A DNA stretch of 36,690 bases from a virus. Positions 1 through 36,690 of this stretch are shown here, in pieces (within the stretch, counting starts at the first letter, position 1; the number at the start of each line of letters is the position of its first letter). The stretch spans positions 1-36,690 of the IMG/VR virus record IMGVR_UViG_3300045283_000419; one strand, 5' to 3'. The notes under the pieces are model-generated. The model ran no database searches. It was not told the origin of the DNA and saw nothing but the letters and a program-made list of their open reading frames with translations. The position numbers and the translations under genes were made by a program.

Positions 1-867
1 ATGCGCTTGTACCGGCGATTCATCGGGCGGCAAGTGCCGGCGTGGTTCACAACGAAAGGCTGGGAGGATGTCGAAGACATCACCTTCGAGCGGCTTGTGA
101 AGTTCAAAGCCTCATGGACGTTCAAAGCGGCTACGGCAGCGAAGCGGCTCGAACTCCTGAAGCAGTTCCTCAGATTCTGCGTAGCAGCGGATTGGCTTCC
201 GAAAAACTACGCGGGCAGCCTCAAAGCTCCCGAGGTGGATGAGCCGCCAACCTTGCCCTACACGGATGAGGAGATGGGTCGGATCATCACCGCGTGCGAG
301 AAGTACTCGCATCACGGGGACCACGGACACAACCGGCCCGACAGAATCAAGTGCTTCGTGCTTCTGCTTCGCTACTCGGGACTCAGGATTCAAGACGCAA
401 CGTGCCTCGAAACAAAGCGGCTCCATGGCGATGACTTGATGCTACGGACGGGAAAGACGGGACAAGCCGTCTTCGTTCCTCTGCCTCCGGACGTCGCTGA
501 TGCTCTCCGATACCAAGCCTCGAAGAACAATAACTCTCGTTACTTTTTCTGGTCCGGCAACGGCAAACCGCTGTCGGCCGTGTCGAGCTGGCAGAGGACC
601 CTTCGGAGAGTGCTGAAGGACGCTCGCGTTTCGAAGGGAACGAACATGATGGTCGCTCACAGATTCAGGGACACGCTCGCGACAAGCCTGTTGGCAAATG
701 GCGTTCCGATCGAAGACGTGGCTGCGATCCTCGGCAACTCGGTGAAGATCGTGGAGAAGCACTATTCGGCGTGGGTCCAAGCCCGGCAGGTGCGGCTCAC
801 GGAACGTGTTCGCGCAACGTGGCCGAAGCAGAAAACGAAATTGCGGGTCATTCAAGGGGGCGGGTAA
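1..867 (+). CDS. int: Tyrosine recombinase (integrase), probably N-terminally incomplete
   Basis: This is a phage-type tyrosine recombinase that would integrate or resolve the element by strand exchange through a covalent 3'-phosphotyrosine. Residues about 25-80 look like the end of the core-binding domain, and about 85-270 form the catalytic domain. The visible active-site residues are R129 (GLRIQD), K152 (GKTG), H220 and R223 (HRFRD), and the nucleophile Y255 (KHYSAW). The usual second His of the LGH motif is Asn here (LGN, N246), a variant seen in active relatives. At 288 aa it is shorter than typical phage integrases, and the ATG is the first base of the window, so the N-terminal arm-binding region probably lies outside. 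The tail after the Tyr resembles integrases I associate with Acidobacteriota, which is recollection rather than a search. Confidence 0.93.
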   Translation: MRLYRRFIGRQVPAWFTTKGWEDVEDITFERLVKFKASWTFKAATAAKRLELLKQFLRFCVAADWLPKNYAGSLKAPEVDEPPTLPYTDEEMGRIITACEKYSHHGDHGHNRPDRIKCFVLLLRYSGLRIQDATCLETKRLHGDDLMLRTGKTGQAVFVPLPPDVADALRYQASKNNNSRYFFWSGNGKPLSAVSSWQRTLRRVLKDARVSKGTNMMVAHRFRDTLATSLLANGVPIEDVAAILGNSVKIVEKHYSAWVQARQVRLTERVRATWPKQKTKLRVIQGGG

Positions 868-888
868 CCGCTCCCTTTTGCTCGTAAG

Positions 889-1455
889 ATGGCTGGCATG
901 GACTGGCATGAGGTGACAGCCTGGCTGAAGGACCACGCTTGGATAGCGTGGTTAATCGGTCTTTACGGCGCAGTTCTCAGCACTTGGAATGCTTGGGCGT
1001 CCTGGCGCCGGGACGTGTCGAGGTTCACCTTCAAGATCAAGTACGCACCATCGTACAAGCCCGGCGACATGACCATCACCGCCATTTATCAAGGTGGCCC
1101 GGCGCTGAAGATTCGAAAGGCGAGCGCCCGTGTCGTCCGGGTCAAAGGCTTGCGCTGGTTTGAGCGGGATGTGGCAAACGGAGTTGATGCCGTGCTCCGA
1201 CCGGAGAACCGCGAAGTTCCGCTTTCGCTCAATTCCGAATACCGGGCGCACTACTGGTACATCGATGTCATCGCTGACGGGGGGAAGAGGAAGCGCAAAT
1301 ACCTGCGGCGTCTGCCGAAGTTTTGGCTGAAAAAGGTAGAGCTAAGCCTGATTTCTCAGGATCAGGTGGGCAGCGTCGCGATTCCGGGGCAATTGGAGAA
1401 GTCTCTGAACGATCTTGTCAAAGCAGGGCGCAAGGAAAGGAAGAAGAAACCCTAA
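889..1455 (+). CDS. N-terminally anchored membrane protein, unknown function
   Basis: This 188-aa protein begins 21 bp after the integrase stop. Residues about 16-38 are a hydrophobic, Trp-rich segment (WIAWLIGLYGAVL) followed by a basic stretch, consistent with one membrane anchor and a cytoplasmic C-terminal part. The rest is rich in alternating beta-type residues and ends in a strongly basic tail (GRKERKKKP). No family is recognised. A second in-frame ATG lies at 898, and neither start has a clear ribosome site. The gene converges with the minus-strand gene at 1452 and the two stop codons overlap. Position beside the integrase is typical of lysogenic-conversion or exclusion genes, but that role is inference. 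Confidence 0.7.
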   Translation: MAGMDWHEVTAWLKDHAWIAWLIGLYGAVLSTWNAWASWRRDVSRFTFKIKYAPSYKPGDMTITAIYQGGPALKIRKASARVVRVKGLRWFERDVANGVDAVLRPENREVPLSLNSEYRAHYWYIDVIADGGKRKRKYLRRLPKFWLKKVELSLISQDQVGSVAIPGQLEKSLNDLVKAGRKERKKKP

Positions 1456-1841
1456 CGCGTCGCCTGGTCGTTCTCGCCCGTGCCCACCTTGCTCTGACGC
1501 TTCACTTCTGCCGTGACCTCTTGGAGGAGTTGGAGAGCCCGCGCCTTTCCCAACACTTCGACGATGAAGTCTCCGCCCGCGTCGGTGCCGCGCAGTTCGA
1601 GGTACTCGTCAAGTTTGCCGAGTGGCGCAAGTTCAACGATGAGGCGGTTCAGTAGCTCGCTTGCGTAAAGCTGATTCGCAAGGCAAAGAACCTCGATAGT
1701 TTGGAGAGCGGTGCTAACTTCACCGGCTTTGAGGGCATCCCTCGCGATGTAGTAGCCGGGCGAGTCGAGCTCGAAGTGAGTCTCGAACTGCTCAGCAGTG
1801 ATGTGGCGGAACGTCAGGGTCTTTCTGCGGCTCGTTTTCAT
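1452..1841 (-). CDS. Hypothetical protein, last gene of the regulatory operon
   Basis: This 129-aa, mainly helical, acidic protein has no motif I recognise. The ATG at 1841 is chosen because AAGGAG sits about 8 nt upstream; extending the frame upstream gives a low-complexity basic stretch that looks non-coding. It starts 1 nt beyond the stop of the 99-aa gene, so it is the fourth gene of a tight operon with the S24-like and HTH genes. The pattern of Leu and Ala from about residue 35 to 110 suggests a helical-repeat or four-helix fold. A role in the lysogeny switch is possible only by association. Confidence 0.65.
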   Translation of the reverse strand: MKTSRRKTLTFRHITAEQFETHFELDSPGYYIARDALKAGEVSTALQTIEVLCLANQLYASELLNRLIVELAPLGKLDEYLELRGTDAGGDFIVEVLGKARALQLLQEVTAEVKRQSKVGTGENDQATR

Positions 1842-1842
1842 T

Positions 1843-2142
1843 TCAAGTGCTCCTTGGCGCGTTCGTCGTTGTGTTCCGCTTAAATCGCGCCGGGTTCGTT
1901 TCGGGAAGCTCTCGGAAGAGGGCAAGAATGAAGACAGCAAGGGCACGGGCGTCAGTCGCGATCTCTGCTTGGACCAGCGCACAGATGTCGCCCCAGACTT
2001 GGTACTGAAAGGTCTTCACGGCCGGATAGTTCGCCATGACGTCGTGGAAAACGTCATCCGCGATGCGCACGATGGTGAGCGGTCGCTCGACGTACTTGTA
2101 CAGGTCGTCGAGCAATTGCCAATTTGGATGTCCCTCGCTCAT
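1843..2142 (-). CDS. Hypothetical protein, regulatory operon
   Basis: This 99-aa protein has no recognised domain. It begins with a GGAGG ribosome site 6-7 nt before the ATG, and the ATG overlaps the stop of the preceding HTH gene (ATGA at 2139-2142), so translation is probably coupled. The middle (about residues 12-70) is predicted helical with conserved-looking Trp and Tyr. The tail after about residue 85 is polar and basic. It is the third gene of a four-gene minus-strand operon beginning at 2713. A partner or antagonist of the repressor is one possibility, with no direct evidence. Confidence 0.65.
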   Translation of the reverse strand: MSEGHPNWQLLDDLYKYVERPLTIVRIADDVFHDVMANYPAVKTFQYQVWGDICALVQAEIATDARALAVFILALFRELPETNPARFKRNTTTNAPRST

Positions 2143-2366
2143 TCTTCCTCCAGGTCGAAGAGGTCGGCGGCTCGAACCGGTTCACGCGAGAGTTTCCGGC
2201 ATGCTGCGACGATCGCTTTGATGCACTTGCGGGTGGGTTCCATCTTCCCGGCTCTGATCCGAAGAAGGTGCTGCCGGGAGTAGTCCGCGGTGAGTGCGAG
2301 GTGAAGAGCTTTGATGCCGTGCTTGTGAAGGAACCGGTCGAGCTTCGTTGGGTAGGGTTGTTTCAT
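2139..2366 (-). CDS. XRE-family helix-turn-helix regulator
   Basis: This 75-aa protein consists almost entirely of a Cro/CI-type HTH. Residues about 10-55 contain the helix pattern KALHLALTADYSRQHLLRIR followed by a Cro-like third and fourth helix (KCIKAIVAACRKL). The ATG at 2366 was chosen because it overlaps the stop of the upstream gene as ATGA (2363-2366) and keeps the domain compact; the open frame upstream is low-complexity. It would bind DNA as a dimer and is a candidate lysogeny or partition regulator. The inverted repeat at 2754-2771, just upstream of the operon promoter, is a plausible operator. It has no oligomerisation or cleavage domain of its own; that may be supplied by the adjacent S24-like gene. 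Confidence 0.75.
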   Translation of the reverse strand: MKQPYPTKLDRFLHKHGIKALHLALTADYSRQHLLRIRAGKMEPTRKCIKAIVAACRKLSREPVRAADLFDLEEE

Positions 2367-2713
2367 TTGCGTACTCTCAGAATGAGGTTCACAGCAGCGA
2401 TGAGTTGGAACTTGCCTTGTAGGGTTTCGGCGTCGATGCGGAGCTGTCTGACTCCGTGTTTCTTCCACCATTGACCGACGAAGAAGTTCCCTTCGGAAGA
2501 TGCGATGACCGTTTCTCCGGTCGCGGCAGAACGTCGAGGTTCAGCGACGAGCAACTCGCCGTCAGACAAGCCGAGGACGGGCTGAGAACCGCGGAAGCGG
2601 TAGAGTTTTTCGTGTGGCTCGATGAGCTCAGAAGAGATTTGAGCGGAGCCGGTGGAGGTTCGAAGCGGCTTGCCAGGCGTGAAGTCGTCGTACGGTACGG
2701 TCAGAAGTGCCAT
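2363..2713 (-). CDS. LexA/S24-like protein without HTH, probably non-cleaving
   Basis: This 116-aa protein resembles the C-terminal domain of LexA/CI repressors: residues about 47-85 follow the pattern (S)DGELLV-x9-ATGETVIA-x4-GNFFVGQWW, matching the family's GDxLxV...GDxVVAxxxGxxxVKRL. The catalytic Ser-Met and the Lys of the VKRL segment are not evident (VGQWW instead), so self-cleavage is doubtful. The start is fixed by a -10 element ending 6 nt before the ATG, so the mRNA is probably leaderless. It overlaps the HTH gene by 4 nt. Together the two genes look like a repressor split into separate dimerisation and DNA-binding polypeptides, with the order reversed. The family assignment is tentative; gene existence is secure. 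Confidence 0.6.
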   Translation of the reverse strand: MALLTVPYDDFTPGKPLRTSTGSAQISSELIEPHEKLYRFRGSQPVLGLSDGELLVAEPRRSAATGETVIASSEGNFFVGQWWKKHGVRQLRIDAETLQGKFQLIAAVNLILRVRK

Positions 2714-2747
2714 GCCGGGACCGTAGCTCGGAACGAAGAGGAGTCAA
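2714..2747 (-). promoter_or_regulatory. Leaderless-type promoter of the regulatory operon
   Basis: Reading the minus strand, TTGACT (2747-2742), 16 nt, TACGGT (2725-2720), 6 nt (CCCGGC), then the ATG at 2713. With initiation 6-7 nt beyond the -10, transcription would begin at the start codon. No ribosome site fits between them. The geometry is identical to the promoters before 27005 and 33177. Confidence 0.75.
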
Positions 2748-2753
2748 CCCGAA

Positions 2754-2771
2754 TGCACAGAAGGGTGTGCA
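2754..2771. promoter_or_regulatory. Inverted repeat, candidate operator
   Basis: TGCACA, a 6-nt spacer, then TGTGCA form a perfect inverted repeat immediately upstream of the -35 of the regulatory operon. It overlaps an 11-mer (CCCGAATGCAC, 2748-2758) that recurs exactly at 32651-32661 before the parB-like gene. It could be the site of the HTH protein made by this operon. That is inference from position. Confidence 0.4.
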
Positions 2772-2891
2772 CCGGTAACCCTCTCCGATAGGTAGAACAA
2801 GGTGTTGTGCGTTTTGCTCTGGTCCGCCTCTGCGCTAGCTCGGAGCCGGTTCCTCTTCCTTTTTTCCGAAGGATCTCCGCATCATCTGCGG

Positions 2892-3077
2892 ATGAAGATC
2901 ACAGTTCAGAAGATCGGCGGCATCTGGCACGGCTACCTCGAAGGACACCCCGAAGTAGATGAGCGGGCGCTCACTGCCGAGATCGCGGAGAGGAAGGTTC
3001 AGACGGTTCTGGATCGTCTTCGAGAAGCGGAAATGTCTCGGCCGTCAGATCGTTCGCCGCGTTTCAAAACGGGATGA
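2892..3077 (+). CDS. Small hypothetical protein, possible HicB-like fold
   Basis: This 61-aa protein starts at an ATG directly after a small hairpin (CCGCA...TGCGG, 2876-2890). The N-terminal half (QKIGGIWHGYLEGHPEV, then an ERALTAEIAERKVQ helix) has the strand-turn-strand-helix order of HicB-like or small partial-antitoxin domains, but the similarity is weak and no partner toxin is adjacent. No good ribosome site is visible. It is divergent from the repressor operon, with about 180 bp of shared upstream DNA. Existence is moderately likely from its protein-like composition; function is unknown. Confidence 0.45.
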   Translation: MKITVQKIGGIWHGYLEGHPEVDERALTAEIAERKVQTVLDRLREAEMSRPSDRSPRFKTG

Positions 3078-3214
3078 ACGCGGAGAAGTCGAGAAGTTCT
3101 ACCCGCTTCTCACAAATAAAGATGTAGTCGAGGATGAGCTGGGAAGTGTCCATCTGTGAGAGGAGTGGCTCAAAAAGGACGTTTCCCTACCCTCTGGCGC
3201 ATACTTTAGTGTCC

Positions 3215-3243
3215 TTGACTCAAGCGAAAGTGAAGCGTAAGAT
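3215..3243 (+). promoter_or_regulatory. Candidate sigma70-type promoter
   Basis: TTGACT (3215-3220) and TAAGAT (3238-3243) are separated by 17 nt. A start near 3250 would give a leader of about 40 nt before the 46-aa gene at 3289. The 3078-3214 stretch upstream contains nothing else I can support. Confidence 0.45.
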
Positions 3244-3288
3244 CGCGCATCTTCTTCGGGAGAAATCTACCGGAAAGGGGGTGAGATT

Positions 3289-3429
3289 ATGGCGAACAAC
3301 GAGAAGACGTCGAGCAAGGTTGCGACCTTGGCATCGAAGGTTCTGAGCGGCGAGAAGAAGCCCACCGCGGCCGAGGCAAAGACCCTGGCGGCGAGTGTGC
3401 TCACGCAGGCTCCGGACAAGAAGAAGTAA
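3289..3429 (+). CDS. Small Lys/Ala/Ser-rich protein
   Basis: This 46-aa ORF is preceded by a strong purine-rich ribosome site (AAAGGGGGTGAG) a few nt before its ATG, and followed by a perfect intrinsic terminator, so it forms its own transcription unit. The composition (SSKVATLASKVLSGEKK, then AEAKTLAASVL, then a KKK tail) matches a widespread small protein type in bacterial and phage genomes with no assigned function. Two similar helical segments, each containing an A(S/K)xxL-type core, suggest a duplicated short helix. It is too short for most gene callers. Confidence 0.75.
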   Translation: MANNEKTSSKVATLASKVLSGEKKPTAAEAKTLAASVLTQAPDKKK

Positions 3430-3470
3430 CGGCACCCGGAAAGGGGCACGTATGAAGCAGGAGTAGGAAG

Positions 3471-3498
3471 GGCGGCGCGCCAACGCCGCCTTTTTTTT
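3471..3498 (+). terminator. Intrinsic terminator
   Basis: GGCGGCG (3471-3477), a 6-nt loop, CGCCGCC (3484-3490), then eight T. This is a textbook rho-independent terminator closing the 46-aa gene. The next gene's ribosome site begins right after the T run, so some readthrough or a separate promoter is needed for the downstream genes. Confidence 0.92.
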
Positions 3499-3508
3499 GG
3501 AGATCGAA

Positions 3509-3772
3509 ATGGGATTCCGAGTTCAAGTCAAAGAGTGGAAGTACTCGAAGGTGAATGTGTACGTCGGCGACGGCAATCCGGAGCGCGAGTTCCAGGACGG
3601 GCCGAAAGTCGTGAGTGTCGAATGTGAAGAGTGCGGCGCGAAATTTGATGCGCCGGAGACGGCTCAGGAGTTTCGCAAAGGAACTTTTCGCCGGTTGCCC
3701 ATGGCGGTTTACATCACGTGCAAGGGCTGCGATCAGCACGGAGCCATACCGAGTTCCGAGATCTCAAGTTGA
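3509..3772 (+). CDS. Small zinc-ribbon protein
   Basis: This 87-aa protein has two Cys pairs, CEEC (near residue 40) and CKGC (near residue 75), spaced as in a zinc ribbon with about 30 intervening residues. The N-terminal part is a predicted beta hairpin (FRVQVKEWKYSKVNVYVGDG). GGAG lies 8-9 nt upstream of the ATG. It is followed 27 bp later by the 337-aa gene in the same orientation and may be cotranscribed with it. No family name is recognised. It could be a nucleic-acid-binding accessory subunit, which is inference. Confidence 0.72.
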   Translation: MGFRVQVKEWKYSKVNVYVGDGNPEREFQDGPKVVSVECEECGAKFDAPETAQEFRKGTFRRLPMAVYITCKGCDQHGAIPSSEISS

Positions 3773-3799
3773 GGGAGCCGAACCGGGAGGGTTGATGTC

Positions 3800-4813
3800 A
3801 TGGCGTTCGCATTCACTGACAACGAGAAGTTCTCAATCATCGCGATCGATGGCTGTTTCAGCGAGATCAAGGAAGAGGTAGAGCTAGCGGACGGAACCTG
3901 GATTCTGCCGAAAATGCCGGCGACTCTCGATGATCAGTGGGTGCGGTGGATCGGTGAGCTTCGCGCCAAAAGCTTGAAGGACGCGGATCTTGTCATTGTT
4001 CGGCGCGTTGCATCGGAGAAGCCGGGCATTCTGGACGAAGAGCACAGCGAACTTTTCGACCGGGTTCAGCACATCTTCGCGATGCTGCAACTAGCAGATG
4101 TCGTCCTCTACGACGATGCCTCCGCAGTGCAGGGATCTATGGAGAATGGGCGCGTCAGCATTCGCCAAATGGCTCACTTGAACCCCTTCTACCGAACGAC
4201 GAGCGAGCGTCAGGTACCCGTGACGACCGATCGCTTAGCCGAGGCAGTAGAGATCGTGAACATCTGGAAAGAGATCCAGGCGGCTGGCAAGCATGAACGT
4301 TTCATGCGGGGTGCGGTCATCCTTGAAACAGGGCTGCAGCGACAACGCGACCCGGAGCGTATTCAGCACTTCACCCGAGCGCTAGAAGGTCTCGTACTAC
4401 CTGAGATGGGAAAGACAAGGATTCAGTTCCAAGACAGAAGTCAAACCTTCGGAGGGCGCAACAAGGTTGCCGACAAGATGCTTTACGAGGCATATCAGAT
4501 GCGCTGCGATGCGGAACACGTTCACGCCCTCGACCGGACACTCTCGAAAGAGTACCCAGCCGACAAGATAGAGGCAGTGGCGACAATCCGAACGCGCCAA
4601 ATGGAGGCGTTGGCCCGCCTCAGCTACCGGCGGATTCTGTTGAATGCGGAGATTCTCAAACACTTCGAGTCAGACGATTCGATCGAAGCGTTCTGGAAGT
4701 TGAGCGAACCGGAACGGCTTCAAATCTGGGGCGAGCCGATAGACGTAACTAAGTTCACGATCGAAGATGAGCACAACTCGAAGCTAGAATACCTTCGGCA
4801 GAAGTACCCCTGA
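3800..4813 (+). CDS. Unknown 337-aa protein with an R-x4-H motif (HEPN-like candidate)
   Basis: The ATG at 3800 has GGGAGG 9 nt upstream. Residues 1-140 are a mixed alpha/beta region with no recognised motif. Residues about 165-290 are helical. Within that part, YEAYQMRCDAEHVHALDR contains R-x4-H with nearby polar residues, the signature of HEPN RNases, and its context (a long helix after a conserved-looking RFMRGAVILETGL segment) resembles the ApeA/SWIM-type HEPN proteins seen in defence islands. The match is one short motif judged by eye and may be chance. The gene ends just before a large gene-free region. If HEPN is right, a defence or abortive-infection function is likely; otherwise it is simply an unknown accessory gene. 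Confidence 0.8.
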   Translation: MAFAFTDNEKFSIIAIDGCFSEIKEEVELADGTWILPKMPATLDDQWVRWIGELRAKSLKDADLVIVRRVASEKPGILDEEHSELFDRVQHIFAMLQLADVVLYDDASAVQGSMENGRVSIRQMAHLNPFYRTTSERQVPVTTDRLAEAVEIVNIWKEIQAAGKHERFMRGAVILETGLQRQRDPERIQHFTRALEGLVLPEMGKTRIQFQDRSQTFGGRNKVADKMLYEAYQMRCDAEHVHALDRTLSKEYPADKIEAVATIRTRQMEALARLSYRRILLNAEILKHFESDDSIEAFWKLSEPERLQIWGEPIDVTKFTIEDEHNSKLEYLRQKYP

Positions 4814-4833
4814 GCAACACTGAGTGGCCGAGA

Positions 4834-4863
4834 AGTGTCGCAAAAAAGATATTGTGCGACACT
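4834..4863. repeat. Near-palindrome with 11-6-11 layout, dif/att-like
   Basis: AGTGTCGCA (4834-4842) is exactly complementary to TGCGACACT (4855-4863). Read as a recombinase site, it has an 11-bp left arm GTGTCGCAAAA, a 6-bp centre AAGATA and an 11-bp right arm TTGTGCGACAC, the same architecture as XerCD dif and tyrosine-recombinase core sites. The left arm agrees with the dif XerC arm as I recall it at about 9 of 11 positions; the right arm agrees poorly. No T run follows, so it is not a terminator. An operator is the alternative. Confidence 0.4.
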
Positions 4864-5321
4864 CTACCGATTCCCCAACATTGAACCGGAGACCAGACCC
4901 CTTCTTCCTCTCCTCCTCCCTCTCATGAGGTGTGCCCTCCCTGGAAAAGCCAGGGTCTTGAGTACCTATGAGTCGGGTGTCGTCGAGTTTTTTAAGGGCT
5001 AGATACCTTCCCGGAAAAATCCGGCGCTCTATCTAGCGAGCGATCCCAGAGCTTGCGCCCTGAGAAAGATGATGGCGAGGATTTGCCGAGATGGTTCTCT
5101 TTACTTGGCCGAGGGGAGATTTAACAGAACCCGCGGCATGATTACCTGACCACAACTCGTATAGTCACCTCGCATGAACACTTCGCCGCCTGAACTGTGT
5201 ACCTCTTTCTCGTTATACCGGGTCCTTATGAGGTTTTAAGCATCGTGAGATGCACAGTTGAGCGACGACGTCGTTTGCCGGTAAGCAACGTCTACCTATT
5301 CCGCCACATCATCTTTCTCAA

Positions 5322-5409
5322 GAAACAAAACTGCCCAGCGGGATAGCGCAGGGCAGTTTTATGTTCCATCTACTATCCGAGATGAAACTGGCTCCTTCTT
5401 AATAGCAGC
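5322..5409 (-). ncRNA. Candidate small RNA of about 90 nt
   Basis: A minus-strand promoter (TTGCAA, 16 nt, TACGAT) would start transcription near 5409, and the intrinsic terminator at 5360-5327 would end it near 5322. The span contains no convincing gene; a 12-codon ORF begins 4 nt after the -10 and would be too close to the start point. An AAGGAG sequence is present without a start codon at the right distance. It may be an antisense or regulatory RNA, or a leader. Confidence 0.35.
5327..5360. terminator. Bidirectional intrinsic terminator
   Basis: AAAACTGCCC (5327-5336) pairs with GGGCAGTTTT (5351-5360) across a 14-nt loop. A run of T follows on both strands, so it could end transcripts from either side. 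Confidence 0.8.
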
Positions 5410-5415
5410 ATCTTT

Positions 5416-5443
5416 ATCGTACCTGTTCTGTTGAAGGTTGCAA
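5416..5443 (-). promoter_or_regulatory. Candidate promoter of the small RNA
   Basis: On the minus strand TTGCAA (5443-5438), 16 nt, TACGAT (5421-5416). The 16-nt spacer is the same as in the stronger promoters of this window. Confidence 0.4.
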
Positions 5444-5520
5444 GGCGAGATATGCACAGGGCTGGATGGCTTGCGCGTAGAACGGAAAATGGAGGGGCGG
5501 GTTGTGGACGGAAAATAAAG

Positions 5521-5541
5521 CCCCCCGCTACGCGCGAGGGG
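5521..5541 (-). terminator. Intrinsic terminator of the ssb/zinc-protein operon
   Basis: Read on the minus strand, CCCCTCGC, a 5-nt loop, GCGGGGGG, then CTTTATTTT. The stem is eight pairs with one G-U. It lies just past the last minus-strand gene of the 7208-5548 cluster. Confidence 0.8.
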
Positions 5542-5547
5542 TAAAGA

Positions 5548-5652
5548 TCAATCAGGCTTTGTGGGCCTACCACACGAATGGGACTTCTTTGTGGTCGGTG
5601 TACCTCCTTTCTTGTTAAACAGGTCGAAAGACTTTGCAGCCGTCGCCCTCAT
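5548..5652 (-). CDS. Possible 34-aa basic peptide
   Basis: An ATG at 5652 opens a 34-codon frame (KSFDLFNKKGGTPTTKKS near the middle) that ends shortly before the operon terminator. Its first 38 nt overlap the end of the Cys-rich gene. The composition (Lys, Thr, Gly, Pro) looks like a real short polypeptide, and AAAGG lies about 10 nt before the ATG. It could equally be the product of a frameshift near the end of the upstream gene, or chance. Confidence is low. Confidence 0.35.
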   Translation of the reverse strand: MRATAAKSFDLFNKKGGTPTTKKSHSCGRPTKPD

Positions 5653-5818
5653 GGCAGGGGCCTTTGGCATGGGCTTTCTCACCGTGTCCGCATTTACAAA
5701 TGCGTTCAGGAGTGAAGGCGGTGCAGCTACACGCTGTGCAAGGACCGGCGGGACGTTGCTTCGTGCACAGGTGGTCTCTCTTCTGATGGGAGCAGGAGCA
5801 AACCAGCACGAGTCTCAT
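5615..5818 (-). CDS. Cys/His-rich protein with a duplicated zinc-binding motif
   Basis: This 67-aa protein has two tandem copies of the same metal-binding pattern. The first copy is C-S-C-S-H-x4-H ... P-C-x2-C-S-C-x2-F-x-P, and the second is C-K-C-G-H-x4-H ... P-C-x5-C-x2-F-x-P. With ten Cys and four well-placed His it should bind two zinc ions and probably folds only with metal. Small proteins with a single such CxCGHx4H...C..CxCxxF unit occur in many phage genomes; function is unknown. It starts 1 nt after the stop of the 90-aa zinc protein, so the two are cotranscribed. Confidence 0.75.
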   Translation of the reverse strand: MRLVLVCSCSHQKRDHLCTKQRPAGPCTACSCTAFTPERICKCGHGEKAHAKGPCHEGDGCKVFRPV

Positions 5819-5819
5819 G

Positions 5820-6092
5820 TCAGACCTTCGGATCTTCGTGATGAACGTGAGTGGTTACGTCGATGTCGGAACGCTTGCCGCAGTCGAGGCAATAGAGCTG
5901 ATCGAGGCCTGAATGAGCCATATCTACGATCGGCTGGTCGCACTCGGCGATGAGGACGAGGAAACCGTTGTCTCGGAACTGCTGGCGGATCGGTTCGCGC
6001 CAGGAGACTTTGCGCTCGAGCGTGAGGTGCTCAAGGTCGGCGTTCTGACAGTGGGGACATTGGATGGAGTCGCCGACGATGGTGGCGAGCAT
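5820..6092 (-). CDS. Zinc-ribbon protein
   Basis: This 90-aa protein has CPHC at residues 12-15 and CLDC near residue 68-71, a four-Cys zinc ribbon. The intervening region carries a charged helix and a hydrophobic strand (GFLVLIAECD), and the C-terminus is His-rich (THVHHED). The start abuts the stop codon of ssb (6093), so translation is likely coupled. Association with ssb suggests a DNA-transaction role, but nothing specific can be read from the sequence. Confidence 0.78.
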   Translation of the reverse strand: MLATIVGDSIQCPHCQNADLEHLTLERKVSWREPIRQQFRDNGFLVLIAECDQPIVDMAHSGLDQLYCLDCGKRSDIDVTTHVHHEDPKV

Positions 6093-6464
6093 CTAGGCCG
6101 CCTTTTTGCGACGCTTCTCAGTGGCGGCTTCGGGTTTCTTGTCGAGAAAGATGACCTGCGAGGCGTGGATTTCGGTCTTCCAGCGCTTCTGGCCGGATTC
6201 CTTGTCTTCCCACTCGGAGGTTCGGAGCGAGCCTTCGATGAGGACGTGGGAGCCTTTCTTCAGGTATTGCGATGCGTTTTCGCCGTTGCCATTCCAAACG
6301 ACGACGTTCAGCCAGTTGGTCCTTTCCTGTCGTTCACCGTTTCCGTCTTTCCAGCGGTCAGTGACGGCCAGAGAAAACTTTGTGACGGTGGTTGATCCTG
6401 CGGGAGTTGTTTCGGGAGCCTTGCCGAGGTAGCCGGTGATGAGGACTCGATTAAGGTTAAGCAT
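6093..6464 (-). CDS. ssb: Single-stranded DNA-binding protein, canonical OB fold, basic tail
   Basis: This 123-aa protein is a bacterial-type SSB. The OB-fold landmarks are all present: LNRVLITGYLGKAPE at the start, FSLAVTDRW, RTNWLNVVVWN, ASQYLKKGSHVLIEGSLRT, and W-T-E-I-H-A. It would coat ssDNA during replication or recombination. The C-terminus is EKRRKKAA instead of the acidic DDDIPF-type tip that recruits partner proteins, so protein recruitment must be altered. A ribosome site (AAAGGAGAG) directly precedes the ATG. The gene is overlapped by the end of the upstream small ORF. The acidic tip is found instead on the second SSB-like protein at 29714-30139. Confidence 0.92.
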   Translation of the reverse strand: MLNLNRVLITGYLGKAPETTPAGSTTVTKFSLAVTDRWKDGNGERQERTNWLNVVVWNGNGENASQYLKKGSHVLIEGSLRTSEWEDKESGQKRWKTEIHASQVIFLDKKPEAATEKRRKKAA

Positions 6465-6592
6465 CTCTCTCCTTTCGTGATGCGTTCAATTACTGCGATT
6501 GCGCCTTTCTTGTAGACGGTTACTGCGATTAACTCTTTGTTCTCGTAGACGGCCCAGAATCGGGTGCGTTTGTAGCGTTCGTACCGGAGCAT
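6308..6592 (-). CDS. Small conserved-type phage protein with a frame-overlap extension
   Basis: Residues 1-43 (KRTRFWAVYENKELIAVTVYK then a KGAIAVIERI helix) form a compact beta-beta-alpha unit that I recognise as a short protein type in phages, usually about 45-50 aa. Here the frame continues for about 50 further residues of low-complexity Ser/Pro-rich sequence that overlaps the first 157 nt of ssb in another frame. The extension is probably the result of a lost stop codon or an indel. The start overlaps the stop of the preceding gene by 1 nt. Function unknown. Confidence 0.6.
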   Translation of the reverse strand: MLRYERYKRTRFWAVYENKELIAVTVYKKGAIAVIERITKGERCLTLIESSSPATSARLPKQLPQDQPPSQSFLWPSLTAGKTETVNDRKGPTG

Positions 6593-6948
6593 CAGTGTTC
6601 TCCGGGGAGCATGAGGACTTCGTTTTCGAGGTAGAGCTTCACTTCAGAAAGCGGAAAGTCAGTGAAGGGGATGTGCTGGCGGAAGGCTTCGTCGTTTGTG
6701 TCTCTAAAGCAGATCGCGTCGGCTTCGCGGCCAGTCACTCTCAGTTCCCAGAGCTGAAACTCTCGAAGCATCGGGTCTTTGCGGGCTCGCTTTTGCCAGG
6801 ATGCAATGAGGTCAATCAGCCAATAGGCGCCGGCGTTCTCGGCAAGGAAGGCAACTCCATCGGTGTAATGGAGGCCAGACATGTGTGCGTAGTAATTCTC
6901 GGTTCCTGTGAACGAGGCTAGAGCGCCCCGCAGCTCGTCGGGTGTCAT
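6592..6948 (-). CDS. DUF6876-type phage protein
   Basis: This 118-aa protein has the features I recall for DUF6876: FTGTENYYAH, YTDGVAFLAENAGAYWLID, a central LxVTGREADAICF strand, and FTDFPLSEVKLYLENEVL near the end. The family is common in phages and mobile elements of diverse bacteria and has no known function. AAGGAGG lies 7 nt upstream of the ATG. The next gene starts at its stop codon, so the two are probably translated together. The family number is from memory. Confidence 0.78.
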   Translation of the reverse strand: MTPDELRGALASFTGTENYYAHMSGLHYTDGVAFLAENAGAYWLIDLIASWQKRARKDPMLREFQLWELRVTGREADAICFRDTNDEAFRQHIPFTDFPLSEVKLYLENEVLMLPGEH

Positions 6949-6983
6949 GGACTCCTCCTTTTTGTGGGGTTAGTTCAGGCGGG

Positions 6984-7208
6984 CTACATCACGAACTGAG
7001 GGACCGCTTGCGCGGCTTCGTGATGGTGGTACTTGTTCGCCAGTTCTTCGGCAGAGGTCTTCACGGTCTCGGAGCGTCCGCACGCGCAGTTAGCGATGAA
7101 GTAAATCGCGCGGTCCTCGTCGATCCAGAAAGTAACTTCAGTTACTTCTACGGGGCGCTTCTCCTTCTTGGTGCAAGCGAAACAGAAGATGATGACGCGG
7201 TGCGGCAT
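6984..7208 (-). CDS. Small zinc-finger-like protein
   Basis: This 74-aa protein has Cys at CFAC (residues 9-12) and CAC (near 41-43), plus a His cluster (KYHHHE) near residue 60, consistent with one zinc site. AAAGGAG precedes the ATG by 6 nt. It is the first gene of the 7208-5548 cluster and follows the holin-like gene by about 100 bp in which I see no gene. Function unknown. Confidence 0.7.
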   Translation of the reverse strand: MPHRVIIFCFACTKKEKRPVEVTEVTFWIDEDRAIYFIANCACGRSETVKTSAEELANKYHHHEAAQAVPQFVM

Positions 7209-7306
7209 GGCTTCTCCTTTCGTAGGTTTTCAAGATGCCCAGCGAGAGATTCGCTGACCGCTGCGTCTAGATGAGTGAGGGCATCCGGCGCAGACCGTCA
7301 GGGAAA

Positions 7307-7609
7307 CTAGGAGAGAGGAATTGAGGTGTCGGGCGAGGCTTGGACTGTGAGGCCAAGGTTCTTGGCGATGAGGTAGAACCAGACCTGGGCGACGCCAAAG
7401 ATGGACGTTGCAAGCGCGAGGAAGCCGCTGACATCGATGTTGAAGTGGCGGATCAGGACTTCGATCACTGCGATCGCGAAAGCGATGACGAGCGAGAAGA
7501 GAAATGCGCCCTGGCCCTGAATCACGGTCCCGGAGAGTTTCTTGTTGAGCCACGTCACGAATTCGGCTACGAGCGAGGCTACGATGCCGAGAAGAATGGT
7601 GGTGAGCAT
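7307..7609 (-). CDS. Small membrane protein, holin candidate
   Basis: This 100-aa protein has two or three hydrophobic segments: about 3-20 (ILLGIVASLVAEFVTWL), 34-52 (GAFLFSLVIAFAIAVIEVLI) and 62-82 (FLALATSIFGVAQVWFYLI). It lies 24 nt after the papain-like gene and within the lysis cluster, which fits a holin or pinholin that permeabilises the inner membrane. No ribosome site is evident. A second holin-like protein is encoded at 16772-17209, so one of the two may be an antiholin or have another job. Confidence 0.6.
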   Translation of the reverse strand: MLTTILLGIVASLVAEFVTWLNKKLSGTVIQGQGAFLFSLVIAFAIAVIEVLIRHFNIDVSGFLALATSIFGVAQVWFYLIAKNLGLTVQASPDTSIPLS

Positions 7610-7633
7610 TAGGGTGTGGAGGAGTTGCGACCT

Positions 7634-8473
7634 TTACTTGAAGAAGGGCAGGTAGGACTTGAGGAGAGCGATGCGGTCGAGAATCCAGTTGCGCTTCTGG
7701 AGGGGATCAGCAGGGATCGGGGTGGGGAGAGGAACATCAACTGTCGGCTCCCACGCTACCCACGCTTCTTTGATCGTCGCGAGATCGGAGTCGAGGTAGA
7801 AGCCGTCTCCGTTGCCGCCGCCATTCGCAAGGACACCCCAGGCGTTGCCGAAGCTGTTAGCGAAGCGGGTCTTTGTTGGCGTGAATCCGGTGAGGTTGTT
7901 GAAGTGGCCGGAGTTCGACGGGAAGGGATACCAGGATGACGGCTGCCACGGAGCCTTGAGGACGAGTGCGGCCTTGTCGTGGTAGACAGCAGTTCTCAAT
8001 CCTTGGGGCGAGAGGTCGGTGAGTTGGGCATATGGTCCGATACGACGGGAGAGAGCGTCCACGTAGGCGGCCTGCGGGATTTTGGTCCAGTCCGCAAATT
8101 CGGCGATCGAGAGTGAGGTGTCGTTCGGGAAGAACTCAGCCTTCGGGACACCGCACCGCTGGAGAACCTGCATGATCGAGCGGCCGTACACGCCGTTCTC
8201 AGGTGGGAGTCCGGTCAACTTCGCAGCGAGCGCGTAGACGAAGCGCCAGGAGAGTTCGTTGCCGAGTCCGAGAAGGATGTTCTGAAACTTCGCGCCGCTC
8301 GCGCCGCCGCAGGCACTCTGTCCACCGGGGCCGGCGAGCTGGTTGTAAACCGGGAGATTCGAATAGTCCGGCAGAAACTCGGAAGGAACGGGAGTGTCTT
8401 TACCTGTGCCGAGAAAATCGCGTTCATCCTTCGGTGATTCAATGCCTCCTAAATTGTTCTGGAGTTCCTCCAT
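7634..8473 (-). CDS. Papain-fold (C1-like) cysteine peptidase, possible lysin
   Basis: This 279-aa protein carries the papain catalytic layout. Gln52 and the nucleophile Cys55 lie in GQSACGGAS, His190 lies in SGHFNNLTGF, and Asn206 lies in NSFGNAWG, the equivalent of papain's NSWGxxWG. GDGFYLDSD follows, as in the family. The first 40 residues resemble a short prosegment (SPKDERDF...DYSNLPVYNQ). There is no signal peptide. Its place before a holin-like gene suggests it replaces a classical endolysin, cutting peptide cross-links or envelope proteins. It could instead be a virion-associated protease. No amidase, lysozyme or transglycosylase was found elsewhere in the window. Confidence 0.82.
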   Translation of the reverse strand: MEELQNNLGGIESPKDERDFLGTGKDTPVPSEFLPDYSNLPVYNQLAGPGGQSACGGASGAKFQNILLGLGNELSWRFVYALAAKLTGLPPENGVYGRSIMQVLQRCGVPKAEFFPNDTSLSIAEFADWTKIPQAAYVDALSRRIGPYAQLTDLSPQGLRTAVYHDKAALVLKAPWQPSSWYPFPSNSGHFNNLTGFTPTKTRFANSFGNAWGVLANGGGNGDGFYLDSDLATIKEAWVAWEPTVDVPLPTPIPADPLQKRNWILDRIALLKSYLPFFK

Positions 8474-8491
8474 GTGAAGCAGGTTGATTTG

Positions 8492-8519
8492 ATACTAGCG
8501 CGCGAGCGGAAACGCGCAA
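8492..8519 (-). promoter_or_regulatory. Candidate promoter of the lysis genes
   Basis: On the minus strand TTGCGC (8519-8514), 16 nt, TAGTAT (8497-8492), leaving a leader of roughly 12 nt before the ATG at 8473. The spacer is again 16 nt. Confidence 0.45.
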
Positions 8520-8534
8520 GGTGTGTGCTGTGTA

Positions 8535-9125
8535 CTACTCGATGCCGAGAATCTGGCGACACTCATGCTCGATGTCGGCGAGGAGCGGAGGAATTTCATG
8601 GAATGCCATCTGAGCGGCAGCGTCGAAGTTCTTGGCGCGGGAGTCGCCGCTCGGCATTTGGGGATCAAGTGCAAAGGAAAGACTGAAATCGCCTTCGCTA
8701 GCTTTCTTGAAAAACGTGTCGATTTGCGAGGCAAGAGCTGATGGCAGAAGAAGTCTTCTTTGGTTGAAGAGTCTGACGGTGGCTACGAAAGATTTAGCGA
8801 ATTCCTGGCGGTACTGTTCGGGGCTTTCGAAACTGCGGAAGCCTTTGCGGTTGGCGTGTTTGAAGTATTCAGAGGTATCGAATAAACCGGCGTATAGATC
8901 GCACAAGACGTCAATTTGTCGTTCGTGGATTTTGGATGCGCGGAGGAGAAAGGCTTTCTGGCCCTCTAATTCTCGTTGGAGATCACTCTGAAGGAGAGCA
9001 AGCTGTCGTTGGAATTCGCTTTTCTGAGTTTCGATGTGACGGGAAAGACGGTAGTTGAGAAAGATCTGAACGAGCGTGGTGAATAGGCCAGTCCCTAGAA
9101 TGACCGTGGTTATCGTGGCGTTCAT
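8535..9125 (-). CDS. Membrane-anchored coiled-coil protein
   Basis: This 196-aa protein has an N-terminal hydrophobic segment (residues about 4-24, TTVILGTGLFTTLVQIFL) followed by a long charged heptad-type helix (about 28-70, rich in Q, E, K, L). The remainder is helical, with no recognised domain. The topology fits an inner-membrane protein with a large cytoplasmic or periplasmic coiled coil. Possible jobs are spanin-like lysis factor or superinfection exclusion; there is no motif to choose between them. The ATG at 9125 was chosen; a TTG 18 nt upstream is the alternative. Confidence 0.7.
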   Translation of the reverse strand: MNATITTVILGTGLFTTLVQIFLNYRLSRHIETQKSEFQRQLALLQSDLQRELEGQKAFLLRASKIHERQIDVLCDLYAGLFDTSEYFKHANRKGFRSFESPEQYRQEFAKSFVATVRLFNQRRLLLPSALASQIDTFFKKASEGDFSLSFALDPQMPSGDSRAKNFDAAAQMAFHEIPPLLADIEHECRQILGIE

Positions 9126-9147
9126 CGAGGAAGTGTACGTCAAACGG

Positions 9148-9234
9148 CTAGCGGTAAAAGCCCAGCGACTGGCCGATGAGGAAACACGCGACGTAGTACA
9201 CCGTCAGGCCGGCGATGAATTTGGCGATCTTCAT
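9148..9234 (-). CDS. 28-aa membrane peptide coupled to the ejection protein
   Basis: The ATG overlaps the stop codon of the 1193-aa gene (ATGA at 9231-9234), and the product is one hydrophobic helix (KIAKFIAGLTVYYVACFLIG) with a basic N-terminus and a short polar end. The coupling and the clear transmembrane character argue that it is translated. It may assist lysis or form part of an ejection channel. It is far below usual gene-calling size limits. Confidence 0.6.
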   Translation of the reverse strand: MKIAKFIAGLTVYYVACFLIGQSLGFYR

Positions 9235-12200
9235 TTCTTTGGTTTGGGTTTGTTGAGTGGCGCACCTTTGATGATGTTGATGGTCGAGTTGCGCTGATGA
9301 GGGAGTGCCGGAGCGAGCGTTCCCTTCTTCTTGCCGCTCGTGATCTCGCGCTGTCCGTCTGGAACGACGTGACGCGGTCGAGCTCCTCCGAGAAGAGTAG
9401 CGACGTACTCCTTCTGGCTGAACTGCTTCGTCGGGTCGGTCATCATCTGAACGAGGTTCGTGACACTGAAGGGGACTGGTAGGAGTTGTGAGCCCGCATT
9501 CAAGCCGAGGCGGCCGGTTCCGGCGATGAAGCCTGCACCCTTCGGGACGATCGTCTGGCCGATGTAGTTCCGGTTCGTGGCTGTCTGGATTCCGGTTCGG
9601 ATGAAGGCATTCGATTTCCCGAGCAGGGTCTGGGCAAACCCGCTTACAGGCCCGTAGTCGTGCATGTTGTTCATGAGATTGATCGCATCGCTTGGCGCGC
9701 CCGCGAAGAAGACGTTTTGATAGACGTCCTTTCCTGTCTTGTCCTTGCCGAGGTAGACGTTCGTCCAGTTCTTCGAAGGCTTGCCGGACATGAGAATGCT
9801 GGTCGCCTGGCTGAGCGCAACTCCGGTGATCGCGGATCGGATCCAAAAAGCGCGAGCGGCCTTGCCTCCTGGGCCGCCTTCGAAAGCACCTTTGACGTTG
9901 AACCAGTTCGAGAAGGTCCAGTCTGGAGCAAGCATGCCAAACCGGAGAATGGACTGCGTCATCTTGTTGATGCCGAGTCCTTCCCAGTTCAGCCCCCCAT
10001 ACGTTGCATTCACTTCTTTCGCGAACGCTCGTTGCGCTGCGAAGTGTTCAGCCGGTGAGGCGTCGGGATGTTCGGTGATCCACTTCGCATCCTTCATCGC
10101 GAAGTCCGTGACTTTGAACTTCCGCTGCACGATGTCAAAGGTGAGGTGTGAGATCCCGCCTGAGATTTGGTCGAGCTGCTTCACGACCGGCAAACTGCGA
10201 AGGATGTCCGCGCGTGAAGGAAGAGATGACGGCTTGAGTTCGCGGTATGCCTCGATGGACCGGCCAAGGATCGGCGTGGTTCCACCGGCCTTGATGAAGC
10301 CTCGTTCTGTGTCGAGGAAGTCTGGGGATTTCATGTCCGTCGCGTAGCTCCTCACGAGGCCCGTGAGGCCTTCGTTTCCGAGGGCTGAGAGGTTCATGGC
10401 TTTGAGGTGGAACGCGGAGAGGCCAAGCTGAGCGGCTTTTAGATAGCCCTGATAGAACTTTGAGGTCTTGAACCCTGGGATTCGGTCGGTGAAATCAGGA
10501 TCGGTGAGCGGTCGGAGAGCTTCGACAACCTTCTCAGGAGCGAAGAGAGACTGGTGCGCGATGCCTGGCTTCCCTGTCTCGTCCACGAACGCGCGTTGGT
10601 TCTGGAACAGGCGGTTGTTCTCGGGCGCGATCGGCTTCCAGTCGGCGGGGATGTTCTCGCTTCCATGCGATCCCCACTTCGCGACGCCTGAGTCTTTGAG
10701 CTGCTTGATAAGGATGTGCGTCGCCGCTGCGGTCGCGTGCTTGTCGCCGTAGATCGTGAGCGCATCGAGCGCGTTCAGCGTCCGGGGTTCGACGCCGTTC
10801 GCGATGGCATGAAGAACGGTCGGATAGGTGCGCTCTTTCGAGAATGGAGTGTCGCGGCCGATCTTGTAGGTGCGAAGGTTGCCGCGCTTCGATACGACCT
10901 TGCCGGCGTCTTCCTTCGGCTGGAGAAGGTGCGAGATGTACTCGTCGTTCTTGATGTTCGAGTCTAGGAACCCGAGCTTCTTCCCCTCGGCGAGGTGAGT
11001 TTCAAAATACTTGGTCATCGCGGCGTCGGCCGCTTTCATGTTCTCGGTTGGGTTCTTCGCGAGTTCGATGAGATCTTTCAGCGAGCCGACGCGGTCGATC
11101 GCCGCCTGGTCCGTGAGTGATGGGTGCGTACCGTTCGCGAACTGGTCGAGCTCCTCGGGACGATTCTTGAAGTCACGCATGAGCGTGAGAGCTTCTTGCT
11201 CTTTCGGAGAGAGACCTTTCTCGAGCTGATCGCGGAGCTGGTTCGTCTCTGCGACGCGTGAATCACGTTCGCCCGTGAAAGAGGTGCGGAGGTCTTCGCC
11301 TGCCTTCGCGTCGGCGCGAGATTCTTTGAACTTGTCGATTGCTTCCTTCGCGGTGTCCTTGAAAGCTTCAGGGTTCACGAAGCCGGCACGTTCGGCAGTT
11401 GGAGGTGCGGGTTTGTCTGCGAGAGGTTTACCTGGGAGATCGACGTGTTCAGCGGCCGGAGCCTCGGTTGGTGGTGTCGCCGGTTGTTTCGCAATCTCCT
11501 CGGCTTTCTTGACTATGGTCGCGGCATCGGTCGCTCCAAACTTGGCTTCGAGCGCCTTTCCGGCCGCTTCGCTCACGTGACCGATGGCAATCTGACCCGC
11601 GAGGCCAAACGCGGCACCGAGGCCGTCAACAACCTTGTCTTTCGCCTGGGGGGAGAGGACCGAGTTCGGAATGTGATTCAGAAGAACCTTGGCCGTGTCG
11701 GGTCCGGCATCTCCCATGAGCGCAAAAGGAAGCGTGAGGAGTTTGCTGAAGGTTCGGAGCGTGGGGATGTCGTTAGCTGCGCTGAAGAGGGCGGTGATAG
11801 GCGAGGTTGCCCAACCGAAACCGGCAACCGCCGTCTTGAGATCAGAACCGACGACAGAGGCGCTGTCCTTCGCCTTCCATGCCTTGAGTTCCTCGGCAAG
11901 TGAAGCGCCGAAGTTTCCCGCAGAATCATTGATTGTCTTCATGTAATCGGAGATGGCTTTGTGAGGGTCACCTGCGGTTCCGTTCGGGTCCATCTGCAGA
12001 TCGGCAGTCGTCTGCATCGTTGATGGGTACGCATCGAGAAGAGTTTGGCCGATGGATGAACCGGAGTTCGGAATCTCCGTCTTCGGTTTTCCTTCGATGA
12101 GCGGCTTACCTGCGTTCTGATCCACTTCACCGGGAGCCAAGTCTTCGCGGAGCGTGTAGCCCTTCGCCTTCGCGAGAGCGCGTTGCGCGTCGAGGAGACT

Positions 12201-12812
12201 GAGTTCTCCGTTCACGACATGCTTCGCGAGCTGGTTTTCGAGCTGGTCATGAGCGGCAGAAAGTCCGGCCTGTCGTCCGGGTTCGATCTTGAGGTTCGCG
12301 GGGTTGTTCGAGCCGGAGAGTTCGAGCGCGATCTTGTGGTCGAGTTCATCTGAGTAAGCACCTCCAAGTTGCTTCTTGATTGGAGCGCTGACTGATTCCG
12401 GCATGCGGTCGTTGTGAAGGTGGGAGGCATCGAGTTTCTGTGGTTTCGTTGGATCGAAACCTGGGTAAACGCGATCATCGAGGAGCTGTGACTGCTGAAC
12501 TTTGTCGTTCTTGAAAGTCTCGAGAGGCTTGTTCGACTGGTCCGTGATGTTCGATCCGCCGTACTTCTGGCCTGTGGTTACGACCGGCTGTGAGGGCTTC
12601 GTAGGCAGGGGAAGCGAAGGGATGGTGGTTTGCACCATCGGCGTGCCTTTCGGGCTTCCTGGTGTGGCTGGTGAAGCTGCCGGAGGCGCTGGTGAGGTGG
12701 TCTTGGCCGGAGCGTCGTCATAGAGCCGAATCGGGCCACTTGAAGAACCGCCGGCCGCTGGTGCTGATGCTTTGGTCGGGCTGTCGTTGTAAAGGCGAAG
12801 CAGGTCAGCCAT
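9231..12812 (-). CDS. Large internal virion/ejection protein with an HNH-like domain
   Basis: This 1193-aa protein is the largest in the window and follows the tail genes, where podoviruses place internal core (DNA-ejection) proteins. Residues 1-80 are disordered and contain a doubled RLY(N/D)D(S/A)P(T/A)K motif (6-14 and 29-37). Residues about 130-220 match an HNH endonuclease-like unit: DELDHKIALELSG (D158, H159), N169/N170, NLKIEP (N173), then HDQLENQLAKHV and a LSLLDAQRALAKA helix, the order found in small secreted HNH proteins. The rest is helical, with hydrophobic patches near residues 355-420 that could contact membrane. It is probably packaged and injected with the DNA. Nuclease activity is predicted from the motif only. 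Confidence 0.82.
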   Translation of the reverse strand: MADLLRLYNDSPTKASAPAAGGSSSGPIRLYDDAPAKTTSPAPPAASPATPGSPKGTPMVQTTIPSLPLPTKPSQPVVTTGQKYGGSNITDQSNKPLETFKNDKVQQSQLLDDRVYPGFDPTKPQKLDASHLHNDRMPESVSAPIKKQLGGAYSDELDHKIALELSGSNNPANLKIEPGRQAGLSAAHDQLENQLAKHVVNGELSLLDAQRALAKAKGYTLREDLAPGEVDQNAGKPLIEGKPKTEIPNSGSSIGQTLLDAYPSTMQTTADLQMDPNGTAGDPHKAISDYMKTINDSAGNFGASLAEELKAWKAKDSASVVGSDLKTAVAGFGWATSPITALFSAANDIPTLRTFSKLLTLPFALMGDAGPDTAKVLLNHIPNSVLSPQAKDKVVDGLGAAFGLAGQIAIGHVSEAAGKALEAKFGATDAATIVKKAEEIAKQPATPPTEAPAAEHVDLPGKPLADKPAPPTAERAGFVNPEAFKDTAKEAIDKFKESRADAKAGEDLRTSFTGERDSRVAETNQLRDQLEKGLSPKEQEALTLMRDFKNRPEELDQFANGTHPSLTDQAAIDRVGSLKDLIELAKNPTENMKAADAAMTKYFETHLAEGKKLGFLDSNIKNDEYISHLLQPKEDAGKVVSKRGNLRTYKIGRDTPFSKERTYPTVLHAIANGVEPRTLNALDALTIYGDKHATAAATHILIKQLKDSGVAKWGSHGSENIPADWKPIAPENNRLFQNQRAFVDETGKPGIAHQSLFAPEKVVEALRPLTDPDFTDRIPGFKTSKFYQGYLKAAQLGLSAFHLKAMNLSALGNEGLTGLVRSYATDMKSPDFLDTERGFIKAGGTTPILGRSIEAYRELKPSSLPSRADILRSLPVVKQLDQISGGISHLTFDIVQRKFKVTDFAMKDAKWITEHPDASPAEHFAAQRAFAKEVNATYGGLNWEGLGINKMTQSILRFGMLAPDWTFSNWFNVKGAFEGGPGGKAARAFWIRSAITGVALSQATSILMSGKPSKNWTNVYLGKDKTGKDVYQNVFFAGAPSDAINLMNNMHDYGPVSGFAQTLLGKSNAFIRTGIQTATNRNYIGQTIVPKGAGFIAGTGRLGLNAGSQLLPVPFSVTNLVQMMTDPTKQFSQKEYVATLLGGARPRHVVPDGQREITSGKKKGTLAPALPHQRNSTINIIKGAPLNKPKPKK

Positions 12813-12816
12813 TTAC

Positions 12817-14049
12817 CTAAGTAAGTGTGGTGCGGTAACGTCCCGGAATCGGGACGCCTCCTTCGTCGAGCTGGTATGGAGTGTTGATTAGGCGAAGATC
12901 GTTGGTGGGACGGGTCTGGCGGACGTTTAAGCTGGGCGGGTTCTTCGAACTGTAAGTCGCTGGTACGCCGCGCTGCGGGTTGAATCCATCTACGCCATTC
13001 AGATTAGCCATCGCGAGGGAAGCAGTAGGGTTACCGGCAGAAGAAGACTTCTTGTATCGACCCTCCCAACCGTCAGGGTAAGTTTCCATGACCTTTCGTG
13101 CGATGTCCCCTTTGTCAATCTGGTCGCCGTACTTGGCGATCAACCTCGCGAGAAGTGCTTCCCGCGTTTCGGTCTTTGGGTTGATCTTTGTGAGGTCGGC
13201 GCTGAATTTCGCAAGGAGAGACTGCTGAGCTTTTGAACCGGGGGAAGTCGAGCCGGTCGTTGCCTTCGTGACCGGAGCGTTTCCGGTCGCAACCAACTTG
13301 AATTCGTGGGTGATCGGGTCCACGGCGTAGAGCTTGCCGTTCGTTCCGACACTCACGGTCTGAACTTTCGCCGCGGCTGCGTCCTTCTTCTCCTGGGCTG
13401 TCTGAGCCGCTGAGACGCGCTGATGCAGGTAGTCGAGCTTCGACTTGTTCACTGTCTCATTGGCGGTGAAGTCGCTGGCTTCTCGTGAGACGAGGTCATG
13501 AACCTGGCCGAGTTTCAGGTTGTAAAGGTCTTCAGAGTTCTTGATGTCCCCTCCAGCCAGGTCTTGAAGGCGTTTCACCTGACCTCGGCGGTACGCTTCG
13601 TCGTACCAAGGATTGTCGTTGACGACACCGAGTGCCTCGTTCAGCTTCGTCTTCTTGTCGGTGATGCCCTTCAAAATGTCGCCGAGTCCCTGGGCTGAAT
13701 ACGCATCGTTGTAGAGCTTCTCGGTGTCGAGGGCTGGCTTTTGAAGCGTGTCCTGCGCGAACGAGTTGAAGTCGGTGTAGCCGAGTTCCTTAGCGACAGC
13801 TTCTTTCGTCGCGGCATCCGGGTCGGCGTTCGGATCAGCGACGGGCGCCGCTCCACCAGTGGAGGTTTTCGTCGCATCGGGAGTCGGCACTGGTGCGCCG
13901 GGAAGGTTGATCTTGGTGCCGGAGAAGATCAGGTCAGGGTTCTTGATGGTTGGGTTCGCCGCGAGGAGATCCTGGACCGTGGTCTTGTTCGAGTTCGCAA
14001 TCCCGGTCAGGGTGTCGTGCGGAGCGACGGTGATGGTTTGTGGGTTCAT
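12817..14049 (-). CDS. LysM-domain virion protein
   Basis: This 410-aa protein begins with a LysM peptidoglycan-binding domain (residues about 4-52: TVAPHDTLTGIANSNKTTV, then LLAANPTIKNPDLIFSGTKINLP). A Pro/Ala/Thr linker follows, then helical, coiled-coil-like regions (about 90-240) and a low-complexity C-terminus. It sits 4 nt before the ejection-protein gene and 3 nt after the adaptor-like gene, so it is very likely a structural or internal protein that docks on the cell wall during DNA delivery. No hydrolase motif is visible in it. A wall-binding role follows from the LysM family; its place in the particle is inferred from gene order. Confidence 0.82.
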   Translation of the reverse strand: MNPQTITVAPHDTLTGIANSNKTTVQDLLAANPTIKNPDLIFSGTKINLPGAPVPTPDATKTSTGGAAPVADPNADPDAATKEAVAKELGYTDFNSFAQDTLQKPALDTEKLYNDAYSAQGLGDILKGITDKKTKLNEALGVVNDNPWYDEAYRRGQVKRLQDLAGGDIKNSEDLYNLKLGQVHDLVSREASDFTANETVNKSKLDYLHQRVSAAQTAQEKKDAAAAKVQTVSVGTNGKLYAVDPITHEFKLVATGNAPVTKATTGSTSPGSKAQQSLLAKFSADLTKINPKTETREALLARLIAKYGDQIDKGDIARKVMETYPDGWEGRYKKSSSAGNPTASLAMANLNGVDGFNPQRGVPATYSSKNPPSLNVRQTRPTNDLRLINTPYQLDEGGVPIPGRYRTTLT

Positions 14050-14052
14050 GGA

Positions 14053-14793
14053 TTAAGGAAAGTTGCCGATGTTCGTGGAGCCGAAGCCACGGTTGCGCGC
14101 GAAGAGATCGGGTGTGTCGAAAAGCGGGCGGTTGATGGACTGCTCGCGGCTTTCACGCTCCTTCATCGGTGCCCAGAGCACGTCGAGCATGGAGAGAGCA
14201 GCTTTCTCTTCGGCCTTCGCTTGGTCGTACTGCTTCTTCTTCTCTGAACCAAGGATGCTCGCGTACGCAAGGCGGATGATGGCCTGGTTGCCGCTGTCCT
14301 CGTTGTTGTCGAAGTCAGGTGAGAAGGCGAGAAGGTCAGTCGGCGCGGAAAGCGTGGGCGCTCTCAGCTTGCCGAACAAGGTGATCTCGTCACCGGCTGA
14401 GAGTGAGTTCTTGTTCGCGAACCACTGGCGCTTGAGATGCGACCAATACTTATCGGTTGCTGTCGGCCAGTCCGAGAACCACTTCTGGTAGTCGGCGAAG
14501 TTGCGCTTGCTCCACTCCTTGCCGTTCACGAGGAGGAGATAGATGCTTTCGTCAACGAACGTGTTCGGGTAGTCGAGGTAGAACTCGCCGGAGGTCGGCG
14601 GGGTGTACGTGAGCTTGAGTGCGTCAACCGAGAAAGGCCAGCGCTTGTAGTCCCACGCGCGCTTGTTCGCGAGGACGAGCTCAGTCGTGATCTCAGAGAC
14701 GGAGAAGAGATCGTTCATGCCCGCCGCGAAGTCGGCGTACTTGCCGTTCAGCTTGTTTTCGATGAGATAGGTTTGTGCTTCGAGGAGTGTCAC
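14053..14793 (-). CDS. Podovirus tail/head-tail adaptor-like protein
   Basis: This 246-aa protein starts with a helical segment typical of podoviral adaptor or tubular proteins, followed by ANKRAWDYKRWPFSV, a pattern I recall in such proteins. The rest is mixed alpha/beta, with a charged helical end (GSEKKKQYDQAKAEEKAALS). Length and place between the 95-aa gene and the LysM protein fit a tail tube or connector component. The assignment relies on context more than on a firm motif. No membrane or enzymatic features are seen. Confidence 0.6.
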   Translation of the reverse strand: MTLLEAQTYLIENKLNGKYADFAAGMNDLFSVSEITTELVLANKRAWDYKRWPFSVDALKLTYTPPTSGEFYLDYPNTFVDESIYLLLVNGKEWSKRNFADYQKWFSDWPTATDKYWSHLKRQWFANKNSLSAGDEITLFGKLRAPTLSAPTDLLAFSPDFDNNEDSGNQAIIRLAYASILGSEKKKQYDQAKAEEKAALSMLDVLWAPMKERESREQSINRPLFDTPDLFARNRGFGSTNIGNFP

Positions 14794-14832
14794 GGTGGGA
14801 AGGAGTTGGTTTTAGTTTAGAAGGTGGGCGGG

Positions 14833-15120
14833 CTACGTCAATGTGCAATACCTCCACGCTGAACCGATGAAGAGGTAGAGGCGTCGGGTAGTTCCGTTTT
14901 CGTAAAACTGGATCGAGTCGATGAACGTCTTCGGAATGAACGTGGGGGCTGTGCTGATCGTTCGCCGCGGCATGCGAAGGGTCACGAGCAGCGGGAGAAA
15001 CTCGTCGAGCGAGTCCGGTGCACCTTGGCCTTGCGGGAGCTCGAAGTCGGCCTCCTTTGGTCCGGGGTCCGGCTTGAAGTTTCCGGCTTGCTTGTTCGCT
15101 TGAAGTTCGTCCTGCGTCAT
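14833..15120 (-). CDS. Small virion-module protein
   Basis: This 95-aa protein starts at an ATG that overlaps the stop of the 552-aa gene (ATGA, 15117-15120), which fixes the start; the open frame extends upstream but is low-complexity. The N-terminal third is polar and Pro/Gln-rich, and the C-terminal half is beta-rich (TFIPKTFIDSIQFYENGTT, ending LFIGSAWRYCTLT). The C-terminal pattern of short strands resembles small tail or fibre-attachment proteins. Function unknown. Confidence 0.68.
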   Translation of the reverse strand: MTQDELQANKQAGNFKPDPGPKEADFELPQGQGAPDSLDEFLPLLVTLRMPRRTISTAPTFIPKTFIDSIQFYENGTTRRLYLFIGSAWRYCTLT

Positions 15121-16775
15121 GTGGTGTTGCCGAGGTCGTCGTAGACAAACTCGCCCGAATGCAGCTCTAGCTGCACGTTTGTCATGTCGTCGAAGTGTAG
15201 CTTGGTCAAGAACTTCTTGCCGCGGGTCTGGTTGCGAACGTTGAAGTAGAACTCGCCGAGTTGAGCGACCGAAGTGATCGTCTTTTTCTCGACGAGGGCG
15301 AACGGCTGAATTTGCAGGTGAACGGTCGTGCCGGTGACGTTCGGAAGCGTCGTGTCGAGTGTCCAAGTCTCGGTCGTGCTGCCCGCATTCGCGATAGCGC
15401 TGATGTGCGCCACTTTGCCGGCGTTCGGTCCTTCAAGAACCGTTACTTCATCTCCTAACTGAGCGACGGTATTTGTGGTGAGGGACCCATTCACACGAAT
15501 GTGGGCGCCATCCGCAGCGACGGCATTCGTGACCGATGTTCCCCAGAGTGGTCGCCGGAAGTTGTAGATCTTTGCCGCGACCGTGAAGCTGAGGGTTTGG
15601 GGCGCGCTGATCGATGTCGGGAAACCCAGGTTGAGAATGATTGCCTCAGCAGCCTTGTCGTCTTCGGATGAAGCGAGTACCTGGGCGATGAATGTGCCGG
15701 ACGTCGCCGAATTTACACCGAGCGCACCGATAGTGTTGGTTCCGAGCGCCACGTCTTGGAAGCCGATCAGGATCTCCTGCGCGTTCACCTTTGCTGAGTA
15801 GATGGCGAGCGGAGTCACGCTGTTGGTGTTCCCCGTGGACATCGGGACGAACTCCATGAGCGTCGTCCCCAGGTCGAAGATGTAGAGGCCCGGCTTCATG
15901 CGCGCGTTGTTTGTGGACTGCTGCAGAAGCATGAGGCGGTTGTTCTGCACGGTCGAACCCTGAGGTGCAACGACGTACTGGTTGAAACCGAGCGGGTCAT
16001 CGAGAAGCGGAAAGATGGATCTCGTTGTGTAGCCGTTCGTGATCAGGATCTCTTTCTGCGTGATGACGATCCAGCCCGAATCGGTGCGCGCGATGGATTG
16101 CACCTTGCCACTCGTCGGAATCCACGGAGCGATGGAGCGATCAGCCCCCGCGTCCCAAAGAATGAGGTAGCCCTGGAGTCCGAGGTTCGCCCCTAACAGA
16201 ACGCCGTTCTTCCCTGATTTCAAGCAATCCACACGCATCGACACGGGAAGGGTGAACGCAGAGAGATTCATCACGTCGGCCGAGTCGATGAAGCCAACTT
16301 GGTACCCGTTGCCGAAGATCGTGTTGCCTTCGTAGATGTCGGCGGGGTGCTGCCAGTTGTAGAGGCCGATCTGCCAGCCATCGGTCCAGCTGCCGCCCGT
16401 CTTCAGGTCGATGGAGGAGTTTCGGAACGAGAGGATGCGGCCTTGGGCGTCCGCCAGAAGTCCAGCTCCGTTCGATGAGGTTGCCGTGTGATCGATCGCG
16501 AAGTCGCCCGCGCCCGGAGTGTTTTCTTTGAGAGTGTTTCCAGAGTCGTCCTGGCAGTAAACCGTCCCGTTGTCGGCGAACCACTTCGGGTTTCCGAGCG
16601 CGCCGATGTCGCTCGTGTCCTTCTTCTTCGTGATCGCGTAGCCGGTCGAGATGCCGAGCAACGAGTGCTGCATACCGATCGAGTAGAAGTATTCGATTGG
16701 GTATCTGCCGCGTGAGTGTCGGCCGTCGCCGAAGCCGAAGGTTCGGGGGAATCCGAAGGGCTGGGATCTCTTCAT
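15117..16775 (-). CDS. Tail nozzle/hub-like beta-propeller protein
   Basis: This 552-aa protein is almost entirely beta: repeated strand blocks with W-x-D and G-N/G-Q turns (GNTIFGNGYQVGF, SGWIVITQKEILI, GLYIFDLGTTLMEF) and a C-terminal beta-sandwich (residues about 400-552). This is the kind of composition seen in the podoviral tail hub or nozzle (P22 gp10-like propellers). Its place between the holin-like and adaptor-like genes fits a short-tail component. The first ATG overlaps the stop of the holin-like gene. The specific equivalence is inference, and a structure prediction would test it. Confidence 0.7.
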   Translation of the reverse strand: MKRSQPFGFPRTFGFGDGRHSRGRYPIEYFYSIGMQHSLLGISTGYAITKKKDTSDIGALGNPKWFADNGTVYCQDDSGNTLKENTPGAGDFAIDHTATSSNGAGLLADAQGRILSFRNSSIDLKTGGSWTDGWQIGLYNWQHPADIYEGNTIFGNGYQVGFIDSADVMNLSAFTLPVSMRVDCLKSGKNGVLLGANLGLQGYLILWDAGADRSIAPWIPTSGKVQSIARTDSGWIVITQKEILITNGYTTRSIFPLLDDPLGFNQYVVAPQGSTVQNNRLMLLQQSTNNARMKPGLYIFDLGTTLMEFVPMSTGNTNSVTPLAIYSAKVNAQEILIGFQDVALGTNTIGALGVNSATSGTFIAQVLASSEDDKAAEAIILNLGFPTSISAPQTLSFTVAAKIYNFRRPLWGTSVTNAVAADGAHIRVNGSLTTNTVAQLGDEVTVLEGPNAGKVAHISAIANAGSTTETWTLDTTLPNVTGTTVHLQIQPFALVEKKTITSVAQLGEFYFNVRNQTRGKKFLTKLHFDDMTNVQLELHSGEFVYDDLGNTT

Positions 16776-17209
16776 GAGGCGATGGTCTTGTTGAATCTTT
16801 CGAGGAGCCGCGCGGCGACCGTGTAACCGGCGCGAGCTGTATTTTCGAGTATTGAAAAAAGTTCGGTGATCGCGAGGGCGGCGATGATCGTCTCGTCGAT
16901 GCCGTGGATTGGAATCGCTTTTTCGGAGAGGAATCCGGCCGAGATCATGAGCGAATACACGGCAATCTTGATGGCCGTCCGGAGGAGCTTGTGAGACTCG
17001 ATTGGCGCGCCGGTTTTGAACGCCGCCATTACCCCCGTGATGCTGTCCATGAAGATGAGAGCGAAAACGGCGATCGTGGCCGAGGTGTTCACGGAGTCGA
17101 AGAAGTAATGGAGGACGAAGAGCGAAAGGCCAGCGAGTAACTTGAACCAGCGGTATTGAAAAACCCGAATTAGGAGTGCTGGTAGGTAGTAAATGTTCTC
17201 GTGGTTCAT
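16772..17209 (-). CDS. Phage holin, family 4-like
   Basis: This 145-aa protein has four hydrophobic segments: about 20-38 (WFKLLAGLSLFVLHYFF), 45-65 (TIAVFALIFMDSITGVMAAF), 80-100 and 106-122. The MDSITGVMAAFKTG motif in the second segment, with an Asp and Gly in the membrane span, is characteristic of toxin-secretion/phage-lysis holins (Phage_holin_4 type). It sits unusually between tail genes, away from the papain-like gene. The stop overlaps the ATG of the 552-aa gene. It may act as a holin, or as a DNA-ejection membrane factor. Confidence 0.82.
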   Translation of the reverse strand: MNHENIYYLPALLIRVFQYRWFKLLAGLSLFVLHYFFDSVNTSATIAVFALIFMDSITGVMAAFKTGAPIESHKLLRTAIKIAVYSLMISAGFLSEKAIPIHGIDETIIAALAITELFSILENTARAGYTVAARLLERFNKTIAS

Positions 17210-17212
17210 CGG

Positions 17213-18085
17213 TTATGGATATTTCTTGTCGTAGGTCGTCTCCTTTTTCGGATATTTGCTGGTGTAGGTGTCGGTCTTCGTCGGGTATTTTGACGAGAAG
17301 AGGACGTTCAACCCATTCTTCAACGCGACGATCTTCGAAGCAAAACGCTGGGCAGCGTTCATCATCGAATCGGCCATCATCCGCACCTGGGCGCGGCCGA
17401 AGGTGATTGTTGCCAGTCGGGATGAGGCATTCATCATGGAGGCCGTCAAAGCTCGCGTGAGGCCCTTCGCAACGACAGCTAGGCGGGAAGCGGCATTCAT
17501 GAGCGAGTCGCTGATCGATCGCAGGTGAAGCACCGTTCTCGTGATCGCATCTTGGCGTCCTGCGGCATTCATGAGGGAATCGGTGACGGAGCGGAACAGT
17601 CCACGCGCGACTGTCGCGAGCCGAGAGGCTGAGTTCATCAGAGTGTCGGATCGGGTTCGCGTGTAAAGCGCGACCCGGGTCAGCGTCGAAGAGCGGCTTG
17701 CGCCGTTCATCTGGGCATCCGAGGCGGCCCGGATCGCGGCGTAGATCCTCGCAAGGGTCGAGCTGCGAGAGGCGCCGTTCATTAGGGCGTCGGAGAGGCT
17801 CCGGATGTAGGCCTTCGCTACCGTCGCGAAGCGAGCGGCTGCATTCATCAGCGAATCAGAAACAGATCGGGTGTAGATCGCGATGCGGGCGAGCGTCGCG
17901 CTTCTACCCGCGGCATTCATCTGTGAATCTGCTGGTGCGCGTAAGGCGAGAAGAAGGCGCGCCACTGTTGCGAGGCGGCTTCCGGCGTTCATCATCGTGT
18001 CCGAGAGGGCGGCGACCGTCGAAAGCGCCCTGACGGGGTTTCGGATGACTGGTCTGAAAGGTTGTGAGCGTCCGAATCGCGCCAT
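17213..18085 (-). CDS. Helical-repeat virion-module protein with KYP tail
   Basis: Residues 28-258 of this 290-aa protein are ten tandem units of 22 or 24 aa, each beginning (S/A/T)D-x-x-MN-(A/G/S)-x-x-R and running into an amphipathic helix with an Arg or Lys about every 7 residues. Unit lengths are 24, 24, 22, 24, 24, 22, 24, 22, 24 and 21. The end carries three Lys-Tyr-Pro copies within 25 residues (SSKYPTKTD, TSKYPKKE, DKKYP). It starts right after the stop of the LamG gene and ends 3 nt before the holin-like gene. A solenoid or fibre in the virion is likely. I do not recognise the family. Confidence 0.78.
   Translation of the reverse strand: MARFGRSQPFRPVIRNPVRALSTVAALSDTMMNAGSRLATVARLLLALRAPADSQMNAAGRSATLARIAIYTRSVSDSLMNAAARFATVAKAYIRSLSDALMNGASRSSTLARIYAAIRAASDAQMNGASRSSTLTRVALYTRTRSDTLMNSASRLATVARGLFRSVTDSLMNAAGRQDAITRTVLHLRSISDSLMNAASRLAVVAKGLTRALTASMMNASSRLATITFGRAQVRMMADSMMNAAQRFASKIVALKNGLNVLFSSKYPTKTDTYTSKYPKKETTYDKKYP
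17312..18004 (-). repeat. Ten-unit in-frame coding repeat, 66/72 bp
   Basis: The DNA encoding residues 28-258 of the 290-aa protein is an array of diverged 66- and 72-bp units, recognisable by the recurring GATGAATGC-type core (ATG AAC/AAT GC). Unit lengths are multiples of three, so the frame is kept. The units are too diverged at DNA level to be a CRISPR-type or minisatellite repeat. Confidence 0.85.
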
Positions 18086-18793
18086 TTAGTAGGTGTTTGA
18101 GCGACTGATCGCCTGGGTGATGATCCGGCCTGGCGGTGATGCTCCTCCTGCGAGGAGCGAGGAAACCTCGGCAGCAGTAAGCGCGCGGTTGAAGATTGCA
18201 AGGTCGTCGATGGCGCCCACGAAGAACGCATCCACTCCAGTATTCAGGTTGCGACAGCCGACGAAGTTGTTCCTCACTGGATCGATGACGTTTGCGGTTC
18301 CGCTGTTCGTGGCGAACGATGCGCCGTCGAGATAGACGACTACACCTGTGGAGGCATGGCAAGTCACGGCGAGGTGGTGCCAGTTGGTATCGGTCGTCCA
18401 CGAGGCGTATGCGTTGTTTACCCCGGCGGTGCCGACACGTGAAACACCAAGCTGACTTGCACCGCCGTTCAGGCCGTAGTCAAGGGTGAATCCCGATGCT
18501 CCGCCTGCGCCTTGGCCTCCGTAGAAACAGAAGGATGAACCTGACGAGATCTTGAACCAGAGAACAACGGAAAGCGCGTTGGTCCCCCATGGGAAGTAGG
18601 GGGTATCGGTGTACTGCGGCGATCCGCCGTAGCCGATGCCCTGACCGAACTTGCCATTGCCCGACGAATAGGTCACGGAGCTGTTGTCCGTACCGTTCCG
18701 AGCGTTCGCGGTGGAGTCGTTCGGGTTGCCCTCGAAGCGGTAATACGCCTGGAGGTTGGCGTCCGAGATGAGGCTTGTGGAGTTCAGTTCCAT
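18086..18793 (-). CDS. LamG/concanavalin-like lectin-fold protein
   Basis: This 235-aa protein matches the LamG-like jelly roll (Laminin_G_3): LQAYYRFEGNPNDSTANARNGT at the start, LSVVLWFKISSGSS, then NWHHLAVTCHAS...VVVYLDGASF and the final FFVGAIDDLAIFNRALTAAEVSSLL. The order of motifs is complete. In phages such domains occur on fibres and bind surface glycans. The gene lies directly before the repeat protein with adjoining stop and start, so the pair probably forms one appendage. No catalytic residues are expected. Carbohydrate binding is known for the fold, but the ligand is unknown. Confidence 0.87.
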   Translation of the reverse strand: MELNSTSLISDANLQAYYRFEGNPNDSTANARNGTDNSSVTYSSGNGKFGQGIGYGGSPQYTDTPYFPWGTNALSVVLWFKISSGSSFCFYGGQGAGGASGFTLDYGLNGGASQLGVSRVGTAGVNNAYASWTTDTNWHHLAVTCHASTGVVVYLDGASFATNSGTANVIDPVRNNFVGCRNLNTGVDAFFVGAIDDLAIFNRALTAAEVSSLLAGGASPPGRIITQAISRSNTY

Positions 18794-18802
18794 GGTTGGT
18801 GT

Positions 18803-19300
18803 CTATTCTTCCCAGATCACGTAGCAGATCGCGTTCACGGTCGTTCCGGCCTTGACGCGAATGCGCAAGAACTTCGAGATCGGAACCTCGGGTTCGCGGC
18901 CGAGCGGAAACTGCTTCACAAACTGATTCGTCGGAGAGACTAGCTGTGCGTCAAGAACCCTTGTCGCTGCGATCGAGCCTTCGGCCGAAGCGGTGTAGCC
19001 GGTCGCGGCGGTTCCGAGCGTCATGAGCGAGGCTTCCGCGGCTGAGTCGTTGTACGGTGGAACACCGGCGGCCACGTGAGCGGTGACGGTTGCGGCTACG
19101 TCGGTCTGGATCAACTCGACTTCAACCGGAGTAGCAGCAGCCGAGCCGTCGAACGAGATGCCCCATTCAACGACGCGAATCCTTTTCGTGGAAGGCGTGG
19201 CGACCTGAAGCAAGGTCTTGATCGCAGTGCCCGTTGCGACTGCAACGAGCGACGCGGTGGTCGGTGCTGGTGCGTTGTAGGCGATGTAGAGCTTAGACAT
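18803..19300 (-). CDS. Small virion structural protein
   Basis: This 165-aa protein is beta-rich and low in charge, with repeated Ala-Thr-Val strands (TKRIRVVEWGISFDGS, EVELIQTDVAAT, KFLRIRVKAGT). It is of the kind often found near phage capsid genes as minor coat or fibre proteins, and I have seen this strand order in phage structural proteins without a firm name. It begins 4 nt after the end of the 231-aa gene. No enzymatic motif. Confidence 0.7.
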   Translation of the reverse strand: MSKLYIAYNAPAPTTASLVAVATGTAIKTLLQVATPSTKRIRVVEWGISFDGSAAATPVEVELIQTDVAATVTAHVAAGVPPYNDSAAEASLMTLGTAATGYTASAEGSIAATRVLDAQLVSPTNQFVKQFPLGREPEVPISKFLRIRVKAGTTVNAICYVIWEE

Positions 19301-19304
19301 GGGA

Positions 19305-20000
19305 TTAAACGTTGATGGTCCAGTTGATCGTCAACTGGTCGTTGATTGCGAGGACCGCCGAGCTTGAGAGGTTGCCTTCAACCAACATGTTGCCGGTAGA
19401 AGCGGCGTCGAAGATCGCGGCTGAGACGACCGTCACAGAACCCCCGGAGGTGTTCGTGAACGTCTTCGAAGCGATCCAGGAAGCGCCACCATCGAGCGAG
19501 GACGGCGCGGTGTAGGTACCCATCGTAGCGATCGCGCGAGCGAGGCCCGAGGCCGCGGTCTCACCGGTGAGTGTCGTATCGCCCTTGGCCGGCGTGAGCG
19601 AGGACGTTGAGAGCGCGATGTACTTCGCTACGGCTGGCGAGCTGATGCCGCCGAGGGTCGTACCCGAGATGAGGGAAGAGACCAGCGCCGCCCCGGCATC
19701 CACACGCGAGTTGAAGGAGCGGAGGTCTTTTGGAGAGAGGCGATAGACGCCGTAGCCGATCAGCTCTTCAGAACCGTCTTCGAGCTGACGGTGCATCGGG
19801 CGGACGACTTCTCCTTTCGCGAGCTGCTCGCCTTCGACGTGGTAGCGCTGGAACTTCCAGAGCTGAGGGGCAAGGCGGTTAAAGCGCGAAATTCCGATGG
19901 CGTAGCCGATGCGAGCACCGAGCTTTGTGTGAAGGAACCTAGAGACGAGTTGCCCGGCGCGAGTCCGAGCGAATGGGACTGAAGTGGTTAACGTGTCCAT
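19305..20000 (-). CDS. Virion structural protein
   Basis: This 231-aa protein has an N-terminal basic helical region (residues 12-60) and a C-terminal beta-sandwich of about 130 aa (YIALSTSSLTPAKGDTTLTG, then GGSVTVVSAAIFDAAS and LTINWTINV). The C-terminal part resembles a fold common in phage tail-fibre and decoration proteins, with the GE(T/S)AASGLARA(I/L) segment. It is separated from the capsid gene by a hairpin and has no recognisable ribosome site. Likely a decoration or appendage-base component. Confidence 0.68.
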   Translation of the reverse strand: MDTLTTSVPFARTRAGQLVSRFLHTKLGARIGYAIGISRFNRLAPQLWKFQRYHVEGEQLAKGEVVRPMHRQLEDGSEELIGYGVYRLSPKDLRSFNSRVDAGAALVSSLISGTTLGGISSPAVAKYIALSTSSLTPAKGDTTLTGETAASGLARAIATMGTYTAPSSLDGGASWIASKTFTNTSGGSVTVVSAAIFDAASTGNMLVEGNLSSSAVLAINDQLTINWTINV

Positions 20001-20035
20001 GAGTTTGTGAAAGGTGAATGATGGAAAGCGCGTCT

Positions 20036-20072
20036 CGCGCTATCCCCTGCCCCGAAGAGCAGAGGTAGCGCG
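20036..20072 (-). promoter_or_regulatory. UUCG-capped hairpin after the capsid gene
   Basis: Read on the minus strand, CGCGCTA ... TAGCGCG forms the outer stem, and CTGCTC-TTCG-GGGCAG the inner stem with a UUCG tetraloop. It lies 5 nt past the capsid stop. There is no T run, so it is more likely an mRNA-stabilising or attenuating structure than a full terminator. It would set a capsid-to-downstream expression ratio. Confidence 0.6.
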
Positions 20073-20077
20073 CGAAC

Positions 20078-21163
20078 CTAGGAGAAGGTTGCGAACAAGT
20101 GAGCGGAGAACTTGCGGCGTTCGTCGGCGACTTTCGCACCGTAGGTGCGGAGTTCGCGGAAGCCCCAAGCGAAGTCGTCCTGCAGACGGAGCTGCTCTGG
20201 CGCTTCGATGAGACCATCGGCGAAGGTGAGCCACATCCGGGTACCAGCGATAACGTGGTAGCCGTTCGTGTTGTCACCTTTGACGCGTGCGGACTTGAAC
20301 ACCTTGAATCCGAGCAGTTCCGTGATGAAGCCCTTTTTGACGAGCTCCTCGTAAACCGCCGGGACGTTGATCTTGATGTTCGAAGAACGCGTGAGCGTGT
20401 TCTCGGCAGACGGTGGGATGACGAGGAAGCGATCCGTTTCCGGAATCTCCGCGTCGTCCATCTTCTGCTTGAGCGCCGCGACTTGGTCGAGGAAGGTCGT
20501 GGTCGTGACAGCCAAGGCGGTGTTCGCCTGGATCACGTACGCGGCTCCCGAGATGGCGCCGCCGGTGTAAGCCGATGCGACATCATCCAAGTCGTCTTCG
20601 ATCACGATGTGCGTGGCGTCGGTGAAGGTCTTTACGCGGTACCAAGCGGTGTGGCCAACAGCCTGGAAAGGCTTGCCAACCATCGCTGAGGTGAACGTGG
20701 TGCCGACACCAACGACCGCGCCGGTTACGGCGGTGATCGTCACGGTGCCAGTCACGTAGTCCGTACCGATCCACTGACCTGCTGCGACATCGCTCCAGAA
20801 GCCGAGGACGAAGCCGTCCACCATCTTCTTGAACTCGTCGACGAGCTGATCGAGGATCGTGCCCTTCGGCTCCTTGATGAAGGACTCGAACTTGTCGAGA
20901 TCCTTGATCTTGAAGGCGTTGTGCTTTTTCTGGTCGAGCGTGAACGTGGCAACGATCTCGTTGACACCGTCGTAGGTGACCGAACCCGAGTAGTCTTTCC
21001 AGCCGAGACGCGCGAGGGAAGGGATCTTCACCGTCGCGGCCTCGCCTTTCACTTCGCCTTCGTAGTCGCGGTTAACGACGTCATCGAAAACGGAGCGGGC
21101 GTAGACCTGCTTCAGCAATCTGTTGGAGAACTTTATGAGTTTCTCCGTTGAATATGCGTTCAT
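20078..21163 (-). CDS. Major capsid protein (HK97-type, with an inserted beta domain)
   Basis: This 361-aa protein is the likely major capsid subunit. It is preceded by a scaffold-like gene, and it has the N-terminal arm (FSNRLLKQVYARSVFDDVVNRDY), a spine-helix region (FKIKDLDKFESFI, DEFKKMVDGFVLGF) and the C-terminal domain (NIKINVPAVYEELVKKGFI, GTRMWLTFADGLI, LRTYGAKV). Residues about 130-215 carry a self-contained beta-rich block (YVTGTVTITAVTGAVVGVGT ... FQAVGHTAWYRV) of a type widespread in phage structural proteins, apparently an insertion in the fold. A TTGGGTT/AACCCAA hairpin just upstream (21170-21193), and no ribosome site, suggest unusual initiation. Confidence 0.88.
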   Translation of the reverse strand: MNAYSTEKLIKFSNRLLKQVYARSVFDDVVNRDYEGEVKGEAATVKIPSLARLGWKDYSGSVTYDGVNEIVATFTLDQKKHNAFKIKDLDKFESFIKEPKGTILDQLVDEFKKMVDGFVLGFWSDVAAGQWIGTDYVTGTVTITAVTGAVVGVGTTFTSAMVGKPFQAVGHTAWYRVKTFTDATHIVIEDDLDDVASAYTGGAISGAAYVIQANTALAVTTTTFLDQVAALKQKMDDAEIPETDRFLVIPPSAENTLTRSSNIKINVPAVYEELVKKGFITELLGFKVFKSARVKGDNTNGYHVIAGTRMWLTFADGLIEAPEQLRLQDDFAWGFRELRTYGAKVADERRKFSAHLFATFS

Positions 21164-21200
21164 GCGAATTGGGTTTTAGTAATCCAACCCAACCGTCGCT

Positions 21201-21941
21201 TTAATCGCCGTCGAATTCCCCGGACATGAGCAGGTCGTGATACTTGCGTGGATCTTCCAGCTGTATCGCGAGCATCTCTTCGCCCGAGTACTTCTTCTTC
21301 GGCGAAATCGGACCTCGTGGACCGCCGTTGCCATTCTCCAAAGCTGGCCGCGGCGCAGGTTTCGTGGGTTTCGTGGTGCCAGTCTTCTGCAGGTACGCGT
21401 CGACGAGAACGTCGAGCGATACTCCACGGTGAGTCGGCATGTTCGCGAATTCCTTGAAGCCCGCCTCCTGGCCTTGTAAGGCAGGGTTTTTGGCGATGGC
21501 TACTTCAAGATCGTTGTTCCACTGCCGCTCGGCCTCGCGAGCGTTCTCTTTTGTGGAGAGATGCTCAGCTATCCGGCGAGTCTGGAACGATTCGCGCGCA
21601 AGCCGTTTCGTGACGGCATCCGCGTACTCCCAATCGATCTCCGGGAATGCTGCCCGGAGGTCCGACTCGGTTGGTTCATTTGTCAATTCCCTGCGAGGGT
21701 CCTGTCCTTCGGCTTTCGCCTTCCAGACGAGGGCTTCACTCGAAGAGTTGCGGTACTTCGTATCGAGTTCGTCGAATTCTTCCTTCCGGACGAATCCTTC
21801 AGGAACTTCGACTGGCTTCGCTTCGGCATCCGCTGGCTCTTCGACTACCGGGGTCTCGCGCTCCGGCTGGTTTTCATTCGAGTTTTCCGTCTCGTCTGCC
21901 TTCTCGATTTGAGGTTCGGCATTTTCCTTTTCTGGGTCCAT
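21201..21941 (-). CDS. Capsid scaffolding protein-like
   Basis: This 246-aa protein is strongly acidic at the N-terminus (EKENAEPQIEKADETENSNE), helical in the middle (about 50-175), and Pro/Gly/Lys-rich towards the end, the usual plan for phage scaffold proteins. It lies immediately before the capsid gene, as scaffolds do. AGGAAGGG lies 8-9 nt upstream of the ATG, one of the few virion genes here with a visible ribosome site. A terminal KKKYSGEEMLAIQLEDP helix may be the coat-binding end. It would guide procapsid assembly and then leave. Confidence 0.75.
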   Translation of the reverse strand: MDPEKENAEPQIEKADETENSNENQPERETPVVEEPADAEAKPVEVPEGFVRKEEFDELDTKYRNSSSEALVWKAKAEGQDPRRELTNEPTESDLRAAFPEIDWEYADAVTKRLARESFQTRRIAEHLSTKENAREAERQWNNDLEVAIAKNPALQGQEAGFKEFANMPTHRGVSLDVLVDAYLQKTGTTKPTKPAPRPALENGNGGPRGPISPKKKYSGEEMLAIQLEDPRKYHDLLMSGEFDGD

Positions 21942-21995
21942 CTGATTGGCCCTTCCTACGAGAGGGTTCGGGCGGTTTGCGACTGGGTTAATGAA

Positions 21996-22187
21996 CTACT
22001 GGTCTGCTTTCGCTGCCTTCGCGGGCTTTTCTGGCTCAGGCTCGGCCAGAACCTCGGCGTAGGTCGCACGCTGGTCACCTGTGAGGTAGGACTCGCGAGC
22101 CCGGAGGAATGCGATGTCGGCCGGTTCAAGGGCCGCCGGTTCCATCTGGAGCAGGTCGGCGAGGCGCTGTGCTGATAGTTGGTCCAT
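21996..22187 (-). CDS. Small virion-module protein
   Basis: This 63-aa acidic protein (LSAQRLADLLQMEPAALEPA, then FLRARESYLT) has a helical pattern that I have seen in short proteins near podoviral portals. No ribosome site is visible, and 26 bp separate it from the preceding gene. The last 15 residues are Pro/Lys/Glu repeats (PEPEKPAKAAK). Function unknown. It could be a capsid- or portal-assembly helper. Confidence 0.6.
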   Translation of the reverse strand: MDQLSAQRLADLLQMEPAALEPADIAFLRARESYLTGDQRATYAEVLAEPEPEKPAKAAKADQ

Positions 22188-22213
22188 GTGTGAGTGTTAA
22201 TTGGTTTTGACCT

Positions 22214-22534
22214 TTAGATGTCGATGTTGAATTTCTTTTTGAGGTGAGCCTGGAGCGCTTGCCGTTGGCTCGCCGGCGTCACGATCATCTGGGTGAGAGT
22301 TGCGAGGAGGGAGGCGTAGGCCTGGTAGAAGACCTGCTTTTTCGGAAGGTTCTCGTAGTTGCGGAGTTCTGTGTTCGCGCGCTCCAATTCTTTCGGGAGC
22401 ACCTTCTTTAGATCCTCGATCGTGATGTCAGTCTTCGAGAGGATCTTCGCCCACTCAACGTAGGTGGCGCGTTCCTCTTTCGAGAGGTTCTCGAACTTCA
22501 GGCCGAGTTTTTCGAGGAGTTGATCAAGCAGCAT
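22214..22534 (-). CDS. Small helical protein after the portal
   Basis: This 106-aa, all-helical protein (LLDQLLEKLGLKF, EERATYVEWAKILSK, VFYQAYASLLATLTQMI) overlaps the end of the portal gene by 11 nt, so translation is coupled. Comparable small helical proteins of unknown role follow the portal in many podoviruses. No motif for function is seen. Confidence 0.65.
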   Translation of the reverse strand: MLLDQLLEKLGLKFENLSKEERATYVEWAKILSKTDITIEDLKKVLPKELERANTELRNYENLPKKQVFYQAYASLLATLTQMIVTPASQRQALQAHLKKKFNIDI

Positions 22535-24230
22535 TGACCTGTTGTGGGTTGATGACGTCTGCGACGGTGACGCCTCGCTTCGCGTTGTTCACGCCTCCAG
22601 CCGCGGCGACCGCGTTCGGGTCAACCATCGGCATTGGGTGCTGAGCGTCGAAGTCCATCACTTCCTTCGCTTCGTCCGGGGTGAGGGCCATCCAGTCGAG
22701 CACCTTCTTTTTCATGATCGTCTGGAGCGGAAGGTTGCCAGGGAACTGCGCTTCGCCGATCTTCAACTTCTGGATCGCTTCGAGGCTGTCAGCATCCTTC
22801 TTCGCCTTTGAAGTCACGCGGCAGCGATAGCCGGTCCGCGAGCCGAGTCTCGATGGCCTGATGGTGCGAGGGTAGAACTTCCCGCCGGCGCTCTTTTTGT
22901 GAAGTGTGACCGGGTCGAGCAAGTCCGGGTTCGCGTTCACCATCGCCTGGAACTTGTCGCCGATGTCCTGCCAGTACTGTTCGTATAGAAATGATCCGCT
23001 TGTGATGCGCTTCGACGCCTGAGCCGCGAGAAGTTGGATCTCGCCGAGGGTTGAATTACCACCCTGTTCCTCACCTTTCTCGATGGAGGTCGCGGCGGTT
23101 GCGCCTTCGATCTGCTGTTTGTACCAATCGAGTTCTTGAAAGACGTCGGCCATCTCCGGGATCTCGACGCGGCGCATCTTGGTATTTGGGTCGCCAGGGA
23201 ACGGCATGAAGACGAACGGGCCGGGTTGGTATCCGACGGGTGTCCAGCCATCGAGGTCGGTGGAGTCGTAGAACTGCATGCCCCAGTTGTGAAGCGTACC
23301 GTTCTCGGCTTTCTGCGACACGCGAACGTTCGCCAGCTGGTTCATGGAGCGGGCTACGTCGGCAGCGCCGTCAGACCAGATGTCCGTGGCTTCGACATCA
23401 CCGGCCCATGTGGCCCATGTGTAGAAATTGACGTTCAGGATTTCGCGAAGTGGTTTCTCGAGGATCTTGCGGCCCTCGGCTACCACCTCCACGTAGGTCA
23501 CATCCTCCTGCTCGGTCTCATCCCAAACCCTGATCTGGGTTTCGTTCAGCTCGACGTAGGTCTCGCCGAGGCGAGGATCTTGTACGTCGTTGTCGCCCAT
23601 GGTCGCGAGGCGTTCGTTCCGCTCTGCGACGATCTGCGCGTTCTCACCTGCCTTGATGATGCCGAGCTTCGTACCGAAGAAGGTCTTCAGCTCATTGATC
23701 GCGGCCTGATTGTAGAGGGAGCTGCGTTCGAGGTCAGAGAGGGTTCGGTAGATGCCGACGTGCGTGACGTGCCGGGCGGACTCGATGTCCCACGGGAGCA
23801 TGAACCGATCGAGGAGAACATCCTGGGGATCGACAACCTGCATGTGGAACTTGCCGTCCACGATGTTCAGCTTCATGAAACTGCGGCCGTAGAGGCCTTC
23901 CTGCTTCTTGTCGACGCGGTCGAGCACCTGGACCTTGAGCCGGCGGAAGGTGTCGAGCCAGTACTCGTTCATCTCCAACTCCTTCTGCTTGTCGTTGGCG
24001 AGATCCTCGAAGTAGAGATCAGGTGCGGCCGAGTTCTTCGAGAGCAGGGTCGCGATCGTCTCCTTCACGTACGGGACGTTCACGCTCTGGCGCTGAGTCA
24101 GGCGGTTCGTGACGACGCGATCACGGAAGAGGAGGTAGTTGTCGGTCCACTCCGGATGCCGTCGCTCGCGGTACAAGCGATCGCCTTGGAGAATGCTGGT
24201 GAGTGTGGAAAGAGGTACTACGTCAGGCAC
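22524..24230 (-). CDS. Portal protein
   Basis: This 568-aa protein would form the dodecameric portal through which DNA is packaged and ejected. It starts at a GTG with no ribosome site. Length, position downstream of the large terminase, and motifs such as RRHPEWTDNYLLFRDRVVTN, VNVPYVKETIATLLSKN, VVDPQDVLLDRFMLPWDIES and EKGEEQGGNSTLGEIQLLAA match podovirus-type portals. The C-terminal region (about 480-568) would be the barrel/crown region. A possible -10 (TATATT) lies about 25 nt upstream. Confidence 0.88.
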   Translation of the reverse strand: MPDVVPLSTLTSILQGDRLYRERRHPEWTDNYLLFRDRVVTNRLTQRQSVNVPYVKETIATLLSKNSAAPDLYFEDLANDKQKELEMNEYWLDTFRRLKVQVLDRVDKKQEGLYGRSFMKLNIVDGKFHMQVVDPQDVLLDRFMLPWDIESARHVTHVGIYRTLSDLERSSLYNQAAINELKTFFGTKLGIIKAGENAQIVAERNERLATMGDNDVQDPRLGETYVELNETQIRVWDETEQEDVTYVEVVAEGRKILEKPLREILNVNFYTWATWAGDVEATDIWSDGAADVARSMNQLANVRVSQKAENGTLHNWGMQFYDSTDLDGWTPVGYQPGPFVFMPFPGDPNTKMRRVEIPEMADVFQELDWYKQQIEGATAATSIEKGEEQGGNSTLGEIQLLAAQASKRITSGSFLYEQYWQDIGDKFQAMVNANPDLLDPVTLHKKSAGGKFYPRTIRPSRLGSRTGYRCRVTSKAKKDADSLEAIQKLKIGEAQFPGNLPLQTIMKKKVLDWMALTPDEAKEVMDFDAQHPMPMVDPNAVAAAGGVNNAKRGVTVADVINPQQVNAA

Positions 24231-24313
24231 TGAAGTGGTGAAGGTTTGTACTCAATATAACGGTGAAACTTCGATGAAGATACGGGGAGGGTTGGGGATA
24301 AGTAGGTCGAGCG

Positions 24314-24847
24314 CTACTTCAGCGAGTGACGCAAGAGATCAATGGCAGTTTCTCGCCAGACAAACACGTCGATCTGCGCCGCCTTCGCCACGGGGTCTCC
24401 GCCAGCAGCAGCCTTTTCTAGCCTCAGATCGAGAAGATCGCGCTGAGCACTATCGAGGGCAAGATACTCGCGCTCCGAGAAGTGCCCATTCTTGACCTGA
24501 AGGATGGCCGCATAGTTCGTTTCTAAGCTCGTAGTGTGTCGAGGGGAAACGACGGCCTGCTTGCTTACCTGACTGGAGTGACTAAGAACGCGGGCAACGA
24601 CTTCATATGCTGGGGGAGCGGCGAGAACGCCGAGGACAATTGTGAGCGCGATGAGCCACTTCGTCAGCGATTCGAGATTGTGGGAAGACGCGCGAAGGTC
24701 TGTCGATGTTCGGTGTAGCTCTTGTACCGCTTTGTACGTCAGAACGCTGACTACGACGGGCGTCCATTCGATGGGCTCATTGTCGATTTCCTCCAGCATC
24801 TGCGCAAGTTCTTCGGGCGATTTATGGAGAATGTCTCGTACGATCAA
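24314..24847 (-). CDS. Membrane protein inserted between terminase and portal
   Basis: This 177-aa protein starts at TTG, chosen because GGAGGT (24852-24857) lies 4 nt upstream. A hydrophobic segment at about 65-85 (WLIALTIVLGVLAAPPAYEVV) is preceded by a charged helix and followed by a polar and helical domain ending in a Lys. It is located in the packaging module, where most podoviruses have no gene, and is surrounded by genes that lack a ribosome site while it has a strong one. This suggests an inserted moron. Function unknown; exclusion or lysis regulation is possible. Confidence 0.65.
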   Translation of the reverse strand: MIVRDILHKSPEELAQMLEEIDNEPIEWTPVVVSVLTYKAVQELHRTSTDLRASSHNLESLTKWLIALTIVLGVLAAPPAYEVVARVLSHSSQVSKQAVVSPRHTTSLETNYAAILQVKNGHFSEREYLALDSAQRDLLDLRLEKAAAGGDPVAKAAQIDVFVWRETAIDLLRHSLK

Positions 24848-24871
24848 TCGGACCTCCAGTCTGCGACGAGT

Positions 24872-26206
24872 TTACACTCCCAACTCCGGATAGAAGGGCT
24901 TCACGAGTCCCGTGGTCGGCGGCGGCACTGTCGTGGCGTTCGTCATCCGCGTCTCGATGATGGCCAGGTAGCGGAGCACGTCTGCTGGGTGGCTCGCCCA
25001 GTCATGAACCGGCTCGGGCTTGTAGAGCAAGAGGTTCTCATCCCACTGCTTTTTGTAGTTGCGGACTCCTGAGAGGAGCTGCTCACACTTCCCCTCGTTG
25101 ATCCAGAGCCGCGGGAACATCAGCCGGACGTGCTGGATGCCGTCCTGGATGCTGATCGAAGGAACGACCTCGAACTTCACGCCCAGCTTCGCGGCTGTCT
25201 GAACGAGCGTCATTCCGGTCTGCAGCTCGCGCTTGTTCGCGTCGTGAGGTGCGAAGTGCCGGCCGTAGGTGTACTTGTTCTCGGATTGGAGCTGCTGGAG
25301 CTTCGCGGTGTAGTGATCGATGCCGAAGCCTTCGGCTTGGTAGTAGTCGATGATCTTCGTCTCGGTCGCGGTGCGCTGCACGAAGGCGATGCACATCGAG
25401 TCGTCGATGCCGAGATCCCAAACCGTGTGAACAGCGAGACGCGGATCATGTGGAAACGGGCGGAGGCGGCCTTCGTTCCTCGCCTGCTGCAGCTCGGCGG
25501 TGTAGAACGCCCCCTTGATGATCGGGTCGTCCCATGAGCCATCGCGCCATGCTTCGCGCAAGCCATCAGGCAACCCGTCGAGGAAGGCGCGATACTGCGG
25601 GTCGGCGTTCAGGTACGGGTTGTCTGAAAGGCGAGCCGGGATGAACACCCGCATGAGGCCCGTCTTCTCGTCCTTCGTGAAGATCGGTTTCGTTGGGGTT
25701 CCCTCGATGTGGAACCGCTTCTTGATCCAGGCGAAGCCCGCATCAGAAGGATTGAAATTCGAAAAGACCTGGGGCTTCAGGTCCGGGACCGACGATCGGC
25801 AGGATGAGATCAGCTTGAGGTAGTTGTCCTCGGAAGGAATGAGGTTCAACTCCTCGATGAGCATGCGCTGGTACTCGTGGCCGACGTACTTCGCGTACGC
25901 GCCGGCATCCTTCAGGTGGCCGGTTCGAAAAACTGCGCCCTTCGGCCAGTAGAAGTCACCAGGGTTGCCGCGCTTCTCGGCACCGAACGGCCGGTAGAAA
26001 CGCTCGGCGCGATCGACCCAGTCCTTAAGGTCCTCCGCAAGCTTACGGATGATGAGGGCACGAAGGAGCGGGTGGTCTTTGTCGTAGAGAAGCCAGGCGA
26101 GGCCGGTTTCGGTCTTGCCTCCTCCTCGGCCGCCGCCGAACCCGATCTCATAGCAGGTGCTCTCAAGAGCCAACTGCTGGGGTGGTGTCGGTGTCCACTG
26201 GTCCAT
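24872..26206 (-). CDS. terL: Terminase large subunit
   Basis: This 444-aa protein is the packaging motor. The ATPase domain has Walker A GGGRGGGKT (K31, T32) and Walker B RMLIEEL (E118/E119), with a C-motif region near SNFNPSD. The RNase H-like nuclease domain has acidic residues D264 (WDLGIDD), D322 (PHDANKRE) and D402/D409 (HDWASHPADVLRY). The start MDQWTPTPP places the Walker A at the usual distance, and the gene overlaps the small-subunit gene by 44 nt. It is the usual first structural gene after the small subunit. Confidence 0.95.
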   Translation of the reverse strand: MDQWTPTPPQQLALESTCYEIGFGGGRGGGKTETGLAWLLYDKDHPLLRALIIRKLAEDLKDWVDRAERFYRPFGAEKRGNPGDFYWPKGAVFRTGHLKDAGAYAKYVGHEYQRMLIEELNLIPSEDNYLKLISSCRSSVPDLKPQVFSNFNPSDAGFAWIKKRFHIEGTPTKPIFTKDEKTGLMRVFIPARLSDNPYLNADPQYRAFLDGLPDGLREAWRDGSWDDPIIKGAFYTAELQQARNEGRLRPFPHDPRLAVHTVWDLGIDDSMCIAFVQRTATETKIIDYYQAEGFGIDHYTAKLQQLQSENKYTYGRHFAPHDANKRELQTGMTLVQTAAKLGVKFEVVPSISIQDGIQHVRLMFPRLWINEGKCEQLLSGVRNYKKQWDENLLLYKPEPVHDWASHPADVLRYLAIIETRMTNATTVPPPTTGLVKPFYPELGV

Positions 26207-26564
26207 CTTTTCGTTCAGGTAGGTACACGACCTTGGCGGCGATGTTCTCGGTGGCCTTGCCTCTCAGGAGCTGGATGTTCTTGGTGGTCTTGTCGAGCGA
26301 GTCGGTGAGGTCCCGATAGGTTGCGCTCTTCAGCTTCACGGCCATGCGCGCTATGACCTTCTCGCGATGGTCTTCGAGCTTCCGTGCTATCGGGTCGAGC
26401 TCTTCGCGAATGCCAACGAGAATCGTGCTCTGCTGATGGGCGGTCTCTTCGGAGTAGCCGGCTTCAAGCATCATCTCCATCATCGTCTTCGGCTTCGCAA
26501 GTCCTAGGTTCTCCGAAATAAGTTGAATGAGCTTTCTCTGCTTGTCGGTTTGGATCTTAGCCAC
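26163..26564 (-). CDS. terS: Terminase small subunit-like
   Basis: This 133-aa protein starts at a GTG 7 nt before the end of the upstream gene. It begins with MAKIQTDKQRKLIQLISENL, and PKTMMEMMLEAGYSEETAHQQ is the HTH-like DNA-recognition element typical of Terminase_2 family proteins. The central coiled coil (about 65-95) and basic stretch fit an oligomeric ring. The last 44 nt overlap terL. It would bind the packaging site and regulate the motor. Assignment rests on this motif and position directly before terL. Confidence 0.78.
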   Translation of the reverse strand: MAKIQTDKQRKLIQLISENLGLAKPKTMMEMMLEAGYSEETAHQQSTILVGIREELDPIARKLEDHREKVIARMAVKLKSATYRDLTDSLDKTTKNIQLLRGKATENIAAKVVYLPERKDGPVDTDTTPAVGS

Positions 26565-26874
26565 GAGTGAAGGGATGCTTCGGGTTGTCGACGACGACTT
26601 GATGAATGCCGAACGCGAGGGCGTTCACGATCTCCTCTTCTTGAGCATCGGTGAAGCCGCGCTTCGTCATTCCTTGCTGCCACCAGATCGCATGGAGAAC
26701 CTCGTGGATCGCCGTCTGGTGCTGCTTCTGGGCAGTCATTCCAGGCTCGAAATACATCGTCTGGGTGTTGGGATGTGTTGAGCCCCAGCAGTTGCCTTGG
26801 TCTGTGACGGGCTTGTCTGACTTGAGCTTCCAACGGAAGCCGCCGATCTTCAAGAAGGAAGGGAGCTTCTTCAT
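26557..26874 (-). CDS. Zinc metalloprotease-like protein (HExxH)
   Basis: This 105-aa protein contains HEVLH (H57, E58, H61) in a helix beginning QTAIHEVLHAIWW, with a downstream EEEIVNALAFG helix that could supply the third zinc ligand (about E80). The pattern matches the minimal zincin/ImmA-IrrE- or SprT-like fold. It overlaps the stop of the preceding 44-aa gene and the start of terS. Phages often encode such small zincins near the terminase, without a known role. Activity against a host regulator or prohead protein is possible. Confidence 0.75.
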   Translation of the reverse strand: MKKLPSFLKIGGFRWKLKSDKPVTDQGNCWGSTHPNTQTMYFEPGMTAQKQHQTAIHEVLHAIWWQQGMTKRGFTDAQEEEIVNALAFGIHQVVVDNPKHPFTRG

Positions 26875-27005
26875 CTAAAAATGAGTTGGAGCATCGCGAC
26901 CCAAATGAACTTCGGGAACCACCAGGGCTTCGGCTTCACGCTGTTCGCGAGGATACCCATCGCAGCGCGGTCAATTCTCTTCTGGCGATCAAATTTGCGG
27001 GACAT
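26871..27005 (-). CDS. 44-aa conserved-type basic protein, first gene of the virion operon
   Basis: The ATG at 27005 follows a -10 element by exactly 6 nt, so the mRNA is predicted leaderless. The product has a basic start (SRKFDRQKRIDRAAMG), a KPKPWW turn and a hydrophobic end (FIWVAMLQLIFR). It resembles a small protein I have seen in other phages. The stop overlaps the next ATG (ATGA). It is too short for default gene calling. A role in membrane association or in terminase regulation is possible; function is unknown. Confidence 0.75.
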   Translation of the reverse strand: MSRKFDRQKRIDRAAMGILANSVKPKPWWFPKFIWVAMLQLIFR

Positions 27006-27039
27006 GCTCTCAGCCTAGAACATAGGCAGGAATCGTCAA
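27006..27039 (-). promoter_or_regulatory. Leaderless-type promoter of the virion operon
   Basis: On the minus strand TTGACG (27039-27034), 16 nt, TAGGCT (27017-27012), 6 nt (GAGAGC), then ATG at 27005. A GCCTA-x5-TAGGC inverted repeat (27013-27027) overlaps the -10, a plausible operator. It is the only strong promoter seen upstream of the terminase-to-tail block. Confidence 0.75.
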
Positions 27040-27093
27040 GGTCTTGGAATGGGCCTGCTCAACGCGCCAGTTTCGCAAGTGAGAAGAATTGCG

Positions 27094-27846
27094 ATGCTTT
27101 ACGCGTATCTGGACGAGAGTTACAGCGGCGACATCAAGACCACGACGGAGTATGTGGTCGGCGGTTTTATCGGGACGGCGGGCGAGTGGAAGCTGTTCGA
27201 GGAGTTGTGGCGCGAGGACATGCAGAAACTGGGGATCTCCGATTTCGGATGCCACGCCGCGAAGTGCAACAACGGGTCGGGTCCCTACAAGCGTCCGATG
27301 AAGCCCGAGAAGCGCCAGGAGATCCAGCGACAACTCATCGTGGACATCGTCGCGAGCCGCCTCTTTGGCGTCGTTTCAATCATCGATATGGAGGCATTCC
27401 GGGAGCAGCGGCCTGGGTTCCATGAGGTATTCGCGCCCGAGGATCGCCAGTACAACGAGGCGCACGTCTACGCAGTGCGGCAGTGCGTGCAGCACATGTG
27501 TCTCCTATCTGAGGAGACTACCCGGGAGCCCTTCACATTCGTCGTGGATCGGAATGACCAGTTCGGGAAGCGGGCGAAGGCTTGGTACGAGCTATCGGTC
27601 AAGAACCCGGATGTCCGGCATGCCCCTCGTTTTGGCCCTTACTCCGAGGGCGATCGATTGGTGAATATCGGCCTGCAGGCTGCCGACATGATGGCGTGGG
27701 CGGGCCTGCGAGGCGCCACTAATGTCCCCTGCTGGCAGTGGGACGAGCTTGTCTCCGCGCGGGTGGTTGGGCAGCCGTTCAGGACCAGTACGAAGTTTTG
27801 GTCCGACGTCGCCGAGGGAGCGCGAAAGTTTACAAGCGGAAAGTGA
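27094..27846 (+). CDS. DUF3800 family protein
   Basis: This 250-aa protein has the DUF3800 hallmarks: the opening MLYAYLDESYSGD (D7-E8-S9), a middle FTFVVDRND segment, and LQAADMMAW (Q195, D198) near the end. The fold is thought to be RNase H-like, with these acids as putative catalytic residues; the biological role is unknown, but the genes are frequent in mobile elements and defence islands. An in-frame ATG at 27049 would add 15 residues that do not look conserved. It is the only plus-strand gene between 4814 and 34168 and is divergent from the virion operon. Confidence 0.85.
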   Translation: MLYAYLDESYSGDIKTTTEYVVGGFIGTAGEWKLFEELWREDMQKLGISDFGCHAAKCNNGSGPYKRPMKPEKRQEIQRQLIVDIVASRLFGVVSIIDMEAFREQRPGFHEVFAPEDRQYNEAHVYAVRQCVQHMCLLSEETTREPFTFVVDRNDQFGKRAKAWYELSVKNPDVRHAPRFGPYSEGDRLVNIGLQAADMMAWAGLRGATNVPCWQWDELVSARVVGQPFRTSTKFWSDVAEGARKFTSGK

Positions 27847-27888
27847 GCCGGGGGCCGAACGCCGGCGAAGATGCGATCCGCTGTTGGC

Positions 27889-28053
27889 TCAGTCCTCGAT
27901 GCTGCGCTCTCTAGCCTTCTTCTTCAAATGTTCGAGGTAAGGCCGGAGTGCTCGTCTCGCGAAGTGCTTTCGAGATGGCTTCCTGCCCTTCTTCGAGCGG
28001 TGAACGCGGTGAGGGTAACCGCTATTAACTTTGAAGCTCTTTGATACGGTCAT
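27889..28053 (-). CDS. 54-aa strongly basic protein
   Basis: An ATG at 28053 opens a 54-codon frame whose product is very basic and ends in ARERSIED. The core HRSKKGRKPSRKHFARRALR and a long amphipathic helix (PYLEHLKKKARERS) suggest nucleic-acid or nucleoprotein binding. It overlaps the end of the upstream 77-aa gene by 29 nt, so it is probably translated by coupling. Routine calling would reject it for size. Function unknown. Confidence 0.55.
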   Translation of the reverse strand: MTVSKSFKVNSGYPHRVHRSKKGRKPSRKHFARRALRPYLEHLKKKARERSIED

Positions 28054-28258
28054 CGGTGGTTGGATAGCTACACCACGGCCAGCACTCGCTCGTGAAGCCG
28101 CCGCAGATCTTGTTGTGCTTGAGAGGTTCCTCGTTCGTGTTCTCGTGGCATCTCTTGCAGTGCCTCGAAGGGAGAGGTTCAGCCGGGCCTAGCTCTTGTT
28201 TCAGTGCTTCTTCGGCGCGCTCCCATGTCTCGTCCTTTGGTATCCACGGCGTGGTCAT
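28025..28258 (-). CDS. Small Cys-rich protein
   Basis: This 77-aa protein has CKRC near residue 34, a lone Cys in KICGG, and CWPWC, with additional His residues, consistent with one or two zinc sites. The N-terminal 30 residues are acidic and helical (ETWERAEEALKQEL). It belongs to the minus-strand group that runs with the 70-aa and CCHC genes. Function unknown. Confidence 0.65.
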   Translation of the reverse strand: MTTPWIPKDETWERAEEALKQELGPAEPLPSRHCKRCHENTNEEPLKHNKICGGFTSECWPWCSYPTTDDRIKELQS

Positions 28259-28267
28259 GCTTGGGAA

Positions 28268-28480
28268 TTAGAGTTGGTTAGTCTTGGGGTTTTGGCAGCA
28301 ACCCATATTGCATGAGCCGTCCGCGTTTATTGAGTGGCCGCTTTGGTATTGCGGACATCCGACTGTGCAACGGTGTTGCTCACGGCTATGGTCGTCAATC
28401 TTCCGGCCGTTCAGGGCAGCTCGATAGATTCCGGCGAGGTAGCGGTGCGTAGCGGCAGCGAATCGTTGAGCTTTGTTCAT
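28268..28480 (-). CDS. Small Cys/His-rich protein
   Basis: This 70-aa protein has a helical N-terminus (KAQRFAAATHRYLAGIYRA) and a C-terminus with C-x3-C, C-x3-CC and His. The zinc-type residues are in HRCTVGCPQYQSGHS and GSCNMGCCQNPK. It overlaps the stop of the CCHC gene by 4 nt (ATGA). Function unknown, but it shares the metal-binding theme of its neighbours. Confidence 0.65.
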   Translation of the reverse strand: MNKAQRFAAATHRYLAGIYRAALNGRKIDDHSREQHRCTVGCPQYQSGHSINADGSCNMGCCQNPKTNQL

Positions 28481-28938
28481 GACTCGTCGGTGTTGGTGAG
28501 TGCTGGCCAGTTCTCGTTGATGGTTGACAGGCGGATTTTGAGCGTCGCTGCGATCCGGAGCGAGTCGAGGCCCTGCCCGCGAAGTCGGTCGATCTCCTCA
28601 GCCAGGCCATCGCAGTCCTTGGTCACGTGTTCAGGGGAGTTGCAGATCACGCAGAGTCCAGAGGACTGAGTGGGTTCGGCGTCGAGGCGGGCTTCTACTT
28701 CTGAGCAAGTTCGGCGCTGGTGACCGGGTTTACCGCAGTTGCCGCAGCGCTTCTGCTTGCCGGTGGTTAAGGCCTTGGTCACCTTGCCGCGGATAGCATG
28801 CGTTCGTACGACTGCGTCCCTTAGTGCTGCGGTTGTCTTCTCGTCGCGAGATGAGCCGGTGTCGACCGGTGAGACTTCAACGAAAAGCTTTCCGTCCTGG
28901 ATCAAGTACGTTTTGTCGTGGATTTGATAGGTGTTCAT
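28477..28938 (-). CDS. Protein with two CCHC zinc knuckles and a C-terminal HTH-like region
   Basis: This 153-aa protein has two zinc knuckles of exact C-x2-C-x4-H-x4-C form: CGNCGKPGHQRRTC and CVICNSPEHVTKDC. Such knuckles bind single-stranded RNA or DNA in retroviral nucleocapsids and eukaryotic proteins. The N-terminus (residues 1-30) is a beta hairpin (TYQIHDKTYLIQDGKLFVEV), and the C-terminal third (IDRLRGQGLDSLRIAATLKI) is HTH-like. It lies in the recombination module beside rusA. A ssDNA- or RNA-binding role is likely from the family; details are inference. Confidence 0.8.
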   Translation of the reverse strand: MNTYQIHDKTYLIQDGKLFVEVSPVDTGSSRDEKTTAALRDAVVRTHAIRGKVTKALTTGKQKRCGNCGKPGHQRRTCSEVEARLDAEPTQSSGLCVICNSPEHVTKDCDGLAEEIDRLRGQGLDSLRIAATLKIRLSTINENWPALTNTDES

Positions 28939-28947
28939 GAAAATTGG

Positions 28948-29319
28948 TTATCTGTTGCTCTTTCCGATCTCTACCTCCGCCCGGGGGTTCTTGGCATCGA
29001 CGGCTCCGAAGTGGAGCGCGAGATCTGGCACGACGCTCCAAGAGTCATCGGCCAGGATCTCGGCATCAACGAGGAGGTCCATCACGCTTTCCGCGGCGTT
29101 CGAGAGGTCGAACATACGGCGAGTATCGGGGTAGAAAGTGATCGATACGACCGCCTGCGGGATGGGCTTCGCCGGTCGGTAGCGACGGACCCTCAGCATC
29201 ATCTCTTCGTGCCACGCGATGAACGCTTCGGACGAAAGCACTCGCGGCCGGCCAGACGTGCAGAAGATCCGCTTCGAATTCTTCTTACTCGGCACGCGGC
29301 CGGGCAGGGTGATCGTCAC
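28948..29319 (-). CDS. rusA: RusA-type Holliday junction resolvase
   Basis: This 123-aa protein resolves four-way junctions made by recombination or replication. It contains VPSKKNSKR near the start and the acidic motif FDLSNAAESVMDLLVDAEILADDS, with the Asp residues that bind the catalytic metal in RusA. The start was set at GTG 29319 because it overlaps the stop of the upstream gene as GTGA (29316-29319), giving the normal family start TITLPGRVP. A far upstream ATG (29424) would add a sequence overlapping another gene by 109 nt and is less likely. Length is normal for RusA. Confidence 0.88.
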   Translation of the reverse strand: MTITLPGRVPSKKNSKRIFCTSGRPRVLSSEAFIAWHEEMMLRVRRYRPAKPIPQAVVSITFYPDTRRMFDLSNAAESVMDLLVDAEILADDSWSVVPDLALHFGAVDAKNPRAEVEIGKSNR

Positions 29320-29663
29320 AGGAAAGCTTGCTGACCCATCTCGCCCTTTGCTGCTTCCGACACCGGTGGTTGCTGGTATCGGATTAGCCTCCAGAAGATG
29401 GCGGTGTTCCCCGTGATAGAGCATTTCCGCTTTCCAGCGTTGAAGAGCTGAGGTTCTGGGTCGGTCACCTTCTCCTTCCGCTTCGCCATCGGACCTACGA
29501 TGCCGCTGATCGTCGACGCCGCCTTACCGAGGAGCTTCCCGATCTCTTGGTTCGTGAGGCCTTCCGGGAAGGTTCGAAGGGCGCGGCGCACCTCTGCATG
29601 AAGCACGGTGAGGTTCGGCCGGATGTTCTGCTCGTATGAGGTTGTGGTCGTGTCCTGAAGCAT
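29316..29663 (-). CDS. Winged-helix DNA-binding protein
   Basis: This 115-aa protein has a helix-turn-helix, TNQEIGKLLGKAASTISGIV (residues about 37-56), followed by GKRKCSITGNTAIFWRL, which resembles the wing of MarR-type domains. It would bind DNA. It could be a transcriptional regulator or a replication initiator accessory protein. It overlaps rusA by 4 nt and follows a hairpin (29678-29700). No ribosome site is seen. Confidence 0.7.
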   Translation of the reverse strand: MLQDTTTTSYEQNIRPNLTVLHAEVRRALRTFPEGLTNQEIGKLLGKAASTISGIVGPMAKRKEKVTDPEPQLFNAGKRKCSITGNTAIFWRLIRYQQPPVSEAAKGEMGQQAFL

Positions 29664-29677
29664 GGCCGGTGGTGAGA

Positions 29678-29700
29678 GGAGCAGGCCGATAACCTGCTCC
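29678..29700. repeat. Hairpin between ssb-like and wHTH genes
   Basis: GGAGCAGG (29678-29685) pairs with CCTGCTCC (29693-29700) across a 7-nt loop. No T run follows, so it is probably a transcript-processing or attenuating hairpin, or an operator for the adjacent wHTH protein. Confidence 0.5.
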
Positions 29701-29713
29701 GGTGAATGATGGG

Positions 29714-30139
29714 TTAAAACGGCGCGTCGTCCTCTGGCTCTTCGTCCAGATTGATGACCGGGATAGGCTGATCGCCGTTCTTGCGCTTGTGGTCAAAGCC
29801 TTCGTCGCCGATGGAGTCAATTCCCACGCCGACGAAGAAGTCGTTGTAGCTACCACTGCCGTCCTTTGTCTTCTTCTTGCCCAGATACTCGATGCCCACG
29901 ATTTTGCCAATAGCGATCGTCTTGAATCGGTCGTCGAGAACCACGCTGCCCCACACGCCTACAGTCTTTCCGTTAGTTTCTTCGAGAACGTAGACGTTGG
30001 AGTTGCCCTTCGGACCCTGGTTCTCGATCCTCTGAATGTAGCGTCCTTCAACGGCGTCGCCAATCGTTAGCACTTCTCCCTTCTGCTGCCACATGCGGTC
30101 AACGTTGCCGCCAACCTCCTGATACTTCGATTTGTCCAT
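29714..30139 (-). CDS. Second SSB-like protein with acidic DDAPF tail
   Basis: This 141-aa protein starts at ATG 30139 (KSKYQEVGGNVDRMW); the longer open frame upstream is out of place with the nuclease gene. The core is beta-rich and OB-like (GDAVEGRYIQRIENQGPKGN, VYVLEETNGKTVGVWGSVVL, IGKIVGIEYLGKKKTKDGSG). The end is EEPEDDAPF, which matches the acidic partner-recruiting tip of SSBs (DDDIPF). It thus looks like a phage-type SSB analogue, complementing the tail-less SSB at 6093-6464. It overlaps the nuclease gene by 73 nt. Confidence 0.72.
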   Translation of the reverse strand: MDKSKYQEVGGNVDRMWQQKGEVLTIGDAVEGRYIQRIENQGPKGNSNVYVLEETNGKTVGVWGSVVLDDRFKTIAIGKIVGIEYLGKKKTKDGSGSYNDFFVGVGIDSIGDEGFDHKRKNGDQPIPVINLDEEPEDDAPF

Positions 30140-30999
30140 GTTTGATATGAATTGATGAATGTTTCTACGCTGCTTTCTTCTGCTTGGGTTCGGCCTTTGG
30201 TACTCGCACCCTTCCGCCCGAATCGAGAACGTGGTGGTCCGAGTTCCCGACGTAGCTTTTGCCAGCGTTGCACCTGTCGAAGGGCAAGGAAGGCCTGGGT
30301 ATCGAGGTCGAGGGGTGTCGGGACGATGAGGGCTTCGAAGTCCGAGCCGTCCTTCGGGATTCTCAAGATGATCCGCTGCCACATCTTCAAGCCCATTTCT
30401 TCGAGGGCTAGGTGGTACGCGGCGGTCTGAATGAAGTAGTCCTTGCTAATCTGGTTCGAGGTCTTGAAGTCAATGAGCGACGGGATTCCGTCCACGATCG
30501 CGAGCGCGTCGAGCGTCCCGCCGAACTCGTGAACTGCTGAACCTACGACGAGTTCAGAAGCGAGCCAGATGACGTGGTGTGCGGCTTGCCACGCGCAGAA
30601 TGCCTGGGTACATGAGCGGGTAACAGGATCTTCAGGGTAGGCATGCAATGCCACCATCCCGTCGCCCACAAGCTCTGCCTTGATGTACTCCTCGCACCAT
30701 TTGTGAGCGAGTGTTCCGGCGTCGGCCGCTGATCGGCTCTTCCGAGAGTGCGCATCCTGAGCTTCGCTGAGAAGCAACGCGTACTCTTCGGGAGAAGAAG
30801 ACTTGATAGCCTCTTGCTTGTCCGCGAGATGCTGGACGGCCATCTTCGCCGCCCACGGGATGAGCTGAGGCTTCGCGAGGTTGTTACCAATCGAGGTAAC
30901 GCCTGGCCACAGCTTACCGTCGGCCTTCGACGTGTAGGTGTGGTTTTCCTCGTGGTACTCGCATGGCGCGGGCTTGAGAAACAGCGAGAGCCTATCCAT
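30067..30999 (-). CDS. PD-(D/E)XK nuclease of the RecB/exonuclease type
   Basis: This 310-aa protein has the RecB-family nuclease motif set: AGTLAHKW with H99, GGTLDAL with D164, LIDFKTS with D177 and K179, and QTAAY with Q191 and Y195. It would degrade or process dsDNA to ssDNA for recombination and annealing. Residues about 1-45 contain the WPGVTSIG block common to phage exonucleases of this type. The last 40 residues overlap the ssb-like gene and look out of frame (rich in Arg, Ser, Thr), so the natural C-terminus may be shorter. Together with the SSBs and RusA this is a phage recombination set. Confidence 0.87.
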   Translation of the reverse strand: MDRLSLFLKPAPCEYHEENHTYTSKADGKLWPGVTSIGNNLAKPQLIPWAAKMAVQHLADKQEAIKSSSPEEYALLLSEAQDAHSRKSRSAADAGTLAHKWCEEYIKAELVGDGMVALHAYPEDPVTRSCTQAFCAWQAAHHVIWLASELVVGSAVHEFGGTLDALAIVDGIPSLIDFKTSNQISKDYFIQTAAYHLALEEMGLKMWQRIILRIPKDGSDFEALIVPTPLDLDTQAFLALRQVQRWQKLRRELGPPRSRFGRKGASTKGRTQAEESSVETFINSYQTWTNRSIRRLAATLTACGSRREKC

Positions 31000-31204
31000 G
31001 AACGTGGGAATCGGTTTCTATTCTGTCGGCCTCCTTCTCGCTGACAACTTCTTCAGCGTCCATTCCTGCGAGGCGTGCGCTGACGTAGCGTTCAGCTTTT
31101 CCCAGCTCTTGGCTCATGCTTTCGGCGGTGTAGCTTTCCGCGCGAAAGATGACTTCATCGGTGTCGGTGTCCTTCACTTCGAGAATGTAGATGTGAGTGT
31201 TCAT
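30992..31204 (-). CDS. Small beta-alpha protein
   Basis: This 70-aa protein (HIYILEVKDTDTDEVIFRA, AESMSQELGKAERYV) has a beta-hairpin plus helix design like the small proteins at 33244 and 33477. It begins 5 nt after the stop of the parB-like gene and overlaps the nuclease gene by 8 nt. The ATG at 31204 is chosen because the sequence upstream is non-coding in character and overlaps parB. Function unknown. Confidence 0.65.
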   Translation of the reverse strand: MNTHIYILEVKDTDTDEVIFRAESYTAESMSQELGKAERYVSARLAGMDAEEVVSEKEADRIETDSHVHG

Positions 31205-31209
31205 GGTGG

Positions 31210-32571
31210 TTACAACTTTTTGAGTTCCTTTGAGTTTTGGCCGAGTTCGAGTTCGACGTAGAGCCGTAGCCGTTCCTCCTTGCTGGCCGCCTTCATCCAT
31301 TCACGAAGTGGCGGCTTGAAGCTGTTTCGCTCGCCCGCCCACTCGCTTTTCTCCTTCACCATTTTCAAGCCCAACCGCTTTGCGACTTGCGAGAGCGAGG
31401 TAACGCCGTGGTTTCCAAGCGAGTGTTCGATAAGCATGTCAAGAACTTCTTCGGTGAGAGGCCAGTCCACTTTTTCGCTGATGAGAGCGATGAAGCTGTC
31501 GTACTCCCGTTGCTGCTTCGCTTTCTCACGAACAATCTCCTTCTTTCGCTTCTCACGCTCCTCTGGTGTTCGCGTGTACTCCGAGTGGAGAGCATGGTGC
31601 TTCTTGCACTCGTTCGAGGCGCAAACGAAAACCACTTTGCCCCGTTCGGAACCTTCCACAACGACGGCCTCCGAAGCGAACTTGCAGTGCTTCTTTGCGC
31701 TGGCTTCGAGCAATTCGTAGTCGCTTTTTGACAGGACACCGGACGGCGCTTTGCCGTAGTTGGTACTCACTTCGAGAAGGCCAGGGTTGGTCGCTTTCAG
31801 GTGAGCGATGTAGGCCGTCATCTTCCGCTCCCAGCATTTGAGGGTCGTGCATTGGCCTTCCTTCAAATCACCGAACAAGCTTTGACGGACGGGAGGACAC
31901 TCCTTGCAGGAGCCAACGGCTTCGTTGGCCGCCTTATCCTTCAACCAAGGTTGCCGAGAGAGGGGCTGGTCAAACTCGCGTTTCATCCAGTCCTTGAGGT
32001 CGTCCACGGTGGGAAGTTCGTAGTTGTCGTCGAGGAACTTCAGGACAGTTGCTTGCTCACTTGGAGCGAGCCGTGCGGTGAGTACCGCGTGACCGTCATT
32101 CATCTTGCCCGCGCGGTACGCCTTCGCAGCTGCCGGAGCGAGGTTCGTCAGGAATAGGCGTTGCCGAACATACGCCTCGGACTTGCCAACCTTCGCGGCA
32201 ACGGCGGCGATTTCGTGACCAGCTTCCTCGATGAGGTGGCGATACGCCTCACCTTCTTCGAGCGGGTGAACGTCTTCGCGCTGGAGATTCTCGATGACTT
32301 GAACCTCACGGGCTTCGTCGTCAGAAAGCGGCTGAATGTCTGCTGGGATTTCGGCCAGTCCGGCCGTGATGGCCGCACGAAGGCGACGGTTGCCAGCGAT
32401 CACTTCGTACTGCTTGCCGTGTAGGGGGTTCTTCCGAACGATGACCGGAACGAGGACGCCCTTCGTCTTGATACTTGCCACGAGGTCGTTGAAGGTGGCC
32501 GCCGTGAACTTCGTGCCACGAGGATTCGTTGGCGATTCGTACGCCTCCGTGGTCTTGATGATTTGGTACAT
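31210..32571 (-). CDS. parB: ParB/RepB/Spo0J-type protein
   Basis: This 453-aa protein has the N-terminal ParB nuclease/CTPase fold: NPRGTKFTAATFNDLVASI, the CTP-binding GNRRLRA (60-66), then IENLQRED with ENLQR at 94-98 and LEEGEAYRHLIEEAG. A HTH follows at about 118-142 (IAAVAAKVGKSEAYVRQRLF). The middle has a Cys cluster (CKECPPV ... CTTLKCW), the zinc-like region of some plasmid ParBs, and the end is a basic coiled coil. It would bind parS-type sites and load onto DNA. No ParA was found in the window. The start at ATG 32571 gives the usual distance to the NPR motif. Confidence 0.88.
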   Translation of the reverse strand: MYQIIKTTEAYESPTNPRGTKFTAATFNDLVASIKTKGVLVPVIVRKNPLHGKQYEVIAGNRRLRAAITAGLAEIPADIQPLSDDEAREVQVIENLQREDVHPLEEGEAYRHLIEEAGHEIAAVAAKVGKSEAYVRQRLFLTNLAPAAAKAYRAGKMNDGHAVLTARLAPSEQATVLKFLDDNYELPTVDDLKDWMKREFDQPLSRQPWLKDKAANEAVGSCKECPPVRQSLFGDLKEGQCTTLKCWERKMTAYIAHLKATNPGLLEVSTNYGKAPSGVLSKSDYELLEASAKKHCKFASEAVVVEGSERGKVVFVCASNECKKHHALHSEYTRTPEEREKRKKEIVREKAKQQREYDSFIALISEKVDWPLTEEVLDMLIEHSLGNHGVTSLSQVAKRLGLKMVKEKSEWAGERNSFKPPLREWMKAASKEERLRLYVELELGQNSKELKKL

Positions 32572-32582
32572 AGGGTGTCGGT

Positions 32583-32657
32583 ATTCGGGAGTGGCAGTAG
32601 ATTCGTTTTCAGAGGGGAACCTGTGCGGTAGACCCTCACCTACATCCGCTCCCGAAT
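32583..32657. promoter_or_regulatory. 9-bp inverted repeat flanking the parB start region
   Basis: ATTCGGGAG (32583-32591) is the exact complement of CTCCCGAAT (32649-32657). The right arm continues into the 11-mer CCCGAATGCAC (32651-32661) that also occurs before the repressor operon. Candidate ParB or repressor autoregulation sites. The known parS consensus (TGTTTCACGTGAAACA) was not found. Confidence 0.45.
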
Positions 32658-32678
32658 GCACGGGTAATTTCGACTTGG

Positions 32679-32792
32679 TTAATCTTTGGTGCAGTGACAA
32701 GGCTTCTCGTAGGTGTTCTCAGCCGTAAGGTCAGAGTAGCTGTAGATTCCCGTTCCGTAGCAGTCGGGACACGTTGGGTTGGGTTCTCTCAT
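32679..32792 (-). CDS. 37-aa zinc-binding protein (CxxCxGxG)
   Basis: The product contains CPDCYGTG (a DnaJ-type zinc-finger half) followed by a CHC near the end, enough for one zinc. The ATG overlaps the stop of the upstream 44-aa gene (ATGA at 32789-32792), so the two are translated together. It is far below usual gene-calling size, but motif and coupling support it. Likely a small zinc-ribbon protein of unknown function. Confidence 0.7.
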   Translation of the reverse strand: MREPNPTCPDCYGTGIYSYSDLTAENTYEKPCHCTKD

Positions 32793-32923
32793 GTAACAGG
32801 GTGAGCCACGATGAAAGCGACAACCGCGATTCCTACTATGAGGACGATAACGGCGACTGCCAGGAGGCGCTTATTTGTCCGGCGGGTCGAGAGCATGGAT
32901 TGCTCGTCGAGAAAGTTGTACAT
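32789..32923 (-). CDS. 44-aa single-span membrane protein
   Basis: The protein has a basic N-terminus (STRRTNKR) followed by a 20-residue hydrophobic helix (LLAVAVIVLIVGIAVVAFIV). The start at 32923 was chosen because a promoter (-35 at 32990-32995, -10 at 32968-32973) would start transcription near 32961; the longer frame would begin inside the promoter. It is the first gene of the block that leads to parB. Its role is unknown. Confidence 0.55.
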   Translation of the reverse strand: MYNFLDEQSMLSTRRTNKRLLAVAVIVLIVGIAVVAFIVAHPVT

Positions 32924-32967
32924 ATCGGGCAGGAGATTGGTTGGTGTTGCTCGGCCTTTATGCTTTA

Positions 32968-32995
32968 ACAATACTCCCCTCAAGCGGTTCGTCAA
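32968..32995 (-). promoter_or_regulatory. Sigma70-type promoter of the parB block
   Basis: TTGACG (32995-32990), 16 nt, TATTGT (32973-32968) on the minus strand. The leader is about 38 nt. The -35 and its neighbours (TTGACGAAC) are shared with the promoter at 33184-33211. Confidence 0.75.
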
Positions 32996-33021
32996 CCCCC
33001 TGCAAAATCAAGCTAGAACGC

Positions 33022-33177
33022 CTAACCTGTGGACAACTTTGCCGGTGGTTTAGAGGCGCGAATGGCCTTCATCTTGCGCGCGGCGGCACGCTTGCCGCCC
33101 GCCTTCTTTACTCTCGCCGCCCAGCTCCTCTTGCCGCGCAAGCTGGCAGCGGCTTTCAAGATTTCTTGTTCAGTCAT
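33022..33177 (-). CDS. 51-aa basic protein from a predicted leaderless mRNA
   Basis: The ATG at 33177 lies exactly 6 nt beyond a -10 element. The product begins MTEQEILKAAASLRG and is rich in Lys, Arg and Ala (RSWAARVKKAGGKRAAARKM). I recall the MTEQEILKAAAS opening in other short bacterial and phage proteins, where it precedes a basic nucleic-acid-binding tail. No ribosome site exists. The gene lies between the two small beta-alpha genes and the parB block. Too short for routine calling. Confidence 0.65.
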   Translation of the reverse strand: MTEQEILKAAASLRGKRSWAARVKKAGGKRAAARKMKAIRASKPPAKLSTG

Positions 33178-33211
33178 GCACTAACCGTAGCAGAGCTGAA
33201 CCGTTCGTCAA
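33178..33211 (-). promoter_or_regulatory. Leaderless-type promoter of the 51-aa gene
   Basis: TTGACG (33211-33206), 16 nt, TACGGT (33189-33184), 6 nt (TAGTGC), ATG at 33177. The -35/-10 layout and the 6-nt gap match the promoters of the regulatory and virion operons. Confidence 0.75.
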
Positions 33212-33243
33212 GCCGTCCGGCGGCGCATGAGCCGGACACACAT

Positions 33244-33477
33244 TTACCATTTCAAAGTCCATCTCCGTTTCCGGCTTTGTCTTCGGTATTTCGCACGCCT
33301 TGGCGTGTCACCGATGAGCGTAACCCTCTCCAATTTGAGCGGGCCAAAGTCACGTAACGTTAGGCCGGTAGCCGCGCGGCGACTGAGCGATACTGCGGCT
33401 GCTTCTTCCGCCCCTTCCGCCTCGACCTCGATTTGGTAGTAGGCGGGGGCGGAGATGATGAGGCGGTAGCGAGCCAT
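33244..33477 (-). CDS. Small beta-alpha protein
   Basis: This 77-aa protein has a beta-hairpin opening (YRLIISAPAYYQIEVEAEGA), a helix (EEAAAVSLSRRAA) and a basic tail (RRAKYRRQSRKRR). It resembles small DpnD/PcfM-like proteins of unknown function. The ATG overlaps the stop of the previous gene by 1 nt (TAATG). Confidence 0.68.
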   Translation of the reverse strand: MARYRLIISAPAYYQIEVEAEGAEEAAAVSLSRRAATGLTLRDFGPLKLERVTLIGDTPRRAKYRRQSRKRRWTLKW

Positions 33478-33674
33478 TACCAGATCGTCATTTGCGCGTC
33501 TTTGGCAGCGACGCGGATTTCTGAAATGTCACGGCTGCCGTCGATGACGAGGTAAGGGCCGTGCGAGTCGATGACTTGGAACGCGCCTTCTCGAATCTCG
33601 TCGAGATTTTCCGCGTAGATGAGTACCTGCTTCTCCACAACCTCGCGGACAACTACGGCGTATTGCTTTCTCAT
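33477..33674 (-). CDS. Small beta-alpha protein, first gene after the intergenic region
   Basis: This 65-aa protein (RKQYAVVVREVVEKQVLIYA, then EIREGAFQVIDS) has a beta-hairpin and helix with a second hairpin, like the neighbour at 33244. The ATG at 33674 is preferred to one 7 codons upstream because the family start is close to the first strand. It is the first minus-strand gene after the palindrome-rich region at 33675-34113. Function unknown. Confidence 0.65.
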   Translation of the reverse strand: MRKQYAVVVREVVEKQVLIYAENLDEIREGAFQVIDSHGPYLVIDGSRDISEIRVAAKDAQMTIW

Positions 33675-34113
33675 ATCGTTGTTCTTGTTCCGCACGGGAC
33701 TAGCGCACGGGCGATGGTTTATCCATCACACGTGAAGGCTGCGGCCGGAGAGCCAGAACTGTCACAGGGGTCGTGGAGCGCAGAGGTAGTCGCGTGTCAT
33801 GGGTGGCGGGTCGATACAATTTCGCGAAGCGATCGGCCTGCCGGTACCGATGACCGCGACCTTGCTGGGCGCGGAACGATCCCCTTGACGGGGCTGGCGC
33901 GGACGCAAGACTGAACGTGTGATGGATAGAGAACGTTATCCTCGCTAAAAGCGAGATAACCCGACGAGCTGCGGATTTTCTAAGTGGCTCACTGGGTCCC
34001 ACTTAACTCGCGGCCGGTGGTGCCGTCGAGGGCATAAGACCTATTACACAATGGTCTAGCTTCTAGAGCTTCTTGTGGATTAGCAGACCTTCTCAAATCC
34101 TATAAGAAGCCTA
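33675..34113. other. Palindrome-rich divergent intergenic region, possible replication origin
   Basis: No gene is visible. The region contains an 8-bp direct repeat CGCACGGG (33691-33698 and 33704-33711), GATGG-TTTAT-CCATC (33713-33727), TTCGCGAA (33821-33828), CGGTACCG (33842-33849), CCCC-TTGAC-GGGG (33881-33893), and the hairpin at 33935-33960, followed by an AT-richer stretch (34035-34113). Lying between the primase and the rest of the replication genes, it is a reasonable origin candidate. No strong promoter was identified in it. Confidence 0.45.
33935..33960. repeat. Hairpin in the divergent region
   Basis: GTTATCCTCGC (33935-33945) pairs with GCGAGATAAC (33951-33960) apart from one bulged C, with a TAAAA loop. 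No T run on either strand, so it is more likely an origin or operator element than a terminator. Confidence 0.6.
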
Positions 34114-34156
34114 TTGTCAAAGCAGTCCCGCGCGATCACGCAAGGGCCTTTGACAA
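34114..34156 (+). promoter_or_regulatory. Inverted repeat ending at the primase ribosome site
   Basis: TTGTCAAAG (34114-34122) is exactly complementary to CTTTGACAA (34148-34156). The right arm runs into the AAGGAGG ribosome site (34155-34161) of the primase gene. In RNA the stem would sit against the ribosome site and could limit initiation; in DNA it could be an operator. Confidence 0.55.
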
Positions 34157-34167
34157 GGAGGCTGGCT

Positions 34168-35196
34168 ATGCCAGAAACGAGAAGGAAGCCGATCGATTTC
34201 GAGGTGCTCAAACGCTCTATCACCTTCACCGATGTACTCGCCCGCTACGAGGTCGGGCTGAAACCTGGGTCTACGTGGCGACGGGGCAAGTGTCCGTTGC
34301 CGACGCACGAAGACAAGCCGAACGACGATTTCACCGTGAACGTCAAGGAGAACTACTTCAACTGCAAGTCCACGAGTTGTACGGCCGCCCGCAAGGGTCG
34401 GAAAGGCGGAGACATTGTCTACTTCGTTTCGATCATGGAATCCGTTCCGCAGTACGAAGCGGCTGAAAGACTGGTTGAGTGGTTCGGAGTGGATCTCGGT
34501 TCGCCGGCGGCAGTGGCACAAAAGCAAGTGGTCGAGACGCCTGCCGAACCCGAAGAGAAAGCGGTAAATCAGCCGCTCAAGTTCGAGCTGAAAGACGTCG
34601 ATCCGAAGCATGATTACCTCTTTTGGCGGCAGTTCATGGAAGAGGAATGCCGGTACCTCGGCGTCGGCTATTTCCCCGGAAAAGGGTCCATGGCGGGACG
34701 GGTTGTCTTTCCGATTCACGACGCGGAAGGGCAGCTCCTCGCGTACGCGGGCCGGTCTATTGATCCGAACTGCCCGCACGATGAACGGTGGAGATTTCCG
34801 AAGGGGTTTCACCGCGGCCTGGTGCTCTACAACCTTCACCGAGTCGAAGGGGATTCGGTCATTGTTGTTGAGTCATTCTGGGGAGCGCTCGCATGCGTCC
34901 GTGAGGGCGTGATGAACGTCGTTGCTCTCATGGGAAACCGCGCGACGGATACGCAGGTATCAACCCTCTCTTCGCGGTTCAAGCACGTCACGCTGCTTCT
35001 CGACGGCGACAACGCCGGGCTGGAAGGGACAAAGGATCTCGTCATCCGGCTTCTGAATGCTGGCGTGAATCAGGTTGACGTTCGTGTGCTGGCTGAAGGG
35101 AAACAGCCGGACGAAGTTACGAGCCTTCGAGAAGTCCTTGGTGTGAATGAGCCGGAGGTGTGGGAAGTGAGGCTCGCTGACGAAGTGACGCAGTAG
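34168..35196 (+). CDS. DnaG-like primase (CHC2-type zinc finger plus TOPRIM)
   Basis: This 342-aa protein starts at ATG 34168 with AAGGAGG 6 nt upstream; the open frame upstream is not needed. The N-terminus has a zinc finger of form C42-x4-H47-x18-C66-x4-C71 (KCPLPTHED ... FNCKSTSC), slightly wider than the usual CHC2. The catalytic part has MAGRVVFPIHDAEGQLLAYAGRS (173-196), then the TOPRIM acids E235 (VVESFWG) and D279-x-D281 (LLLDGDNAG). There is no helicase domain. It would synthesise RNA primers at the phage fork or initiate plasmid-mode replication. A terminator follows directly. Confidence 0.9.
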   Translation: MPETRRKPIDFEVLKRSITFTDVLARYEVGLKPGSTWRRGKCPLPTHEDKPNDDFTVNVKENYFNCKSTSCTAARKGRKGGDIVYFVSIMESVPQYEAAERLVEWFGVDLGSPAAVAQKQVVETPAEPEEKAVNQPLKFELKDVDPKHDYLFWRQFMEEECRYLGVGYFPGKGSMAGRVVFPIHDAEGQLLAYAGRSIDPNCPHDERWRFPKGFHRGLVLYNLHRVEGDSVIVVESFWGALACVREGVMNVVALMGNRATDTQVSTLSSRFKHVTLLLDGDNAGLEGTKDLVIRLLNAGVNQVDVRVLAEGKQPDEVTSLREVLGVNEPEVWEVRLADEVTQ

Positions 35197-35220
35197 CCTC
35201 AAAACATCGCAGCAAAAAGA

Positions 35221-35251
35221 AAAACCGCAGGGGGCCAATCCCTGCGGTTTT
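35221..35251. terminator. Bidirectional intrinsic terminator
   Basis: AAAACCGCAGGG (35221-35232) pairs with CCCTGCGGTTTT (35240-35251). T runs lie on both strands (TTTTCATTTT to the right; on the minus strand GGTTTTTCTTTTT). It sits between the convergent primase and 59-aa genes, ending both. Confidence 0.92.
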
Positions 35252-35261
35252 CATTTTGTCC

Positions 35262-35441
35262 TCATGACTGCGCTGCTTGTTTCGGTTTCCTGCCGCGCCT
35301 TGCAGCTACCTCGTAGCCGAAGTCACGCAGCTGATCGTCGATCTCGGCTCGCTGGGCGAGGAGGTCTTTGACCGCCCCTTCCTTTGCCGTGTCGAACTGC
35401 TTTCGAAGGTCGTGTGCCTTTTCCACTGACGCGATTTTCAT
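35262..35441 (-). CDS. 59-aa coiled-coil protein with AT-hook-like tail
   Basis: AAGGAGG precedes the ATG at 35441 by 7 nt, which decides the start. Residues 1-45 form a charged helix (SVEKAHDLRKQFDTAKEG, LLAQRAEIDDQLRDFG). The end contains ARRGRKPKQ, like an AT-hook or H-NS-type GR-core, so DNA binding is likely. It overlaps the coupling ATPase by 119 nt. Phage and integrative elements often carry such small DNA-binding proteins. It could be a nucleoid or mobilisation accessory protein. Confidence 0.75.
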   Translation of the reverse strand: MKIASVEKAHDLRKQFDTAKEGAVKDLLAQRAEIDDQLRDFGYEVAARRGRKPKQAAQS

Positions 35442-36690
35442 GCGGTCCTCCTTCAAGGAACGTCTTGATGTTCTTCTCGATGATGGCGATGGGTTTGGCG
35501 TACCTCGTGTTGCTTCTTTGGATGATCTGCCGTCTCACCTCCTCGTCTCGTTTGGCGTCCAATGGCCGCAACCCTTCCATTAGGATCGCGTCACCACGGA
35601 CGCCATTTCGTACCGTCTTCGTGTACCACCAGAAGTTTGAGAGATTGGCAAGCGTCTTCGCCTCCACACCCATCTCGGCTCCGAGCTCCTCCGCGTCATT
35701 CGCTCCAACCCGTCCCACCGCAAGCGAGGCGATGTTGCCGAACACAGCGGCCTTGGTCTCCGGCGGAAGCTGGGTGAGCGTCTGGAAGCCCATCGTCAAA
35801 GAGACGTTGTATTTGCGTGCCTCGGTTAGAAGTTGTTCGTGGGCAGTGCCGCACATGAAGTTCGCGGCTTCGTCGATGAAGACGCGATGCGGCGGGCGGA
35901 AGCGAGTGTTCTCACGCGCGAGTGCGGCGTAGAGAAGTTTCGCGATCACAACCGATCCGAGGAAGGCGCCTACAGTCGGGCCGATTCGTCCCTTCGCAAA
36001 ACGGCAAAGAAGGATCTGTTTGTTGTCGATCACCTTCCTGAAGTCCAGGCCGCGGCGCTGCGTTACTGCGTACCTCAAGGGAACCTGCATGAAGGTGTCG
36101 AGTTTGTTCGTGCCTGGCGCGGCCGCCTGTTCCTGCTGTTTCTTGTCCCAGTCTTCGAGGTACTTTTCGAAGAAGAGCCGAAGCGTCGAATTCCTTGTCT
36201 TTGCCGCGAGATGGTCGCGGTACTCCTTCACCATGTAAGCGCGGTAGAGGTGGAGAAGCGTGGGTTGAGACTCAACCTCGAGAATCGCCTCCCCAAAGTT
36301 CCGAAAGAGGAATGAGGTCTGCGGTCCCCACGCGTCTTTCCACACGCTTGAAACGATCTTCTCTGCTTCAGCTAGGAGCTTTGGCTTGTCATCACCTTCG
36401 AGGGGATTCAACCCGATCGAACAAGTAGGGTCTGATGGATCGTAGAAGATGACGTCCCTTCTGCGGTTGGCTGGCATGCCGTCAAGGATGTTGTCGATCA
36501 GGTCTCCGTGAGGTTCCATAACCGAAGCGCCGTTACCGGCGATGATCTCTTCCATGATCAAGTTGTAGAGGATGGTGGTCTTGCCGGCGCCGGTCGTGCC
36601 GATGACCGCGGAGTGTTTCGCGGTATCTAGTTCGACGGGTTCGTTCCAGCGCTCCCACGTCGTCCGATTGAGGCCGATGGGTGTGTTCAT
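35323..36690 (-). CDS. VirD4/TraG-type coupling ATPase (HerA/FtsK superfamily), possibly incomplete at the window edge
   Basis: This 455-aa protein has Walker A GTTGAGKT (31-38; K37), the EPHGDLID motif (59-66) and the family context IFYDPSDPTCSIGLNPLEGD, Walker B HRVFIDEA (268-275, D273/E274), and the GFQTLTQ sensor (301-307). These are the marks of type IV coupling proteins and HerA-type DNA pumps. No relaxase or VirB components are visible in the window, and the usual N-terminal membrane helices are not seen; the ATG coincides with the last base, so upstream sequence may be missing. After about residue 415 the chain is in a Gly/Arg-rich frame that overlaps the 59-aa gene. It may act in DNA transfer, prophage maintenance or segregation. 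Confidence 0.88.
   Translation of the reverse strand: MNTPIGLNRTTWERWNEPVELDTAKHSAVIGTTGAGKTTILYNLIMEEIIAGNGASVMEPHGDLIDNILDGMPANRRRDVIFYDPSDPTCSIGLNPLEGDDKPKLLAEAEKIVSSVWKDAWGPQTSFLFRNFGEAILEVESQPTLLHLYRAYMVKEYRDHLAAKTRNSTLRLFFEKYLEDWDKKQQEQAAAPGTNKLDTFMQVPLRYAVTQRRGLDFRKVIDNKQILLCRFAKGRIGPTVGAFLGSVVIAKLLYAALARENTRFRPPHRVFIDEAANFMCGTAHEQLLTEARKYNVSLTMGFQTLTQLPPETKAAVFGNIASLAVGRVGANDAEELGAEMGVEAKTLANLSNFWWYTKTVRNGVRGDAILMEGLRPLDAKRDEEVRRQIIQRSNTRYAKPIAIIEKNIKTFLEGGPHENRVSGKGTRPSKAVRHGKGRGGQRPPRPASRDRRSAA

Follow-up and report, generated by a model that had tools for sequence, protein, structure and literature searches.

The stretch of DNA that we analysed (the window) is a 36,690-base IMG/VR record carrying an integrase, an HK97-type major capsid protein, a terminase, an exonuclease and a ParB-like gene. 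A TraG/VirD4-like coupling ATPase, for which no match was found among named phages, is encoded at the end of the record (35323-36690, minus strand). An integrase at position 1 together with this terminal gene suggests either that provirus ends have been trimmed or that the phage gene is an unusual one. Three promoters in the window lie immediately before a start codon, and three other sites with the same spacer are followed by leaders:

2720..2747, minus strand: promoter; TTGACT (2747-2742), 16 nt, TACGGT (2725-2720), 6 nt, ATG at 2713
2363..2713, minus strand: predicted leaderless gene of 116 aa with weak similarity to the UmuD/LexA peptidase domain
27012..27039, minus strand: promoter; TTGACG (27039-27034), 16 nt, TAGGCT (27017-27012), 6 nt, ATG at 27005
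26871..27005, minus strand: predicted leaderless gene of 44 codons (MSRKFDRQKRID...), first in the packaging/virion operon and overlapping the following start codon with its stop (ATGA at 26874)
33184..33211, minus strand: promoter; TTGACG (33211-33206), 16 nt, TACGGT (33189-33184), 6 nt, ATG at 33177
33022..33177, minus strand: predicted leaderless gene for a 51-aa basic protein, downstream of the 33211 promoter
32968..32995, minus strand: leadered promoter; TTGACG-N16-TATTGT, lying about 216 nt beyond the 33211 promoter
8492..8519, minus strand: leadered promoter-like site; TTGCGC-N16-TAGTAT, ATG 18 nt further on, gene 7634-8473
14814..14841, minus strand: leadered promoter; TTGACG-N16-TAAACT, tail gene 14053-14793 with GTG at 14793

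An earlier note on this sequence had proposed that three minus-strand genes share one fixed promoter geometry. All three sites (2747, 27039 and 33211) were found exactly as claimed, each with 34 nt between the first base of the -35 box and the ATG. The ribosome sites said to be missing are indeed missing: no Shine-Dalgarno sequence was seen at any of the three ATGs, and the -10 box plus 6 nt leaves the RNA no room for one. The start codon is ATG in every case, never GTG or TTG, and TANNNT ends 6 nt before it, which is the placement expected of leaderless sigma70-type genes. The two further promoters with 16-nt spacers and ordinary leaders are also present as patterns (32995 and 8519-8492); the leadered N16 promoter at 14841 had been overlooked, and T(A/T)GACA-N16-TANNNT precedes the orthologous tail gene in several relatives.

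Coincidental consensus matches near start codons could produce such sites, and the poor -10 boxes (TACGGT, TAGGCT) would fit this; a general sigma70 scan scored on TATAAT, which is uninformative here, also gave no promoter excess in the window. However, TTGAC-N16-TANNNT-N6-ATG has three matches in the window against an average of 0.00 over 100 dinucleotide-shuffled copies. With a relaxed pattern (spacers of 15–19 and gaps of 4–9), at least three sites appeared in 2 of 3000 second-order Markov simulations, and three of identical geometry in none of the 3000. The window holds six TTGAC..TANNNT pairs with a spacer of 15–19 nt, five of which have a spacer of exactly 16.

The ATG at 27005 opens the virion operon, as had been proposed: the 44-codon gene is followed by a putative metallopeptidase (assigned by PHROG 1233, with a weak PF20573 match) and then by the terminase, first its presumed small subunit and next the large one, all in overlapping frames. 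This overlap is the one observation that points to translational coupling of the other virion genes. Since two of the three frames opened by these promoters are only 44 and 51 codons long, one could suppose that the ATGs are false and that the real starts lie further in, behind an ordinary short leader. The first twelve residues read from ATG 27005 are nevertheless kept in a related locus (L018 at 4161; MSRKFDRQKRID / MSRKFNRARQID), which makes this ATG credible as the true start. Leaderless ATGs in other relatives likewise align with the N-termini of their orthologues, and no excess of open GTG or TTG codons was found 5–8 nt past the -10 box in relatives. We therefore regard misplaced starts as very unlikely. 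A promoter of the 27039 type is absent before the L018 orthologue of the 27005 gene, which lies inside a reading frame that begins upstream of it.

The gene starting at 2713 matches PHROG 10470 (E = 6.5e-4) and UmuD in PDB (E = 0.022), and no relative of it was found among the fetched loci. Given this weak similarity and the lack of a relative, the view that it heads a regulatory operon is no more than plausible. The UmuD/LexA-like domain (2363-2713, minus strand) comes without an N-terminal DNA-binding domain, and the region of the catalytic lysine aligns, at this weak similarity, to VGQ, so the peptidase domain may be inactive.

The gene opened at 33177 does encode a small basic protein, of 51 aa. 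In the closest relative, TTGACA-N16-TACGCT-N6-ATG (L202 2088) precedes a 59-aa HTH-like basic gene, and the pair of promoters is kept as well: a leadered N16 promoter follows 200 nt on (L202 2088 and 2288; compare 33211 and 32995 in the window). DnaA-box-like TTGTCCACA/TTATCCACA motifs are found where the small basic gene ends (window 33022-33177; L202 2062-2330). In both phages they stand after the leaderless promoter and before the leadered one, with one extra motif just upstream in L202.

We collected relatives as 80 loci retrieved with a capsid-protein profile, which together with earlier matches amounted to about 1.0 Mb, most of it from phages that have the capsid gene in common. For counting distances, promoters were defined by TTGAC and TANNNT at a spacing of 15–19 and nothing else; sites were dereplicated, and three TerL relatives were included. 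An open ATG lay 5–8 nt past the -10 box at 58 of 275 dereplicated promoter sites (MCP-family loci plus the window's three), with a sharp distance peak: 30 sites at 6 nt, 15 at 7 and 10 at 8, against a background of about 2 per position. Among control phages the corresponding counts were 0 of 71 (Firmicutes) and 1 of 70 (enteric). In 53 dereplicated MCP-family loci, window excluded, the forward pattern was found 56 times and a reversed-letter control 10 times (0 versus 3 and 2 versus 1 in the control phages), while ten whole records of relatives gave 43 matches versus 7. The 53-locus and ten-record tests omit the window and are thus independent of how the finding was picked. With the 6-nt peak recurring in independent relatives, and neither a shuffle nor a simulation giving three sites of one geometry, the judgement that three such copies are unlikely to be accidental holds, and chance is a highly improbable explanation.

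Relatives that have just the tail module or just the terminase in common showed no clear excess (2 versus 1; 0 versus 2), so the signal tracks the capsid lineage or its hosts. The tail-module relatives (L205-L222), considered as close kin for the leaderless pattern, were set aside for want of a clear excess, though their orthologous tail gene is likewise preceded by a promoter with the 16-nt spacer. Gene starts were called by a simple reading-frame method and promoters by consensus, so the following fractions are approximate: a leaderless-type promoter (a TTG -35 and TANNNT 5–8 nt before ATG) stands before about 9% of the starts called in the family and before none in the controls, and AGGAG precedes 7% of called starts in the family versus 29% in Firmicutes phages. 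Shine-Dalgarno motifs are thus present but weaker, and the family seems to mix both modes of initiation.

Bacterial transcription tends to start on a purine (+1) preceded by a pyrimidine (-1), some 7 nt past the -10 box. The base before the ATG lay outside our search pattern. In the 6-nt class it is a pyrimidine at all 27 dereplicated sites, the window's three included (P ~1e-9), compared with 29 of 55 for ATGs farther downstream and 47% for open ATGs as a whole. Such an invariant pyrimidine is the usual signature that a transcription start on the A of ATG would leave. Promoters that are real but start transcription a few bases upstream, giving leaders of 1–4 nt and translation still of a leaderless or near-leaderless type, would account for the part of the family peak at 7–8 nt (15 and 10 sites, fitting leaders of 1–2 nt) and for the A at -1 in 7 of 14 sites of the 7-nt class. 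The window sites, by contrast, are all exactly at 6 nt with C-A at the junction (C at -1, A of ATG), which places the usual start on the A of ATG; we consider such short leaders unlikely.

Starts are also conserved between orthologues. Diverged orthologues of several leaderless genes, many pairs being only 30–60% identical, retain a promoter at 5–8 nt with differing promoter sequences. Examples are the small gene that precedes the capsid gene (e.g. L006/L008/L038/L043/L071), a glycosyltransferase-like gene that follows the capsid gene (in about 20 of 49 orthologues) and a gene of 52 aa, likewise with its promoter geometry kept. The spacing between the two boxes is another matter. A spacer peak at 16 nt is seen in the window, in the L018 contig (the record behind L018 is the closest relative and has 56% GC) and in the tail-gene relatives. 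Judged from the collected promoters, the 16-nt spacer is a mark of the GC-rich branch, the wider capsid family peaking at 18. The conservation of spacing anticipated in the earlier note therefore stands for the -10-to-ATG distance; the 16-nt spacer is branch-specific, most relatives having 18. As far as these sequences tell, the fixed quantity in the family is the distance from the -10 box to the ATG and not the spacer, so the family would display an evolving promoter geometry (16 versus 18) under a fixed start-codon distance. An apparent second spacer peak at 24 nt in relatives was accounted for by coding repeats, by adjacent hexamers and by leaderless sites whose -10 box is weaker.

The leaderless reading of the earlier note is supported by the family-wide positional peak, the invariant pyrimidine at -1, the conserved orthologous starts and the clean controls, and the three window sites are very probably expressed leaderlessly. 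It is from these sequence patterns that we infer the RNA 5′-ends and the mode of translation. In our model, sigma70-type promoters would start transcription at the A of ATG, give or take about one base, and the leaderless mRNA would be initiated at its 5′-terminal AUG without a Shine-Dalgarno sequence. Such starts would be a common operon opening throughout the uncultured tailed-phage family that shares this major capsid protein, and presumably leaderless messages are routine for the host's RNA polymerase and ribosomes, next to messages with a Shine-Dalgarno leader. Taken jointly, we believe this account to be correct with good confidence.

In leaderless genes of Actinobacteria and Deinococcus-Thermus, TANNNT precedes the start by about 12 nt (Zheng et al. 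2011, PMC3160421). Actinobacteria mix leaderless and Shine-Dalgarno-led genes, and phage lambda provides the classic case of a leaderless phage mRNA (PMC3160421). The phages studied here resemble these bacteria in that the first T of TANNNT is 12 nt upstream of the ATG, Shine-Dalgarno-led genes coexist, and operon heads are concerned; they differ in having a strong TTGAC -35 box with a lineage-specific spacer (16 or 18) and a lower fraction of affected genes (the ~9% given above). As in lambda, a phage gene would have a message beginning at AUG. Lambda's leaderless message, however, is that of cI from PRM, a single repressor message, whereas here several operons per phage would be involved, with packaging and other virion-region genes among them, in many relatives. 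Because leaderless genes are known from all these systems, the phenomenon itself is not new; what appears new, on strong in silico grounds, is that an uncharacterised phage family uses it systematically. For this large unannotated family, it should be possible to predict directly from sequence where RNAs and genes truly start, so that small leaderless genes missed by gene callers can be found.

The pattern also offers a clue to the translation habits of the family's host, on whose identity the searches gave few leads. The closest named terminase relative belongs to the TM7 (Saccharibacteria) phage DolZOral124_53_65 (MG269973), at 42.7% over half the protein. The part of that genome examined has no leaderless excess; as the phage shares the terminase and gave no capsid match, it says little about the host. 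Terminase and TraG-like queries against genome contigs yielded no relative and no host genome, nucleotide and portal searches of named phages gave no match, capsid matches among named phages were remote and integrase matches were distant only. No report of leaderless genes in Saccharibacteria or Patescibacteria was found in the literature searched. Tentatively, the whole family may open operons leaderlessly, virion genes included, because its host, possibly one of the Patescibacteriota, depends heavily on leaderless translation; we hold this to be possible, somewhat short of an even chance. With a host from this phylum, which is reduced and for the most part uncultured, the phages would be a pointer to leaderless expression there.

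In relatives, the major capsid gene has a leader of its own. A conserved leader element, AACTTCCTAACCYC-loop-GRGCCGGTAA, separates this gene from a strong promoter at the following positions:

L012 864, L020 9915, L029 6155, L035 9912, L045 6259, L046 6297: capsid leader element
L054 3121, L055 4108, L077 2098, L086 8486, L088 3711: capsid leader element, further loci

Three of its five predicted pairs show compensatory changes, and a comparison of one locus (L046) with Rfam gave no credible match. The element is a candidate translational operator or regulatory RNA. A second element, AAGCGGTAG, recurs in or beside the promoters of one subgroup, often just after the -35 box, and is possibly an operator:

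L008 2792, L012 3103, L013 2418, L020 2607 and 8773, L035 8808: AAGCGGTAG element
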